From Marinobacter sp. BW6 (lineage in GTDB: Bacteria; Pseudomonadota; Gammaproteobacteria; Pseudomonadales; Oleiphilaceae), in assembly GCF_008107725.1 (NCBI RefSeq), contig NZ_VIRN01000037.1:186001-250000 (forward strand): DNA of 64,000 nt, in the 5' to 3' direction. A model generated the notes under the pieces. It ran no database searches. It was not told the origin of the DNA and saw nothing but the letters and a program-made list of their open reading frames with translations. Positions 1-64,000 of the stretch are shown here, piece by piece (position 1 is the first letter of the stretch; the number at the start of each line of letters is the position of its first letter). Both the position numbers and the translations under genes were made by a program.

Positions 1-788
<788 letters not shown>

Positions 789-2126
789 TCAGGTGTAGCG
801 TTTGCGGGGGCTTTCAGCGTTGAGGGAATCCAGACGCTGGCGTTTTTCGGACAGTTTGATCTCAAGCCCTCGGTTGGCGGGCTCATAATAGCGGCGCTGA
901 TGAATGGCCTCGGGAAGGTAGGACTCGCCGGCAGCAAACGCTTCGGGTTCATCATGGGCGTACCGATAGGTATCCCCGTGGCCCATACTCTTCATCAGCT
1001 TGGTCGGCGCATTACGCAGGTGCACCGGGACTTCGTAATCCGGGTCCTGACGAATGTCAGCCATGCAACGATTGAAGGCGTTATAAACAGCATTGCTCTT
1101 GGGGGATAGGGCCAGATAAGTCACCGCCTGTGCCAGGGCCAGCTCGCCCTCCGGAGACCCGAGGCGTTCCTGCGCGTCCCAGGCATCCATGCTGAGTTGT
1201 AGCGCCCGGGGATCCGCATTACCGATGTCCTCACTAGCTATCCGCACCAGACGGCGGGCAACGTAGAGCGGATCACAGCCGCCATCGAGCATCCGGCACA
1301 GCCAATACAGCGAGCCGTCCGGATCTGAGCCACGAACGGATTTGTGCAGGGCCGATATCTGGTCGTAAAACACATCACCGCCCTTGTCGAAGCGGCGCAG
1401 GCTGGTCTGCATGACCTGCTCAAGCTGATCGGCCGTGACACGGTCTACCCCGGACTCATCCGGCTCCGCCAGATCGGCGGCGACTTCGAGGATATTCAGC
1501 GCGCGACGCGCATCGCCACCTGACGCAGCGGCCATCAGGGTCAACACATCGTCATGGACCAGCAAGCGGCCGCCAAATCCTTCATCAGCTATCAACGCGC
1601 GGTGTAACAGACGAAGAATGTCTTCTTCTTCGAGATTCTTGAGGACGTAGACCCGAGTTCGGGACAACAACGCACTGTTCAGCTCAAAGGAAGGGTTTTC
1701 GGTGGTAGCCCCCACGAAAATGAAGGTGCCGTCTTCGATATGGGGAAGGAACGCGTCTTGCTGGCTTTTGTTGAAGCGATGCACTTCATCCACAAACAGC
1801 AGTGTGTCCCGGCCCTGAGACTGCTTCCGATTGCGGGCCCGTTCCACAACCGCCCGAATCTCTTTCACACCGCTCAATACGGCAGAGACAGTTTCGAAGC
1901 TGAGGTCGCTGACGTTGGCCAGCAGCTGGGCGAAGGTGGTTTTGCCAACTCCGGGAGGGCCCCAGAGGATCATGGAGTGAAGCTGACCCTGCTCAACCGC
2001 TCGTCGCAACGGTTTTCCGGGCCCGACCAGGTGGGCCTGGCCAACATAGTCATCCAGGCTTGCCGGCCGCATTCTTGCGGCCAGCGGCCGGAAACCAGCG
2101 GATTCCGCGAACAGGCTGTCCTGCAT
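789..2126 (-). CDS. rarA: replication-associated recombination protein A (AAA+ ATPase)
   Basis: RarA/MgsA is a clamp-loader-like AAA+ ATPase that acts at stalled replication forks and is related to eukaryotic WRNIP1. Visible features are the Walker A motif GPPGVGKT (residues 56-63), Walker B with [16 protein letters not shown] near residue 110, a sensor segment [18 protein letters not shown], and the C-terminal tetramer region ([40 protein letters not shown]). At 445 residues it has the family length. Its ATG shares base 2126 with the stop of lolA, so translation is probably coupled. Confidence 0.96.
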
Positions 2127-2773
2127 CAGGCCCCGTCCCGGATAATATCCACACCCTCCGGATAGTCGAGAGTGAATGCACCGGCTTCAACCGGCTCGTT
2201 AAGCCTGATCCGGTCAAAACTCAGTACACTCAGTTGCGCGAGGGAATCCTGCATGCGCATCTCCTGTAGCTCACCCTTGTAAAAGGTTAGCCTGAGGGAC
2301 GTAAACAGAGAATCCGGGCTTCGTGGCTCGAGCGTGAATTCGCGGGTGTCGTCCCCAATCTGACGCCCGGAAACCTCGTAGGTCTCTTCTAGATTATCCA
2401 CCTCACCACTGAGCAAGAGTGCCGGGGTGGATTGGACGCGATCATCAAGGTTGTGAATAGTGACCTGCTCCAGGTCCGGGTCGTAGACTTCAACCGTCTC
2501 GCCATCACTTACGATAAACTGCGACAGGGGCGCGCTGGTTTCCCAGTAAAACAGTCCCGGACGCTTGGCCTTCAAAGAGCCTCGGGTTTCCTGAACCTTG
2601 TTGCCATTCTCGTTGACGACAATCTGGATAAAATCCGCCTGATAGGATTCGTAACTTTGCAGCAACGAAGCCAGCTCGTCCGCACCCGTGCCCTCTTCGC
2701 CGGCAGTCGCCGCGCTGACAAAGAGCGTTGCCATCAGCAGTGTCGCCAGGCATTTCAGCAAAGCATGTCGCAT
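2126..2773 (-). CDS. lolA: outer-membrane lipoprotein carrier protein LolA
   Basis: Periplasmic chaperone that takes lipoproteins from the LolCDE exporter to LolB at the outer membrane. It begins with a Sec signal peptide (about residues 1-24, cleavage near SAATA). The mature part has the LolA pattern: SYQADFIQ, then the motif [33 protein letters not shown] and a C-terminal YPEGVDII. Length 215 residues is normal. It sits 12 bases after ftsK and overlaps rarA by one base; ftsK-lolA-rarA is a conserved gammaproteobacterial order. Confidence 0.96.
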
Positions 2774-2785
2774 TTTTCGTTACTC

Positions 2786-5371
2786 CTAATCTCTGGGTGG
2801 CGGCGGCGCCAGAACTTCACGGGCACCGTTGTGGCCTGCGGCGCTTACCACGCCGGACGCTTCCATGGCATCAACCAGGTTTGCCGCCCGGTTGTACCCG
2901 ATCTTGAATTTTCGCTGTACTGACGAAATCGAAACGCGACGGCCCTCAGTGACGAACGCAACCGCCTCGTCGTAGAGCGCATCACCTTCGCTATCTCCCC
3001 CCCCTTCCGACAGGTTGGGCACCCCGGGCAGACTCTCGCCTTCGGCGCCGTTGAGAACATCGTCCACATAAACGGGTTCGCCCCGGGCTTTCCAGGCACT
3101 GACCACGCGATGGACCTCATCGTCATCCACAAACGCACCATGCACCCGAACCGGCAGCCCCGACCCCGGCGGCAGGTAGAGCATGTCACCATGCCCCAGG
3201 AGCTGCTCAGCTCCGCCCTGATCCAGTACCGTACGCGAATCGATCTTGGACGAGACCTGGAACGACATCCGGGTGGGAATGTTGGCCTTGATCAGGCCGG
3301 TTATCACATCCACCGAGGGCCGCTGGGTAGCAAGGATCAAGTGAATACCCGCCGCACGCGCTTTCTGGGCAATCCGGGCAATCAGCTCCTCGACCTTTTT
3401 GCCGACGATCATCATCATGTCGGCAAATTCGTCGATCACCACCACGATGAAGGGCAAGGTGTCGAGCTCCGGCCGTTCCTGCTCGTCGTTGGCAAGATAC
3501 TCATCCGGCTTCCAGAACGGGTCCAGCAGTGGCTCACCAGCAGCCGCAGCGTCTTTGATCTTGCGGTTGTAGCCGGCGAGGTTTCTCACCCCGAGGCTGG
3601 CCATGAGTTTGTACCGGCGTTCCATTTCAGCCACACACCAACGAAGGGCATTGGCCGCTTCTTTCATATCGGTGACTACAGGCGCCAACAGGTGCGGGAT
3701 ACCATCATAGATGCTCAGTTCCAGCATCTTGGGATCTACCATGATGAAGCGGACCTCTTCCGGACCCGCTTTCAGCAGCATGCTGAGCAGCATGGCATTA
3801 ACGCCGACGGATTTACCGGAACCAGTGGTGCCCGCGACCAGCAGGTGCGGCATCTTGGAGAGATTTGCAACCATCGGGTTGCCACCAATATCGTTGCCGA
3901 GTGCCAGTGTCAGCGGTGAGCTGGACTCCTGGAAAACCCGCGCGCCGAGCACTTCGCTGAGCCGGACCATTTCCCGTTCTTCGTTCGGAATCTCGATACC
4001 GACCACGGACTTGCCTGGGATCACCTCGACAACGCGAACACTCAGTACCGCCAGTGAGCGGGCCAGATCCTTTGCGAGATTGGAAATCTTGCTTACCTTC
4101 ACCCCCGGGGCCGGCTTGATCTCGAACCGGGTAATGACCGGGCCGGGGTTAACCTCGACAACTTCCACGGATACGCCGAAATCTCCAAGCTTTTCTTCAA
4201 GCAGCCGTGACATATGTTCCAGGGATTCTTCGGAATAGCCTCTTTCTTTATGTTCCTCAGGCGGATCCAGCAGAGAAATCGGCGGAATCGGGCTCTCAAT
4301 ATCTTCCAGCAACGAAGACTGCTTGTTGCCCTTGTCTTTCGCCTGGGACGGCTCTTCATTTTTCTTGAAGGGTGAAATCTTCAGCGACCGTCCGGCTGGC
4401 TGAGGAGATGGTTCGGGCTTGGTGGGTTTCCCGTTACCGACAGGCGCCTCATCCCGTGAACTGAAGCTTTCGAGCCTCGCTGGTTCCGGGTCAACCTCGG
4501 CAGAGAGACCATCCAGTGCGGGCTCTTTTCGAGCGGAGTCTCGCTTTGGAGCGGCCTTCTGGGCCTTCGGCTTCTTCGGACCGAAACCGGGGATCCTCTG
4601 CCACCAACGCGGTTTGTTAGGATCGGTTTTTTTCCGTGAGTTGTCCTCGGCCGCCACGCGATCCTTGACCACCGGGGGCTCAGCTTTGGGCTCGGGCTTT
4701 TCCGGCTTCGGTTTGTCCGGCTTCGGCTTACCTTTGAACAGGCTCTTGATGGCGAGACCGGTTCTGAGGGTCAAACCACCCACCTGATCCATCAGCCAGA
4801 ACCAGGAAAGTCCGGTGGTAACGGTCAGTGCGAAGAGGAAGATGGCGATCAGCAAAAGCGTCGTTGCTGGCAGGTTGAAAAACCGCACCATGGCGTCGGC
4901 CACGGCTGTTCCCAGTACACCACCTGAGGAGGCCCCGAGACCAAATACGGAATAGAGCGACAACAGGCTGGTTGCAGATAGAAGGATCAGTAGGAAGCCG
5001 CCAAACCGCATCATGAACAGGGGCCAGTGCAAATCCAGGGAATCGTTACGCCGACGGATGAGCATCAGCGCGTAGCCGGCGATCATTACGGGGAACAAAT
5101 AGGCAACGTGGCCAAAGAAATCCATTAACAGACTGGCCAGCCAGGCACCGGTGCGGCCAGCATAGTTCTGCACGCTGGTGTCATGGCCAATGCTGGCCCA
5201 GCCCGGGTCCGAAGGGCTGAAGGTGACCAGTGCCATGGAAAGGTATATACACAGGGCTATTAACGCGATAACGGCGCCTTCACGGGCGCCCTGAGTTGCC
5301 AGGCGGCGAAAGCGCAGCTGCTTCTCGGTCAGTTCCTGTGGTGCTCTCTTCGCTTTTGCAGATTCGGCCAT
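2786..5371 (-). CDS. ftsK: DNA translocase FtsK
   Basis: Hexameric septal DNA pump that segregates chromosome ends and activates XerCD at dif. The N-terminal 200 residues contain four membrane helices that anchor it at the septum. A Lys/Pro/Glu-rich linker follows (about 210-370), shorter than in E. coli (861 against 1329 residues). The RecA-like motor follows, with Walker A GTTGSGKS near residue 514 and Walker [15 protein letters not shown]. The C-terminal winged-helix gamma domain (about 795-850, [20 protein letters not shown]) reads KOPS sites. It starts only 6 bases after metZ, so it joins the amino-acid and purine block to the envelope block. Confidence 0.97.
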
Positions 5372-5377
5372 GAATGC

Positions 5378-6619
5378 TCAGACGTTATCGGTGCTTGCGT
5401 TCCGAAGCGCCTGAAAGCCCCTTTCCAGATCGGTTTTCAGGTCTTCAACAGCTTCGATTCCCACGGAAATCCTGATCAGGTTTTCCGTAATCCCGGCCCG
5501 CGCCTTATCCTCCGGGGACAAGCGCCCGTGAGTCGTCGTGGCCGGGTGTGTGATCGTGGTTTTAACGTCACCCAGGTTTGCGGTGATAGAGATCATCCGG
5601 GTGCCATCAATAAAGCACCAGGCCTCCTCACGCGCGCCCTTGAGCTGGAACGACAGCACACCACCAAATCCGGTTTGCTGTTTTTTCGCCAGCTCATGTT
5701 GGGGGTGACTCTGGAGCCCTGCATAGAAGACACGGTCGACCGCCGGTTGCTGCTCCAGCCACAGGGCCAACTCTAACGCATTGTCACAATGGGCGCGCAT
5801 ACGAATTGGTAAGGTTTCCAATCCCTTCTGGAACACCCAGGCGTTAAAGGGGCTCATGGTAGGACCGGCAGAGCGCAGGAAACCAAAGACCTCTTCCATC
5901 ATCTTTTCGGACCCGACCACAACGCCGCCCACGCAGCGACCCTGACCGTCCAGGTATTTGGTGGCCGAGTGAATCACGATATCCGCGCCCTGCTCCAACG
6001 GGCGTTGAAGTACAGGGGTACAGAAACAATTATCAACCACGAACAGCGCGTCATTATCACGGGCCAGCTGTCCCAGAGCCGCCATATCCGCCACTTCACA
6101 GAGGGGATTGGAGGGAGTTTCAATGAACAGCATCCGGGTTTCAGGGCGCACCGACGCCTGCCATTCTTCCATATCGGTCAGGCTGACAAACGTGGTTTCC
6201 ACTCCGAATCGGGCCATGTATTTCTGGAACAACACGTTGGTGGTGCCAAACACACCACGTGAGCAGATCACATGATCGCCGCTCTGCAGCAGCGCCATGC
6301 AGGTACTCAGAATCGCAGACATGCCGGACGCGGTAGCAACAGCCCGCTCTCCACCTTCCATAGCTGCAATCCGGCCTTCAAACGCCTGAACTGTCGGATT
6401 GGTAAACCGGGAGTAGATGTTGCCGGGCTCTTCGCCGCCAAATCGCGCCGCCGCCTGCGCCGCGCTGCCATAAACAAAGCTGGACGTGGGAAATATGGCG
6501 TCGCTGTGCTCGAGCTGCCCGGTGCGGATCTGCCCTGCCCTCACGGCCAGGGTATCCACGGACATCCCATCCAGATCGGATTCCGGGATCCAGACAGTTT
6601 CTTCGCGGCGAAAAGTCAT
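5378..6619 (-). CDS. metZ: O-succinylhomoserine sulfhydrylase
   Basis: PLP enzyme of the Cys/Met metabolism family that makes homocysteine from O-succinylhomoserine and sulfide, the direct sulfhydrylation route to methionine. The PLP lysine is K221 in HSATKYLDGQGR. Family motifs IYSRFTNPTVQAFE, ATASGMSAI and ETPSNPLCEVAD are present. Length 413 residues. AGGAGA sits 5 bases before the ATG. It directly follows purF, as in Pseudomonas (PA3108-PA3107). The purF neighbourhood and the sequence favour MetZ over the cystathionine enzymes MetB and MetC. Confidence 0.93.
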   Translation of the reverse strand: MTFRREETVWIPESDLDGMSVDTLAVRAGQIRTGQLEHSDAIFPTSSFVYGSAAQAAARFGGEEPGNIYSRFTNPTVQAFEGRIAAMEGGERAVATASGMSAILSTCMALLQSGDHVICSRGVFGTTNVLFQKYMARFGVETTFVSLTDMEEWQASVRPETRMLFIETPSNPLCEVADMAALGQLARDNDALFVVDNCFCTPVLQRPLEQGADIVIHSATKYLDGQGRCVGGVVVGSEKMMEEVFGFLRSAGPTMSPFNAWVFQKGLETLPIRMRAHCDNALELALWLEQQPAVDRVFYAGLQSHPQHELAKKQQTGFGGVLSFQLKGAREEAWCFIDGTRMISITANLGDVKTTITHPATTTHGRLSPEDKARAGITENLIRISVGIEAVEDLKTDLERGFQALRNASTDNV

Positions 6620-6645
6620 CTACATCTCCTGCCTGAAAGCGGCGT

Positions 6646-8172
6646 TCAGTCTTCGTCGTTATGCAAGTCAATAATACCGTTGTCCCCGTCGGCGCCGCTG
6701 GCACCCTCGGATCGCTTTTCGTCGTTGCGCAAACCGTCGATGCGGCTCAGATACGCTTCATCGATATCACCGGTCACGTAGTTGCCGGTAAAGACCGAGC
6801 ACTCCCAACCCTCAACGTCATCGTTCACGTCACTGACGCAGGTTATCAGGTCCTCCAGGTCCTGATAGAGCAGCCAGTCGGCACCGATCAGTTCCCGGAT
6901 TTCCTCTACGGTGCGGCCATGGGCAATCAGCTCACTGGCGGAAGGCATGTCGATCCCATAAACGTTCGGGTAGCGCACGGGGGGCGCCGCGGACGCGAAA
7001 TAGACCTTGCGGGCGCCGGCATCCCGGGCCATCTGGACAATTTCCTTGCAGGTGGTACCTCGAACGATGGAATCGTCCACCAGCATCACATTTTTACCCC
7101 GGAACTCCAGATCGATCGGGTTTAGCTTCTGACGGACCGATTTCTTGCGCATCTTCTGGCCGGGCATGATAAATGTCCGACCGATGTAACGGTTTTTGAT
7201 GAACCCTTCACGGAACTTCACGCCGAGACGGTGCGCCATCTGCATGGCTGAGGTCCGACTGGTATCGGGAATCGGCATGACCACGTCGATATCGTGATCC
7301 GGTGTCTCACGGAGTACTTTCTCTGCCAGGGTTTCCCCCATGCGCAAGCGAGCCTTGTAAACAGACACCTTGTCAATAATGGAGTCAGGCCGGGCAAAAT
7401 ACACGTGTTCGAAAATGCACGGATAGAGATGCGGCTGTTCGGCACACTGACGGGTATACAGGGTACCGTCAGTTTCGATATAGACCGCCTCCCCTGGCGC
7501 AATGTCGCGCACCAAGGTGTAGCCCGCCGCGTTCAGGGCGACGCTTTCGGAGGCAATCATGTATTCCTTGCGGCCATTTTCGTCCGTGCGCTCGCCGTAG
7601 CAGGCCGGCCGGATACCATTCGGATCCCGGAAGCCGACAATGCCGTAACCGGTAATCATGGCAATAACGGCATAGGCACCGCGACAGCGTTTGTGGACCG
7701 CGCTGACCGCCGAGAAAATCTCGTTCTTGGTCGGATCCAGCTTACCGAGTTTCTGCAGCTCGTGGGCAAACACGTTCAACAGAACTTCCGAGTCGGAGTT
7801 GGTATTGATATGGCGCAGATCGGTCCGGAAAAGGTCCTTGCTCAGATCATCGGCATTGGTCAGGTTGCCGTTGTGGGCCAGGGTGATGCCGTACGGGCTA
7901 TTCACATAAAACGGCTGGGCTTCGGCGGAGCTGGAACTGCCCGCTGTCGGATAGCGAACGTGGCCTATGCCGACGTTACCCACCAACCGACGCATGTGCC
8001 GGGTGTGGAATACATCCCTTACCAGTCCGTTGTCTTTGCGCAGAAAAAACCGCTCATCCTGAAATGTAACAATGCCCGCCGCGTCCTGGCCCCGGTGCTG
8101 AAGTACAGTCAGCGCATCATAGAGCGACTGATTGACGTTGGAAGTACTGACGATGCCGACAATGCCACACAT
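6646..8172 (-). CDS. purF: amidophosphoribosyltransferase
   Basis: First committed step of purine synthesis: PRPP plus glutamine give 5-phosphoribosylamine. It starts MCGIVGIV; Cys2 becomes the N-terminal nucleophile of the glutaminase domain (about 1-235, with [19 protein letters not shown] and SDSEVLLN). The phosphoribosyltransferase domain follows, with the PRPP loop [13 protein letters not shown] near residue 365. Length 508 residues is like the E. coli type without a propeptide. It lies 34 bases after cvpA, the same pairing as in E. coli and Pseudomonas. Confidence 0.97.
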
Positions 8173-8206
8173 GGATAAGAGTATCTCCGAGTGTTAAAAC
8201 TGAATG

Positions 8207-8776
8207 TTAGCGGGACACGGACGCGGGTTCCACGCCTTCCTGCTCTGTAACGGAATCCGGTTCCTGCGCATTATCGGGCGCAGGTCCCAGAAAACGCGCA
8301 AATTCATCGCCCAGGGTCCGTCTGGACCAGTCTTCCACCACGGCCAGGCGATCAATAATAATTGAAGTGCGCCACCAGGTATCCTGGGCCAGCGGCGTGT
8401 AGCGGGTAAACGCAATGGCCACAATCACAACCACCACACCGCGCAGAAGCCCGAACCCCATACCAAGCACTCTATCGGTGGCCGACAGGCCCGTGGCCCG
8501 AATCAGATGTCCGATCATATTATTGATGATGGCACCAACGATGAGCGTTCCGAAGAAGAGTATGGCAAACGCAGCAATAAGCCGGACAAGAGGTGTTTCA
8601 ACCGTACTTTCCAGCAGAGACTGCATCTGGGGATGGAAGGTTCTGGCCAGGATGAACGCCCCCACCCAGGTCACCAGAGACAAGGCCTCTCTTACAAAGC
8701 CCCGCTTCAGACTGATGAGGGTGGAAACTGTAATGAGGGCGATAATGACCCAGTCAATCCAGATCAGCGCTTCCAT
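8207..8776 (-). CDS. cvpA: CvpA family inner-membrane protein
   Basis: CvpA is a four-helix inner-membrane protein required for colicin V production in E. coli and linked to envelope stress; its molecular role is not settled. Here 189 residues begin WIDWVIIALITVSTLISLKRGFVREALSLVTW, followed by further hydrophobic segments near 65-85 and 100-125. The C-terminal tail is polar and acidic. It is encoded directly before purF. Confidence 0.92.
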   Translation of the reverse strand: MEALIWIDWVIIALITVSTLISLKRGFVREALSLVTWVGAFILARTFHPQMQSLLESTVETPLVRLIAAFAILFFGTLIVGAIINNMIGHLIRATGLSATDRVLGMGFGLLRGVVVVIVAIAFTRYTPLAQDTWWRTSIIIDRLAVVEDWSRRTLGDEFARFLGPAPDNAQEPDSVTEQEGVEPASVSR

Positions 8777-8867
8777 TGAAAACCCGGTGGAGAAAAGGAA
8801 GCGCGAATTCTATCAGGAAACCCCGGCTCGCCAAACCGCCAGACCCACATAAACCGGATCCCGACCG

Positions 8868-9542
8868 CTATTTTTCGCCGGAGGTGACCAGACTGTTCAG
8901 GCCAAAGGCGTCATCCAGGGCTCTCTTGGCGGTTTCGGCTTCCGATTTGGACACAAAAGGCCCGCTGAAGACACGGGTCAATGTGGTGTCGCCACGGACA
9001 ACCTCCTGCAGATGGGAGCCATAGCCTTTCTCTCGTACCTGATCCCTGAGGCGGCGAGCGTTATCGGAATTGCCGAAGCTCCCCAGCTGGACTACCCAGG
9101 CGCCTTCCAGGGAACGTTCATATTCCGCGGCTTCCGTGGGCGAACTCTCTGAGGCTTGATCTTCAGTTTCCGCTGGAGCACTGGCTCGTTCTTCAGAAGA
9201 GCCCGCCGACGACTGCTCGGCATCGGACAACGGCTCTGCCACCTCGGGCGTTGCAGCCTCGCCCGGGGACTCCTCAAGAATGCGATAGCCCGGGGAATCA
9301 GCACCATCTTCGCTCATCGCTGGCGCTGTAGCATTGCTATCGCTGGACTCGAGCCCGTAAGACGGCGCGGGCGCCAATTCGGATTCGGGCGCTTCCACTT
9401 CGGGGAACGGTGGCTCCTCCGGGATCTTGATGGTTGTGGAGGTGCGCTCGGAATGAGGCTCATCGAAGAGCATGGGAACAAAGATAACCGCCAGGGAGAC
9501 AAGGACCAGCGCCCCGATTATTCTCTGTTTCAGTCCATCCAC
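8868..9542 (-). CDS. SPOR-domain cell-envelope protein, DedD-like
   Basis: The protein has one N-terminal membrane helix (about residues 9-26, IIGALVLVSLAVIFVPMLF), a Glu/Pro/Ser-rich linker and a C-terminal SPOR domain (about 148-220, starting GAWVVQLGSFGNSDNARRL). SPOR domains bind denuded septal peptidoglycan, and DedD is a cell-division protein of this layout. The position between folC and cvpA matches PA3110 of Pseudomonas and dedD of E. coli (folC-dedD-cvpA-purF). I infer the DedD role from layout and synteny. Confidence 0.9.
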   Translation of the reverse strand: MDGLKQRIIGALVLVSLAVIFVPMLFDEPHSERTSTTIKIPEEPPFPEVEAPESELAPAPSYGLESSDSNATAPAMSEDGADSPGYRILEESPGEAATPEVAEPLSDAEQSSAGSSEERASAPAETEDQASESSPTEAAEYERSLEGAWVVQLGSFGNSDNARRLRDQVREKGYGSHLQEVVRGDTTLTRVFSGPFVSKSEAETAKRALDDAFGLNSLVTSGEK

Positions 9543-9665
9543 GTTGCTAGGCTCCCAACTGTTGTGACTGCGCCCCGAGGGGCACCTATGCGCAGATACT
9601 AACTGCCCGGAAGCCGGAACTCAAAGTGCTACCCGCCGCCATGGACAAAGTTTAAGGCAGCCTGA

Positions 9666-10991
9666 CTAGCTTCCGGCTGATTTTTCCGCAAGCAGAATTG
9701 CCCGACCCTCGGCGACAGTGAAGAAGGAACCGAAAACAACCACAATGTCGCTGGGCTCTGCCGCCGACAACGCCGAATTGAGCGCCTCCTTTACAGACTC
9801 GAAAGCGGGCGCGTTAGCGACGCCGACATCGGCCAGTCTTGTCTGCAAATCATGACCAGACAGCCCCCTCGGCACCTTGAGACTGGCCAGATACCAGGCA
9901 TCAACCACATCGAACATTGCTCTGCCAACTCCTTCTACATCCTTGTCTGCCAAAGCACCGTATACCGCATGTATCCGACTGTCAGAGGACGTGAGGCTGC
10001 TCAGCTGCCCGGCTAACCACCCGGCCGCATGGGGATTATGACCAACATCCACAAAAATGTCCGGGGAGGTCCCAAGGCGCTCAAAACGGCCAGGAACGCT
10101 CAGGCCTGCAAGCACCTGTTCAATAGCGGAAACCGATAAGTCTGGTTCAAGTTGGCGTACAGCTACAACGGCCGCCGCAATGCTTTTGACCGGCAACGGC
10201 CCGGCAGGCAAACGAATTGTCTGATCGTGATAGCTCAGCCGTACGGTGGAAGCACCAGAGGCCGACTGCGGCTCTGCCATCAACGCATAGTCCCGCCCAA
10301 CCATGGCCATCTGGACTTTCTGGGCGGCCGCCTGCTGAAGCACTGAGCGTGGTGGATCATCGTCCGCATAGACCGCCGGGATACCCGGTCTGAGGATCCC
10401 GGCCTTCTCAAAACCGATGACTTCCCGGTTATCGCCGAGGAAGGCAACATGGTCGATGTCCACCGATGTCAATATGGCCAAATCCGCATCCAGGACATTC
10501 ACCGCATCCAGACGCCCACCAAGACCGACTTCCAGGATCCAGTCGTCCAGATCAGCGTCGGCGAAGGCCACAAAAGCTGCCAGGGTTCCGAATTCGAAAT
10601 AGGTGAGCGAGACATCGCCACGGGCGGCCTCAACTGCTTCGAACGCCCTCACGAGCGCGTCGTCGGAAATATCCTCGCCATTCAGCCGCACACGCTCGTT
10701 ATAACGCTGGAGATGCGGTGAGGTATAGGCTCCAGTTCGGCGACCAGCGGCGCACAAAAGCGCTTCTGCAGCGCCGACAGCACTACCCTTGCCATTAGTA
10801 CCTGCCACCGTGATGATGCGGGCGCCCGGTTTTCGCCGGAAAAGCCGGCGCAAAACCACGAGTACCCGATCCAGGCCGAGGTCAATCTCTTTGGGGTGTA
10901 TCGCTTCCAGGTAGGCAAGCCACTGATCGACAGTGGCGCCAGCCCCCGGCGAAGCCGGAGACTGGTCAGAACGATTACTCTGCGGGGGCAT
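9666..10991 (-). CDS. folC: bifunctional folylpolyglutamate / dihydrofolate synthase
   Basis: Adds glutamates to folates and makes dihydrofolate from dihydropteroate. The Mur-ligase type P-loop [11 protein letters not shown], the segment [33 protein letters not shown] cut here to its landmarks [11 protein letters not shown] and [11 protein letters not shown], and the C-terminal [15 protein letters not shown] are all visible. The open frame runs up to 11090, but the ATG at 10991 gives the natural start ([10 protein letters not shown], 441 residues) and overlaps the end of accD by 17 bases. The Shine-Dalgarno is weak, so coupling to accD is likely. accD-folC order is conserved. Confidence 0.93.
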
Positions 10992-11901
10992 CGATTTCAG
11001 GCTTTTCCGAAACTTCAAACTCGATGGGCTCTTCGGTTCCTGGACGTTCGTGGCCGGTGAACTTGGCGAGCACATGCGCAATACGCTCACGCATCTGGTG
11101 GCGATGGAGAATCATGTCGATGGCGCCATGCTCCAGCAGGAACTCACTACGTTGGAACCCTTCTGGCAGCTTTTCGCGGACCGTCTGTTCGATGACCCGG
11201 GGACCGGCAAAACCAATCAATGCGTTCGGTTCGGCAATGTTGAGATCACCCAGCATGGCCAGACTGGCCGAAACGCCACCGAACACGGGGTCGGTCATTA
11301 CCGAGATATAGGGAATCCCCTCAAGCTTCATTCGCTCAAGTACTGCAGCCGTCTTCGACATCTGCATCAGTGACAGGATCGCTTCCTGCATCCGGGCGCC
11401 ACCACTGGCGGAAAAACAGACCAGGGGAATTCGCTCCTTGAGAGCGACATTGGCAGCCTGGACAAATTTTTCGCCGACAACCTGACCCATGGAGCCGCCC
11501 AGGAAGCCGAATTCAAAGGCACAGGCAACAAGAGGAACGCCAAGTGTTGTACCTTTCATCGCCACCAAAGCGTCTTTCTCACCCGTACCTTTCTGGGCCT
11601 GGGAAAGGCGATCCTTGTAGCGTTTGCTGTCCTTGAACTTCAGACGATCCCAGGGTTCCAGCTCGGCCGAGATTTCTTCCCGATCCTCTGGATCGAGGAA
11701 AACATCCAGACGCCGGCGGGCCGTGACCCTCAGGTGATGATTGCATTTGGGGCAAACATCCAGGTTTTTTTCAAGTTCCGGCTTGTAGAGAAAGGCTCCG
11801 CATTTGGGGCATTTCTTCCATAACCCCTCGGGCACACCGGTTCTCTGCTTGGATTCCGAGCGAATCTTGCTCGGCATGATCTTGTCCAGCCAGTTACTCA
11901 T
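10975..11901 (-). CDS. accD: acetyl-CoA carboxylase carboxyltransferase subunit beta
   Basis: With AccA it forms the carboxyltransferase that makes malonyl-CoA, the entry to fatty-acid synthesis. The N-terminal zinc ribbon is complete (C31, C34, C50, C53: CPKC and CPKC). The crotonase-like core follows, with [12 protein letters not shown] and [15 protein letters not shown]. Length 308 residues; the start has GGACAGGA before the ATG. It lies between trpA and folC. In E. coli accD has truA and folC as neighbours, so the trp genes are inserted into an older truA-accD arrangement. Confidence 0.97.
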
Positions 11902-11946
11902 GGTCTCATCCTGTCCTTTGACGCCTGTTTGCCCTCCTCCCCTTCA

Positions 11947-12759
11947 TCAGGAGGCGAGACTGTCCAGTGCTTCACGCATCGGGTGGAGCAGATCCGTCAA
12001 CGCCCGTTTAAGCTGGTCGGTATCTGCCTGATTTCTGGCTATTGTATCGACCAGGACGCTGCCAACAATTACACCATCGGATACCCGACCCACCGCTGCA
12101 GCAGTTTCCGCATCTCGAATGCCAAAACCAACTCCGACGGGAAGCGCCGTCAGCTCGTGAATATGGCCCACCTTGGCGGCAACCTCGTCCACGTTGATGG
12201 AGGCGGATCCTGTCACACCCTTGATAGAAACATAGTACACATAACCGGAAGAGTGCTGACTGATTGCCCTGATCCGGTCATCGGTGGTGGTTGGCGACAA
12301 CAGAAAGATGGCGTCGAGATCACGCTCGGTAAACAGCGGAGCAACCTCGTCGGCCTCTTCTGGCGGCAGGTCCACGGTCAGGATGCCGTCCACACCAGCA
12401 TCCTTGGCGGCGTCGGCAAAACGCTCGTAACCCATGGCCTCCATAGGGTTCAGGTACCCCATCAAAACCACGGGGGTATTGTCGTCTGATTTCCGGAACT
12501 CCTTAACCATGCCAATCACCTGGCGCAGAGAGGTGCCGTGGACCAGAGCCCTCTCACAAGCCAGCTGGATAACCGGACCGTCTGCCATCGGATCAGAGAA
12601 CGGCACACCCAGCTCAATGATATCGGCACCCGCTTCCACAAGCGTGTGCATCAGGTCTACCGTGACATCTGGATGGGGGTCACCGGCGGTAATATAGGGT
12701 ATAAGCGCCTTGCGACCTTGTCCTTTCAGGGCCTTGAGGGCCCCTTCAATTCGGCTCAT
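11947..12759 (-). CDS. trpA: tryptophan synthase alpha chain
   Basis: Cleaves indole-3-glycerol phosphate and passes indole to TrpB. The ATG at 12759 has AGGAGCAGGC in front and gives [19 protein letters not shown]; the longer frame to 12906 lacks homology. Catalytic residues are E49 (ELGVPFSDP) and D60 (DPMADGP), the exact positions of the E. coli enzyme. The phosphate-binding GVGFGIRDA is near residue 208. Length 270 residues. The gene starts 19 bases after trpB. Confidence 0.97.
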
Positions 12760-12778
12760 GCCTGCTCCTGTTGATTCT

Positions 12779-13999
12779 TCAGATCTCGATGCCTTCAAGC
12801 TTGGCAACTGTGTTGATGTCCTTGTCGCCACGCCCGGAAACGTTGATAACGACGGTCTGGTCTTTATCCATGGTTGCCGCCAGTTTGATGGCATAAGCAA
12901 CTGCATGAGCGGTTTCCAGGGCGGGCATAATGCCCTCCACCCGGGTCAGCTTCCGAAATCCTTCCATGGCTTCATCGTCAGTCACGGACACGTAGTGCGC
13001 CCGGCCAATATCTTTCAACCAACTGTGCTCGGGTCCCACACCCGGATAATCCAGGCCGGCACTCACCGAATGGGTGGCCGCGATCTGGCCATTCTCGTCT
13101 TCCATCAGATAGGTGCGGTTGCCATGGAGGACCCCCGGACGTCCGGCACACAGTGGCGCCGCGTGTTTGCCGGTATCGATACCCAGACCACCCGCTTCAA
13201 CACCGTAGAGCTCTACTGACTCATCAGCCAGGAACGGATAGAACATGCCGATGGCATTGGAACCGCCACCCACACAGGCCACCAACGCATCAGGCAATTT
13301 GCCGGTTTTTTCCAGAGCCTGGCGGCGGGTTTCTCGCCCGATCACGGACTGGAAATCCCGCACCAGCAGCGGGTATGGATGCGGGCCGGCAACGGTACCA
13401 ATGATATAAAAGGTGTCGTCTACATTCGCCACCCAGTCACGCATAGCGTCGTTCATGGCATCTTTAAGGGTCTTGGTGCCCCCCTGGACCGCATGCACCG
13501 TTGCACCCAGGAGCTTCATGCGGAATACGTTCAGAGACTGGCGCTGAACATCCTCAGCACCCATAAACACATGGCACTCAAGCCCTAAACGCGCACATAC
13601 AGTGGCAGTGGCAACACCGTGCTGGCCGGCACCGGTTTCGGCAATAATCCGCTTCTTGCCGAGGAAGCTGGCAAGCAAGGCCTGACCGATCGTATTGTTC
13701 ACCTTGTGAGCGCCGGTGTGGCAGAGATCCTCACGCTTGAGCCAGATCTGTGCGCCGCCAGTTTCACGGCTCAGACGCTCGGCAAAATACAACGGCGTTG
13801 GCCGACCAACGTAATCCGCCAGTTCCTTATCAAACCGCGCCTGGAATTCCGGATCTTTCTTCAGACGGGCGTACTCTTTCTCGAGAGTCATCAGGGAATC
13901 CATCAGAGTCTCGGAAACAAACCGCCCACCAAAGGCCCCGAAGTGACCCCGCGCGTCCGGCAGTGCGCTCAGCATTTCTTCAGTCAGTTTTACAGACAC
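12779..13999 (-). CDS. trpB: tryptophan synthase beta chain
   Basis: PLP enzyme that joins indole to serine to make tryptophan. PLP lysine is K99 in [10 protein letters not shown], and the glycine-rich phosphate loop is [12 protein letters not shown]. The open frame extends to 14077, but the best start is GTG at 13999 ([10 protein letters not shown]), with AGAGGT about 6 bases upstream. It overlaps the last 20 bases of trpF, so trpF-trpB are coupled. Length from this start is 406 residues. Another possible start is the internal ATG eight codons later. Confidence 0.95.
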
Positions 14000-14609
14000 G
14001 GTGAACCTCTTTAATGAAATGAGAAATTTTCTGGATGTCCTTAATGCCTTTGCCCTGCTCCACACCGCCACTGACATCCACAGCCCAGGGTTTCACCTGC
14101 TTCACAGCGGCAAACACGTTATCAGATGACAACCCGCCGGCCAATATAATCGGGAGCGGCCGATGGTCGGGGATAAGATCCCAGTTGAAGGACTTTCCGG
14201 TACCTCCATACCGTTCCGGATCCCAGGCATCGACCAACAGACCGGATGCATCCCGGAACTCCTCAAACGCGGCTTCAATCTGCCCTGCCTCCCGGACCCG
14301 AATGGCCTTGATCCAACGTCGCCCAAAACCGGCACAGAAATCGGCCGACTCGTCGCCGTGGAACTGCAGCAAATCCAGAGGCACCCTCTCCAGAACCGCC
14401 TGAACATCCTCGTGACTCGGGTTAACAAACAACCCGACGACCGTTACGAACGCCGGAACGCGGTTAGCCAATTCCACCGCCCGAGCAACGGACACAGATC
14501 GAGGACTGGGCTCATAGAACACAAGACCGAGGGCGTCGGCCCCGCATTGAATTGCCCCGTCGATATCCTCGGGACGGGTAAGACCGCAAATCTTAACCCT
14601 TGCGCTCAT
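13980..14609 (-). CDS. trpF: phosphoribosylanthranilate isomerase
   Basis: Amadori isomerase of the tryptophan pathway, a TIM barrel of 209 residues. [16 protein letters not shown] carries the catalytic cysteine (C8), and the distal end has [15 protein letters not shown] with the catalytic aspartate and phosphate loop. The start ATG at 14609 forms an ATGA overlap with the truA stop, which fixes the start against the longer frame to 14705. Confidence 0.96.
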
Positions 14610-15514
14610 TGGCTCGGAACCCGCTGTTTGACATGGATGTGTGTTGGTGTGAGCGGACTGTTTTCCGCCCGGCTGAACCACGGCCGTAGAAAGCCCGGGC
14701 CACATTCGGCTGCGGGAATCCCGAATTCGTCCGGATAGCCCACATCGACCAGATACAAGCCGTGGGGAGGCGCGGTTACACCTGCAACCGTTCGATCTCT
14801 GGCGACCAGTATCTCATGAATCCATTCCGGTCGCTGCTTTCCCGAACCGACCGCCATAAGGGCACCGGCGATATTCCGGACCATGTGATGCAAAAACGCA
14901 TTGGCCTGCACGTCTATTACGACAAAATCCCGCTTCCGGGTTACCGAAATCCGCTCGAGAAACCGAATGGGCGTTCGGGATTGGCAGCCGGCAGCCCGAA
15001 ACGAAGAAAAATCGTGCTCCCCGGCCAGCACCTGAGCCGCCTGATGCATGCGCTCTGCATCCAGAGGGCGAAACGTCCAGCTTACCTGGCCTCTTTGAAT
15101 GCCGGGGCGCACGGGGTGGTTGTAGATGATGTAACGATAACGTCGGTAGGTCGCGGAAAATCGAGCGTGAAAATCGCCAATGCCATTCCCTGCCCAATGC
15201 ACAGAAATGTCTTCGGGCAAGGCAGTGTTGATACCCATCACCCAGGAGCGAAGATTCCGGACAGACGGGGTGTCAAAATGAGCGATCTGATAACTGGCAT
15301 GAACTCCGGCATCGGTTCGCCCGGCACACACCAAGTCAACCGGATGATCCGCAACCCTTGCCACCGCACGGGTCAGTTCTGCTTCAACCGAGCGGACGCC
15401 GGATTTCTGAAGCTGCCAGCCATGGAAGCCGCGACCATCATACTCAAAGGCGAGCGCGACGCGGCCAGACCCTATGGCGTTATCCGTGGTGAGTTGCTGG
15501 GTTTCGAGAAACAA
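14606..15514 (-). CDS. truA: tRNA pseudouridine(38-40) synthase
   Basis: Modifies U38-U40 in the anticodon stem-loop of many tRNAs. The catalytic aspartate is D68 in [14 protein letters not shown]. Other family marks are [27 protein letters not shown] and [14 protein letters not shown]. No ATG or GTG exists upstream of the conserved region in this frame; the only usual start codon is TTG at 15514, with no strong Shine-Dalgarno, giving 302 residues. It follows a terminator-like hairpin and heads the truA-trpF-trpB-trpA-accD-folC run. Confidence 0.93.
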
Positions 15515-15540
15515 GTGCGAATCCGGAAAGAATGGCCCTA

Positions 15541-15590
15541 TAAAAGCAAAGCGCCGGCTTGATGCCGGGATTTCACCCGGCGGCCGGCGC
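15541..15590 (-). terminator. fimV terminator or truA leader hairpin
   Basis: On the minus strand an 8-bp outer stem (15551-15558 with 15583-15590, GCGCCGGC/GCCGGCGC) encloses a 6-bp inner stem (GCCGGG/CCCGGC, 15564-15569 with 15576-15581). It is followed by TTTGCTTTTA. It lies 30 bases after the fimV stop and about 35 bases before the truA TTG start. Confidence 0.7.
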
Positions 15591-15609
15591 TCGCTACCTG
15601 TCAGACCCG

Positions 15610-15615
15610 ATTATA
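15610..15615 (-). promoter_or_regulatory. candidate -10 box for truA operon
   Basis: Minus-strand TATAAT just after the fimV stop. The best -35 match 17 bases upstream is poor (CTTAAA). If used, the hairpin at 15551-15590 would lie inside the truA leader RNA. Confidence 0.25.
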
Positions 15616-15620
15616 ACGGA

Positions 15621-18600
15621 TCAGGACAGATTTTTAAGGAGGTCCTGCGCCTCCGATTTCTGATCTTCGTTTCCTTCCAGTGCGACTTCCTCCAGGATGT
15701 CACGGGCTCCGTCGGAATCCCCCATCTCAATGTAAGCCCGAGCAAGATCAAGCTTCGTCGCGGCTTCATCGGTTCCGGCCAGGAAATCGAAGTCATCTTC
15801 ATCACCGAGTTCATTTTCATCGATATCAGCGATCTGCGACTTATCCGACTTGTCGGAGACCTCATCGGAGGCAACTGGTAAATCGAGATCGTTTTCCGAC
15901 GTTTCTGACTCTTCCAGCCCGTCGGTCACGCCCTGCTGCTCGAGCTCCTCAGCGTCTTCAACAGTTTGCTCAGGATCAGCTTCTTCCGCATCACCCTCAC
16001 CGAGCGTGTCTTCAAGACCGAGCTCTTCGTCAAGCGATGATTCTTCGGTCTCTTCAGGGTTGGCTGAATCGGCAGAGTCGGAAAACTCCTCCATCAAAGC
16101 CAGATCCTCGTCGGAGACATCGAGTTCCAGATCGTCCAGCGAGGACTCTTCAATCTCGCTACCACCCAGCTCGTCGTCTTCGCCGGCTACCTTGTCCAGT
16201 TCGGCATCGAGTTCATCCAGGAAGGACTCATCCAGGGAATCCAGGTCGGCGTCGGTTTCGGCATCCGCCCCGGACCGCTCTTCCGATGGCGATTCCTGCT
16301 CAGACGGTGCCTGCTCATCCGCAAGATCATCTTCCGCAAGATCACCCTCTTCCAGATCAAGGTTCAGATCGTCTTCGGATTCGTCGAGCCCCTTCTCATC
16401 GCTGGATGGTTTTTCAGAATCCTCCTCGAACTCCGAAGACAGGTCCCAATCACCGGACTCTTCCAGCTCCGAGACGTCTTCAGTCGCAGGTTTCTCTTCA
16501 TCGGATTCCAGCTCAAGGCCTGACAGGTCGTATTCGATCATGTCGTCCGAGCTTTCCTCTTTTCCGCCCTCTGGCTCGTCATCTACCGAAGACGTCGAAG
16601 GCTCTCGATCTTCCAATTCATCAAGCTCGAAATCGGAAAGATCCGTCTCTGACAGGTCCGAATCAAAGTCCCCAAACTCATTCTCGGCGGGCTCTTCCTG
16701 CTCGGAATCGAACTGATCGGCCAGAAGCTCTTCGGATTCCGGTTTATCCTGCTTGTCAGTTGGCTCGTCGCCGGCGTCTTCGGAATCATAAGAGGATGCA
16801 AAGGAGTCTGAACGCAACTGTGATTCGAGATCATCAATGCTGGGCATAGACTCTGCCTCTTCCAACCTTGCGCGCAGCTCGTTCGCGGTTGTCAGCGCGT
16901 CTTCATCCTCAAGAGCCTCGATTTCACCAAATTGTTTCTCAAACGAGTCGCGATCCTGATTATCCGCGTAAACACCGAGCAATTTCAGTCGCAGATCGCT
17001 GCGGCTTGGCTCCCGAGAGATTGCGGTTTCCAGAGTTTGCGCGGCCTGATCGTGACGACCGTAGGCGATGTAGGTGTCGGCCTCTTCCAGAGCATCGCCC
17101 GCAGCCGATTCCTGATCTTCCTCGTCCAGGCTCAGATCAAACGAGTCTGTTCCTTCATCGGTCTCACTGTTGAGCTGCTCATAGAACGCCTTTTCCCGAT
17201 TTGCATTGCGGCGGGCAAGCAAGAGAAGCAACAACAGAAGGACAACCAAACCACCACCGAGGGCAATCTGATACATAGGGTTACCGGTGATGGCGTCGAT
17301 GACGTTACCCGGGAAACCCTTATCGGCTGCAGGTGCCGGCTTGGGAGCCGATTCCTCAGCCTGGCTTGGCTCCGATGCCGCTGGCGCTGGGGCTGCCGCC
17401 TTCTCACCAGCCTCGGCAGCGTCCGAACCGGCCGGTTCCTCCGCTGTTGGCACGCCGGATTCCTCAGGTGCTCCACCGGCATCGGTGGAAGCCTGCTCAT
17501 CAGCCGCCTGACCAGAATCGGCCATTTCGTCAGTCTCATCGACCATGGTCTCAGACTCGGCCATGTCGGTGGATTCGGCTGAAGCTTCAGGATCCTCTGC
17601 GCCCGCCTCCACCATGTCACCATCGACGGCTACGACAGCTTCACCTTCAGCTGCTTCACCTTCAGCAGCTTCGTCTGCGGTCGCAGTTTCTTCCGATGCC
17701 ATATTGGCAACTTCGCCATCCACAGGCGCAGCCTGCTCTGCCGATTCGTCACCTGTTGCCTGCTGCATTTCGGCAAGCTGTGTGTTCTTCAGCTCAAGCA
17801 ATCGCTGCAGGGTCTGCACCTGATCCTGCAAATCTTCTACGCGACTGTTCAGCTCATCATTTTCGCGACGCGAGCTTTCAAGCTCTTCCATGGCGACCGC
17901 TGTGCCGGCATCAACACCGCCCGGCAGTTCACTATCACCACCCGCAGAGCCAGTTTCGCTGGACTCACTGCCGGTCTCGTCAGATACCACCAGCTTCAGC
18001 TCATCACCGCCAGTAGCCGCAGATTCCTGGGTCGCCGGCTCAGGCTCCCTGGCAGCTGTCGCGTCGACAGTACGCTGAGGAGACTGGAATTCCTGATTCT
18101 GCTGGGCAACCAAACGGGTAGCCTCTGCACGAGTGCGGCTCTGGATCTGATCGAGAGACGGGACCCGCAGAACTTCACCACGCTTCAGGCGGTTGATGTT
18201 GTTACCAATAAACGCGTTCGGATTCAGGTCCTGGATTGCCAGCATGACCTGTTGCATCGAGACACTGCTGTCGGGACGTACCCGTGACGCAATGGTCCAC
18301 AAAGTATCTGAAGCCCCGGTGGGACCGAAGGTTTCAGCCTGATATCCGGTATTGAGGGACCGCTCAGCCTGGGCCTGCCGACGCGAAGACTCTGCACTGC
18401 GGGAAGTTGGAGGCTGACTGGTTGATTGGGTGGTGGAAACCGTCGGAGCACTGACCTGTTCCTGAACACCAGACTCTTCCGCGTAAACGGGCGGATCAAC
18501 AAGCACGGCGTATTCCCGCATCAACCGGCCACTTGGCCAGGTCAACTCGAGCAGGAAGTTGAGGTACGGCTCCCTGAGTGGTTCACGCGAGGAAACATTG

Positions 18601-18881
18601 ACAATGAGACGGCCGTCATTGCCGGTAACCACCTGGAACCTGAGCTTGCTGAGAAACTGGTTACGATCCAGCCCCACCCGCTCATATGACTGTTCCGAGG
18701 CAATGTTGACGAACACGTCCGCTGGATTGACGCCACGGCTTTGGGGCAGAACAATCTCTGCGTCCAGTGGCTCATTCAGATAGGACTGAAGTTCAATTTC
18801 ACCCAGCCCCAGGGCCTGTGCGACGCCGGATCCGAGCCCTCCCGCCAGAGCCAGGGCAACCGCAAGCTTGCGTACCTTCAT
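15621..18881 (-). CDS. fimV: FimV/HubP family polar landmark protein
   Basis: Large inner-membrane hub that binds peptidoglycan and organises the cell pole and type IV pilus and type II secretion assembly. It has a signal sequence (MKVRKLAVALALAGGLGSG), the FimV N-terminal domain (LGEIELQSYLNEPLDAEI), a LysM domain near 195-240 (DTLWTIASRVRP to RLKRGEVLRVPS), a coiled coil near 330-370, a low-complexity acidic-alanine stretch, and one membrane helix near 535-555. The cytoplasmic part of about 520 residues is very acidic, with a TPR-like segment near 610-670. It ends with the conserved FimV C-terminal repeat (DLARAYIEMGDSDGAR). Length 1086 residues. GGAAAGGAAA precedes the ATG. Confidence 0.94.
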   Translation of the reverse strand: MKVRKLAVALALAGGLGSGVAQALGLGEIELQSYLNEPLDAEIVLPQSRGVNPADVFVNIASEQSYERVGLDRNQFLSKLRFQVVTGNDGRLIVNVSSREPLREPYLNFLLELTWPSGRLMREYAVLVDPPVYAEESGVQEQVSAPTVSTTQSTSQPPTSRSAESSRRQAQAERSLNTGYQAETFGPTGASDTLWTIASRVRPDSSVSMQQVMLAIQDLNPNAFIGNNINRLKRGEVLRVPSLDQIQSRTRAEATRLVAQQNQEFQSPQRTVDATAAREPEPATQESAATGGDELKLVVSDETGSESSETGSAGGDSELPGGVDAGTAVAMEELESSRRENDELNSRVEDLQDQVQTLQRLLELKNTQLAEMQQATGDESAEQAAPVDGEVANMASEETATADEAAEGEAAEGEAVVAVDGDMVEAGAEDPEASAESTDMAESETMVDETDEMADSGQAADEQASTDAGGAPEESGVPTAEEPAGSDAAEAGEKAAAPAPAASEPSQAEESAPKPAPAADKGFPGNVIDAITGNPMYQIALGGGLVVLLLLLLLLARRNANREKAFYEQLNSETDEGTDSFDLSLDEEDQESAAGDALEEADTYIAYGRHDQAAQTLETAISREPSRSDLRLKLLGVYADNQDRDSFEKQFGEIEALEDEDALTTANELRARLEEAESMPSIDDLESQLRSDSFASSYDSEDAGDEPTDKQDKPESEELLADQFDSEQEEPAENEFGDFDSDLSETDLSDFELDELEDREPSTSSVDDEPEGGKEESSDDMIEYDLSGLELESDEEKPATEDVSELEESGDWDLSSEFEEDSEKPSSDEKGLDESEDDLNLDLEEGDLAEDDLADEQAPSEQESPSEERSGADAETDADLDSLDESFLDELDAELDKVAGEDDELGGSEIEESSLDDLELDVSDEDLALMEEFSDSADSANPEETEESSLDEELGLEDTLGEGDAEEADPEQTVEDAEELEQQGVTDGLEESETSENDLDLPVASDEVSDKSDKSQIADIDENELGDEDDFDFLAGTDEAATKLDLARAYIEMGDSDGARDILEEVALEGNEDQKSEAQDLLKNLS

Positions 18882-19013
18882 GCTTTTTCCTTTCCAGTCT
18901 CCGTTATTCGTTACTGCTCTCTTTCAAACAGAATCGGACGAGGTTGGATGACTTCCGTCTGGATAATTCTAGTTATTATGTGTTCTTTTTAATTTTCAGT
19001 CCGGCAAGTATTG

Positions 19014-19035
19014 TTGATAAAACCTCTTTTATCAA
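19014..19035. repeat. perfect 9-bp inverted repeat upstream of fimV
   Basis: TTGATAAAA and TTTTATCAA flank a 4-base centre (CCTC). It lies about 133-154 bases before the fimV start, in AT-rich DNA. It could be an operator or a promoter-region dyad. No T-run follows directly, so terminator function is less likely. Confidence 0.6.
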
Positions 19036-19096
19036 TCAATCAGCCGCAATCCTTGGACCATTTTTTTATCTATCGCGCGGAACTGCCTAGCGCTCT

Positions 19097-19137
19097 TGAA
19101 AATAACAGGGGCGGAGACTGAAATCAGCCTCCGCCCC
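19097..19137 (-). terminator. terminator of the leuCDB-asd unit
   Basis: Minus-strand hairpin with stem GGGGCGGAG/CTCCGCCCC (19108-19116 with 19129-19137), extended by an inner CTGA/TCAG pair. The T-rich tail TGTTATTTTC follows. It lies about 60 bases after the asd stop. Confidence 0.8.
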
Positions 19138-19195
19138 CTTACCGGTTTACCGAAACCGGACACAGTTGGCATTTATTGCCTCTGTGTAACAATTT

Positions 19196-20311
19196 TTAAC
19201 GCTCCTGAAGGATCCGGAGCATACGGCGCAGTGGCTCGGCGGCACCCCACAGCAGCTGATCGCCCACAGTAAACGCGGAAATATATTCCGGCCCCATGGT
19301 CAGCTTCCGGATACGGCCAATCGGCACGCTCAATGTGCCAGTCACCTTCGCAGGGGTCAGTTCCTCAATGCTTGCATCGCGGTCATTGGGGATTACCTTC
19401 ACCCAGTCATTGGCCTTGGCCAGGATCGCCTCGATTTCCGATACCGGCAGATCCTTCTTGAGCTTGATGGTGAGAGCCTGACTGTGTGAGCGCATGGCGC
19501 CGATCCGCACACAGATACCGTCGATCGGAATCGGGTTATCGGAGCGACCAAGAATCTTGTTGGTCTCAACACCCGCCTTCCACTCTTCCTTGCTCATGCC
19601 GTTATCGAGCTGCTTGTCGATGAACGGGATAAGACTGCCGGCCAGGGGCACCTGGAAGTGCTCGGTCGGGAAACCATCCGAACGCATGGTTTCGGTTACC
19701 TTTCGATCGATTTCCAGAATCGCGGAGGAGGGATCGTCCAGCTCGGTCTTGACGCTCTTGTTCAGATCGCCCATCTGGTTCAACAGCTCGCGCATGTTCT
19801 GAGCCCCAGAACCGGAAGCCGCCTGATAGGTCATGGGTGACACCCACTCGATCAGATCCTGTTCCAGCAGACCACCAAGCGCAAGCATCATCAGGCTCAC
19901 GGTGCAGTTGCCACCGATGTAATCCTTGACGCCTTTCTCAAGCGCAGCATCAATCACGTTGCGGTTGACCGGATCCAGAACAATCACGGAGTGGTCTACC
20001 ATCCGCAGCGTGGACGCTGCATCGATCCAGTAGCCTTCCCAGCCCGCGTCCCGGAGCTTCTGATAAACCGCACCTGTGTAATCGCCACCCTGACAGGTCA
20101 CGATTACATCCATGGTTTTCAGAATCTCGACGTCAAACGCGTCCTGCAGAGGCGGAACGTCGTCTTTTCCCACGTCCGGCGCAGGCTTGCCAGCCTGGGA
20201 TGTGGTGAAAAACACAGGTTCGATATCGGCGAAATCGTTTTCTTCACGCATGCGCTGCATGAGGACCGAGCCCACCATGCCACGCCAACCTACAAGTCCA
20301 ACTCGCTTCAT
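19196..20311 (-). CDS. asd: aspartate-semialdehyde dehydrogenase
   Basis: NADPH enzyme that reduces aspartyl phosphate to aspartate semialdehyde, the branch point to lysine/diaminopimelate, threonine and methionine. It starts [20 protein letters not shown] (nucleotide-binding fold). The catalytic cysteine is C136 in GGNCTVSLM. Length 371 residues is that of the E. coli/Vibrio-type enzyme. It follows leuB in the leu unit. The asd paralogue usg, which sits next to fimV in Pseudomonas, is absent here. Confidence 0.97.
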
Positions 20312-20384
20312 GTGCGATCTTTAGACCTCGTTTTATGCCCGCCCTCTACCTTTATCGCTGGCAGGGACAGGATGGATGATCCCG

Positions 20385-20406
20385 CGGCAACTGCGTCGCG
20401 TTGCCG
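20385..20406. other. small hairpin in the leuB-asd gap
   Basis: CGGCAAC and GTTGCCG (7 bp) flank an 8-base loop in the 129-base gap between leuB and asd. There is no T-run on either strand, so it may be an RNA-stability or attenuating hairpin. Confidence 0.4.
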
Positions 20407-20440
20407 TCGGGTCTCAAATTCGCTGGTCAGGGCCTGACGA

Positions 20441-21514
20441 TTAAAGCGCAGCCAGAACCGCCTCACCCATTTCCCGGGTGGAAACTTTCTTTGCGCCCTC
20501 AGACATGATATCTGCTGTTCGCAGCCCCTGATCCAGGACCTTGCTGACCGCCGCTTCAATGGCTTCGGCGGCTTTTTCCTCATTCAGACTGTACCGCAGC
20601 ATCATGGCGGCACTGAGAATGGTGGCCAGCGGATTGGCAATGCCCTGCCCGGCAATATCCGGCGCAGACCCGTGGCAGGGCTCATACATGCCCCGCTTTT
20701 CCGAGTTCAGCGAAGCCGATGGCAACATGCCAATGGAGCCGGTGAGCATAGCCGCTTCGTCCGAAAGAATATCACCAAACATGTTGCCAGTCACAATCAC
20801 GTCAAACTGCTTGGGTGCACGGACCAGCTGCATGGCGGCATTGTCCACGTACATATGGGACAACTCCACATCGGGATATTCCCGGCGCAGATCGTTCATA
20901 ATTTCCCGCCACAGAACAGTCACTTCCAGCACATTGGCCTTGTCCACTGAGCACAACTTCTTGCCCCGCTGCTGGGCGGCCTCAAAAGCGACCCGACCAA
21001 TTCGACGAATTTCCGATTCGGTATAAGCGTAGGTGTTGTAACCCTGTCGCTCCCCGCTCTCCAGTTCTCGCACACCGCGCGGCTGACCAAAATAGATGCC
21101 GCCAGTCAGTTCACGGACAATCATGATATCCAGCCCGGAAACAACTTCCGGCTTCAGGGAAGAGGCGGAGGCCAGTTGCGGGTACAGAATTGCCGGGCGC
21201 AGGTTGGCGAACAATTCAAGGTTGGAGCGCAGCCCAAGCAACCCTTTCTCCGGGCGCTTTGCCATGGGCAGGCTGTCCCACTGAGGACCGCCAACGGCCC
21301 CCAGCAGAATTGCATCGGCCTTGGTCGCCTTCTCAAGAGTTTCATCCGGGAGCGGCGTGTCAGCTTCATCAATCGCCGCGCCGCCCACGAGGCCGGACTC
21401 GAAACTCAGGTCGAGATTGAACTTATCGTTGATCTTGCGAAGCACTTTTTCCGCTTCAGCGACGATTTCCGGGCCGATACCGTCGCCGGGAAGCATCAGG
21501 ATTGTTCTGGACAT
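20441..21514 (-). CDS. leuB: 3-isopropylmalate dehydrogenase
   Basis: NAD enzyme for the third step of leucine synthesis: oxidative decarboxylation of 3-isopropylmalate. It starts [18 protein letters not shown], shows [14 protein letters not shown], the catalytic SVDKANVLE and [13 protein letters not shown], and ends with the NAD-binding [15 protein letters not shown]. Length 357 residues. TTAAGGAA precedes the ATG. It belongs to the leuC-leuD-leuB-asd unit. Confidence 0.97.
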
Positions 21515-21541
21515 GTTGTTTCCTTAATTCCATTCCTTTGC

Positions 21542-21568
21542 GTCGGATTAGCGCCAGCGTAATCCGAC
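21542..21568. repeat. GTCGGATTA hairpin repeat, copy 1
   Basis: A perfect 9-bp inverted repeat (GTCGGATTA/TAATCCGAC) around a 9-base centre in the leuD-leuB gap. A second copy with the same arms is at 26168-26195. It is a short REP-like palindrome. Confidence 0.8.
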
Positions 21569-21575
21569 ACCAAAA

Positions 21576-22223
21576 TCAGCTACCAGCGCCAAACAACCAG
21601 GGTGCGGTCTTTCGGCGGCTTTCTTCGTAGGCGGTGATCAACTCCGCGTCTTCCAGAGTGACCCCGATATCGTCCAGGCCGTTCAGCAAACAATGACGAC
21701 GGAAATCGTCCACCTCGAAGGTGAAAGTGTCACCAGACGGTGTGGTCACGGTTTTGGCTTCCAGATCCACTGCTAACTGATAGCCTTCCGCCTGGTCCAC
21801 TTCCTGGAACAATCGGTCGACAATATCCTCTGGAAGAACAATGGGTAACAAGCCATTCTTAAAGCAGTTGTTATAGAAAATATCGGCGAAACTCGGGGCG
21901 ATAATCACCCGGAACCCGAAATCCTCCAGCGCCCAGGGCGCGTGCTCCCGGCTTGACCCGCAGCCAAAATTACGACGCGCCAAGAGTACACTGGCGTTCT
22001 TGTACCGATCCTGATTCAGGACAAAATCCGGATTTATCGGCCGACTGGAGCAATCCTGATCGGGTTTGCCTTCGTCCGTATAACGCAGTTCATCAAACAG
22101 GTTTGGTCCAAAGCCGGTCCGTTTGATGGACTTCAGAAACTGTTTGGGAATAATCATGTCCGTATCCACGTTGGAACGGTCCATGGGGGCGACAACGCCC
22201 TGGTGTTGCGTAAATGCGCGCAT
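21576..22223 (-). CDS. leuD: 3-isopropylmalate dehydratase small subunit
   Basis: Small subunit of the isomerase that converts 2- to 3-isopropylmalate, partner of LeuC. It has the swivel-domain marks [33 protein letters not shown] and [13 protein letters not shown]. Length 215 residues. A strong AGGAGAG precedes the ATG, and it starts 16 bases after leuC. Confidence 0.97.
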
Positions 22224-22239
22224 GGTTCTCTCCTGTGGA

Positions 22240-23658
22240 TCAGTTCATCAGCTCACGGACATCAACGAAATGGCCTGTTACCGCGGCAGCGGCCGCCATG
22301 GCCGGGCTTACCAGGTGAGTGCGCCCACCAAAGCCCTGCCGACCCTCGAAGTTCCGGTTTGAGGTGGAAGCACAATGCTCACCCTGGCCCAGCTTGTCGG
22401 CGTTCATCGCCAGACACATGGAGCAGCCCGGATCACGCCATTCCAGACCGGCTTCGATAAAGATCTTGTCCAGGCCTTCCTGCTCTGCCTGGATTTTGAC
22501 CAGCCCGGAACCCGGCACTACCATCGCCTGTTTCAGGATCGGCGATACCTTTCGCCCTTTCACCACGGCAGCCGCCTCACGCAGATCCTCGATACGGCTG
22601 TTGGTACATGAGCCAATAAACACCCGGTCCAGCTTGATATCGGTAATCGCCATGTTCGGCTGCAAACCCATGTACTTCAGAGCGCGAACAATGCCCTCAC
22701 GTTTGATGGGATCAGCTTCCTGCTCGGGGTCGGGCACCTTGCCATCGATTCCTGCAACCATCTCCGGTGACGTACCCCAACTAACCTGAGGCTGGATTTC
22801 CGAGCCTTCCAGCTCTACAACCTTATCGAAGACGGCATCGCTATCGCTGTGCAGGGTCCGCCAGTAGTCAACCGCAGCGTCCCACTGCTCACCCTTGGGG
22901 CCGAACGGACGATTGCGAACATATTCGATGGTGGTGTCATCAACTGCCACCATACCAACCCGCGCACCAGCCTCGATGGACATATTGCAGATGGTCATAC
23001 GCCCTTCCATGCTCAAGCCCTGGATGGCTTCGCCGCCAAACTCAATGGCGTGCCCGGTGCCACCGGCAGTCCCGATCTTGCCAATGATGGCCAGCACAAC
23101 ATCCTTACCGGTAACGCCTGGACCGAGCTTGCCGTTCACCTTCACCAGCATGTTTTTCATTTTCTTCTGAACCAGGCACTGGGTCGCGAGCACATGTTCC
23201 ACTTCGCTGGTGCCAATACCGTGAGCGAGGCAGCCAAAGGCACCGTGAGTAGAGGTGTGGGAATCCCCACAAACAATGCTCATGCCCGGCAGCGTCGCGC
23301 CCTGCTCAGGCCCGATCACGTGCACGATGCCCTGGCGTTGATCCTTGATCTTGAACTCAAGAATCCCGAACTCATCGCAGTTCTTGTCCAGTGTTTCCAC
23401 CTGGATCCGGGAAACCGGGTCAACAATGCCTTCAACACCCCGGTCACGGTCCGTGGTGGGAACGTTATGGTCCGGCGTCGCAATATTCGCATCGATGCGC
23501 CAGGGCTTACGCCCAGCCAGACGCAGGCCTTCAAATGCCTGGGGCGATGTCACTTCGTGCAGCAACTGGCGATCAATGTAAATCAGCGCGGAGCCGTCAT
23601 CGCGCTGCTTGACGAGATGATCGTCCCACAATTTGTCGTATAAGGTTTTGCCCGCCAT
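22240..23658 (-). CDS. leuC: 3-isopropylmalate dehydratase large subunit
   Basis: Aconitase-family catalytic subunit of isopropylmalate isomerase. The three [4Fe-4S] ligand cysteines are in GSCTNSR (near residue 348) and in CSMC (near 408 and 411). Other marks are [23 protein letters not shown] (landmark [13 protein letters not shown]) and the C-terminal NRNFEGRQG. Length 472 residues. It is first in the leu unit, with its own promoter candidate and a divergent LysR gene upstream. Confidence 0.97.
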
Positions 23659-23708
23659 GGTTCTCTCTCACTCTCTGGGGGTTTCTGGTTTTCACGTTTG
23701 ATACAGCT

Positions 23709-23738
23709 ATTTTACCGCCTGCGACCGGATAACCTCAA
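23709..23738 (-). promoter_or_regulatory. candidate sigma70 promoter of leuC
   Basis: On the minus strand a TTGAGG -35 (23733-23738) and a TAAAAT -10 (23709-23714) are 18 bases apart, about 50 bases before the leuC ATG. It is the best promoter match in this gap. Confidence 0.45.
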
Positions 23739-23790
23739 TTCATGTTTTTTATCTTTGGCATCCGTTTTGGTTATACTTTGGTGAAGGTCC

Positions 23791-23895
23791 CGGGTTGGGA
23801 GAGCACTTTCAAAACACGCCGACAAGCACATCCATGTGGGCTCGAATCGGGCCATCCCTGGCCCTCTACGGTTTTGAAAGTGCTCTCCCAACCCG
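23791..23895 (-). repeat. structured 55-base-core element, copy E1
   Basis: A perfect 25-bp inverted repeat (23791-23815 with 23871-23895) encloses a 55-base core (23816-23870). Read on the minus strand, the core matches the cores of E2 and E3 (about 40 of 55 positions against E2). It contains the hairpin GGGCCA-GGGA-TGGCCC. The stem sequence is unrelated to the stems of E2 and E3 apart from AAAAC/GTTTT next to the core. Confidence 0.85.
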
Positions 23896-23935
23896 CTCCC
23901 CAGACAATTGAGCAGCCCTCAATGCTGCCCGGGGC

Positions 23936-24042
23936 GCCTGGAGGGCCGAACCTCCCAAAACCGTGGAGCGCCAGGGATGGCGCGACCGAGCCCTACAGGG
24001 ATGTATTTACGGGCGTGTTTTGGGAGGTTTGGCCCTCCAGGC
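23936..24042 (+). repeat. structured 55-base-core element, copy E2
   Basis: Arms 23936-23961 and 24017-24042 pair over 26 bp with a single G-U wobble. The core 23962-24016 is 55 bases and contains GCGCCA-GGGA-TGGCGC and a second small hairpin ACA-GGGA-TGT inside GCCC/GGGC. It points away from E1 and ends 38 bases before the LysR start codon. Confidence 0.85.
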
Positions 24043-24080
24043 ACCCTGCACCCAAGTTCCAGGGCAAAGAGAATCATTCT

Positions 24081-24953
24081 GTGGACACAAACGCATTAAA
24101 AGCTTTTCTGACCATTGTCGACCAGGGCTCCTTTTCAGAAGCCGCGGAAACTCTGCATCTGACGCAGCCGGCCATCTCGAAGCGCCTGGCCGCCCTGGAA
24201 AACCAGCTTGGCACCAGCCTGATCGACCGGAGCCACCGCCAGATTCGCCTGACCGATGCCGGCAGCCGTCTACTGCCACATGCGCGCAGAATCCTGGATG
24301 AAATCCACAATGCCCGAGTGGCGTTGTCGCCGGACTCCGGGCAAGTCGAAGGCGAGCTTCAAATTATCGCCAGCCACCACATAGGCCTGCACCATTTGCC
24401 GAATTGGCTGAGGCGGTTCAAAAGGGAATACCCTCAGGTGTCCATCAACCTTCAGTTCATGGATTCAGACGCCGCATACGAACAGATGCGCAAACGGAAC
24501 GCGGAGTTGGCATTCGTGACACTGAGTGACAGCATGGAACCGAGCTTTAATGTTTTCGCCCAATGGCCGGACCAGATGGTGTTTGTGGCCGGCGCGGAAC
24601 ATCCTCTGGCGTCCCTGGAGCATCCTGCGTTACCAGATCTCGCGGACCACCCCGCCCTGCTTCCGGATACCACCACCGCGACATACCGGGTTGTAAGCCG
24701 ACTGTTCTTGGAAGCGAATCTGCACCTGAATCCACAAATGCCGACCAACTATCTGGAAACCATCAAAATGATGACCAGTGTGGGCCTGGGCTGGAGTGTC
24801 CTGCCCCTGCGCATGATTGACGACAGCCTGAGGGTGCTGGATGTGGGCAAGCCGGTTACTCGGGTGCTCGGTGGGATCGGACTATCCGGGCGGCAGCTCA
24901 GCAACGCGGCCAAAGCCCTGCTCACCATCGTGCAGGAACAAGAAGTCGCCTGA
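24081..24953 (+). CDS. LysR-family transcriptional regulator
   Basis: DNA-binding activator/repressor of 290 residues. The N-terminal winged helix-turn-helix is clear (ALKAFLTIVDQGSFSEAAE, then LTQPAISKRLAALENQLG), followed by an effector-binding domain with IASHHIGLHHLPNWLRRF. The frame is open back to 23742, but that part translates the repeat elements. GTG at 24081 is the natural start, with AAAGAGA about 8 bases before. It is divergent from leuCDB-asd, as a LysR gene is in Pseudomonas, but the target is not shown by sequence. The leader carries elements E1 and E2. Confidence 0.9.
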   Translation: MDTNALKAFLTIVDQGSFSEAAETLHLTQPAISKRLAALENQLGTSLIDRSHRQIRLTDAGSRLLPHARRILDEIHNARVALSPDSGQVEGELQIIASHHIGLHHLPNWLRRFKREYPQVSINLQFMDSDAAYEQMRKRNAELAFVTLSDSMEPSFNVFAQWPDQMVFVAGAEHPLASLEHPALPDLADHPALLPDTTTATYRVVSRLFLEANLHLNPQMPTNYLETIKMMTSVGLGWSVLPLRMIDDSLRVLDVGKPVTRVLGGIGLSGRQLSNAAKALLTIVQEQEVA

Positions 24954-24956
24954 GCT

Positions 24957-25985
24957 TTAACCCTCGCTATGCGCTGGCGGCGGCCTAAGCCCCCGCCAGG
25001 TGACCACGATTGCGACGGCCATGGCGGCAGCACCACCCCAGAAAGCCGCCGAAGTGCTGAAACCATCCACCAGAAAGCCCGACAACCAGGCCCCCAGCGC
25101 ACCGCCAGCGCCGAAGGTAAGACCGCTGTATAGGGCCTGACCCTGACCATGATGGTGTTTGCCAAAAAAGCCCTGAATGTACTGGACGGAGATAGCGTGC
25201 AGCGCACCGTAAGATGCCGCGTGAAGAAGCTGCGCAAACAGCAGAACGGCGACAATATCCGTCAGTTCTGCAATCAGTACCCAACGGATCATAGTGAGCA
25301 TAAGCGCGCCAATTGCAATCTGGCGGACCGTGAAATTACGCGTTAACCGGTGCATCACCAGAAACAGTGCGATCTCAGCAAACACGCCCAGCGACCACAG
25401 CAGGCCAATCGACAGTTTGCTGTACCCATGCTGCTCCAGATGGATACTGAAGAACGTGTAATAGGCCCCGTGCGAAACCTGAAGCAGGAAATTCATCAGA
25501 AAGAACGTCACCACCGCCGGGTGCGTGACAATGGCCTTCAAACTGCCCTTCGGCGCCGTCGGCTTTCGCTCTCCTCGCTCCGCAGGTACCAGAAACGCTG
25601 ATACGGCGATGCCCGCAAATACCGGCAACAACAACCAGGGCAGATTCTGAATCGGTACCAGCTCCAGCAAACCGCCCACCAGCGCTACCGCCCCGATAAA
25701 CCCCACAGAGCCCCAGAGCCGGACCCGGCCGTATTTCTCCTTCTGCTCGCCCAGGGTACGGAGCGTGATTACCTCATAAAGCGGCAGAATTGCATTCCAG
25801 AAAAATGTAAATGCCAGCATTACCAACAGCAGGCCATAAAACCCCGGCTCCATGAATACGCTGGCAAAAAACAGGGACCCCGTAATGGCGCCAAACCGCA
25901 CCAGACGAACCCGCTGGCCGGTTTTGTCCCCTAACCAGCCCCATACGCTTGGAGCAACAATTTTGGTGAGCTGGATCGTCGCCAT
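24957..25985 (-). CDS. MFS transporter (3-phenylpropionate transporter-like), 5' end abnormal
   Basis: About ten hydrophobic segments and the early cytoplasmic loop motif WGWLGDKTGQRVRLVRFG place it in the MFS_1-like/HcaT group; the substrate is unknown. The first ATG (25985) removes helix 1. The same frame continues upstream for 43 codons that read like the missing N-terminus (IYWRLSNLYFWFFALLGGLL) until a TGA at 26115-26117, but contain no ATG, GTG or TTG. Two ATGs at 26122 and 26118 are in the other two frames, so a one-base shift would repair the gene. It may be a frameshifted gene, a sequencing error or a non-standard start. It is convergent with the LysR gene. Confidence 0.8.
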   Translation of the reverse strand: MATIQLTKIVAPSVWGWLGDKTGQRVRLVRFGAITGSLFFASVFMEPGFYGLLLVMLAFTFFWNAILPLYEVITLRTLGEQKEKYGRVRLWGSVGFIGAVALVGGLLELVPIQNLPWLLLPVFAGIAVSAFLVPAERGERKPTAPKGSLKAIVTHPAVVTFFLMNFLLQVSHGAYYTFFSIHLEQHGYSKLSIGLLWSLGVFAEIALFLVMHRLTRNFTVRQIAIGALMLTMIRWVLIAELTDIVAVLLFAQLLHAASYGALHAISVQYIQGFFGKHHHGQGQALYSGLTFGAGGALGAWLSGFLVDGFSTSAAFWGGAAAMAVAIVVTWRGLRPPPAHSEG

Positions 25986-26167
25986 CAGCGTGGCTATCTG
26001 AAGGTAGGAAAAGCCCTGGCCTTCGAGGTAAAGAGACCAGTACGGCAGGAGCCCACCGAGGAGGGCGAAGAACCAGAAATAGAGGTTGGAGAGTCGCCAG
26101 TAGATAACAAGACCTCATTCATAGGTATCAGAGAAGCCGGGTTGTTTATTGACAGTCACTGAGTGTT

Positions 26168-26195
26168 GTCGGATTACGCCTTTGGCTAATCCGAC
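26168..26195. repeat. GTCGGATTA hairpin repeat, copy 2
   Basis: The arms are identical to the copy at 21542 (GTCGGATTA/TAATCCGAC). The 10-base centre CGCCTTTGGC can extend the stem by GCC/GGC. It is upstream of the broken MFS 5' end. Confidence 0.8.
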
Positions 26196-26251
26196 CTACA
26201 GGGCTGCAACCGAACCTTCAGAGCCGAACAGGAGGGCATCGCTAGAGTCTG

Positions 26252-26366
26252 GCTGTTGTGGTGGGGCTTGCTGACCAAAAATGTGAAGCGCCAGGGATGG
26301 CGCGACCAAGCCCTACAAGGACGTATTCACGGGCGTTTTTTGGGCGGTAAGCCCCACCACAACAGC
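26252..26366 (+). repeat. structured 55-base-core element, copy E3
   Basis: Arms 26252-26281 and 26337-26366 pair over 30 positions with one mismatch and two G-U wobbles. The 55-base core (26282-26336) matches E2 at 49 of 55 positions and has the same GCGCCA-GGGA-TGGCGC hairpin. It ends 24 bases beyond the aroC stop, so it could also end aroC transcription (A/T runs flank the core on both strands). Confidence 0.85.
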
Positions 26367-26389
26367 TCCACCAAGGCTGAAAACAAGTA

Positions 26390-27484
26390 TCAGAGCTGAC
26401 CAATCACCGGTGTGGACACAGAAACATCGGCATTCTGCCCACGATGCCGCAGATAATGGTCCATCAACACAATAGCCATCATCGCCTCTGCAATTGGCGT
26501 CGCCCGAATCCCGACACAGGGATCGTGCCGCCCCGTGGTAATCACTTCGCAGGGATCGCCGTTCACATCGATGCTTCGGCCCGGCAACCGCAAACTTGAG
26601 GTGGGCTTCAACGCAATACTGGCAACAATCGGCTGCCCTGACGAAATGCCACCCAACACACCACCCGCATTGTTCGAGAGGAAACCCTCCGGTGTCATTT
26701 CATCCCGGTGCTCTGTGCCCTTCTGATCGACACAATCAAATCCGGCGCCAATCTCGACACCCTTGACGGCATTGATACTCATAAGCGCGTGAGCCAGATC
26801 TGCATCCAGGCGATCAAAGATCGGCTCGCCCAGCCCAGGCGGTACACCGTCAGCAACCACGTTAATCCGAGCACCGATGGAATCACCCTCCTTTCGGAGT
26901 GCATCCATATAGGCTTCCATCTCGGCAACCTTGTCCGCATCCGGGCAGAAAAACGGGTTCTGGTGAACCTGATCCCAGTCCAACTTTTCAGCCTTGATCG
27001 GACCGAGCTGGGACAGGTACCCGCGAATCCGGATGCCCAGGCGTTGCTCAAGGAATTTTCTCGCAACCGCACCGGCGGCAACCCGCATCGCAGTTTCCCG
27101 CGCAGAGGAGCGACCGCCACCCCGATAATCCCGGACGCCGTACTTGTGCATGTAGGTGTAATCGGCGTGAGCCGGTCGGAACTGTTCGGAGATCTTGGAA
27201 TAATCCTTGGAGCGCTGATCGGTGTTCTCGATCAGCAGCCCAATCGGTGTGCCTGTGGTCTTGCCTTCAAAAACACCGGACAGGATTCTTACCTCGTCGG
27301 CTTCGCGGCGCTGGGTCGTATGCCGGGAGGTGCCCGGTTTACGGCGATCCAGATCCCGCTGCATGTCGGCTTCAGACAGCTCAAGCCCTGGGGGACAGCC
27401 ATCAATGATGCAACCCAGCGCAGCCCCGTGACTTTCGCCAAATGAGGTAACCGTAAACAGTTTTCCGAAAGAGTTTCCCGACAT
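26390..27484 (-). CDS. aroC: chorismate synthase
   Basis: Makes chorismate from EPSP using reduced FMN, the last common step to aromatic amino acids and folate. It starts [20 protein letters not shown], a chorismate-synthase signature, and contains [20 protein letters not shown] (20-residue landmark) and [17 protein letters not shown]. Length 364 residues. It lies 37 bases after prmB; prmB-aroC is a common gammaproteobacterial pair, and the MFS gene next to it also occurs in Pseudomonas. Confidence 0.97.
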
Positions 27485-27521
27485 AATTCAGTATCTTGTT
27501 CAGCTTTTTTAAGAATTCAGA

Positions 27522-28424
27522 TTAAACGGAAGCCTGCCACTGACGCAGGTCCGGTTCGGTAATCAGAAAGACGCCATCGCCACCATTTTCGAATTCCAAC
27601 CACGTCAGCGGCAGATCCGGATAGGCTTCATCCATTGCAACCCAGCTGTTACCAACCTCTACGACCAGAAGCCCACCAGGGGTGAGATGATCAGCCGCAC
27701 TCGCAATAATCCTGTGGACGATGTCCAGACCGTCTTTTCCAGCGGCCAGACCGAGTTCCGGTTCGTGGCGGTATTCGTCCGGCATGCTGGAAAGATCTTC
27801 CGCATCCACATAAGGCGGATTGCTCACGATAACATCGTAGCGGCCTTCAATATTTTGAAAGACATCCGATTGTACGGTATGAACCCGCCCGCGGACTGCG
27901 TGCAACTCGATATTCGATTCAGCAACCTCCAGAGCATCCGCAGAGATGTCCGAGAGGTCCACCTCCGCCTCAGTAAACACAGACGCGGCGCCAATACCAA
28001 TACAACCGCTTCCGGTACAGAGATCGAGGATGCGCTCTACCGGCTTGTCACCCAGCCACGGCTGAAAGCCATTCTCGATCAGCTCGCCAATGGGAGAGCG
28101 CGGCACAAGCACACGCTCGTCCACGTGGAATGGCATCCCCATGAACCAAGCTTCACCCAACAGATAAGCCAGGGGTACCCGTTCGTCCACGCGCCGGCGG
28201 ATTCTTTCAATAACCAACTCCCGCTCCTGCCGGGTGAGACGGGCATCCAGGAATAGGGTGTTGTTTTCCAGAGGAAGGTTCAGACTTCGCATGACCAGCT
28301 GCACCGCTTCATCCCAGACGTTGTCCGTGCCGTGGCCGAAAAACAGTGGCGAAGCGGCAAACTGCGATGAGGCGAAACGGAGGTAATCCCTAACACTGAG
28401 AAGGTCGTCAATAGGGCTGGTCAC
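27522..28424 (-). CDS. prmB: ribosomal protein uL3 glutamine methyltransferase
   Basis: SAM enzyme that methylates glutamine 150 of ribosomal protein L3 (uL3). The HemK-family motif NPPY is at residues 202-205 ([14 protein letters not shown]), and the SAM site [11 protein letters not shown] is at 134-144. The N-terminal helical domain distinguishes it from PrmC. The start is GTG at 28424, giving 300 residues. Confidence 0.94.
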
Positions 28425-28460
28425 AAACGTAAATCCTGTGCGAGAGCGTGTCAGCGCAGG

Positions 28461-28466
28461 ATTATA
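28461..28466 (-). promoter_or_regulatory. candidate -10 box for prmB-aroC
   Basis: Minus-strand TATAAT 37 bases before the prmB GTG start, with a poor -35 region. It lies in the 95-base gap between the patatin gene and prmB. Confidence 0.35.
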
Positions 28467-28519
28467 CGCTGTTTATCCACTCGACTGCAGCCCACAGACT
28501 TCAGATGCCGCCAAATCCC

Positions 28520-29740
28520 TCAGATCGCCAGCGGGCCGGAACTGTTACGGCTTTCCTCAAACCGGTCCAGGGCAGCTTCCATCCGCTCCCTGCCTAGCTG
28601 AATGAGTTCGGGCGCCTTGTGGTAATCGTAACTCCGACAGGCATTCTTGGGCACATTGACCAGCAAATCCGGCGGGTACCCGGCAATCTTGTACTGCACA
28701 AGCGCACTCTGCATGGTTTCGATGGTAAGGTTCATTACATCGAATTTTCCGATACCAAGCTTGTCCCAGTCGATGGTTTCGTGCTCTTCCTGATTTTTCT
28801 TGTCGGCCGGCTTTTTCTCGGCGTGCTTCTGATGCTCTTTCTTGTGCATAGCCCGGCTGATTTTTTCTTCCGGGCTGTCTCCATTATCCGGTTTTCGTGC
28901 CGTCAGTGATTTCAGGGCGTCCCAATCGAACCAGCGCGACGCTTTCTCGCGGATCGTATCAACCCATTCGTCCATGTCAGTGTTTTCGTCGTCACCCAGA
29001 GAGAAGGCAGCATCCTGAATACGTCGCCTTCGGTCATCCTCACCACTGAGGTTAACCGCGACAATCATGTCAGCGTGGGAAGAAATGGTCGGGATAATCG
29101 GTAGCGGGTTGAGCAAGGCACCATCTACCAGAACCCGACCATTGAGAACCAGCGGGGTTACAACGCTTGGGATCGCCACCGAGGCGCGGATGGCCTGGTC
29201 CAGTGGACCTTCCTGGAACCAGATTTCCTTGTGGGCGAGCAGATCGGTGGCCACGGCAGTATATGCAATAGGCAGGTTTTCGATCCGGGTATCTCCCAGC
29301 ATCTCCCTGACCACCGAAAAGATCTTCTCGCCGCGGATGGCTCCAACCGAATTGAAGGTAACATCCAGCAGTTTCAGGACATCAAACTGGCCCAGTCCGG
29401 TGACCCAGTCCTTGTAATCCTGCATCTTGCCGGCCCCAAACATGCCGCCAATCAGCGCCCCCATGGAGCAGCCAGAGATGGCAACAATGTCGTAGCCCCG
29501 CTCGACCAGCACTTCAATCGCGCCAATATGGGCATACCCCCTGGCTCCGCCGCTACCAAGCGTCAGCGCGACGGTCTTCCGTGGCTTTTTCCGGTTACCC
29601 CCTTCTTGCGGGTTTGCCGCTGCATGCGTGGCGGAAACATCCGAACTTCTAAGGACCGTGGACAACTTATCCCGGGGCTCGTTCTCGGGGGGCTTGTCTT
29701 TTTGATCCTTATCATCGTCCTTTGATGTGCCCATATTCAT
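28520..29740 (-). CDS. patatin-like phospholipase, RssA type
   Basis: Serine acyl hydrolase with a Ser-Asp dyad. The oxyanion loop is GSGGARG (62-68), the nucleophile is S92 in SGCSMGALIGG, and the aspartate is D206 in VDGALLNPLP. An Asp/Lys-rich leader (1-55) precedes the domain, and a Lys/Glu-rich segment lies near 310-330. No signal peptide is seen, so it is probably cytoplasmic. The ATG overlaps the DUF4892 stop as TAATG, so the two are coupled. Substrate is unknown. Confidence 0.9.
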   Translation of the reverse strand: MNMGTSKDDDKDQKDKPPENEPRDKLSTVLRSSDVSATHAAANPQEGGNRKKPRKTVALTLGSGGARGYAHIGAIEVLVERGYDIVAISGCSMGALIGGMFGAGKMQDYKDWVTGLGQFDVLKLLDVTFNSVGAIRGEKIFSVVREMLGDTRIENLPIAYTAVATDLLAHKEIWFQEGPLDQAIRASVAIPSVVTPLVLNGRVLVDGALLNPLPIIPTISSHADMIVAVNLSGEDDRRRRIQDAAFSLGDDENTDMDEWVDTIREKASRWFDWDALKSLTARKPDNGDSPEEKISRAMHKKEHQKHAEKKPADKKNQEEHETIDWDKLGIGKFDVMNLTIETMQSALVQYKIAGYPPDLLVNVPKNACRSYDYHKAPELIQLGRERMEAALDRFEESRNSSGPLAI

Positions 29741-30642
29741 TACCTCGAAATCACTACCACTTCGACCCGGTCGCCTTGCCTGTCTGGATCACCGAAGACG
29801 CCTGCCGGTCCAACCACAATAATTTTCTGCTGGTCAGGTGAAACTCCGGTTTTGGACAATACCTCTGACAGTGACTCCGCAGCCCGGCGAGCGCGTTCCA
29901 TTGCGCCACTGAAGGATTCGTCGGTCTGGAGTACAGAGTAGCCTACCAGGGCAACCACCGTGCCCTCTTCACGAGCCAGATCGCTAACCCGTCTACGATC
30001 CGTCGCCTGCCAGTCAAACCGGTAGGTTACCCCGCCTTGCCAGGGAACAATGATCGGCCCCTCAACTCGATTGGCCACAGTACCAAACCCCGGAATCGTC
30101 GCCCCGGATTCGACCCGCAGGTGCTCCACCCAGACATATTCCCGGAGATTTCCGCGTGTCACCGTGTAAATCAGGGTCAGCCAGCGAGAGCCATCCTCAG
30201 CAACGGTTCCGGCAACCAGATAATCCTGTGTCGCATCGCGACCATAAAGAACAGCCTGATTGAAAATCTGGTTTGCCCAAACGTTGCTTCTCCCACACCG
30301 GATACTGGAGCATTCGAAGAGAATCTGGGCATTCCTCTGGCGCAACAAACCACGGTAGTGGTCCCGCGCCTCTTCTCGGCTGGAGTCCTGGGCAATCCGA
30401 TACAGCCGCCCTTCGCCATTCACGGGTAAGCGAGCCCGAGATTCGGAGCGGATTTCGTTATTAACCTCCCGCACGGGGCTGAACAGCACGAGGTGCCCGG
30501 AAGAACGAATTGAAACCGTGTCTTCGAGCGTCGATTGCTCGAACGCTGCGGGCACATCCTCTGGAGCAGATTGCACCACCGACGTAAACGCCAATAAGCC
30601 GAGGGTCGGGATCAAGAAACGTGTGAACAGTGATTTCAGCAA
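29740..30642 (-). CDS. secreted DUF4892-family protein
   Basis: Exported protein with a signal peptide (LLKSLFTRFLIPTLGLLAF, cleavage near VVQSA). The middle has a DUF4892-like region (LFECSSIRCGRSNVWANQIF), and the end resembles an OmpA-like fold (GYSVLQTDESFSGAMERARR, IIVVGPAG). The frame is open to 30705, but TTG at 30642 lies 5 bases past the hydrolase stop, has AAAGAG in front and starts directly at the signal peptide, giving 300 residues. Function is unknown. The DUF4892 label is from memory of the motif. Confidence 0.75.
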   Translation of the reverse strand: MLKSLFTRFLIPTLGLLAFTSVVQSAPEDVPAAFEQSTLEDTVSIRSSGHLVLFSPVREVNNEIRSESRARLPVNGEGRLYRIAQDSSREEARDHYRGLLRQRNAQILFECSSIRCGRSNVWANQIFNQAVLYGRDATQDYLVAGTVAEDGSRWLTLIYTVTRGNLREYVWVEHLRVESGATIPGFGTVANRVEGPIIVPWQGGVTYRFDWQATDRRRVSDLAREEGTVVALVGYSVLQTDESFSGAMERARRAAESLSEVLSKTGVSPDQQKIIVVGPAGVFGDPDRQGDRVEVVVISR

Positions 30643-30646
30643 GCGA

Positions 30647-31597
30647 TTACTCTTTTTCCAGGAATTGTCTAATGGCTGTAACAACCGGCCGGGTCTCTCC
30701 ATCAAGATGGCAATGGTGACCGCCCGGTACTTTCACAATCTGGAGGTTGGCGATAGCTTCTGCCCGTCTATCCAGATCCTTTCTGTACGACAAAAGACCC
30801 TGATCGGCTCTGACAAAAAGTACACGGGTTTCGATAGCGGCGAGAGACGCCAACACCTGCTCTTCGGTCATCATCAGCGGTGACGGGTGCCGCAGCCGGG
30901 GATCGGTCTGCCAGACAAAGCCATCCCCCTGAGGCTTCATATTGCGTGGAATAAGCGTCAGCGCTGCTTCAGGGCTGAGCGGGCTCAGTCCGCCCTCTCG
31001 CGCCTTGGCTGCAGTGGGTATGTCCGGATAGACAACTTGACGACCGGAGCCGGCAATGCGTTTTTTAATGGCCTTTCGAAGCTGGGGAATGGTTTCCTTG
31101 ACCGGACGACTCAGGGCGCCCAGGCTGTCGATCATCACCAGATTTCGAATTCGCTCAGGAAAAGCCGCCGCGTAGAGGGCGCCGACAATACCCCCGAGCG
31201 AGTGGCCTACCAGATTAATCCTGCCATCCGGCGTTTCCTGGAAATAGCGCTCAACCAGCTCGGCCAAGTCCGCAACATAATCCATTAAAAGATAGCTCTG
31301 GCCCTCGGGTCGATGGCCGGAGTGGCCATGGCCAGCAAAATCCAGTGCATAAACGGGCCCCAGAGGCGTCAGTTCCGGTGCCAGCCTTACAAACGTCAGG
31401 CTATTATCAAGCCAGCCATGCAGCATGATGATCGGAGTGTTGTCCTGGCTACCAGAAGCCGCTGGCCAACTGAGTCCGGCCAGGGTGATGTGGCGGAGCT
31501 TCCAATCGGACTCCCGGAATGACGGCGCGGCCCCATCGATGCCACCGCCTTCTATCCCACTCCCTGAAGCCTCCGTAGGCATCGACATATCGTTCAT
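30647..31597 (-). CDS. alpha/beta-fold hydrolase
   Basis: A 316-residue hydrolase with HGWLDNS (oxyanion region), nucleophile S133 in GHSLGGIVGALYA and a C-terminal histidine in PGGHHCHLDGE. A poorly conserved polar leader of about 30 residues precedes the fold. GGAG lies 5 bases before the ATG. It is between pilZ and the DUF4892 gene in one minus-strand run. It resembles esterases or lipases with small ester substrates; the substrate is unknown. Confidence 0.88.
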   Translation of the reverse strand: MNDMSMPTEASGSGIEGGGIDGAAPSFRESDWKLRHITLAGLSWPAASGSQDNTPIIMLHGWLDNSLTFVRLAPELTPLGPVYALDFAGHGHSGHRPEGQSYLLMDYVADLAELVERYFQETPDGRINLVGHSLGGIVGALYAAAFPERIRNLVMIDSLGALSRPVKETIPQLRKAIKKRIAGSGRQVVYPDIPTAAKAREGGLSPLSPEAALTLIPRNMKPQGDGFVWQTDPRLRHPSPLMMTEEQVLASLAAIETRVLFVRADQGLLSYRKDLDRRAEAIANLQIVKVPGGHHCHLDGETRPVVTAIRQFLEKE

Positions 31598-31610
31598 CCA
31601 GGCTCCACCT

Positions 31611-31961
31611 TCACATGGTGTGGGTTGGGCGATCGGAACTCAGCGAGCCTGCCAGGTAGGATTCAATCTTGGTACGTGCGGTTTCATCGTCACCATTGAA
31701 CTGGACGCCGATACCCGCTGCGCGGTTGCCTTGAGCACCCTTGGGTGTTATCCATATCACCTTGCCGGCAACCGGAATCTTCTCCGGTTCGTCCATCAGG
31801 TTAAGAAGCAGGAAAACCTCGTCGCCCAGTTGGTACTGTTTCTGCGTCGGGATGAACAGGCCACCCTGGCGGATATAAGGCATGTATGCAGCGTAGAGCA
31901 CTGCTTTGTCCTTGATTGTCAGGGTGAGTATGCCACTGCGCGCACCAAATCCTGGCCCCAT
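31611..31961 (-). CDS. pilZ: type IV pilus protein PilZ
   Basis: PilZ is needed for type IV pilus assembly and twitching in Pseudomonas. This protein matches that family closely (ILTLTIKDKAVLYAAYMPY, GGLFIPT, VIWITPKGAQGNRAAGIGVQF, DRPTHTM). It lacks the RxxxR motif that binds cyclic di-GMP in other PilZ domains, as is known for the founding protein. The frame opens with GTG at 31970, but ATG at 31961 has AAAGG 8 bases upstream and is the better start (116 residues). holB-pilZ order is conserved. Confidence 0.93.
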   Translation of the reverse strand: MGPGFGARSGILTLTIKDKAVLYAAYMPYIRQGGLFIPTQKQYQLGDEVFLLLNLMDEPEKIPVAGKVIWITPKGAQGNRAAGIGVQFNGDDETARTKIESYLAGSLSSDRPTHTM

Positions 31962-32078
31962 AACTGACACCTTTCTCTTAGATCGTTTTGAACGTTTTTC
32001 GGGATCTGAAAATCCCTTTCATTCCGGAATCATAGCAGCTGTTGGCACCAAAGGCTCAATCCCGCGGGCAACGGCCAC

Positions 32079-33110
32079 CTATGCCGCCGGACGTTTGACT
32101 GGCATCAGCTTTTGCCAGGCGATCAGAAGCCGACTCGCCTCCAGCTCCGGACTGGCATTGTAAACGCCCGCTGCCCTTGAATCCTTTACCATATCGAGCA
32201 GTTCATGGGCCCGCCAGGCGGGGGTGGTTCTGGCCAGGAAACCGAGCATATCCGAGGCTTCGGTGTCCTGGGCATTGCCGCCCGCTATCAGGCGCGCCAG
32301 ATCCGCCGCCCAGGTTTCAAACAACCAAAGGGTATCTTCCAAACCTATCGACTTGAACGCCTTGGCGGCTTCACCCACCGGAATTCTGGATTTCATGAAT
32401 TCCTTGAAGCGCTCCAGAGCCGTATCCCGCAGACCGATAAAGTCGCCGGTTGCATAGTCCAGAGCCAGCCTCGGCGCGTTCCCTGCCAGCATCAAGGCTT
32501 TGGCCAGAACATCCGCAGACGGTTGCGCGTCTTCGGGAAGATCCCGAACACGACTCGTGAGCCACTGATTGGCCTCGTTGTTGGCGGGCACCGGAACAGT
32601 CAATGTCTGGCAGCGGGACCGAATGGTGGGCAGGACCGGACGCCCGCTTTCCTGTAACAGGATCAGGGTTACATCGGCCAGCGGCTCTTCCAGAGTCTTG
32701 AGCAACGCATTCGCCGCATTGATATTCAATTGATCCGCACGGTCAATGATCGCCACCTTGTGGTGTGCCACCTGCGGAGAAGCCACAGCGAAAGACGATA
32801 GCGCCCTCACCTGATCAACCTTAACCATGCGAGATTTTTCCGGCGAATAAACCCGGATATCGGGGTGGCTGGCAGCCGCCAGGAGTTCGCACTGCTTACA
32901 ATGGCCACAGGCGATTGGCTGGCCAGAATCCCGGTTCAGACGATTATCACACAGCAACAATCCGCCGACTGCCTCCGCCCAGGCACGCTTACCCACACCA
33001 CGCTCCCCCGCAAGGATAAGGGCGTGCGGGAGCCTGTCTTCTGCTACCCGGCTCTGGACGGTTTGCCAGGCGCGGCTGAGCCAGGGCATATCTTGGGCAA
33101 TATCAGTCAC
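32079..33110 (-). CDS. holB: DNA polymerase III delta' subunit
   Basis: Clamp-loader subunit. A P-loop-like GERGVGKR (35-42) is followed by a four-cysteine zinc site (C54, C68, C71, C74: ACGHCKQC), an IIDRADQLNINAANALLKTL segment (landmark ANALLKTLEEP) and LQESGRPVLPTIRSRC. Length 343 residues. The start is GTG at 33110, inside the last 8 bases of the transglutaminase gene. tmk, which often precedes holB, is not here. Confidence 0.93.
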   Translation of the reverse strand: MTDIAQDMPWLSRAWQTVQSRVAEDRLPHALILAGERGVGKRAWAEAVGGLLLCDNRLNRDSGQPIACGHCKQCELLAAASHPDIRVYSPEKSRMVKVDQVRALSSFAVASPQVAHHKVAIIDRADQLNINAANALLKTLEEPLADVTLILLQESGRPVLPTIRSRCQTLTVPVPANNEANQWLTSRVRDLPEDAQPSADVLAKALMLAGNAPRLALDYATGDFIGLRDTALERFKEFMKSRIPVGEAAKAFKSIGLEDTLWLFETWAADLARLIAGGNAQDTEASDMLGFLARTTPAWRAHELLDMVKDSRAAGVYNASPELEASRLLIAWQKLMPVKRPAA

Positions 33111-35184
33111 TGGATTTTCCTGTCCGGGTCCTGGATCTTCGCATTTGGCGCTTCCGTAGTTGACGCTTCATAGTGGCGAGCAGGCGGCGCATTCGCTTCA
33201 CCTGTTCACCGCCTTCTTCGTCTTGACCAGCGCTATAGTAATGGCTGTTAACCATACGGGCAAAAAGCCTGGCCGAATCTGCAGCATCCGGTTCCGCTTT
33301 CGCCAGGCGTGACGCCAGCACCGAAGGCGTTTCACCATGACGCACAGGCACCCCGGCACTGGCACACAGCCGGTGCCAGGTATCCACCACTCTCCGGAAC
33401 GCGTCTCGCCTTTCTCCCCGCCGCATCTGGAAGGCGGAAATCAGCCCGGCAATCAGTAAGCCGGCACCAACGATACCAGCTGTCATGTACCCCAGCTCAC
33501 GCATGCCGAAACCACCGGGCAGCCTGGACATCAGATCCATCTGACTCTGACCCTGGTAGCCCACGACCCAACGCTGCCACTGGTAATTGATGCGATCCAA
33601 CTGGAGGCTGGCCCATTGCACAAGGGGCACATCGGCATAACGCTGCGGCGAGGCCCAGTTGTTCTCCAGAAAGGATCCCTCCTCGGCCACTGCGTCTCTG
33701 AGCCCTGACTCAATCCGGTCCGGCGCGATGGCCGCCGTGGGATCGATCCTCACCCACCCTCGCCCATCAATATAGGCTTCTACCCACGCATGGGCGTCAT
33801 ACTGGCGCACGATCAGGTAATCGCCCCCTGCACCGCTTTCTCCACCCTGGTAGCCGACCACGACCCGCGAGGGAATACCGGCAGCCCGTAAAACGAACGT
33901 GGTTGCACCCGCGTAGTGGGCGCAGAAACCGCGTTTTGCGTCGAACAACAGGGAATCAATGCCATCATCGGGCATGGCCGGCGGCCTGAGCGTGTAGAAA
34001 TATTCCTGCTCGCGAAATCGCTCTAACAGCGTCCGAATTACCTGTTCGTCGCCCATGGTGCGGCGAAGCTCCCGGGCCAACTCCCGGGCTCTCGGGTTGC
34101 CTTCCCGGGGCAACTGCAGGTACCTCCGCAATTCAGCGGGGCTTTGTCTTTCAGCGGCTAAGGCCGCTTCCTCCAGCGCCAATCTATAACGCACAGGGCT
34201 GTCAGCCGGACGGCGAAAACGGAAAAGGTCGGCACTGTCTTCGAATACGTTATCCGAAACTGCCCTGGAGTTCTCAAGCGCGAACGCCCAGCGCTGATCG
34301 GTTGGCTCCAGAAGGATGTCGTACTGATTCGGTTCGAGCTCTCCTATGCCTCCGTCAACCGCAACCCGGCCCAGAGCGCGAAAACCCTCTCGCTGACCCT
34401 GGCGCCAGGTTTCCCCATCCAGATAGTCGAGAATCAGGCCTCGCCAATACCGGTCACGATAGGCAGGCATCTCGCCTCCGAACGTTACCCGGAAGGCTCG
34501 CTCACTGCTTTGGGCAAGATTGGAAATGTCGCCGGGCCTCATGGTGTCGCTGATGCCCGTACGAGCCTCACCTGATACCAGCGGCACGCTCCACAGAGGC
34601 GACATCCGCGGGAAAAACACAAACAGCAGGACCACAATCGGCAATGTCTTCAGAAACATCCAACCCAGTCTGCGCCAGCCAGACGCCATTCCCCCGGGTA
34701 AATCAGGCGCGTTCAGCACCTGCAAACCCACCAGCAGTAAAGCTATGCCGGTGAAGTTGACCAGTGCCCAGAGAATTTCCTGGTGAAACAGGAAATTCAC
34801 AGAGGCCAGATAGACAAGGATAAAGAAAAGGACATAGAAATCCCTGACTGACCGGGTTTCCAGCCATTTCAGACCCACCGCCAGCACGAAAAACGAGGCG
34901 GCGGTGTCCACCGTAAACCGCCCCTGAACCGTTGCGACATAAACACCAATCAGCACCAGCATGATCCCGGTGCGTAACAAGCGGCCCGGAAGCCTTACCC
35001 GCCCGTACTGCGCCAGCCATCGCCATGCGGCCAACACCGCACAGGCGGCGATCAGCCACAGGGGCAGACGGTCCCACTGGGGCGACAGTAACAGGGCAAA
35101 ACTGGCAATCAGCCAGAGCAAAGCTCGGGAAGGCAGATTGGTCGTTGTTCCTTCGTCCGACTCATTGCCTCTAAGGCGGTCCAT
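33103..35184 (-). CDS. TgpA-like membrane transglutaminase with DUF4129 tail
   Basis: About six N-terminal membrane helices (residues 20-190) precede a large periplasmic part. The transglutaminase core has Cys near 419 (RGFCAHYAGATTF), His near 463 (YDAHAWVEAY) and Asp near 481 (IDPTAAI). One more helix (GYMTAGIVGAGLLIAGLI) and a cytoplasmic DUF4129 tail (DAFRRVVDTWHRLCASAGV) follow. The Pseudomonas relative TgpA (PA2873) is essential. The real start is ATG at 35184, 5 bases after the DUF58 stop; the frame to 35313 only reads through the DUF58 gene. Length 693 residues. Confidence 0.92.
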   Translation of the reverse strand: MDRLRGNESDEGTTTNLPSRALLWLIASFALLLSPQWDRLPLWLIAACAVLAAWRWLAQYGRVRLPGRLLRTGIMLVLIGVYVATVQGRFTVDTAASFFVLAVGLKWLETRSVRDFYVLFFILVYLASVNFLFHQEILWALVNFTGIALLLVGLQVLNAPDLPGGMASGWRRLGWMFLKTLPIVVLLFVFFPRMSPLWSVPLVSGEARTGISDTMRPGDISNLAQSSERAFRVTFGGEMPAYRDRYWRGLILDYLDGETWRQGQREGFRALGRVAVDGGIGELEPNQYDILLEPTDQRWAFALENSRAVSDNVFEDSADLFRFRRPADSPVRYRLALEEAALAAERQSPAELRRYLQLPREGNPRARELARELRRTMGDEQVIRTLLERFREQEYFYTLRPPAMPDDGIDSLLFDAKRGFCAHYAGATTFVLRAAGIPSRVVVGYQGGESGAGGDYLIVRQYDAHAWVEAYIDGRGWVRIDPTAAIAPDRIESGLRDAVAEEGSFLENNWASPQRYADVPLVQWASLQLDRINYQWQRWVVGYQGQSQMDLMSRLPGGFGMRELGYMTAGIVGAGLLIAGLISAFQMRRGERRDAFRRVVDTWHRLCASAGVPVRHGETPSVLASRLAKAEPDAADSARLFARMVNSHYYSAGQDEEGGEQVKRMRRLLATMKRQLRKRQMRRSRTRTGKSSD

Positions 35185-35189
35185 TAAAC

Positions 35190-36224
35190 TCAAACCTGCC
35201 CCTCCGCAACCCGCGTGGAGTTTGCCTCTCTTGGTTTCTTTCGCGTTCCATGGGGCTCCGCCATCGCATCCCGCGGCCGTTCCTCTCCCCAGGTTGCCAA
35301 TACCCGGAGGCACCGGGCCGCATGGGCCGGACCGGAATCAGGCTCGATGATCTGCCCGGGAAGATTCAATCCAAAGCGCACTCCGCTGCGGCCGCGTTCG
35401 TTCACCAGGAACGCCAGGTAACTCAGCCGCAATTCATGATCCGCGCCCGGATAGGCATTAAAATCCAGCCAGTAGGGACTGCCCTGCTCACCCTCCCAGT
35501 CCGCAACCACCATTTGCCCGGTTCGTGCAAATCGCTTCCAGAGAACACGTTGGCTTAAGTCGCCTTCCCGCCACGGCCGGATATCAGCGTGATCATTGCC
35601 TTCAACGGATCTTGCATCTGCGGATTCTTCACCGTCCTCGACAGTGCTGAACGCTTCAGGTGCAGGGACCGGCCTTGGGAAGACCACACCGGCTGACACC
35701 GGCCGAACCCAGGACCAGGCTTTCAGGAGGCCGAACGGAAAACGGGTTTCAATACGGACCCGATCCGGGCGCAAATAGCCGCGATGAGCAGAATGAACCG
35801 GAAGCGTGACATCCAGCGCCTGGCCCGAATGGACGTGCACCGGTGCAAGACCCGATTCTTCGCAGGAAAGGAGGATGGCAATGGCGTCATCCCGGCCTGC
35901 CTTCAGACGAAATCGGAAGGGAACATCATCACCGGCAAAGCCCTCTCCCGGCTGAACCAGCGTGAGTTCAAGGCCAGACAGATTTCGATGAGTCTGGTGC
36001 ATCGCTCCAACAAACACCGCCCCTAGCAGAAAGGTACTCAGGTAAATCAGACTGTTCTGATAATTGATGCCGGTAAGAAGCATGATGACGAGTAACAGCC
36101 CGAATACAACGCCAGCGCCGGTCGGCAGAATGAAAATATTCTTCTGACTGAAGACCTGGAGATCGGATCGTGGAATCCGTCGATTAATCCAGCGCCGCCA
36201 TCGGTTTCTGACCGGATTTTTCAT
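35190..36224 (-). CDS. DUF58 domain protein
   Basis: Two N-terminal membrane helices (GVVFGLLLVIMLLTGI and a second near LIYLSTFLLGAVFVGAM) precede a soluble region with the DUF58 signature DIRPWREGDLSQRVLWKRFA. DUF58 proteins normally work with a MoxR AAA+ ATPase and TgpA-like transglutaminases. ATG at 36224 gives 344 residues (MKNPVRNRW); TTG at 36251 is an alternative, and neither has a strong Shine-Dalgarno. No moxR is next to it: the upstream neighbour is a divergent secreted protein. Confidence 0.88.
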   Translation of the reverse strand: MKNPVRNRWRRWINRRIPRSDLQVFSQKNIFILPTGAGVVFGLLLVIMLLTGINYQNSLIYLSTFLLGAVFVGAMHQTHRNLSGLELTLVQPGEGFAGDDVPFRFRLKAGRDDAIAILLSCEESGLAPVHVHSGQALDVTLPVHSAHRGYLRPDRVRIETRFPFGLLKAWSWVRPVSAGVVFPRPVPAPEAFSTVEDGEESADARSVEGNDHADIRPWREGDLSQRVLWKRFARTGQMVVADWEGEQGSPYWLDFNAYPGADHELRLSYLAFLVNERGRSGVRFGLNLPGQIIEPDSGPAHAARCLRVLATWGEERPRDAMAEPHGTRKKPREANSTRVAEGQV

Positions 36225-36413
36225 AGTGTCACTGAGGCCCTGCAACGCCAAAAAAGTTCATGGTATTCGAGCATGATTTTGCTGTGATTAGTAACAGTAC
36301 CGAAAAATCAAAGATTCTGATCACAATCCCGGATCTTCAAGCTTGAATTCCTGTCCTACAAACCGAATACTCGGCTCAGGGAGCGTATTTTTTAAACAAC
36401 AAGGGTCCAGATT

Positions 36414-37031
36414 ATGAAACGCCGACACCTGCTCACCAGCGCCATCAGCAGTCTTGTTGTTGCTTTACCTGCCTATGCTGGCGTTCAGACCATGACCTCA
36501 GACGAAATGGTGGAAACCTACGTTAAGGATTCCGCCGTTATTGTTGTGCCCAAAGAGCGTAAGAAATCCGACGCCGACCGGCAACGCATCCTGCGCTCCC
36601 TCACCATATCCCCAGGCGAACCGGTGCTGACCGAAGCGGAAGAAGAAGCCTACCGGGATGCCCTGCAAAGGTACGTTGATGAAGGCAAGACCGATGCTTT
36701 GGAAAACGCAGAAGAAGAATTTCTACGGCGCGCCCTGCTGCTGCCCCAGGAAGAAATCGCCCGGGCACAGCCGCCAGCTGAGTTTACCCCAACGATTCCA
36801 CCGATAATCTTCGGACAGCAGGCACAGATTCCGGAAGAGCCTTTTACACAGACGTTTCTTAACGATCAACTGGGGATTGGGTTTGACGGGCAAAATCTGA
36901 ATTTCAGCATTGGCAATCCGCCGGGGATTGATCAGATACAGGTTCCACAGGCGATTAATGAAGGGCCGGTTACTCTGACGCCGCGACCTGGTGGCGGGTT
37001 TGATCTTTCTATTGCGGTACCGGATCAATAG
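36414..37031 (+). CDS. secreted protein of unknown function
   Basis: 205 residues with a signal peptide (KRRHLLTSAISSLVVALPAYA, shown only as its core LLTSAISSLVVALPAYA). The mature part has a charged helical middle (about 60-120, rich in E, A, L and R) and a Pro/Gln/Asn-rich beta-like tail with repeats of GxxxNF and PxGID type. AAGGGTCC precedes the ATG. A strong terminator follows. I do not recognise the family. It sits next to two other exported proteins on the opposite strand. Confidence 0.85.
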   Translation: MKRRHLLTSAISSLVVALPAYAGVQTMTSDEMVETYVKDSAVIVVPKERKKSDADRQRILRSLTISPGEPVLTEAEEEAYRDALQRYVDEGKTDALENAEEEFLRRALLLPQEEIARAQPPAEFTPTIPPIIFGQQAQIPEEPFTQTFLNDQLGIGFDGQNLNFSIGNPPGIDQIQVPQAINEGPVTLTPRPGGGFDLSIAVPDQ

Positions 37032-37055
37032 CGCAGAATTCGTTGATCATATTTG

Positions 37056-37087
37056 AAAACGGCAGCCAGGATTGGCTGCCGTTTTTT
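37056..37087 (+). terminator. terminator of the 36414 gene
   Basis: A 13-bp stem (37056-37068 with 37073-37085, loop GGAT) followed by a T-run. It is about 25 bases after the stop codon. Confidence 0.92.
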
Positions 37088-37111
37088 ATTGGCGTGAGTT
37101 TTCCTCTAACC

Positions 37112-37141
37112 AATAAAAACGCCCCGCGGAGCGGGGCGTTT
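37112..37141 (-). terminator. terminator of the 37166 gene
   Basis: An 11-bp stem (37117-37127 with 37131-37141, loop of 3) with minus-strand T-run TTTTTATTG. It is about 25 bases after the stop and back-to-back with the plus-strand terminator at 37056. Confidence 0.92.
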
Positions 37142-37165
37142 CACCAACTTCGGTTTCAGGCCAAC

Positions 37166-37993
37166 TTACTGGTGACCGTAAACACGCATGGTGGTGTTGG
37201 TAACGGCGAGGTTGTCCATGCGGAAGGAACCGATAGACTCACCACCGATCTCAACAGCGCCGACACCAATGTCAGCTACGAACTGTGGAATGGTGATTTC
37301 GAGAGCATCGCCACCAGTTGCGGCAGATGTTCCTTTGCCAACAGTAATCTGAGCTTGCGCAAAAAGTCCTGCAGGTGTCGGAGCGCCACCACCAGCGGTC
37401 TCTTCGTAGAATGCAGCACCCATTACTGTCAAATCACGAACATTTACACCAAGGAAGTCAACATCCATATCCATATCAGTCACGTTGAAGCCAACGTTCA
37501 TGATCAGGTTATCAGTTGCAGTGTCGACGCGGATGTTAAGCAATCCGAGGTTACCCTCAATACCAATGTTGCTGGCCAACAGAGTAGTATCGCCAGAGCC
37601 ATCAGTAGCGTTGAGTGAGGCGGAACCCACACCAACGGCGTAGTCAATCGGCGCGCCCGAGATGCTATGAACGTCGATGAACGCATCACCATCCGCTTCC
37701 ACATCGATGTCGATCTGGAGATCATCCAGAAGACCGGCAACTCCAGTAACGTTGCCATCTACGTCACGCTCAACAGATCCGCCACCAATGTAGATGTCGG
37801 AAACTGAGAGGTAACCTTCGTCGGTGTAACGGAATTCGCCGATGCTGACTTCGGTTTCCAGTTCGATGGTCACACCAGCCTGACCGGTCACGTTGCCCAT
37901 TGCACTGTCGTCCAGTGCCTTCAGGTCAGCGTGAGCTGCAAACGGAGCTGCAGCAACGGCAGTAGCCAGTGCGAGTTTCTTCAGGCCTTTCAT
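37166..37993 (-). CDS. secreted beta-rich protein, DUF6160-like
   Basis: 275 residues with a signal peptide (MKGLKKLALATAVAAAPFAA) and then LKALDDSAMGNVTGQAGVTI, a start I associate with DUF6160/FilA-like proteins of Pseudomonas and Acinetobacter. The rest alternates short beta strands with Gly/Asp turns (IYIGGGSV, IGIEGNLGLLNIRVDT, MDMDVDFLGVNV) and has almost no cysteine, as in repetitive surface or pilus-like proteins. AAGGAG lies 6 bases before ATG 37993, which rules out the longer frame to 38032. The function is not known, and the family label is from memory. Confidence 0.8.
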   Translation of the reverse strand: MKGLKKLALATAVAAAPFAAHADLKALDDSAMGNVTGQAGVTIELETEVSIGEFRYTDEGYLSVSDIYIGGGSVERDVDGNVTGVAGLLDDLQIDIDVEADGDAFIDVHSISGAPIDYAVGVGSASLNATDGSGDTTLLASNIGIEGNLGLLNIRVDTATDNLIMNVGFNVTDMDMDVDFLGVNVRDLTVMGAAFYEETAGGGAPTPAGLFAQAQITVGKGTSAATGGDALEITIPQFVADIGVGAVEIGGESIGSFRMDNLAVTNTTMRVYGHQ

Positions 37994-38153
37994 AACGTTC
38001 TCCTTTACGGAACAAATTGTTTTTATTTCCATGCATGCAGACTGTTTGGTTTACTTTTGTATCTGCACGGCTACAGAGTACTTCAGAGGTAACAAAATGT
38101 TCCGTGACCACCTTCACAGTAAACAATAATTAGATTGTCGGACATTAACTTGT

Positions 38154-38705
38154 TTACTCTGCGGCTTCTTCATCAACGTTTATGTTAAAGATTTGCCTCT
38201 TCATATCCACGACGACTTGGTCGCCAAATCTAGCCTTGCCTTCCGTGATTGTGAATGGCACCAGTTGGGCTAGAGTTGGACCGAAAATATGCTCCATCTC
38301 GACAACCAGCACCTTTTCGGCATTCGCCTCTTTATTAGGATTGTCAGCCGTGTAGAAAATGGCAGTTGCACCAATCTTCCCTTTCTTCACGAGAGCGATA
38401 AGAGAACGACGCAGCACTTCAAGAGCAACATCGGCAGGCATTTCCTCGGCCTGCTTGATACGGATCGCCTTGGTCTTGTCGCCGGTATCCGTCACCACAG
38501 CAAACGGCTTTACGCCACCAGACAGTACAATTCGGTCTGAGAGGTTCTCGACGCCTTTTTGATACATTCGCTCAAACTGTTTCTGCACCATCTGTTTGAC
38601 CTCATCCTCGGTGGCACCTCCACTCTGCGCATACAACTCTCCCAAAGGCAGAATCAGAAAGATCAGAAACATTGTGGCCCGCACTGCCCTCGAAGTATTT
38701 TTCAT
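38154..38705 (-). CDS. exported protein of unknown function
   Basis: 183 residues with a signal peptide (cleavage near LYAQS). A helical region (DEVKQMVQKQFERMYQKG) is followed by an alpha/beta domain (DRIVLSGGVKPFAVVTDT, VLVVEMEHIFGP, DQVVVDMKRQIFNI). GGGAGAAAG precedes the ATG. It lies 160 bases upstream of the DUF6160-like gene on the same strand and may share its expression. No family recognised. Confidence 0.82.
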   Translation of the reverse strand: MKNTSRAVRATMFLIFLILPLGELYAQSGGATEDEVKQMVQKQFERMYQKGVENLSDRIVLSGGVKPFAVVTDTGDKTKAIRIKQAEEMPADVALEVLRRSLIALVKKGKIGATAIFYTADNPNKEANAEKVLVVEMEHIFGPTLAQLVPFTITEGKARFGDQVVVDMKRQIFNINVDEEAAE

Positions 38706-38925
38706 TAGCTTTCTCCCGTCTCATTCAAGGTTCGCCATCGGCTCATAACAGCAAACTCCTGATTTTTTTGTATTAAGAATGGCCGCCAAACTCAGTTAGA
38801 ATATCGGCTAGCGCCCCAAATTGGCGCCCAACTGGAACAGCCCCTCATTAGAGCAGCGGCTCAGCAAACGCGACAACGCCCGTTTTGTGTGCTGTTTATC
38901 ATTTCTCGAAGAATCCGGAGGGACC

Positions 38926-40278
38926 TTGAACCCGGCAACCACGCGTGAACTCAATCAGGATGGCTACCATCGCCTGCTAAGCCATGCCTGCCGGGAAGCG
39001 GATTTCGCCTATATCGGGAGTGTCGGTCACGGCCCCGCCCGAGGAGTCTTCAGCGGTTTTTCTGCCAGAGCTCTTGCCACCGAAGTACTGCAATACCCTG
39101 TGCCTCCGGATTTCTGCTCCGATCAGCTTGCCCAGAGCATGGAAAGCCTCGTCCGTCAGTACCAGATCGAACAGGAGCCCAACCCGGAATGCCTGTCCGG
39201 CGGGTGGATTGGATTCCTTGATTATGAGCTCGGGTATGTCAGGGAAAGCCGTCTCAGGGAGCTCTGCCCATCTGGGGATGCTCCCCTTATGTCTGCAGGA
39301 TTCTATCTTTGGACGGCCACTCATAATCGCAAGACAGATGAATATTGGCTCTGGATTCATCCGCAGTGCCCTGGTGAGACACGGAATCTACTGGAGCAGT
39401 GGCTGGGCTCGGACGAGCCAGCGGCCACTACCGGATGGTCTATGGCTTCCCGATTTCAGCCCAGGCAAACACCGAGTGCCTTCAGGGCCAGCGTAGAAAG
39501 GGTTCGCCAATACATTGAGGCCGGAGATTGTTATCAGGCGAACCTCTCACAGGAATTTTCTGGCCATTTCAAAGGTGATCCCTGGCAAGCATTCCAGGCG
39601 CTTTCGGATGCGAACCCTACTCCCTATAGCGGCTTCATCCGCGCCGGCGAGGCATCCATTCTGTCAGTTTCCCCCGAGCGATTTCTAGAGATACACAACC
39701 GAACTGTCACCACCAGCCCTATTAAGGGCACGCGGCCAAGAGGTGGCACCCCGGAAAGCGATTCAGCCTATGCCTCTGAACTGGAGGGCTCCGAAAAGGA
39801 CCTCGCCGAAAACCTGATGATCGTCGACCTGCTCCGCAACGATCTGAGCCTGAACGCCAGAACCGGCAGTGTGAAAGTCGACAAGCTTTTTGCACTGGAA
39901 TCCTATCGCAACGTCCATCATCTGGTAAGCCATATCCGCGCCGAACTGGCAGACGATGTCACCCCAATGAAAGCTCTGTTCGACGCCTTCCCAGGAGGCT
40001 CGATCACTGGCGCGCCCAAGATCCGGGCAATGGAAATCATCCGGGAGCTTGAGCCCCACTGGCGTGGCCCTTACTGCGGCTCTATTTTCTATCGCGGACT
40101 GGATGGCACGCTGGACAGCAATATCGCGATTCGAACCATGCTCTGTGATGACCAGGGCACCATACGTTGCTGGGGCGGTGGCGGTATTGTTGCGGATTCA
40201 GATCCCGAAGCTGAGTATCAGGAGACGCTCGCGAAAGTCGGGCCTTTGATGCGGTTTCTGGAAGAGTTGGTTATTTAG
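38926..40278 (+). CDS. pabB: aminodeoxychorismate synthase component I
   Basis: Converts chorismate and ammonia to 4-amino-4-deoxychorismate for folate; PabA supplies the ammonia. The chorismate-utilising domain is complete: PIKGTRPRGGTPESDS, LIVDLLRND-type MIVDLLRNDLSLNARTG, PGGSITGAPKIRAMEII and RGLDGTLDSNIAIRT. The frame is open to TTG 38821, but TTG at 38926 has GGAGG about 4 bases upstream and fits the family's N-terminus, giving 450 residues. PabB also lies near thrH and cysH in Pseudomonas. Which TTG is used is uncertain. Confidence 0.92.
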   Translation: MNPATTRELNQDGYHRLLSHACREADFAYIGSVGHGPARGVFSGFSARALATEVLQYPVPPDFCSDQLAQSMESLVRQYQIEQEPNPECLSGGWIGFLDYELGYVRESRLRELCPSGDAPLMSAGFYLWTATHNRKTDEYWLWIHPQCPGETRNLLEQWLGSDEPAATTGWSMASRFQPRQTPSAFRASVERVRQYIEAGDCYQANLSQEFSGHFKGDPWQAFQALSDANPTPYSGFIRAGEASILSVSPERFLEIHNRTVTTSPIKGTRPRGGTPESDSAYASELEGSEKDLAENLMIVDLLRNDLSLNARTGSVKVDKLFALESYRNVHHLVSHIRAELADDVTPMKALFDAFPGGSITGAPKIRAMEIIRELEPHWRGPYCGSIFYRGLDGTLDSNIAIRTMLCDDQGTIRCWGGGGIVADSDPEAEYQETLAKVGPLMRFLEELVI

Positions 40279-40291
40279 TGAAGTGAACACA

Positions 40292-40318
40292 GGGTCAGAT
40301 GAAGTTTTCATCTGACCC
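40292..40318. repeat. GGGTCAGATGAA hairpin between convergent genes
   Basis: A perfect 12-bp inverted repeat (GGGTCAGATGAA / TTCATCTGACCC) with a 3-base centre, midway between the stops of pabB and thrH. It is REP-like and may serve as a two-way RNA end. Confidence 0.75.
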
Positions 40319-40330
40319 CATTTCAGCTAC

Positions 40331-40945
40331 TCAGGCGTTGTGGATCGCGCTGGCCTTGAGAAACTCCTGCCTGAGATCCTCGAAGTTGTGCACCGCAGGG
40401 AACTGCGGGAACTCGTCAATCACGTTCTGTGGAGCGTGGAACAGTATGCCGGCTTCGGCCTGTCCCAGCATGGTGGTGTCGTTGTAGGAATCACCGGCCG
40501 CAATCACCCGGTAATTCAGCAACTGAAATGCCCTCACGGACTGGCGCTTGGGGTCGCGCTGGCGCAGCAGGTAATTGGTGATCTGGCCGTCGTCTGCGAC
40601 TTCCAGCTTATGACAAAGCAACGCGGGGTAACCCAGTTTCTTCATCAGGGGCATGGCGAATTCATAGAAGGTGTCGGACAGAATCACCACCTGAAAACGC
40701 TCGCGCAGCCAATCCAGGAACTCCCGCGCGCCGGGCAGCGGGTCCAGCTCCCCAATCACTTCCTGAATCTGGGGCAACCCATAGCCGTGCTGATCCAGCA
40801 GCTTCAGGCGCTGCTTCATCAACACGTCGTAATCCGGAATATCGCGGGTGGTAGCCTTGAGCTCTTCAATGCCAGTCTTTTCAGCGAACGCGATCCAGAT
40901 TTCCGGGATCAATACTCCTTCAAGGTCAAGGCATGCCAGTTCCAC
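40331..40945 (-). CDS. thrH: bifunctional phosphoserine phosphatase / homoserine phosphotransferase
   Basis: HAD-family enzyme. In Pseudomonas ThrH moves phosphate from phosphoserine to homoserine, linking serine and threonine synthesis. The HAD nucleophile is D7 in CLDLEG, followed by ILSDTFYEF and the Mg site AGDSYNDTTML. GTG at 40945 has CAGGAG 7 bases upstream and aligns with the family start (MEIACLDLEG in Pseudomonas), giving 204 residues; the TTG at 40963 is less likely. Convergent with pabB. Confidence 0.95.
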   Translation of the reverse strand: MELACLDLEGVLIPEIWIAFAEKTGIEELKATTRDIPDYDVLMKQRLKLLDQHGYGLPQIQEVIGELDPLPGAREFLDWLRERFQVVILSDTFYEFAMPLMKKLGYPALLCHKLEVADDGQITNYLLRQRDPKRQSVRAFQLLNYRVIAAGDSYNDTTMLGQAEAGILFHAPQNVIDEFPQFPAVHNFEDLRQEFLKASAIHNA

Positions 40946-41071
40946 AACGATCTCCTGCTTCAATTGGTTAAGGGCGACTACGGTTTGTCCGTCTGCCTCT
41001 ATTCGCAGCGTATGATAAGAAAAACCGGGCGGGATTGCATCGTAGAAGTGTAAAGCCAGGCCCTTAAACGC

Positions 41072-41108
41072 GGAATAACCATATAGATTGTCATTCCTTT
41101 AGGGTATG
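41072..41108 (+). promoter_or_regulatory. candidate CysB-type operator/promoter of cysH
   Basis: GGAATAAC (41072-41079) and GTCATTCC (41090-41097) form a dyad with one mismatch. The second arm continues as ATTCCTTTAGGGTAT, which resembles facing ATTCC/GGAAT half-sites of CysB targets. A TATAGA lies inside. About 70 bases before the cysH ATG. Matching to CysB is inference. Confidence 0.35.
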
Positions 41109-41177
41109 AGGCATTTAATGGTAGCCTTTTCGCTCAGTTATATCCTCTTGCACACTCAGATAAGGCAATGCCGGGCC

Positions 41178-41900
41178 ATGACCGATATTCAAACCCTGCG
41201 GGAAGAGCTCGAAGGCCAGAGCCCCCGTTCGATTCTCAAAGCCGCACTCAAACAGTACGACAACATCGCCATTTCCTTCAGTGGCGCTGAGGATGTTGTG
41301 CTGATTGAAATGGCACACAAACTGACCGACAACCTCAAGGTTTTTACCCTGGATACAGCCCGTCTTCACCCGGAAACCTACGAGTTTGTGGAGCGGGTGC
41401 GCAAGCATTACGGAATCGAGATCGAGGTTCTTTTTCCAGACGCCCAGGAAGTTCAGGATCTGGTGAACAAAAAGGGCCTGTTCAGTTTCTATGAGAATGG
41501 GCACGGTGAGTGTTGCGGCATTCGCAAGGTCAATCCCCTTCGCCGTAAGCTGGCGACGGTTGACGCCTGGATTACCGGCCAGCGAAAGGATCAGAGCCCT
41601 GGCACACGCAACGATGTACCGGTTGTTCAGGAAGACACCGCCTTCTCAACCGATGACAAAACACTGGTGAAGTTCAATCCGCTGGCGAACTGGACATCAA
41701 AAGAGGTATGGGATTACATCCGGATGTCCGAGGCGCCCTACAACGAGCTGCATGAGAAAGGTTTCGTAAGCATCGGTTGCCAGCCCTGCACCCGTCCTGT
41801 ATTGCCTGGGCAGCACGAGCGGGAGGGTCGCTGGTGGTGGGAAGAAGCCACGCAGAAAGAATGCGGTCTTCATGCCGGCAACCTTATCGCCCGGGAGTAA
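41178..41900 (+). CDS. cysH: assimilatory adenylylsulfate (APS) reductase
   Basis: Reduces activated sulfate to sulfite. The cluster cysteine pairs C112-C113 ([10 protein letters not shown]) and C201/C204 (GCQPCTRPV), with the catalytic C229 (KECGLH), are all present. The extra CC and CxxC motifs bind [4Fe-4S] and mark the APS-reducing type rather than E. coli PAPS reductase. ATG at 41178 gives 240 residues; the longer frame to 41106 has no homology. Convergent with cysB. Confidence 0.95.
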
Positions 41901-41927
41901 CCCGGGCCCATTCCGCCCGCTCACCTT

Positions 41928-42992
<1,065 letters not shown>

Positions 42993-43151
42993 CTACTTTC
43001 ACACAGTTTAGACCAAAATTGCATTTACGCAGCCCTGATAAAACCCTGGAGTGATTAAAGTGGCGCCGTAGCCCTTGACTTGGCCATTACAAAGGACACA
43101 ATCCTTAGTGCCCTGTCTGGGCAATTCACCATTCGAGCTTTCAGGGAATCC

Positions 43152-45872
43152 ATGCTTCTCACCACCAAGTTTCTCAGGCCAACGTCAGACTCGCGCGCGG
43201 TCAAACGTGATCGGTTGAGCGCCCTGCTTGAGCCCCAAAGCCCCAAAAGGCTGAACCTGGTGGTTGCCCCAGCGGGATTCGGGAAAACGACGTTGGTGGC
43301 CCAATGGTGTTCACGGGTTTCCTCACCCACCGCCTGGCTCTCCCTGGATGAACACGACGATGAACCTAGGCGATTCTGGCAGTACGTTATCGGCGCCTTC
43401 GAACAGGCCGGGCTGGCCGGTGCAACTGACGTGCGCAAACAACTGGCCAACCAATCCGACGAAACGTTTACCGAAGCCATCACCGGCCTGATCAACACCC
43501 TGGCTCAGGATGGCAGTCCCTGGTCGTTAGTGCTGGATGATTTTCACTTCATCGGAAACCCGGCCATCCATAGGCAGTTCGCCTATTTCATCGACTACCT
43601 GCCGCCGGGTGTCCTGATCACCCTGGCGTCCCGAACGGAGCCCCCGCTCCCACTGGCACGCTGGCGGGTCCGCCGCTGGGTTCAGGACATCCACCCTGGC
43701 CTGCTGGCCTTTTCCGAAGACGAATGCCGGCAGTTTTTCCGCGACACCATGGGGCTGGCTATCACAGACGACGACGTCCAGGCCATTTTCCGGAAAACCG
43801 AAGGCTGGGTGGCCGCTATGCAACTCTCGGCACTCTCCGGGAACGACGCTTCCACAAGCGGAAACCAGCTAAATCTGGACGAACGCCATATCAGCGATTA
43901 TGTCCTCAGCGAAGTGCTCGAACAGCAACCTCGGGATATTGCCGACTTCCTGCTTGAGACTGCCTGCTGCCCCCGCCTCTGCGCGTCCCTTTGCGACTCG
44001 ATCCGGGCGACCAGCGACAGTCAGGAAATGCTCGAGACACTCCTGAGTCAGAACCTGTTCCTGATTCCACTGGATACCCGGAACGAGTGGTTCCGCTATC
44101 ACGATCTGTTCCGGGATGCGCTGCGGCTGAGGATCAGTCACACAGAGCCTGAGAAAGCAACGCGTCTCTGGCAGCGTACTGTAAAGTGGTTATTGGCCCA
44201 TGGCCATGTTCAGGAAGCCATTGCCCAGATCTTCCGTCAGGAAGACTGGCCATGGCTTGCCCGCGTACTGGCCGAGCATGGCAACAACCTGATCCATGGT
44301 GGCTATCACCTTCCCGTGCTGAACTGGCTCGATGCCCTGCCACAGAATCTGGTAACCGATAATCCGCAACTCCAGATGCTCCGAATCTGGGGGCTGTTCT
44401 TCGCCAACCGTGTGGACGCTCTGGAGCCGCTGCTGTCCGGACTCGAGGATGTGCTGGACCGGCAGGTTGCGGATTCACATCCGGATGCCGAGGGTGCTCT
44501 TGGTCTCCAGAGCGAGATCTCGCTGATGCGGTCATACCTGGCCAGAACCCGGAGTGACGACAAAAGCGCCGCTGATCTCACCCGACAGGTGCTGAGGGAG
44601 ATCGACCACACCCGCATTCCGTTGAAGTCAGTAACCTATTACGGGCTGGGTCTGGATTACTATGGCAAGGGTGAGCTCACCGAGGCCGAGGACGCGCTCC
44701 AGTCAGCCGTTCGGTACGGGCAGGTCGAGCATAAACCAAGCACCGTGCTCTCCAGCGGCGGCCTGCTGGCGTGGATTCAGTATAATCGGGGCGATATCGA
44801 TCTGGCGTTGGAAACCTGCACCGACATCCGTCAATGGGTGGACCGGCACTACTCAGACCCCAGCCAACCAAGGCTCATCTCCTGCTGGCAAAACAGCACC
44901 CTCTGTGAACTCCACCGGGAGCGCAACCATCTCCAGCTTGCCGCCACGCATCTGCAACCTTTGCTGGAGCACGTCGAACGGGGCACGGAACCTGGCCAGC
45001 ACGTGATCATTCAATACGTTCGTGGTCACCTGGCCTTCAGCGAAGGCAGGCTCCAGGACGCGATCGAAGCCCTGGAAGACGCTTCCCAGACCGGCCGAAA
45101 GCGACGCGAGCAGATTGTTTTTGAGCCACCTGCCAGCACCGCCCTTCTGGCCCGCTGCTATCTTGCCGCCGGTCACCCGGAAAAAGCCAGCGCCAGCCTG
45201 GAATCCCGGGCCGATACCGAATTCACCAACCCGCTTCACCTTGAACAGAGCCGGATCAGCGAAGCCCGAGTACTGGTGGCACTGGATCAGCCGGAGCGTG
45301 CCCAGGAGATACTCAGCGCCTTACTGAAACCGGCTGAACGCAATGCCCACAACAGGCACCTGGTAGAGATACTGTTGGTTTATGGAGAGGCGCTGGCACT
45401 ACAAGAGAGGAGCGGCGAATCGGAACAGATGCTGACCCGGGCAATAACCCTGGCCGCCGAGGCTGGATTCATGCGGCTATTTGCCGAAGAGAGCCCGAAT
45501 CTTCGCTCCTTGCTGCTTGATCTGCCCGCCCTGAACGCCCCCGGCAGCTGGAACGCCAATGTCAGGAAAATGCTTGTTGATCAAAGAGAATCGGGTCGGA
45601 TAAATCCCCAAAGCAGCACGAACTCAGGGTCCAGTGCGCCTGATCGGCCTTCAATTAAACCGGAAGCGTTACCCGAACCACTCAGCCAGCGAGAGCTGGA
45701 GGTGCTGGCGTTGATTCATGAGGGGCATGCCAACAAGGAAATCGCATCGAAAATGAAGGTCGCGCCGGCTACCGTAAAGGCCCACATCCGCAACCTCTAC
45801 GGCAAACTGGGCGTCGGCCGCAGGACCGAAGCACTGGCCCGGGCCCGGGACCTGGGGCTGCTGGAGGCCTGA
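43152..45872 (+). CDS. MalT/AlkS-type ATP-dependent LuxR regulator
   Basis: Large STAND-type activator of 906 residues. Walker A is APAGFGKTT (39-47), followed by AWLSLDEHDDEPRRFWQYV and VLDDFHFI. The middle (about 430-830) is TPR-like helical hairpins. The LuxR helix-turn-helix is at the C-terminus (about 843-906: LSQRELEVLALIHEGHANKE, TVKAHIRNLYGKLGVGRRTE). ATG at 43152 with CAGGGA in front is preferred over TTG 43080. A MalT-like gene also lies near pabB in Pseudomonas. The ligand and targets are unknown; AlkS-like alkane control is possible in Marinobacter but unproven. Confidence 0.9.
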   Translation: MLLTTKFLRPTSDSRAVKRDRLSALLEPQSPKRLNLVVAPAGFGKTTLVAQWCSRVSSPTAWLSLDEHDDEPRRFWQYVIGAFEQAGLAGATDVRKQLANQSDETFTEAITGLINTLAQDGSPWSLVLDDFHFIGNPAIHRQFAYFIDYLPPGVLITLASRTEPPLPLARWRVRRWVQDIHPGLLAFSEDECRQFFRDTMGLAITDDDVQAIFRKTEGWVAAMQLSALSGNDASTSGNQLNLDERHISDYVLSEVLEQQPRDIADFLLETACCPRLCASLCDSIRATSDSQEMLETLLSQNLFLIPLDTRNEWFRYHDLFRDALRLRISHTEPEKATRLWQRTVKWLLAHGHVQEAIAQIFRQEDWPWLARVLAEHGNNLIHGGYHLPVLNWLDALPQNLVTDNPQLQMLRIWGLFFANRVDALEPLLSGLEDVLDRQVADSHPDAEGALGLQSEISLMRSYLARTRSDDKSAADLTRQVLREIDHTRIPLKSVTYYGLGLDYYGKGELTEAEDALQSAVRYGQVEHKPSTVLSSGGLLAWIQYNRGDIDLALETCTDIRQWVDRHYSDPSQPRLISCWQNSTLCELHRERNHLQLAATHLQPLLEHVERGTEPGQHVIIQYVRGHLAFSEGRLQDAIEALEDASQTGRKRREQIVFEPPASTALLARCYLAAGHPEKASASLESRADTEFTNPLHLEQSRISEARVLVALDQPERAQEILSALLKPAERNAHNRHLVEILLVYGEALALQERSGESEQMLTRAITLAAEAGFMRLFAEESPNLRSLLLDLPALNAPGSWNANVRKMLVDQRESGRINPQSSTNSGSSAPDRPSIKPEALPEPLSQRELEVLALIHEGHANKEIASKMKVAPATVKAHIRNLYGKLGVGRRTEALARARDLGLLEA

Positions 45873-45984
45873 TATCGAAGCAACCAAAACGTGCTCCGCG
45901 TCACACTTTGCATCAACAATCTAAGCCCGCTACGCCCTTTGGACGATCCGGCTACGCCCTCTAATCCCCTATTATTATTTCAAC

Positions 45985-46113
45985 GGTGAGGGAAACCCCA
46001 CCAGGAATTCTGAAACTTCAGGCCTTCAGATTTCTTGTTCCGCGTTGTTTCGACGCCCGGGTTCGAAAGAACCCCTTGATGAGAGCCACCCCGAAAGGGC
46101 TGGCTCTTTTTTT
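45985..46113 (+). ncRNA. possible small RNA gene ending in a strong terminator
   Basis: In the 267-base gap after the MalT-like gene, four hairpins follow each other: 45985-46002 (GGTG/GGG with CCC/CACC), 46010-46021 (CTGAA/TTCAG), 46059-46074 (GGGTTC-GAAA-GAACCC) and the terminator 46082-46113. A poor -35/-10 pair (TTGGAC, 17 bases, TAATCC) lies just upstream. No coding frame is convincing. It could also be the 3' untranslated region of the MalT-like gene. Confidence 0.3.
46082..46113 (+). terminator. strong rho-independent terminator
   Basis: Stem AGAGCCA/TGGCTCT (46082-46088 with 46101-46107), with inner CCC-GAAA-GGG, followed by seven T. It ends plus-strand transcription 210 bases past the MalT-like gene and faces dinG. 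Confidence 0.9.
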
Positions 46114-46139
46114 ATGGCTGAATGGTTTAGGGGTGGGAT

Positions 46140-48344
46140 TCAGCGTTCGATAATTCGACGGAATGGCGGTAAGGCATCCAGCAACAGCTGACCATACCGC
46201 CGGGCAATGATCCGGCGATCCAGGATCGTGACCCTACCGGTATCCTGCTCGGTCCGAAGTAGCCGACCCACCGCCTGAACCAGTTTGATTGAAGCGTCCG
46301 GTACCGTAATTTCCATAAAGGGATTACCGCCCCGTTGGGTTACCCACTCGGCCAGGCTTGCCTCGATGGGGTCATCGGGCACTGAAAACGGCAGACGGGT
46401 AATCACCACGTGATGCAGGTACTTGCCCGGCAAATCGATGCCCTCGGCAAAACTGGCCACGCCAAACAGGACACTGGAACGGCCCTCATCCACCCGGCTG
46501 CAATGCTGGCGAAGCACCTCACCCTTGGCCATATCGTCCTGGGTAATAATCAGGTCCGGATACTCCGGAGCCAGTGCATCCCGCACCTGCTGCATCTGGC
46601 GCCGGGAAGTGAACAATACCAGAGTTGCCTTCTCGCCCGCCCAGAGGTCCGGCAGTCGTTTAACAAGTTCATCAGCAAAGCCGTCATCCGTGGGCATGGC
46701 GGACATCGCAGGCACCTCTACCGTCGCCATCTCGCCATACCGGAAAGAACTGGGGACCACGAGGAAGCGACTACCCTGCGGCAAACCCGCCCGAGCGTTC
46801 AGGCGATCAAATCGTCCAAGTGCGGTCAGGGTGGCACTGGTGAGAACGGCCCCGTAGGCCCGGGACCAGAGCCTGGAGTACAGCAGGTTATCCGCCAATA
46901 CCGGGGAACTGTACAGGGTGATGTCTTCCGCGTGATCCCAGCGCTGGCGAACTGCCCAACGGGCTGGTGGCGGGCTTTTTGAGGTCCGTGGCCTGGTTTC
47001 AGCCTCGTCACCGGCTTCGGGGTCAGCTTCTGGCTCACTGGCGGGCTTCGCGTTGCCCTGGTCGCACCAGGCTGTCCAGAGTCGTAGTTGGTCCTCAGCC
47101 CTGGCGTGAAACGAACCGATCACGGGATACCAGGCTTCTGCGGTTTCCCTGTCAATCTCATGTTCCTTACGTTCGTCGAAGGCGCCCTGCAGCTCGTCAG
47201 CCAGAACACCCAGTTGGCGGACCATGTTGGCTGTGGCAATGCGACTCTCTGCCGCAAGCTCGGCCATGGCCTCCGGCAGCTCACCTTCCGGGTAGCGCCA
47301 CTGGGCCGTCCGGCGCTCCTCATTGAACTCCCATCCGGTATTCTGCTCGGCCTCTTCGTAAACCCGATTCAGAACAAGATCAACTTCTCTCGACGCAGAG
47401 CTGATGCGGTCCAGCGACTTGGCGGCCTGCGTACCAGCTGCCAGGTACGGCTGCATTTTCACCAGCGCCTGGGAAAGCTGTTTTAGCCATTGGCGGGTGG
47501 CATTAAGCGGGAGCGACGCCGCAAAGTGGTTCAGCGCCTTGTCCGGAAGATGATGAGCCTCATCGAAAATGTACAGGGCATTCTCCGGCTCCGGTAAAAT
47601 CGCCCCGCCGCCGAGCGCCAGGTCTGCCAGCACCAGATCGTGGTTGGCAACCACAATATCGGCATCGTCGAGGTCTTTGCGGGCATCGAAAAACGCGCAA
47701 CTGTCGAAGTAGCTGCAGTGACGGTTGGTACATTGGCGATGGTCCGTGGTCACCTGGCGCCAGACATCATCCGGGATTTGCTCCGGCCAATGGTCCCGAT
47801 CACCGTCCCATTCCCTTGACCCGTAACTGGCCAGCATCTCTTCGAAGAACGCCCGGGTACCGGGTTCTTCATTCTTGGGGCCATCCAACAGGAACAGCGG
47901 CATGGTGTCACTGTCGGTATTGCCCTCATCGTGCAGGCGGGCTTCGAGCCTGGACATACACAGGTACCGGCCCCGGCCTTTGGCCAGTGTCCAGTTGAAA
48001 TCCATCTTGCTGTGCTTTTTCAGGTCCGGGAGGTCCTTCAGTACAATCTGGTCCTGAAGAGCGACGGTAGCAGTAGAGATAACCAGTGTTTTCCCCAGGG
48101 CTTTTGCCACCGGAATAGCAGCGATCAGGTAGGCGAGGGTTTTGCCCGTCCCGGTGCCGGCTTCTACCACGCAGGCCGAGGACGGGGAGGTTCTCTGACC
48201 ATCGTTCTCTGTGATGTCGCCCATGTACCTGGCAATTTCGGCAATCATCAGGCGCTGACCATAGCGTGCCCGGATGTTTTTGCCAGCAAGCACATCGCGA
48301 TAACCTTGCTGAATTGATTGCTTGATGTCGTCAGTCAGTGCCAT
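46140..48344 (-). CDS. dinG: ATP-dependent DNA helicase DinG
   Basis: XPD-like superfamily 2 helicase that resolves R-loops and other structures after DNA damage. Walker A AGTGTGKT is at 62-69, and the DEAH box at 261-264 (IFDEAHHL). The [4Fe-4S] cysteines C129, C205, C210 and C216 match the E. coli DinG spacing. C-terminal motifs include GVASFAEGIDLPG and QAVGRLLRTEQDTG. Length 734 residues. The ATG overlaps the gspB stop as TGATG, so it is translated with the secretion genes upstream. No LexA box is seen at its start. Confidence 0.95.
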   Translation of the reverse strand: MALTDDIKQSIQQGYRDVLAGKNIRARYGQRLMIAEIARYMGDITENDGQRTSPSSACVVEAGTGTGKTLAYLIAAIPVAKALGKTLVISTATVALQDQIVLKDLPDLKKHSKMDFNWTLAKGRGRYLCMSRLEARLHDEGNTDSDTMPLFLLDGPKNEEPGTRAFFEEMLASYGSREWDGDRDHWPEQIPDDVWRQVTTDHRQCTNRHCSYFDSCAFFDARKDLDDADIVVANHDLVLADLALGGGAILPEPENALYIFDEAHHLPDKALNHFAASLPLNATRQWLKQLSQALVKMQPYLAAGTQAAKSLDRISSASREVDLVLNRVYEEAEQNTGWEFNEERRTAQWRYPEGELPEAMAELAAESRIATANMVRQLGVLADELQGAFDERKEHEIDRETAEAWYPVIGSFHARAEDQLRLWTAWCDQGNAKPASEPEADPEAGDEAETRPRTSKSPPPARWAVRQRWDHAEDITLYSSPVLADNLLYSRLWSRAYGAVLTSATLTALGRFDRLNARAGLPQGSRFLVVPSSFRYGEMATVEVPAMSAMPTDDGFADELVKRLPDLWAGEKATLVLFTSRRQMQQVRDALAPEYPDLIITQDDMAKGEVLRQHCSRVDEGRSSVLFGVASFAEGIDLPGKYLHHVVITRLPFSVPDDPIEASLAEWVTQRGGNPFMEITVPDASIKLVQAVGRLLRTEQDTGRVTILDRRIIARRYGQLLLDALPPFRRIIER

Positions 48345-49069
48345 CAGCGGGGGCTCACCCAGTCCCGCACAACGCCAACCCGGAAGCGTCGCCCGTCACG
48401 ACTCAGCACCACGCCCTCTTCGGTGATGTCATCCACCCGCAGGCCCTCAAAGGAATCACCCACTCTCAGGTAGGTGTCGTTGATCATCACCCGGCGAGAT
48501 GCGGGGGATGAAGAGTAGATGTGGCTGTTGAAGGTCAAATCGGGAACGCTCTTCTGAAATGAAAGCGGCAACTCTACCAGATGTGGCACTCTGCCTGCCT
48601 GCTCAGGCTGCAACATTGGTGCAGCAGTTTCGGAATTCGCGGATGAGGGAACGATAACGGTCGCCCGCTCCCGGCTTTCCGATGGGGAAGGTTCCGAAGC
48701 GATCGGCGCCGGCGTCGCCTCGCCCACATCGGGCTCCGGGATGGTCCCCGTTTGTGCAACGGGATCTTCCAATGCCGGCGCTGGTTCTGTCGCAGGCGAC
48801 ACCGCATCAGGTTCAGGAGCTGTCGTTCTGGCCGAGGCCGCAGATGTCTCGGATTGCGACTCGGAAACCCAGGGCAACGGCGCTCCCGGCCAGAAGACAA
48901 AGGCCAGGACGCCGGCATTGACCATGAGTGCAAGAGACACCCAGACAGCCGGCGACCAACGCTTTTTCTTCGGGCGATGTATCAGCTGTACCTGCTGACC
49001 AAGATCCGGAACGCGACCCTGCCGCCGCTCGGTTTCAGATTTTCGCAATGCGTCAAGAATGTACGACAT
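48344..49069 (-). CDS. GspB/ExeB-like secretion assembly protein
   Basis: Starts MSYILDALRKSETERRQGRV, the usual opening of GspB-family proteins, then one membrane helix (about 37-57), a Pro/Ala/Glu-rich periplasmic linker and a C-terminal GspB domain (VPHLVELPLSFQKSVPDL, then HIYSSSPASRRVMINDTYLR, ending DGRRFRVGVVRDW). With ExeA it helps place the type II secretin in the outer membrane in Aeromonas and Vibrio. 241 residues; starts 2 bases after exeA. No core type II secretion genes are in the window. Confidence 0.9.
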   Translation of the reverse strand: MSYILDALRKSETERRQGRVPDLGQQVQLIHRPKKKRWSPAVWVSLALMVNAGVLAFVFWPGAPLPWVSESQSETSAASARTTAPEPDAVSPATEPAPALEDPVAQTGTIPEPDVGEATPAPIASEPSPSESRERATVIVPSSANSETAAPMLQPEQAGRVPHLVELPLSFQKSVPDLTFNSHIYSSSPASRRVMINDTYLRVGDSFEGLRVDDITEEGVVLSRDGRRFRVGVVRDWVSPR

Positions 49070-49071
49070 AG

Positions 49072-50760
49072 TTACTCTCGACCTTCGGACTGCAGGGGCT
49101 TAAGGCGAGGGATGGAAGCCTCCAGATCATTGTTGATCTGGATGATGGTCATGGCGCCAGCAATGCCATCCACAGTGAGACCTCGTAGTGCCTGATACCA
49201 GCGAATCTGATCTTCCGCGTTCATCCGTTTAACGCGGTCGCTCTCGGCACGGGAGTTACTGCGCTGGTCCGCCAAATCCATCATTCGGGCTCCAATCCAG
49301 AGTTGCTCGCCGCCACCATTGCTATAGAAACCATCTCCCGTGAGATATTCCGGTAAACGCCACAAGACGCGATATTCGCCAAACCAGTGGCGCTCAATGC
49401 TGGCAAAGGAAACGGTCTGAGCGCCAGACGGCAAGGCAATCTCTGCCGTATCGTCCTTGAGATGGCGTAGGACGACGAACCCCGTGTTGCCTGCCTCATC
49501 CTGAAGCTGGAGCATTGCCGGCCGATCAAGAAACTCCAGACTTCGACGACTGCCCTGGCGGTCCAGGCATCCAAGCCCGTTCTCTCTGGCCCATTCGCAG
49601 GCCACGGGTGCCTCCGACGGCAGATAGTCCCGCCCCCAGATCCCAAAAAGCACCTGGAACGCAGAGACTGAGTCCAGAAGCTGATCCGGTACAGCCAGGT
49701 CAGCCGGGCCTGGAGGTTCTTCAGACCTGGTTTCTGATGACTTCTCCTCTTGCGCTGTCTGCTGCCCTGCCACCCGATCAATGGCACCCTGAAGAGGGTC
49801 TACCAACGACTGTTCAGTGAGTGCCGAATCATCGGGCGACCAGCGGTCGAACAACCAGGCGGTTCCGATGATGGCGAGCAGAATGGAGGCCGCAACGATC
49901 AGGTATTGCGACTTGTCGGGCGACTGGCTTGATCGTGAGGATGAAGGGCCGAGTGATTGTCCGCGAACTTCCTTGGCCGCATGGCGGATATGAGCGGGCG
50001 TGATCTCATGTTCCCCTTCGGCATAAGCGCCCAATAAGGCCCGATCACTGATCAGGTTGATCAAGCGGGGAATGCCCTGGCTTTCGCGATAGAGACGATT
50101 TACCGCCCGCTGCGAAAAGATGTCTCCTCGCATGCCGGCGACGCTGAGTCGGTAACGCAGGTAGGCAGGCAGCTCTTCCCGACCGATGGCATCCAGGTGG
50201 TAGCGCGCAGTAACCCGCTGATTCAACTGACGCAGCTCCGGAAGTGCCAGCATCTCCTGCAATTCGGGCTGGCCGAGCAGGACAATCTGAAGCAGCTTCT
50301 TCTCTGCCGTCTCCAGGTTGGTCAGAAGCCGAAGCTGTTCCAGCACTTCCGCCGACAGGTTCTGGGCCTCATCAATCATCAGAACCTTGTGGCGACCGGC
50401 CGCATGGGCCTTAAGCAAGTCCTGGTTAATCAGGTCCACCAGTTCCTTGATGGTTGCACTGATCTCGTGGGAGATCTCCAGCTCGTCGCAGATGGAGGAT
50501 AACAATTCCCGCGCAGAGAGCCTTGGATTCAGGATCAGCGCAATATCCACATTATCCGGAACGTTCTCAATAAAGCAGCGGGAAACGGTCGTTTTGCCGG
50601 TTCCCACTTCACCGGTTATCACGATGAAGCCGCCCTGCCCCTGAACCCCATACATCAGGTGCGCCAGCGCCTCCTTGTGACGATCACTGAGATACAGGTA
50701 ACGAGGGTCTGGAGCAATCGAAAACGGCGGTTCGCGAAAGCCGAAAAAGTCGTAATACAT
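49072..50760 (-). CDS. ExeA/GspA-like AAA ATPase with peptidoglycan-binding domain
   Basis: Starts MYYDFFGFREPPFSIAPDPR. Cytoplasmic AAA domain with Walker A GEVGTGKTT (50-58) and Walker B VLMIDEAQNL (127-136). A membrane helix (near 290, IVAASILLAIIGTAWLF) is followed by a peptidase-like region and a peptidoglycan-binding domain at the C-terminus (DQIRWYQALRGLTVDGIAGA). ExeA is thought to open peptidoglycan for secretin multimerisation. Length 562 residues. It lies 1 base from the patatin gene. Confidence 0.93.
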   Translation of the reverse strand: MYYDFFGFREPPFSIAPDPRYLYLSDRHKEALAHLMYGVQGQGGFIVITGEVGTGKTTVSRCFIENVPDNVDIALILNPRLSARELLSSICDELEISHEISATIKELVDLINQDLLKAHAAGRHKVLMIDEAQNLSAEVLEQLRLLTNLETAEKKLLQIVLLGQPELQEMLALPELRQLNQRVTARYHLDAIGREELPAYLRYRLSVAGMRGDIFSQRAVNRLYRESQGIPRLINLISDRALLGAYAEGEHEITPAHIRHAAKEVRGQSLGPSSSRSSQSPDKSQYLIVAASILLAIIGTAWLFDRWSPDDSALTEQSLVDPLQGAIDRVAGQQTAQEEKSSETRSEEPPGPADLAVPDQLLDSVSAFQVLFGIWGRDYLPSEAPVACEWARENGLGCLDRQGSRRSLEFLDRPAMLQLQDEAGNTGFVVLRHLKDDTAEIALPSGAQTVSFASIERHWFGEYRVLWRLPEYLTGDGFYSNGGGEQLWIGARMMDLADQRSNSRAESDRVKRMNAEDQIRWYQALRGLTVDGIAGAMTIIQINNDLEASIPRLKPLQSEGRE

Positions 50761-50761
50761 A

Positions 50762-52249
50762 TCAGGACGTACCGGAATCCGCGTTGCTGATCAGCCTGAG
50801 CTCGGCGGTGCGCCGATTCTGTTGCTTGAGCCGGCGCACACAACGCTCAAGGGTTTTCGAGATGCGGGCGTGGGAGCGGATCATGGAGATTTTCGGCCAG
50901 GTGGCCCGCTCGCCGGCCAGAATCATCTGCCGCACGTAGGCCGGATCAGGATTGGCCAGCATTCTGCGATAGTCCTTGAACGAATATGAGGGCGCTATGG
51001 TGACGTCTCCCGAATAACGCTGGGCCATAATGGTGTAAAACTGGCCGGACATTTGCCGGAGGAGTTCCGGCCTGAGCCGTTTACGCAGGTAATCGAACAC
51101 CCCCTGGCCGTGGAACTGAATTTCGGATTTCAACAAATGCATGGGCAGGTTGCCAAGGGACAGCTTTTCATCCCTCCCCCGCTGGCTCAGGAACGGCACG
51201 ACGTGGGGATTGGTCTGGCTCACAATGGTATAATTCACATCGTACAGGTGCATCAAACGTTCAATCGGCAGATCGCTTACAACCGAGCCATCCACAAACT
51301 TCAGGCGTGGCATATAAGGCAGCGTGTTGCCCTCAATGTCTTTTTTCATCAGGGTAACCGGCGGGAAAATACCGGGTACTGCTGCGCTGGCGAGAACCGC
51401 ACTCCAGACCATAAGGTATGGAGAGGTGTATCCGCACAACAAACGAGCCTTCTGGTGCGCCTGAATCGGCGACACACTCACATTGATCGATCGGCCGGTC
51501 CGCTGAAAGGCTTCTTCAAAGGTATATTCGCCAACATTGCCGCGCAGGCAATTGCGTAGTTCTTCCTGATCCATCAGCCCGTCTCCGCGCACCGCACTGA
51601 GCAGGCCCCGCCATTTCCAGGCGTTCAGATTGTGATTTTCCGGAACCAGCATTTCGGGGATTTCAGCATCCGTGTGAACACCAAGCATACCCGCGATAAT
51701 GGCGCCGATACTCGAACCGGCGATGACCTGTGGCAAAAGACCCTTTTCCCAGAGGGCCTTGATCACCCCGAAATGAAACACCCCCAGGGTGGCACCGCCA
51801 CTGAGCAAGAGCGCTGGCCGGCCATAACTTGTTAGGGTGTCACGGAAGAACTGAAGCTTGTCCGCAACCGGAAAGCCGGGCACCGGTTGATCGCATAGAT
51901 AATCCAGCGATTCACAAACCTGGGTAATGTATTCCTCAATAAGATGTTTGGTGCCGACTCGCGAGCGTGTATAAAGCGCCGGGTTACCCATATTCCCCAG
52001 ATCATGGTGCAGTCCTTCCCGGAGAGCGCGCTTGAGGCGTTCTACATCGTTCTGCTGGCGATACTGTTTGAGGTTGCTTAACCGATCGTAGATGACTTCG
52101 TAATGGTAGAGGTCGGAGGCGAAATCCTCTTTCCATTCGGCGTTGCCCTCCAGAAAGTCCAGCTCCAGAGCCGCGGCCTTCCAGACCTCGTAATTCGGCG
52201 CCTCAGCCAGCATTTTCCGGAATTTGGTTATTCTTGGATCCTTGAGCAC
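50762..52249 (-). CDS. patatin-like phospholipase with DUF3336-type N-terminus
   Basis: A helical N-terminal domain (1-140, WKAAALELDFLEGNAEWKED, KRALREGLHHDLGNMGNPAL) of the DUF3336 kind precedes the patatin domain. The oxyanion loop is LSGGATLG, the nucleophile S180 in AGSSIGAIIAG, and the aspartate D320 in FVDGSVVSDLP. This is the layout of yeast and plant triacylglycerol lipases (Tgl3/4, SDP1). No signal peptide. GTG start with GGAGGTC upstream; 495 residues. It might act on storage lipid, which is inference. Confidence 0.9.
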   Translation of the reverse strand: MLKDPRITKFRKMLAEAPNYEVWKAAALELDFLEGNAEWKEDFASDLYHYEVIYDRLSNLKQYRQQNDVERLKRALREGLHHDLGNMGNPALYTRSRVGTKHLIEEYITQVCESLDYLCDQPVPGFPVADKLQFFRDTLTSYGRPALLLSGGATLGVFHFGVIKALWEKGLLPQVIAGSSIGAIIAGMLGVHTDAEIPEMLVPENHNLNAWKWRGLLSAVRGDGLMDQEELRNCLRGNVGEYTFEEAFQRTGRSINVSVSPIQAHQKARLLCGYTSPYLMVWSAVLASAAVPGIFPPVTLMKKDIEGNTLPYMPRLKFVDGSVVSDLPIERLMHLYDVNYTIVSQTNPHVVPFLSQRGRDEKLSLGNLPMHLLKSEIQFHGQGVFDYLRKRLRPELLRQMSGQFYTIMAQRYSGDVTIAPSYSFKDYRRMLANPDPAYVRQMILAGERATWPKISMIRSHARISKTLERCVRRLKQQNRRTAELRLISNADSGTS

Positions 52250-52278
52250 CGCTGACCTCCTTTCAATCCGGATGACAC

Positions 52279-53070
52279 TCAGAAATCATCCAGCATCAGA
52301 TCTTCATCGTCGCCGCTGGAAAACGGATCGTTAACGACCTTCCCGTCATTAATCAGGAACTCACGACGCTGCAAAAAGGCGTTTCGAACGAATACATAGC
52401 TATCACCGGATATGAAGCTTTCCGCAGGAATCAGATCCGCACGCTTATCAACAATCTGAAGAGCCCGGGCGTAATAGACTTCGGGACTGTCCACAGTATC
52501 CCACGCCGATGGTAGCGCAAAGCCGTCGGTTACAAACCCGGTAAAGTGCCTGGGTGTAGAAGGCCCGAGAAACGGGAGCATGAGATAAGGCCCCGAGCCG
52601 GCACCCCAGTACCCCAGAGTCTGGGCAAAATCCTCGGGCCGTTCCGGCAGGTCAAAAGCGGTTGCCACATCAATCAGGCCGCCCAGACCGAAAGTCGTGT
52701 TATAGGTAAACCGACCGACAGCCACTATGGCAGACTCCCCTTTCAACTGCAGCAGGCTGTTGGTGAAGTTCCGGAGTTCAGTCAGGTTGTTGAAAAAATT
52801 GGTAACGCCTCGATCCACAATTTGCGGGGTAAAGGTCCGATAGGTTTGGGCCACCGGTTTCAGGAACCACCGGTCGATGGTCTCATTGAACGTGTACACC
52901 TTGCGATTCCAGTTTTCCCAGGGATCTTTGGGATCAACCGGCACAGAACCCTCGGGAGCGGGCTCCTGCATATTCTGGGCTATAGCCTGACCTGCTGGCA
53001 GAATTACAGCCAGGCACAACAACATGGTGAGCGTAATCAGCCGGCGCCGGATAAAAATGTGTTTCATCAT
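52279..53070 (-). CDS. mlaA: MlaA (VacJ) family phospholipid-transport protein
   Basis: Outer-membrane component of the Mla system that removes phospholipids from the outer leaflet. The family core is clear: DPWENWNRKVYTFNETIDRW, GVTNFFNNLTELRNFTNSLL, GWWGAGSGPYLMLPF-type YWGAGSGPYLMLPFLGPS. It has a signal peptide ending near AIAQ, but no lipobox cysteine, whereas E. coli MlaA is a lipoprotein. The tail ends acidic. Length 263 residues. Other mla genes are not in the window. Confidence 0.92.
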   Translation of the reverse strand: MMKHIFIRRRLITLTMLLCLAVILPAGQAIAQNMQEPAPEGSVPVDPKDPWENWNRKVYTFNETIDRWFLKPVAQTYRTFTPQIVDRGVTNFFNNLTELRNFTNSLLQLKGESAIVAVGRFTYNTTFGLGGLIDVATAFDLPERPEDFAQTLGYWGAGSGPYLMLPFLGPSTPRHFTGFVTDGFALPSAWDTVDSPEVYYARALQIVDKRADLIPAESFISGDSYVFVRNAFLQRREFLINDGKVVNDPFSSGDDEDLMLDDF

Positions 53071-53156
53071 CTGCTCTTGGGTTGTTTAATTCGTTTCAAT
53101 TCGTCGAAAATACCGGCGCTATTTTTTCTTATTGAACCGTTGTTCCGGAGAAACCG

Positions 53157-53564
53157 ATGTCAGTACCGGGAAATCTTGTAAGCACGATTACCATGCCGCT
53201 CCGCTGGGGAGACATGGATGCATATGGCCATGCCAACAATACAGTCTACTTCCGATTCTTTGAGGAAGCGCGCATTGTCTGGCTGGCCTCACTGGAGCTG
53301 GGCGGTCCCGAAGAGCCGACCGGCCCCGTTATTATAAAGACCAGTGCCACCTTTCTAAAGGAATTGAACCACCCGGCAACGGTTGAGGTGAAAACATACG
53401 CCGACAAGGCGGGTAACACCAGCCTCGACACCTATCATTTGCTGACAGATGCCGACACCGGCGCTGTTTATGCGGAAGGCTATGCGAAAATCGTGTGGTT
53501 CGACCGGGAAACACGCTCCTCGGCCCCGCTGCCAGATACCCTCCGGGCCCTGGCAACGGCTTGA
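53157..53564 (+). CDS. YbgC/4HBT hot-dog acyl-CoA thioesterase
   Basis: 135-residue hot-dog protein. It has MPLRWGDMDAYGHANNTVYF with the catalytic Asp of the 4-hydroxybenzoyl-CoA thioesterase type (WGDMDAYGHAN), and FFEEARIVWL. It probably hydrolyses acyl-CoA; the chain length is unknown. It ends 12 bases before the stop of the convergent KAS III gene. GGAG lies before the ATG. Confidence 0.88.
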   Translation: MSVPGNLVSTITMPLRWGDMDAYGHANNTVYFRFFEEARIVWLASLELGGPEEPTGPVIIKTSATFLKELNHPATVEVKTYADKAGNTSLDTYHLLTDADTGAVYAEGYAKIVWFDRETRSSAPLPDTLRALATA

Positions 53565-53576
53565 ACCAGAGAACTC

Positions 53577-54698
53577 CTATCGGCGGCGCACTACCACGCT
53601 GCCGATGGAATAACCTGCCCCGAACGAACAGATTACCCCGAGATCACCACTGACAAGGTCATCCTTGTGTTTGTGGAAAGCGATGATCGAACCGGCGGAG
53701 CTGGTGTTGGCGTATTCATCCAGAATGACCGGCGCCTCTTCCTCGGTGGCATCCCTACCAAGCACCTTACGGGCAATCAACTGGTTCATGTTCAGGTTGG
53801 CCTGGTGGAGCCACATGCGACGGAGATCATCTGGTGCGAGAGACAGGCTTTGCAGCTGTTTCTGGATGGTCTCGGCAACCAGAGGCGACACCTCCTTGAA
53901 CACCTTTCGGCCTTGCTGGACGAAGAGCTTGTCCGGCTTGCCGACACCGGAATCGTCGGCGCGATTCAAGAATCCGAAATTGTTCCGAATGTTATTCGAG
54001 AACTTGGTTTTCAGGCTGGTACCGAGAATCTCGAACCCCTGTCCCCCACGGGTATCCTCTTCACGCTCAACCAGGATAGCCGTACAGGCGTCACCGAAGA
54101 TGAAGTGACTGTCCCGGTCGCGGAAGTTCAGGTGGCCGGAACAGATTTCCGGGCTGACGACCAGAACGGAACGAGCACTGCCATTCTCGACGGAATTAAC
54201 TGCCGCCTGGAGGCCAAACGTAGCTGAGCTACAGGCAACGTTCATATCGTAGGCAAACCCGTCGATACCAAGCGCTTCCTGAACTTCGATAGAAACGGCT
54301 GGATAGGCTCGCTGCAGGTTGGAACAGGCAACAATCACAGCATCGACATCCTGTGCCGACTTGCCCGCTTGCTCGAGGGCCTCGCGGCAGGCTGTAACGG
54401 CCATGTCGCATTGCACCGAGGGCTCATCGTTGCTGCGATCGGGGATGTAGGGTTTCATGCGTTTGGGATCAAGAATGCCATCCTTGTCGATAACATGGCG
54501 GCGCTTGATGCCGGAAGCTTTCTCGATAAACGCAGAGGACGATGGCTGCAGAGGCGTTACATCGCCGCTGGCGATGGCATCTGCGTTCTCGGCGTTGAAC
54601 AGTTCGACGTACTGGTTGAAAGCTTCGACCAGTTCGTCATTATCAATGGTTGCTGGCGGTGTGTAGAGACCGGTCCCGCTAATAACGGCTTTAATCAC
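53577..54698 (-). CDS. beta-ketoacyl-ACP synthase III family protein
   Basis: Thiolase-fold condensing enzyme. The FabH triad is present: C156 (VACSSATFG), H298 (LHQANLNMNQ), N331 (EYANTSSAG). At 373 residues it is longer than FabH (about 317), with extra sequence near 30-90. It resembles Pseudomonas PA3286, which feeds medium-chain acyl-CoA from beta-oxidation into fatty-acid synthesis; that match is from memory. GTG start. No other fab genes adjoin. Confidence 0.85.
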   Translation of the reverse strand: MIKAVISGTGLYTPPATIDNDELVEAFNQYVELFNAENADAIASGDVTPLQPSSSAFIEKASGIKRRHVIDKDGILDPKRMKPYIPDRSNDEPSVQCDMAVTACREALEQAGKSAQDVDAVIVACSNLQRAYPAVSIEVQEALGIDGFAYDMNVACSSATFGLQAAVNSVENGSARSVLVVSPEICSGHLNFRDRDSHFIFGDACTAILVEREEDTRGGQGFEILGTSLKTKFSNNIRNNFGFLNRADDSGVGKPDKLFVQQGRKVFKEVSPLVAETIQKQLQSLSLAPDDLRRMWLHQANLNMNQLIARKVLGRDATEEEAPVILDEYANTSSAGSIIAFHKHKDDLVSGDLGVICSFGAGYSIGSVVVRRR

Positions 54699-54720
54699 GC
54701 TAACCCCACGTCATGATTGT

Positions 54721-54745
54721 AAAAACGGGATGTATGATGTCCCGT
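54721..54745 (-). terminator. terminator after hrpA
   Basis: On the minus strand ACGGGA and TCCCGT (54740-54745 with 54725-54730) flank a 9-base loop and are followed by TTTTT. It lies 103 bases past the hrpA stop and just before the KAS III start. Confidence 0.65.
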
Positions 54746-54847
54746 CTGGTTAATTCGTTGACCTACTGCCAGAAATACTAACACAGTATCGGGGTTTTGC
54801 CCGTCGGCTATCGGTCAGTAGCACCGGATTGGTGCAGCCGGCTTTCC

Positions 54848-57800
54848 TCAGACCCGGGTTTTCTCCCACTGCCGGTCCAACCGTTTCACGGATACAGTCA
54901 TTATCGTGCCCAGCTGCTGGGCAAAGAATGACACCCGGTACTCCTCCAGCATCCACCGGTACAGCGCCAGCTCGGGATCCCGGATTCCCTGCCGCTGTTG
55001 TTCGTCCCACTTAACCGCATACCGGGACCAGAGCGGCTCAATGGTGTGAAGAAACTCGCGTTCCCGCCCCATTTCCCGGGACATCTTTTCAAGACGAATC
55101 AGGGCCGCCTCGAGGTAACGACCGAATTCCGCCAGCCACTCAGGCGGCGTTTCCACCAGAAACCCCGGATACACCAGGTTCTGTAGCTGAAACTTGAGAT
55201 CTGCCATGCTGTTGGCGAGCGCCAGGTTGATTTTGCCTTTCAACTGTTTTGCCACTTTCTGGTAACCGGCCATCGCCTGATACAGCCGCTCGTCCGCTTG
55301 CTCCAGTGCCGGAATGAAATCACCCCGGTGAGCGTCAAACAACTTGTCGAAGCCCTCTGCTGTCCTTGGAATTTCGTCCGCAAGAAAGTGCTGCATGGCG
55401 GTCGCCAACAGCAGATCATCCAGCAACACTTTCGACTGGCCCACCGGAGCAAACATCAGCGCAGACTGTTTGAAACGGGGCAGCTTGCGCTCAAGATCGT
55501 CAAGGGTTCGGCCAAACCGGTTAATGATCAATCGGGCAATAGCCTTTCGAGTCGTATCTTCAGCGGTCAGCCGATCCAGACAGCGTATCTGGCGCACCTG
55601 CTTGCCCAGATCCTCCAGAGCGGGATACACAGTAACCTGCATACCGCCTTTTTCTGTCTGTACCTGTTCAGGCAGTGCACCGAACTGCCATTCCATGTAC
55701 TCACCACTCGGTTCCGTTGCCGAATCATCCTGAGTTGCCGACGCCAGCGCCTGCTCGGCCTGACCCTCAAGTTGGTGTTGCAGGTCAGCAGTCTCACGAC
55801 TCTCGGCAATGGTGCGACCGCCTTCCCCCATAACGCGAAGGTTCATCCGCAGGTGCTTTGGCAATTCGGTGTCGGACCAGGCCTCAGGATCAATCTGCAC
55901 ACCGGTCATGCGGCGCAACTGCTCGCCCAGTTGAAGCGTTAGCGGTTCGTTGGAGGGCTGCAGGTTCTCGAGGGCCGCGTCCACAAAATCAGGCACCGGC
56001 ACAAAATTACGGCGCAACGCCTTGGGCAGAGACTTGACCAGGGCAATGCACTTTTCCCTCAACAGACCCGGTACCAGCCATTCCAGACGACGGGACGGAA
56101 TCTGTTTGAGAGCCATCAAAGGAACCTGAAGCGTGACGCCGTCCTTTTCACTGGTGGGCTCGAACTCGTAGCTCAGCGGGTAGCGAACCCCCTCCCACTC
56201 CAGATAATCGGGATACAGAGCCGCGGCCTGGGCATCCACCGGGCGCTGGAGAATGTCGGCTTCAGTGAGCTCCAGCTCTTTCAGTTGCTCCGCTGAGAGT
56301 CCCTTCCACCAGGTCTCGAAATGCCGGCCACTGATGATGTCCGCTGGCAAACGCTCATCGTAGAAGGCTACAAGTACTTCGTCGTCAACCAGGAGATCTC
56401 GTCGACGGGTTTTCTTTTCGAGATTCTCAACCGTGTCGAGCATCTCCCGGTTTCGGGCAATAAACGGCGCCTTTGACCGGTAATCTCCCTCCACCAGCGC
56501 TCGCCGGATAAACAGGTTACGGCATTCCACCGGATCCACTTTGGCATAGGGAATCCGACGTTTCGCGACAATATCAAGGCCGTAGAGGGTCACCTTCTCA
56601 TAGCCCATTACCTGGGCGCGCTTCTGCTCCCAATGGGGCTCAAAATAGTGTTGCTTGACGATATGACCCGCCAGGGGTTCAATCCATTCTGGTTGAATGG
56701 AGGCCACCACCCGCGCAAACACCCGACTGGTCTCCACAATCTCGGTGGCAACGATCCACTTCGGGCCGGTCTTTGCCACCTTTGAGCCGGGAAAGATCAG
56801 CACCTTACGGTTTCGCGTCGCCAGATATTCCTTCTTCTCAACTTTCACCGCTACCTGGCCCAGAAGACCGGCCAGTATCGCCTTGTGCAGGGCCTCATAA
56901 CTCGCAGCATCCTTGTTGACCGCCAGCTTTTGCTCACGGCAGATCAAGGTTAGCTGGCGATGGATATCCCGCCATTCGCGCATTCGCATCCAGCTCAGGA
57001 AACTCTTCTGGCAGACCTTCTTGAGCTGATTCTGGGACAACTCCTGACGCTGCTCTTCGTAGAAGTTCCAGACGTTCAGCAGCGTAAGGAAATCCGATTC
57101 CTTGTCATTGAACGGTGCATGGGCCTGATCTGCGGCCTGCTGTTTTTCCTGGGGCCGCTCCCGAGGGTCCTGAATACTCAGCCCGGCAATGATCACCAGT
57201 GTTTCAGCCAGACTGCCAAGTTCGGCGGCAGTGACGAGCATTCTGGCCAGGCGCGGATCGAGGGGCAGCCGGGCCATGGTTCGACCAAGCCGGGTAACGC
57301 TGCGCTTGTCATCCACCGCACCCAACTCTTCCAGGAGCTTGTAGCCATCGTTCACCTGGCGTTTATCTGGCGCCTCGAGAAACGGGAACTGGCGAATCTC
57401 CCCAAGACCGGAGGTCGCCATCTGCAGAATGACGGACGCCAGGTTGGTTCGCAGGATTTCCGGATCGGTGTATTCCGGTCGGTTGATGAAATCGGTTTCG
57501 TCGTATAGCCGGAAACAGATGCCAGGTGCCACCCGGCCGCAACGGCCTGCCCTCTGGTTGGCGCTCGCCTGGGAAATGGGCTCCACCGGTAAGCGCTGGA
57601 TCTTCGAGCGCACACTGTAGCGGCTGATCCGGGCAACCCCGGTATCGATCACATAACGAATTCCCGGAACCGTCAGAGAGGTCTCCGCCACATTGGTGGA
57701 GAGCACAATCCGGCGGCCCTTGTGGGATTGGAACACCCGGTTCTGCTCGGCATTGCTCAACCGGGAATAAAGCGGCAGCACCTCTGTGTGACGCAGATCG

Positions 57801-58783
57801 ACATGACGCAGAACCTTGCTGAGACTGCGAATCTCCCGCTCTCCGGGCAGGAACACCAGCACATCCCCAGGTGGCTGCTTCTCGCTGCGTTCGTGCTGTT
57901 CGATTTCGTCGAGGGCGCCCAGCACGCCATCCGTCCAGCCCTGGTCCCGATCATCTTCATCCCCGGTCAGCGGCCGGTAACGCACATCCACCGGATAGGT
58001 CCGGCCACTCACTTCAATCACCGGCGCCTTGTCGAAGAATTCGCTGAACCGTTCAACCTCGATGGTTGCCGAGGTAATAATGACCTTCAGATCCGGGCGC
58101 TTGGGCAGGAGCTGGCGCAGGTAGCCCAGCAGGAAATCGATGTTGAGACTGCGTTCGTGAGCCTCGTCGATGATGATCGTATCGTAGCGATCCAGAAACC
58201 GGTCGTGCTGAACCTCCGCCAGCAGAATCCCGTCGGTCATCACCTTTAGCCGGGACTGTTCGGAGGTGTTGTCGGTAAAACGGACCTGATACCCGATCTG
58301 CTGGCCTGTTTGCTCGCCGATTTCCTCGGCAATCCGGGCCGCCACGCTGCGTGCAGCGATACGACGGGGCTGGGTATGACCAATCAGACCCCGGATACCC
58401 CGGCCGCTGTTCATGCAGATTTTTGGGATCTGTGTGGTCTTACCGGAACCGGTTTCGCCGGCAATGATCACCACCTGGTGGTTTTCGATGGCCTCACGGA
58501 TATCGTCCACCCGTTCGGAAACAGGCAAGCCCTCAGGGAAGCTGGCCGGCTTGTGCAAGGCGTGGCGCTGCTGAACCTTTTCCAGCCCACGCTCCAGCCA
58601 CTTGGCCATTTTCTCCAGGTCTTTCTGGCCCGGCTTTCCTTTGGTACGGGCAACCGTTTTAACAATGCGGGCCGCTTCCAGCTGGTTGCAGGCGTCCAGC
58701 TGTTCCATCATCGCTTTGACGGCCGCTTCGCCATCGGGTTTGGGTGTCGGTGTGCTCGGAGTATCGGAACGGGTGTCTGTCAT
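54848..58783 (-). CDS. hrpA: ATP-dependent RNA helicase HrpA
   Basis: DEAH-box helicase of 1311 residues, the full HrpA length. Walker A GETGSGKTTQIPK is near residue 106 and DEAHERSLN near 205. VFLPGEREIRSL and TNVAETSLTVPGI follow, then QRAGRCGRVAPGICFRLY, the helicase-associated domain, and a DUF3418 C-terminal region. In E. coli HrpA rescues stalled or collided ribosomes and processes fimbrial mRNA. It stands alone between the fadD terminator and its own terminator. Confidence 0.96.
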   Translation of the reverse strand: MTDTRSDTPSTPTPKPDGEAAVKAMMEQLDACNQLEAARIVKTVARTKGKPGQKDLEKMAKWLERGLEKVQQRHALHKPASFPEGLPVSERVDDIREAIENHQVVIIAGETGSGKTTQIPKICMNSGRGIRGLIGHTQPRRIAARSVAARIAEEIGEQTGQQIGYQVRFTDNTSEQSRLKVMTDGILLAEVQHDRFLDRYDTIIIDEAHERSLNIDFLLGYLRQLLPKRPDLKVIITSATIEVERFSEFFDKAPVIEVSGRTYPVDVRYRPLTGDEDDRDQGWTDGVLGALDEIEQHERSEKQPPGDVLVFLPGEREIRSLSKVLRHVDLRHTEVLPLYSRLSNAEQNRVFQSHKGRRIVLSTNVAETSLTVPGIRYVIDTGVARISRYSVRSKIQRLPVEPISQASANQRAGRCGRVAPGICFRLYDETDFINRPEYTDPEILRTNLASVILQMATSGLGEIRQFPFLEAPDKRQVNDGYKLLEELGAVDDKRSVTRLGRTMARLPLDPRLARMLVTAAELGSLAETLVIIAGLSIQDPRERPQEKQQAADQAHAPFNDKESDFLTLLNVWNFYEEQRQELSQNQLKKVCQKSFLSWMRMREWRDIHRQLTLICREQKLAVNKDAASYEALHKAILAGLLGQVAVKVEKKEYLATRNRKVLIFPGSKVAKTGPKWIVATEIVETSRVFARVVASIQPEWIEPLAGHIVKQHYFEPHWEQKRAQVMGYEKVTLYGLDIVAKRRIPYAKVDPVECRNLFIRRALVEGDYRSKAPFIARNREMLDTVENLEKKTRRRDLLVDDEVLVAFYDERLPADIISGRHFETWWKGLSAEQLKELELTEADILQRPVDAQAAALYPDYLEWEGVRYPLSYEFEPTSEKDGVTLQVPLMALKQIPSRRLEWLVPGLLREKCIALVKSLPKALRRNFVPVPDFVDAALENLQPSNEPLTLQLGEQLRRMTGVQIDPEAWSDTELPKHLRMNLRVMGEGGRTIAESRETADLQHQLEGQAEQALASATQDDSATEPSGEYMEWQFGALPEQVQTEKGGMQVTVYPALEDLGKQVRQIRCLDRLTAEDTTRKAIARLIINRFGRTLDDLERKLPRFKQSALMFAPVGQSKVLLDDLLLATAMQHFLADEIPRTAEGFDKLFDAHRGDFIPALEQADERLYQAMAGYQKVAKQLKGKINLALANSMADLKFQLQNLVYPGFLVETPPEWLAEFGRYLEAALIRLEKMSREMGREREFLHTIEPLWSRYAVKWDEQQRQGIRDPELALYRWMLEEYRVSFFAQQLGTIMTVSVKRLDRQWEKTRV

Positions 58784-58858
58784 TGAAATGCCGGAATAGC
58801 GCTCACTCGGATTCGATTGGGCGACAGTCTATCGGGAAAGTCGGTTTCTTAAAAACGG

Positions 58859-58884
58859 AAAAACCCCGCCGAAGCGGGGTTTTT
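58859..58884 (-). terminator. terminator of fadD
   Basis: An 11-bp stem (58859-58869 with 58874-58884), AAAAACCCCGC/GCGGGGTTTTT, with a CGAA loop. It works on both strands and is about 22 bases after the fadD stop. Confidence 0.92.
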
Positions 58885-58906
58885 CTTGATCAACTGGCAG
58901 ACAGGC

Positions 58907-60583
58907 TTACTTGTTGTTCGCCTCGTCCCGCAGTTCACGGCGCAGGATCTTGCCCACGTTGGTCTTGGGCAGTTCGTCACGGAACTCGAACTTCTTGGGT
59001 ACCTTGTAGGCGGTGAGCCGCTCGCGACAGAATTCCTTGAGCTCGTTTTCCGTCACACCTTCAGCCGTCGGTACCAGGTAAACCTTGACGGCTTCACCGC
59101 TCTTCGCGTCAGGCACGCCAACGGCAGCACACTCAACCACCTTCGGATGACTGCTGACCACGTCTTCAATTTCGTTCGGGAACACGTTGAAACCCGAAAC
59201 GATGATCATGTCCTTCTTGCGATCCACAATGCGGATGTAGCCGTCTTCCTGGATCAGGGCGATATCGCCGGTGCGCAGGTAGCCGTCCTCGGTGAAGGAC
59301 TTCTGGGTGTCTTCCGGGCGCTGCCAGTAACCACGCATGACCTGCGGGCCTTTCACACACAGCTCGCCAGGCTCGCCCAGGGGCGTCTCATTACCTTCTT
59401 CATCGAGGGTTATGACCTGCGTGGACGGAATCGGCAGGCCAATAGTACCAATCTGAATGGCGCTATGCGGATTGAAGGTGACCACCGGGGAGGTTTCAGT
59501 CATGCCGAAGCCTTCGCAGATCTCACAGCCGGTGACTCGCTCCCACATCTTGGCGGTATCACTGGTCAGCGCCATACCGCCTGACGAGGTCAGCTTCAGG
59601 TTGCTGAAGTCCAGGTCCTGGAATTCTTCGTTGTTGCAAAGCGCAACAAACAGCGTATTCAGGCCAAGAAACGCGGTGAACTTGTGGTTCTTCAGTTCCT
59701 TCACGAAGCCCGGAATATCCCGCGGGTTTGGAATCAATACGTTGTGGGCGCCCGCCTCAAGCATAATGCCGCAGTTCAGGGTAAAGGAATAAATGTGATA
59801 CAGCGGCAGCGGTGCAATCACCACTTCCTGCCCCTCAACCACCATGTCTTCCATCATCGGACGGGTCTGCAGGAGGTTGGCCACCAGGTTACCGTGAGTC
59901 AGCATCGCGCCTTTCGCCACACCGGTCGTACCACCGGTGTACTGGAGCACAGCAATGTCGTCCTGCTTGCACTCAACCGGGGTGAACTTCTCACGGGCGC
60001 CGGCACTCAGGACGGCCGGGAGTTTGTGCGCCTGGGGAATATTGAACGGCGGCACCATCTTTTTGACGTGCTTGACCACCGCATTCATCAGGGTACGCTT
60101 GAGCGGCGAATGCATGTCCGCGATTTCGGTAACAATCACGTGCTCAATGCCGGTATGGGGCAGTACCTTCTCTGCGTTCTCGGCCATGTTGGCCAGAACC
60201 ACCAGGGCTTTGGCACCTGAATCGTTGAACTGGTGTTCCATTTCCCGCGTGGTGTACAGCGGGTTGGTATTCACTACAATCAGTCCAGCCCGCATGGCGC
60301 CAAAAACAACGACCGGGTACTGGCTGACATTGGGCATCTGCACGGCAATACGGTCGCCGGGTTTCAGGTCGGTCTTGTTCTGAAGCCAGGCCGCAAAGTT
60401 ACGGCTCTGAGTGTCGAGGTCACGGTAAGTGAGAGTTGCGCCAACAGCACTGAATGCGGGACGGTCGGCAAATTTTTTGACCGACTGCTCGAACACATCC
60501 ACCATGCTTTTGTATTTGTTCAGGTCCACCTCGCGGGGCACGCCGGCGGGGTATTTATCCTGATAGAACTGCTCAAAATCCAT
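58907..60583 (-). CDS. fadD: long-chain acyl-CoA synthetase
   Basis: AMP-forming ligase that activates fatty acids for beta-oxidation or lipid synthesis. P-loop YTGGTTGVAKGAMLTH is near 213, FGMTETSPVV near 358, DRKKDMIIVSGFNVFPNEIE (landmark KKDMIIVSGFNVFP) in the C-domain, and KTNVGKILRREL carries the adenylation lysine. AGGAG abuts the first ATG, so the ATG at 60583 (MDFEQFYQDK) fits better than 60589; 558 residues. Divergent from the MaoC gene. Confidence 0.93.
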   Translation of the reverse strand: MDFEQFYQDKYPAGVPREVDLNKYKSMVDVFEQSVKKFADRPAFSAVGATLTYRDLDTQSRNFAAWLQNKTDLKPGDRIAVQMPNVSQYPVVVFGAMRAGLIVVNTNPLYTTREMEHQFNDSGAKALVVLANMAENAEKVLPHTGIEHVIVTEIADMHSPLKRTLMNAVVKHVKKMVPPFNIPQAHKLPAVLSAGAREKFTPVECKQDDIAVLQYTGGTTGVAKGAMLTHGNLVANLLQTRPMMEDMVVEGQEVVIAPLPLYHIYSFTLNCGIMLEAGAHNVLIPNPRDIPGFVKELKNHKFTAFLGLNTLFVALCNNEEFQDLDFSNLKLTSSGGMALTSDTAKMWERVTGCEICEGFGMTETSPVVTFNPHSAIQIGTIGLPIPSTQVITLDEEGNETPLGEPGELCVKGPQVMRGYWQRPEDTQKSFTEDGYLRTGDIALIQEDGYIRIVDRKKDMIIVSGFNVFPNEIEDVVSSHPKVVECAAVGVPDAKSGEAVKVYLVPTAEGVTENELKEFCRERLTAYKVPKKFEFRDELPKTNVGKILRRELRDEANNK

Positions 60584-60771
60584 CACCATCTCCTGTTTGG
60601 CGCTTATGATTGTAATGATTTACCGATGTCAGGTTGTTCAAAAAATCAACCCTACAAAAGTATCAGCCTCAAAAAAGTGGGGAGAGAATAGCAGTTTTGT
60701 AACCGATGAGGTAGTTTTCGAGACCTTGACCAGAACACCTGTACTCAATTGACTATAGTGCGGAGCACTCG

Positions 60772-61257
60772 ATGAGCGACACCCTTGATACCCTGGAAAA
60801 TATCACTTACGACGAGCTGAACGAGGGCGATACCGCCACGTTTACACGCACCCTATCGGAAGACGAACTGGTCCTGTTTGCGGCGGTCTCCGGTGATGTA
60901 AACCCGGTACACCTGGACTCCGAATTTGCAGCAGGCTCCATGTTCAAGGAACGGATCGCCCACGGTATGTGGAGCGGTTCCCTGATCTCGGCGGCGCTTG
61001 CTACGGTGATGCCTGGTCCTGGCACCATCTACCTGGAGCAGAGCCTGTCCTTCAAGCGCCCGGTGAAACTGGAAGACACCCTTACCGTCCAGTTGAAGGT
61101 CCTTCGCAAAGAACCCAAAGGCCGGATCGTGGTCGAGTGCGACGTACGCAACCAGAACGATCAGCAGGTGGTCATCGGGGAAGCAAAAGTGATCGCACCA
61201 AAGGAAAAAGTGTCTCTGCACAAACCCAGGCTGCCGAAAATCACCATCGAGAACTGA
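60772..61257 (+). CDS. MaoC-like (R)-specific enoyl-CoA hydratase
   Basis: Single hot-dog hydratase of 161 residues. Catalytic D42 and H47 are in SGDVNPVHLDSEFA, followed by FKERIAHGMWSGSLIS. This is the PhaJ type that makes (R)-3-hydroxyacyl-CoA from beta-oxidation enoyl-CoA. GGAG lies 6 bases before the ATG. Divergent from fadD, so both may answer to the same lipid signal in the 188-base gap. Whether polyhydroxyalkanoate is made cannot be seen here. Confidence 0.88.
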   Translation: MSDTLDTLENITYDELNEGDTATFTRTLSEDELVLFAAVSGDVNPVHLDSEFAAGSMFKERIAHGMWSGSLISAALATVMPGPGTIYLEQSLSFKRPVKLEDTLTVQLKVLRKEPKGRIVVECDVRNQNDQQVVIGEAKVIAPKEKVSLHKPRLPKITIEN

Positions 61258-61268
61258 GAACCAGGCAT

Positions 61269-61304
61269 CGGGCAGCCCTCGCTGGCTGTCCGATTGTTTT
61301 CTTC
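61269..61304 (+). terminator. terminator of the MaoC gene
   Basis: CGGGCAGCC/GGCTGTCCG (61269-61277 with 61284-61292; one G-U pair) followed by ATTGTTTTCTTC. It lies between convergent genes and touches the agmX-like stop. Confidence 0.7.
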
Positions 61305-62298
61305 AGCCGGGCAGGAAGTCTATCGGGAACCGCACCCTACGAGCCTCAACATTGTCAGCCCCGAAATTGAAAAGCCGAACCCGCATGGCAATCCGCTGCT
61401 CCAGCGTAGGATGCTCAAGCTCAGAGCTGACCACCTGACAGGCGGAAACTGAGCCATCCGGCTCAATCACCAGTTCCAGCAATACCTTGCCCTCGAGGGT
61501 GGGGTCCTGCCGCAGTTCCCGCCGGTACATCGAATAGAGTGCCGTTTTCTGGGCATCGAATACTTTTCGAATGTTACTCATTGTCCGTTCACCAACCGAC
61601 GGCGCAGCCTCCGCCGGCTTGGCGGCCACTTCTCGGAATTCTTCCGCCGGGGCATCAACCGCCTTGACCTGGTGTTCAGCCAACGCGACGGTGGTTTCCG
61701 GCGCCGGAGCGTCTTCGACACCGCCACTTCCACTGAGGACTTGCTGAGAATCCTCGGGCGATTGGGTTACTTCAGTCGCGTCCGCCTGCGTATTGACCGC
61801 AAACTTCCGGGCTGGGGTCGTTTCGGGCGACCTGAGTGAAGCCAGTTTGTCTCTCATAGCCAGCAGCCCGGAGCGGGACGCTTTCTCCCGGGCTTGCTCG
61901 GTGGTCTGTTTCGGCTTTGGTAGGACCTGAGGTTCGGCTTCTGGTTTCGGGGCAGGCGCAGGGTCAGGCTCTACCTCGGCCACTTTCGGTTCCGGCTGCT
62001 TTGGTTTCTCTTTCGTCACTTCCGGTTCTGACTCAGGCTCAGGTTCTGGATCGGGCTGGGCCGGCTCCGGTGGCACCACCGGTTTCGGCTTCTCCACCAG
62101 GCGCGCCAGCCGGGGAGGAACCTTCTCCGCCTCGCTTCGCTCAATCTCCGGGACCTCCAGCATTGGGATCAGGAACGCCGGGGGCAAAAACAGCGTAAGC
62201 ATCACCAGTACGATAGCCGAGAATCTTCGACCCTCGCCGAGATCACGACTCCATGGCAGCCCCGAACCACCCACAGAGGAATATCCGTTATCAGCCAT
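61303..62298 (-). CDS. TonB-like energy transducer with AgmX/PglI C-terminal domain
   Basis: 331 residues. One membrane helix near 26-48 (FSAIVLVMLTLFLPPAFLIP), then a long Pro/Glu/Lys periplasmic region (55-140) and a C-terminal AgmX/PglI-type domain (RTMSNIRKVFDAQKTALYSM, then RELRQDPTLEGKVLLELVIE). That domain is a TonB-like fold. ATG 62298 overlaps the exbD stop by 8 bases and has GGAGG; the longer frame to 62352 reads exbD sequence. It should carry energy from the ExbB/D motor to an unknown envelope target. Confidence 0.85.
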   Translation of the reverse strand: MADNGYSSVGGSGLPWSRDLGEGRRFSAIVLVMLTLFLPPAFLIPMLEVPEIERSEAEKVPPRLARLVEKPKPVVPPEPAQPDPEPEPESEPEVTKEKPKQPEPKVAEVEPDPAPAPKPEAEPQVLPKPKQTTEQAREKASRSGLLAMRDKLASLRSPETTPARKFAVNTQADATEVTQSPEDSQQVLSGSGGVEDAPAPETTVALAEHQVKAVDAPAEEFREVAAKPAEAAPSVGERTMSNIRKVFDAQKTALYSMYRRELRQDPTLEGKVLLELVIEPDGSVSACQVVSSELEHPTLEQRIAMRVRLFNFGADNVEARRVRFPIDFLPG

Positions 62299-62779
62299 TG
62301 CGGACCTCCCCTTCAACAGCCAGCCGCACCTGCCGATATTGCTCATCCACACAGGTCTGCATGACCTTCCGAAGCAACCGGTAATCGGTATCCCGACCCG
62401 CCATAATGGTCACCTCAAGCCCCTCCTCGGGAATTTGGGACCAGCGGTTTCGGCGCCATGAAAGCTCTTCAGACAGGCCAGCGATATAGGTGTCGCTCGT
62501 CTCAATGCCCTCCAGTCTTGCCACTTCACTGCCCTGGACCAGAATGGCATTGCCCGTCACCTGGACTGTCAGGCTCTCAACAGCCTCCTGTTGAGCCGTG
62601 GACTTTGGCAGTGGCACGTCCGCGGTGTTCTGCATCACTTTCACATCCGAGGAATTCACCATCAGGAAAAACACCAGGATGGTAAAGATGTCCATCAGCG
62701 AAACCAGGTTCAGGCCCCCTGGCTTGTGCATCCGGCCGTAATGCCGACGTATTCTTTTTGCCTTGCGAGACGTTTTCAT
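62291..62779 (-). CDS. ExbD/TolR-type biopolymer transport protein (first copy next to transducer)
   Basis: 162 residues with one membrane helix (LVSLMDIFTILVFFLMVNSS) that carries the ExbD aspartate (LMDIF), and a periplasmic ExbD domain. The N-terminus is basic (KTSRKAKRIRRHYGRMHKPG). ATGA overlap with the upstream exbD. Part of a four-gene proton-motor set. Confidence 0.9.
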   Translation of the reverse strand: MKTSRKAKRIRRHYGRMHKPGGLNLVSLMDIFTILVFFLMVNSSDVKVMQNTADVPLPKSTAQQEAVESLTVQVTGNAILVQGSEVARLEGIETSDTYIAGLSEELSWRRNRWSQIPEEGLEVTIMAGRDTDYRLLRKVMQTCVDEQYRQVRLAVEGEVRNG

Positions 62780-63306
62780 GCGCCCTCCGCTCGTTCGGCG
62801 CTGCTGCTTGCTGCAAGCTGTCTGTCCTCGGGCGCATCCATCAGGGAGACATCAGGAAACAGCTCCCCTTCAACCACGCTGGCCGCAACCACCGCCGGAT
62901 AAGAACGGACGGTATCCATCGCCGTGACCAGCGTCTGGTAATCAATGTCCGGTCCGACTTCCAACACGACGTCGGTTTTCTCCGGCACCCGGTTTTTTAT
63001 CTGCCGTAGTACCTGACGAAGGTTCGCGAAATCCTGCCCATGCTGGCCCACCGGCAGCACCCGGATCAGGCCGCGGTCGCTGTCGGCAATCTCGATACCT
63101 TCGGGAATCAAAGTAACCACGAGCCGGAACTCCTCTGGCTCCGGCGCCTGCCCGGATTGCATACCCGGAAAATTCAGCTCAATCATCCGGACCTGGCTGA
63201 ATACCATGCCAAGCAACAGGACGGGTACCAGCACAATCATGAGGTTGAGAAAGGCGGTGATATCCAGCTCCGGCGATGCATTTAACCTGCGGTGACGGCG
63301 TCTCAT
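62776..63306 (-). CDS. ExbD/TolR-type biopolymer transport protein (second copy)
   Basis: 176 residues. One membrane helix (LDITAFLNLMIVLVPVLLLG) with the aspartate in ELDITAFLN. The periplasmic part is ExbD-like (EEFRLVVTLIPEGIEIADSD, QTLVTAMDTVRSYP). It differs strongly from its neighbour exbD, so it is not a recent duplicate. It starts 9 bases after exbB. Confidence 0.9.
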   Translation of the reverse strand: MRRRHRRLNASPELDITAFLNLMIVLVPVLLLGMVFSQVRMIELNFPGMQSGQAPEPEEFRLVVTLIPEGIEIADSDRGLIRVLPVGQHGQDFANLRQVLRQIKNRVPEKTDVVLEVGPDIDYQTLVTAMDTVRSYPAVVAASVVEGELFPDVSLMDAPEDRQLAASSSAERAEGA

Positions 63307-63315
63307 GGCATGGAC

Positions 63316-63987
63316 TCAGGCGGCGGATGAGCGGGCGACGTTGCCCGCAACAGGGCTGGAACCGGGATCAGACACAATGTTCAGCAATTTCACCCCGGCC
63401 ATTTCAAAACTATCCACAATCTCGTTGGTCCGGGTCTGCAGTACCGCATGAAACATGAGCAACGGAATGGCCGACATCAGGCCGAAGGCCGTGGTGTTCA
63501 TCGCCACGGAAATACTTTCGGACAACAGGCTGGCTTTCTGGGAGGGGTCTGCCGCCGCTACGGCGGTAAAAGCGGCAATAAGACCAATAATGGTTCCCAA
63601 AAGGCCGAGCAGTGTGGCGATATTGGCCAGGGTCGCCAGGTACTGGGTGCGTTTTTCCAGGCGCGGCAGCACTTCCATCAGGCCCTCTTCCATGGCGTAT
63701 TCAATATCCTCCCGCCGGCTGTTGCTAAGCAGCCGGCCAATGCCGGCTCCCATGATCGAGGCAATGGCACTGTCGGAGTTGGTGGCAGCTTTCATGGCCC
63801 GCTGATAATCGCGTTTCCGAAGCAGCGGCAGGATGCCTCGCTCAAAGGCAATCCGGTTACGCCGTCTCACGGCAGAGAGATAAAAGAACCGCTCCAGAGT
63901 AATGGCCAAACCCAACGCCAATACGACAGCGATGGGGTACATGAAGGGCCCGCCTTCCTGGAAAAAACGTACGATGGTATCCAGCAT
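63316..63987 (-). CDS. ExbB/TolQ/MotA-type proton channel protein
   Basis: 223 residues with three membrane helices (near 18-36, 112-135 and 152-175). Family marks are LATLANIATLLGLLGTIIGL, ISVAMNTTAFGLMSAIPLLM. This is the channel subunit that forms a pentamer around two ExbD. GGAG precedes the ATG. Upstream continues beyond the window edge. Confidence 0.93.
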   Translation of the reverse strand: MLDTIVRFFQEGGPFMYPIAVVLALGLAITLERFFYLSAVRRRNRIAFERGILPLLRKRDYQRAMKAATNSDSAIASIMGAGIGRLLSNSRREDIEYAMEEGLMEVLPRLEKRTQYLATLANIATLLGLLGTIIGLIAAFTAVAAADPSQKASLLSESISVAMNTTAFGLMSAIPLLMFHAVLQTRTNEIVDSFEMAGVKLLNIVSDPGSSPVAGNVARSSAA

Positions 63988-64000
63988 GATTGTTCTCCGG

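Follow-up and report, generated by a model that had tools for sequence, protein, structure and literature searches.

CsrB is an RNA that acts as a sponge for CsrA. The TwoAYGGAY RNA (Weinberg et al. 2010) forms Rfam family RF01731 and sits in the same clan, CL00106, as CsrB/RsmB (RF00018). Its plan is a pair of hairpins with AYGGAY loops inside an outer stem, and PMC4333381 describes that stem as not well conserved and proposes that the RNA binds CsrA. The sequence CANGGANG is an RsmA/RsmE (Rsm) site according to PMC4353343 and PMC6849547. REPINs, a different kind of structured repeat, are doublets of REP units moved by RAYT Y1 transposases, and template switching has been linked to hairpins whose two arms change at the same instant (PMC8794818).

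The window analysed here, a 64,000-nucleotide stretch of Marinobacter sp. BW6, holds three elements, E1 to E3, each with a core of two hairpins with ANGGA loops, each loop lying within CANGGANG. The features are as follows.

23791..23895, minus (sense) strand: E1, whole element, a 25-bp perfect stem and 55-nt core, from fold, repeat and covariance-model evidence
23816..23870, minus strand: E1 core, from sequence comparison
23853..23860, minus strand: loop of E1 hairpin 1, CAGGGATG, containing CANGGANG, from sequence
23829..23836, minus strand: loop of E1 hairpin 2, CATGGATG, containing CANGGANG, from sequence
23932..24046, plus (sense) strand: E2, whole element, a 26-30 bp stem and 55-nt core, head to head with E1
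23962..24016, plus strand: E2 core, from sequence comparison
23972..23979, plus strand: loop of E2 hairpin 1, CAGGGATG, from sequence
23996..24003, plus strand: loop of E2 hairpin 2, CAGGGATG, from sequence
26252..26366, plus strand: E3, whole element, a 30-bp stem and 55-nt core, single copy
26282..26336, plus strand: E3 core, from sequence comparison
26292..26299, plus strand: loop of E3 hairpin 1, CAGGGATG, from sequence
26316..26323, plus strand: loop of E3 hairpin 2, CAAGGACG, from sequence
23791..24046, unstranded: the head-to-head pair (doublet) of E1 and E2, intergenic between leuC and a divergent LysR-type gene

A preliminary description had recognised three 55-base cores within self-complementary stems of 25-30 bp, and this observation is confirmed. 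The cores agree at 49/55 positions between E2 and E3, at 39/55 between E1 and E2 and at 35/55 between E1 and E3. All 25 pairs of the E1 stem are Watson-Crick. In E2 the inner 26 pairs include one G-T, and extending the stem to 30 bp takes in one mismatch, at pair 27; the 30 pairs of the E3 stem include two G-T and one mismatch. The same arms were recovered by a repeat search of the window. The folding z-scores of E1, E2 and E3 were -10.1, -9.6 and -7.8, and for each of them none of 200 shuffled sequences folded equally well. A covariance model built in part from E1-E3 themselves, scanned over the window at E <= 1, returned the three elements, two weaker readings of E1 and E2 on the opposite strand, and nothing else. 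E3 sits between aroC and an MFS gene and is antisense to each.

Among Rfam families, TwoAYGGAY is the nearest. It gives the best match to E3 (27.8 bits, 26243-26368, gathering cut-off 43), while E1 and E2 have no match to it at E <= 10; the highest score in the window's genome is 42.9 bits, for copy L016, and none of the 30 elements from seven loci attains 43 bits. E1-E3 nonetheless share its two hairpins in a poorly conserved outer stem (PMC4333381), and the absence of a known relative implied by the preliminary description does not stand. As the N of the ANGGA loop is any base (129 non-redundant copies), the family is ANGGAY rather than AYGGAY. Matches to miRNA and other Rfam families were dismissed as long-stem matches under their cut-offs. 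A literature search, judged on titles and the openings of abstracts and, for PMC3189936, on two passages, found no published description of this repeat, which is weak evidence of absence.

The loops resemble those of CsrA/RsmA-binding RNAs, as both loops in each of E1-E3 carry CANGGANG with GGA in the hairpin loop; the full A/U-CANGGANG-U/A site is matched by hairpin 2 only. ANGGA occurs twice in 43/43 covariance-model elements from two genome stretches, and CANGGANG twice in 42/43, in a model built from elements originally found by having such loops. Loci in related genomes were picked by the ANGGA pattern, and the element finder demanded A-N-[GA]-GA twice, so loop conservation was judged only from the 43-element set. 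The two fixed loops have the look of docking sites for the RNA-binding regulator CsrA, whose gene is present in the window's genome and which is predicted to bind them.

Eighteen copies were found by BLAST in the genome that holds E1-E3, 17 lie within one 0.4-Mb stretch of the window's genome, and in three genomes, with 150 candidates scored in each, covariance-model matches numbered at least 63, 114 and 109, weaker opposite-strand readings included; among the matches listed are 35 distinct G000 sites. An order-wide search gave the further copies anticipated in related genomes, with matches in 72/194 genomes, and one plasmid record, Marinobacter adhaerens NC_017507.1, matched a 63-base query at 82.8% across 92% of its length. 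Across many copies the cores are alike and the arms unrelated. The arms covary strongly, as had also been proposed: in 48 elements the outer stem is 97.9% paired with both sides changed in 25/26 pairs, 94.8% of all structure cells are paired as against 32-44% with the partner slid, and the hairpin-1 stem covaries as well. The stems had been said to share only an A-run/T-run and to have undergone complete turnover of sequence, which overstated the case. A weak consensus is present in 129 non-redundant copies, where the 11 core-adjacent pairs follow a loose 5'-arm consensus, C-Y-T-Y-C-C-R-R-R-A-M, and the outer 5' arm favours G (70-74% at -17, -18 and -22, and 32-55% at the rest of -12 to -26); past pair 11, conservation is weak at most arm positions.

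Mismatches in the stems are strand-biased. G-T outnumbers A-C by 72:5 in 152 elements located through the core and the pair that closes it (a set of 156, four of which were dropped for poor pairing), by 41:4 in 84 non-redundant elements, and by 82:8 in the covariance-model alignments of 129 non-redundant elements. Given this excess, selection probably acts on the ANGGA strand, in the simplest case as RNA; selection on that strand as single-stranded DNA would also produce the bias. Conservation of G itself, beyond pairing, adds to the bias, since G is kept in 133/156 mismatched cells and G-G plus G-A number 49 against 8 A-C. In pairs 12-26, G-C exceeds C-G (885 vs 380) and U-A exceeds A-U (309 vs 252), and the asymmetry is reversed in the sequence-conserved pairs 1-11 (C-G 458 vs G-C 239; A-U 403 vs U-A 272). 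An excess of G-C and U-A is linked in PMC8794818 to template switching plus tolerance of G-U.

The two arms also change jointly. In genomes G000 and G070, 338 stem pairs at 13 orthologous loci include 47 Watson-Crick-to-Watson-Crick doubles (23 transitions, 24 transversions) and 21 other changes; the loci come from 17 elements of the G000 stretch, with the exclusion of one without a G070 flank, one absent in G070 and two whose partner core type differed or whose orthology was unclear. With divergence at 20.6% in the flanks and 29.4% at four-fold sites, a stepwise compensation model expects 2-5 doubles, one extra rate improves lnL by 72-117, and stepwise evolution would fit with a true neutral divergence of about 74%. 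Double changes differ among loci (p = 3e-6), as does flank divergence, and the flanks of 2/13 loci are poorly aligned, with 40-48% mismatches. A second comparison, at the leuC-LysR locus, gave 34 doubles and 18 singles, from ten named locus pairs of which eight yielded 12 element comparisons and two yielded none. With doubles so far above the stepwise expectation, the two arms seem to be rewritten as one, which is what template switching would produce. The preliminary description had offered two explanations, selection for pairing and a copying mechanism; each has separate support, the former from the strand bias and the latter from the correlated double changes, and the interpretation in that description as a whole is partly supported.

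Template switching might also suffice by itself, keeping the arms of an existing long palindrome identical in an element that has no function. The stem pairs changed (68/338, 20.1%) come close to the rate of a single flank site, 20.6%, and the share of transitions is neutral-like, at 23/47 doubles and 99/188 changes in well-aligned flanks. Such a purely mutational process predicts no G-T excess, yet the 82:8 ratio is there, and it leaves the conserved ANGGA loops, the covarying hairpin-1 stem and the head-to-head order unexplained, and we regard it as quite improbable.

The arrangement of copies invites another explanation, that of a selfish miniature mobile element in which the doublet is the mobile unit, some enzyme acts by recognising the ANGGA strand in its folded form, either ssDNA or RNA, and pairing serves mobility and not the host. 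Copies are many, with similar cores and unrelated arms, their spread through the order is patchy, and neighbours stand head to head in 39/40 cases, much as 93% of 430 REPIN doublets are inverted (PMC3116915). Gene context is likewise unbiased: by a simple longest-ORF rule for gene calls, 46 elements comprise 9 convergent, 11 divergent, 12 tandem sense and 14 tandem antisense cases, an orientation that looks random and would be odd for a regulatory RNA. Against mobility, no precise empty site was seen among 11 differently present elements, of which four leave remnants and seven have absent alleles that also lack neighbouring bases or have them replaced; insertion into a target, or its inverted duplication, is accordingly unsupported as the origin of the arms. 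No Y1 transposase (Y1_Tnp) gene was found in any of three genomes, and reverse transcriptase matches were absent from the window's genome, though G110 had one and G070 had three, of which two exceeded the cut-off. In relatives the leuC-LysR doublet is present, decayed or inverted, and its elements persist with paired stems in many of them, for which selection or copying at the site is needed. A mobile element is, in our view, possible and rather unlikely. A suspected core inversion at G000 C12, near 1.517 Mb, relative to G070 was dropped, as the element fits the doublet's other partner.

A gene-end element acting as DNA or RNA, be it a bidirectional terminator, a stabiliser of mRNA 3' ends or an RNase III site, would suit intergenic copies of which 40/46 have a predicted gene no more than 90 bp away. 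Simple pattern scans of E1-E3 gave no terminator-like site, however, the contexts are mixed and E1 and E2 lie between divergent genes, and we regard this reading as improbable. Against the RNA reading, promoter evidence did not emerge: the sole sigma-70-like site in 23650-24100, at 23738-23709 on the minus strand, is beyond E1 towards leuC, so that E1 need not belong to the leuC leader; none was found in 26100-26420, and 128 copies had no clear -10/-35 enrichment upstream.

The reading we favour, tentatively and at a little below an even chance, is that E1-E3 belong to an RNA repeat that resembles TwoAYGGAY, binds CsrA and has its arms kept alike by template switching. The ANGGA strand would fold into two short hairpins, each presenting CANGGANG, held together by a stem about 28 bp long and variable in sequence, and one CsrA dimer could bridge both loops, so that transcribed copies might serve as decoys (a sponge) for CsrA or anchor it on the RNA in which they lie. 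The stem sequence would be nearly free, and both arms would change jointly because replication uses one arm as the template for the other; selection at the RNA level would then purge most pairs other than G-C, A-U and G-U. The head-to-head doublet is probably the original unit, single copies having arisen by deletion of one partner. A bolder form, in which head-to-head RNA repeats are selected genome-wide as CsrA/RsmA decoys while template switching rewrites their stems near the neutral rate, we think unlikely.

The family addresses an old question, how perfect pairing of an RNA stem is kept while its sequence changes, and with numerous independent stems in each genome, across many species, it is a natural test case for hairpin self-copying during DNA replication. 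The 47:21 split of both-sided and other changes, set against the few doubles expected stepwise, allows the template-switch answer to be tested directly. Should CsrA bind the copies, a function would be gained for a class of bacterial repeats and a natural context for TwoAYGGAY; if the copies are decoys, CsrA activity would be set in part by dozens of dispersed repeats, beyond dedicated sRNAs.

Of the known systems, TwoAYGGAY shares the tandem AYGGAY-type hairpins in an outer stem, and its Rfam matches fall on the ANGGA strand. Genomes bearing RF01731 often hold several matches, as this family is also multi-copy, and among the matches listed, 6/8 RF01731 neighbours within 600 bp run minus then plus (one is plus-minus, one plus-plus). 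The E1-E3 covariance model finds 2/10 loci brought by RF01731, and the three best RF01731 relatives, when aligned, are without the hairpin 2 GGA, unlike E1-E3. CsrB, above its cut-off in 0/3 genomes, is one sRNA gene, whereas the E1-E3 family is scattered over many loci, each carrying two loops and a long variable stem. REPINs, according to PMC3116915, are similarly inverted, extragenic doublets in random context that form ssDNA or RNA hairpins, but here the loops are conserved and the arms variable; with no Y1 gene found in three genomes, RAYT/REPIN identity is rejected, and the preliminary description was right that these are not ordinary REP units. The template-switch hairpins of PMC8794818 likewise have instantaneous compensatory changes of both arms and an excess of G-C and U-A; those are rRNA stems and microRNA loci, whereas here the process would operate in a dispersed family whose stems, near 28 bp, change close to the neutral rate.

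Re-examination of the sequence confirmed the three-copy structured element of the preliminary description, a fixed core inside a long stem whose sequence changes in every copy, and its copies in the window are the following.

23791-23895, minus strand, hairpin element E1
23932-24046, plus strand, hairpin element E2
26252-26366, plus strand, hairpin element E3

All three fold far more stably than their shuffles, with z values of -10.1 for E1, -9.6 for E2 and -7.8 for E3. E1 and E2 are located between the divergent leuC (minus strand) and the gene of a LysR-type regulator (plus strand); the adjoining minus-strand gene belongs to the Pfam aconitase family and is read here as leuC. E3 is flanked by an MFS transporter gene and a chorismate synthase gene, both on the minus strand. 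The window also holds a different palindromic repeat at 26168-26199, GTCGGATTACGCC...GGCTAATCCGACCTAC, which in several relatives often adjoins the elements or separates paired ones.

The outer stem is 25-40 bp long, most often 28 (108 elements), and encloses a core of 52-58 nt. Both core hairpins carry an A-N-G-G-A loop in 43 of the 43 covariance-model elements, and 42 of these have CANGGANG in both. Near the base of hairpin 1, the element alignment reads in many copies as G-A facing G-A, and tandem GAs are reported for TwoAYGGAY in a section of PMC4333381. Stem conservation is highest at the pairs adjoining the core and the 5' arm prefers G farther from it (129 non-redundant elements), while Watson-Crick pairing stands at 93% at pairs 17-24, 82% at 25-28 and 39% at 29-32 (84 elements). 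In genome G110, the partner of a relative of the element at G000 C12:1508479 has about 90 nt of extra sequence within hairpin 2, and similar sequence interrupts the element of locus L044; these inserts are a second repeat nested in the hairpin element.

When E2 was run by BLAST against the genome containing the window, 24 rows came back, made up of 18 hairpin elements, E2's own two arms and four matches without such a stem. Applied to 779 kb from two related genomes, the covariance model R1, trained on 48 copies, identified 43 elements, of which 17 lie in G000 and 26 in G070; the remaining 12 of its 55 matches read these sites on the opposite strand and were weaker, and a separate hairpin finder returned 43 elements, every one within the R1 matches. 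The stem finder also picked up a further hairpin repeat, whose core is of another type and contains GAGCGAAGCGAG, at G000 C12:1512334-1512430 and in locus L016. Across the order, matches at E <= 1e-6 occurred in 72 of the 194 genomes searched and in 41 of the 96 genera. Among the matches listed, 47 of 80 core-pattern stretches bear the label Marinobacter, which is probably also the genus of the window, and the carriers confirmed by R1 include Marinobacter, Pseudomonas, Halopseudomonas, Halomonas, Stenotrophomonas, Shewanella, Pectobacterium, Samsonia, Idiomarina, Oceanisphaera, Zobellella, Microbulbifer and Alloalcanivorax.

Neighbours within 600 bp are arranged minus-then-plus, with 5' ends facing, in 39 of 40 cases, the lone exception having members 581 bp apart; 15 of these 39 doublets come from a single locus, leuC-LysR, as it occurs in different genomes, and by our reading of the list about 23 distinct loci are left once this set and two G000/G070 repeats are collapsed. 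Relatives of the leuC-LysR locus vary, with both elements in some, a stump of one in L040, L041 and L043, and neither in L046 and L057. In L034-L038, the E1-E2 block is inverted as a whole relative to L028-L033, keeping its head-to-head order, and is flanked by short inverted repeats, GGTGAAGGTC / GACCTTCACC; in L039 (genome G075), E1 and E2 are seemingly fused by a deletion that left parts of both. When 11 elements present in only one of G000 and G070 were inspected, four had left remnants and in seven the absent allele also lacked neighbouring bases or had them replaced, so loss by deletion seems common. No insertion event was caught among these 11. As an alternative explanation, a mobile element lacking any recognised enzyme carries real weight. 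By simple gene calls, 46 elements comprise 9 in convergent, 11 in divergent, 12 in tandem sense and 14 in tandem antisense settings, and no orientation bias is evident by comparison with the G000 stretch, where gaps of 120 bp or more are 19 convergent, 36 divergent and 60 tandem.

Across 48 elements, 25 of 26 outer pairs have changed on both sides and 97.9% of outer-stem cells are paired, against 32-44% for the whole structure in a control with the partner slid by 1-3 columns; the covariation count is not a probability because the sequences are related. Selection on a one-strand RNA should tolerate G-U but not A-C, and double-stranded DNA or mutation alone should yield both mismatches equally. 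G-T outnumbered A-C by 72:5 in 152 elements, found by core and closing pair and thus blind to the type of stem mismatch, by 41:4 in 84 non-redundant elements and by 82:8 in 129. The excess is consistent with selection acting on the strand that carries the ANGGA loops, although selected single-stranded DNA of that strand would give an equal bias; G was kept in 133 of 156 mismatched cells, so its conservation adds to the bias. A purely mutational palindrome, for which the mismatches should be equal, also carries weight as an alternative, if less than a mobile element.

The two arms change together. At 13 of the 17 G000 loci, compared with G070 as orthologues, 68 of 338 stem pairs (20.1%) have changed, and the frequency of change per pair is thus close to that of one base in the 60-bp flanks (20.6% divergent; four-fold sites 29.4%). 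A two-site model of selection and stepwise mutation expects 2-5 double changes at a neutral divergence of 17-29%, compared with the 47 counted; stepwise evolution would need a neutral divergence of 74%, and one added joint-change rate raises lnL by 72-117. A G-U pathway predicts transitions only, whereas transversions make up half of the doubles, much as in well-aligned flanks (99 transitions, 89 transversions). The leuC-LysR locus gives the same picture in 12 comparisons (34 doubles, 18 singles), with a skew to transitions (21 against 13 transversions) and singles only in E2 of L029 versus L030. Adjacent doubles slightly exceed expectation (16 against 10.5, p 0.02). Joint change of both arms is a product of template switching in the portions of PMC8794818 and PMC8604942 that bear on it, and we infer this as its cause here. 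At pairs 12-26, G-C exceeds C-G by 885:380 and U-A exceeds A-U by 309:252, in agreement with the asymmetry that PMC8794818, in the relevant part, derives from one-direction switching and tolerated G-U; in the conserved pairs 1-11, it is reversed.

CANGGANG occurs twice in each of E1, E2 and E3. One CsrA gene was found, and one CsrA dimer can bridge two loops. In a search that covered CsrB, no relative reached the cut-off in any of the three genomes. The Rsm site, described in sections of PMC4353343 and PMC6849547 as CANGGANG preceded by A/U and followed by U/A, is complete in hairpin 2 of E1-E3, and hairpin 1 has the inner eight only. The hairpin element most likely works as a CsrA-binding RNA: its transcript would bind CsrA, and template switching together with RNA-level selection would keep the stem perfect.

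Identity with REP or REPIN was rejected because no Y1 gene was found in any of the three genomes. The plan is close to that of TwoAYGGAY (RF01731), which shares an Rfam clan with CsrB and is proposed, in the pertinent part of PMC4333381, as a CsrA-binding RNA. RF01731 matches in other genomes are also minus-then-plus in six of eight close neighbours. However, none of 30 hairpin elements reached the curated cut-off (E3 scored 27.8 bits) and reciprocal recognition was partial (2 of 10 loci), and the elements are therefore named TwoAYGGAY-like. In the three strongest TwoAYGGAY matches shown, loci L101-L103 brought in by RF01731, hairpin 2 is without GGA, and RF01731 may therefore bring together elements of different kinds.
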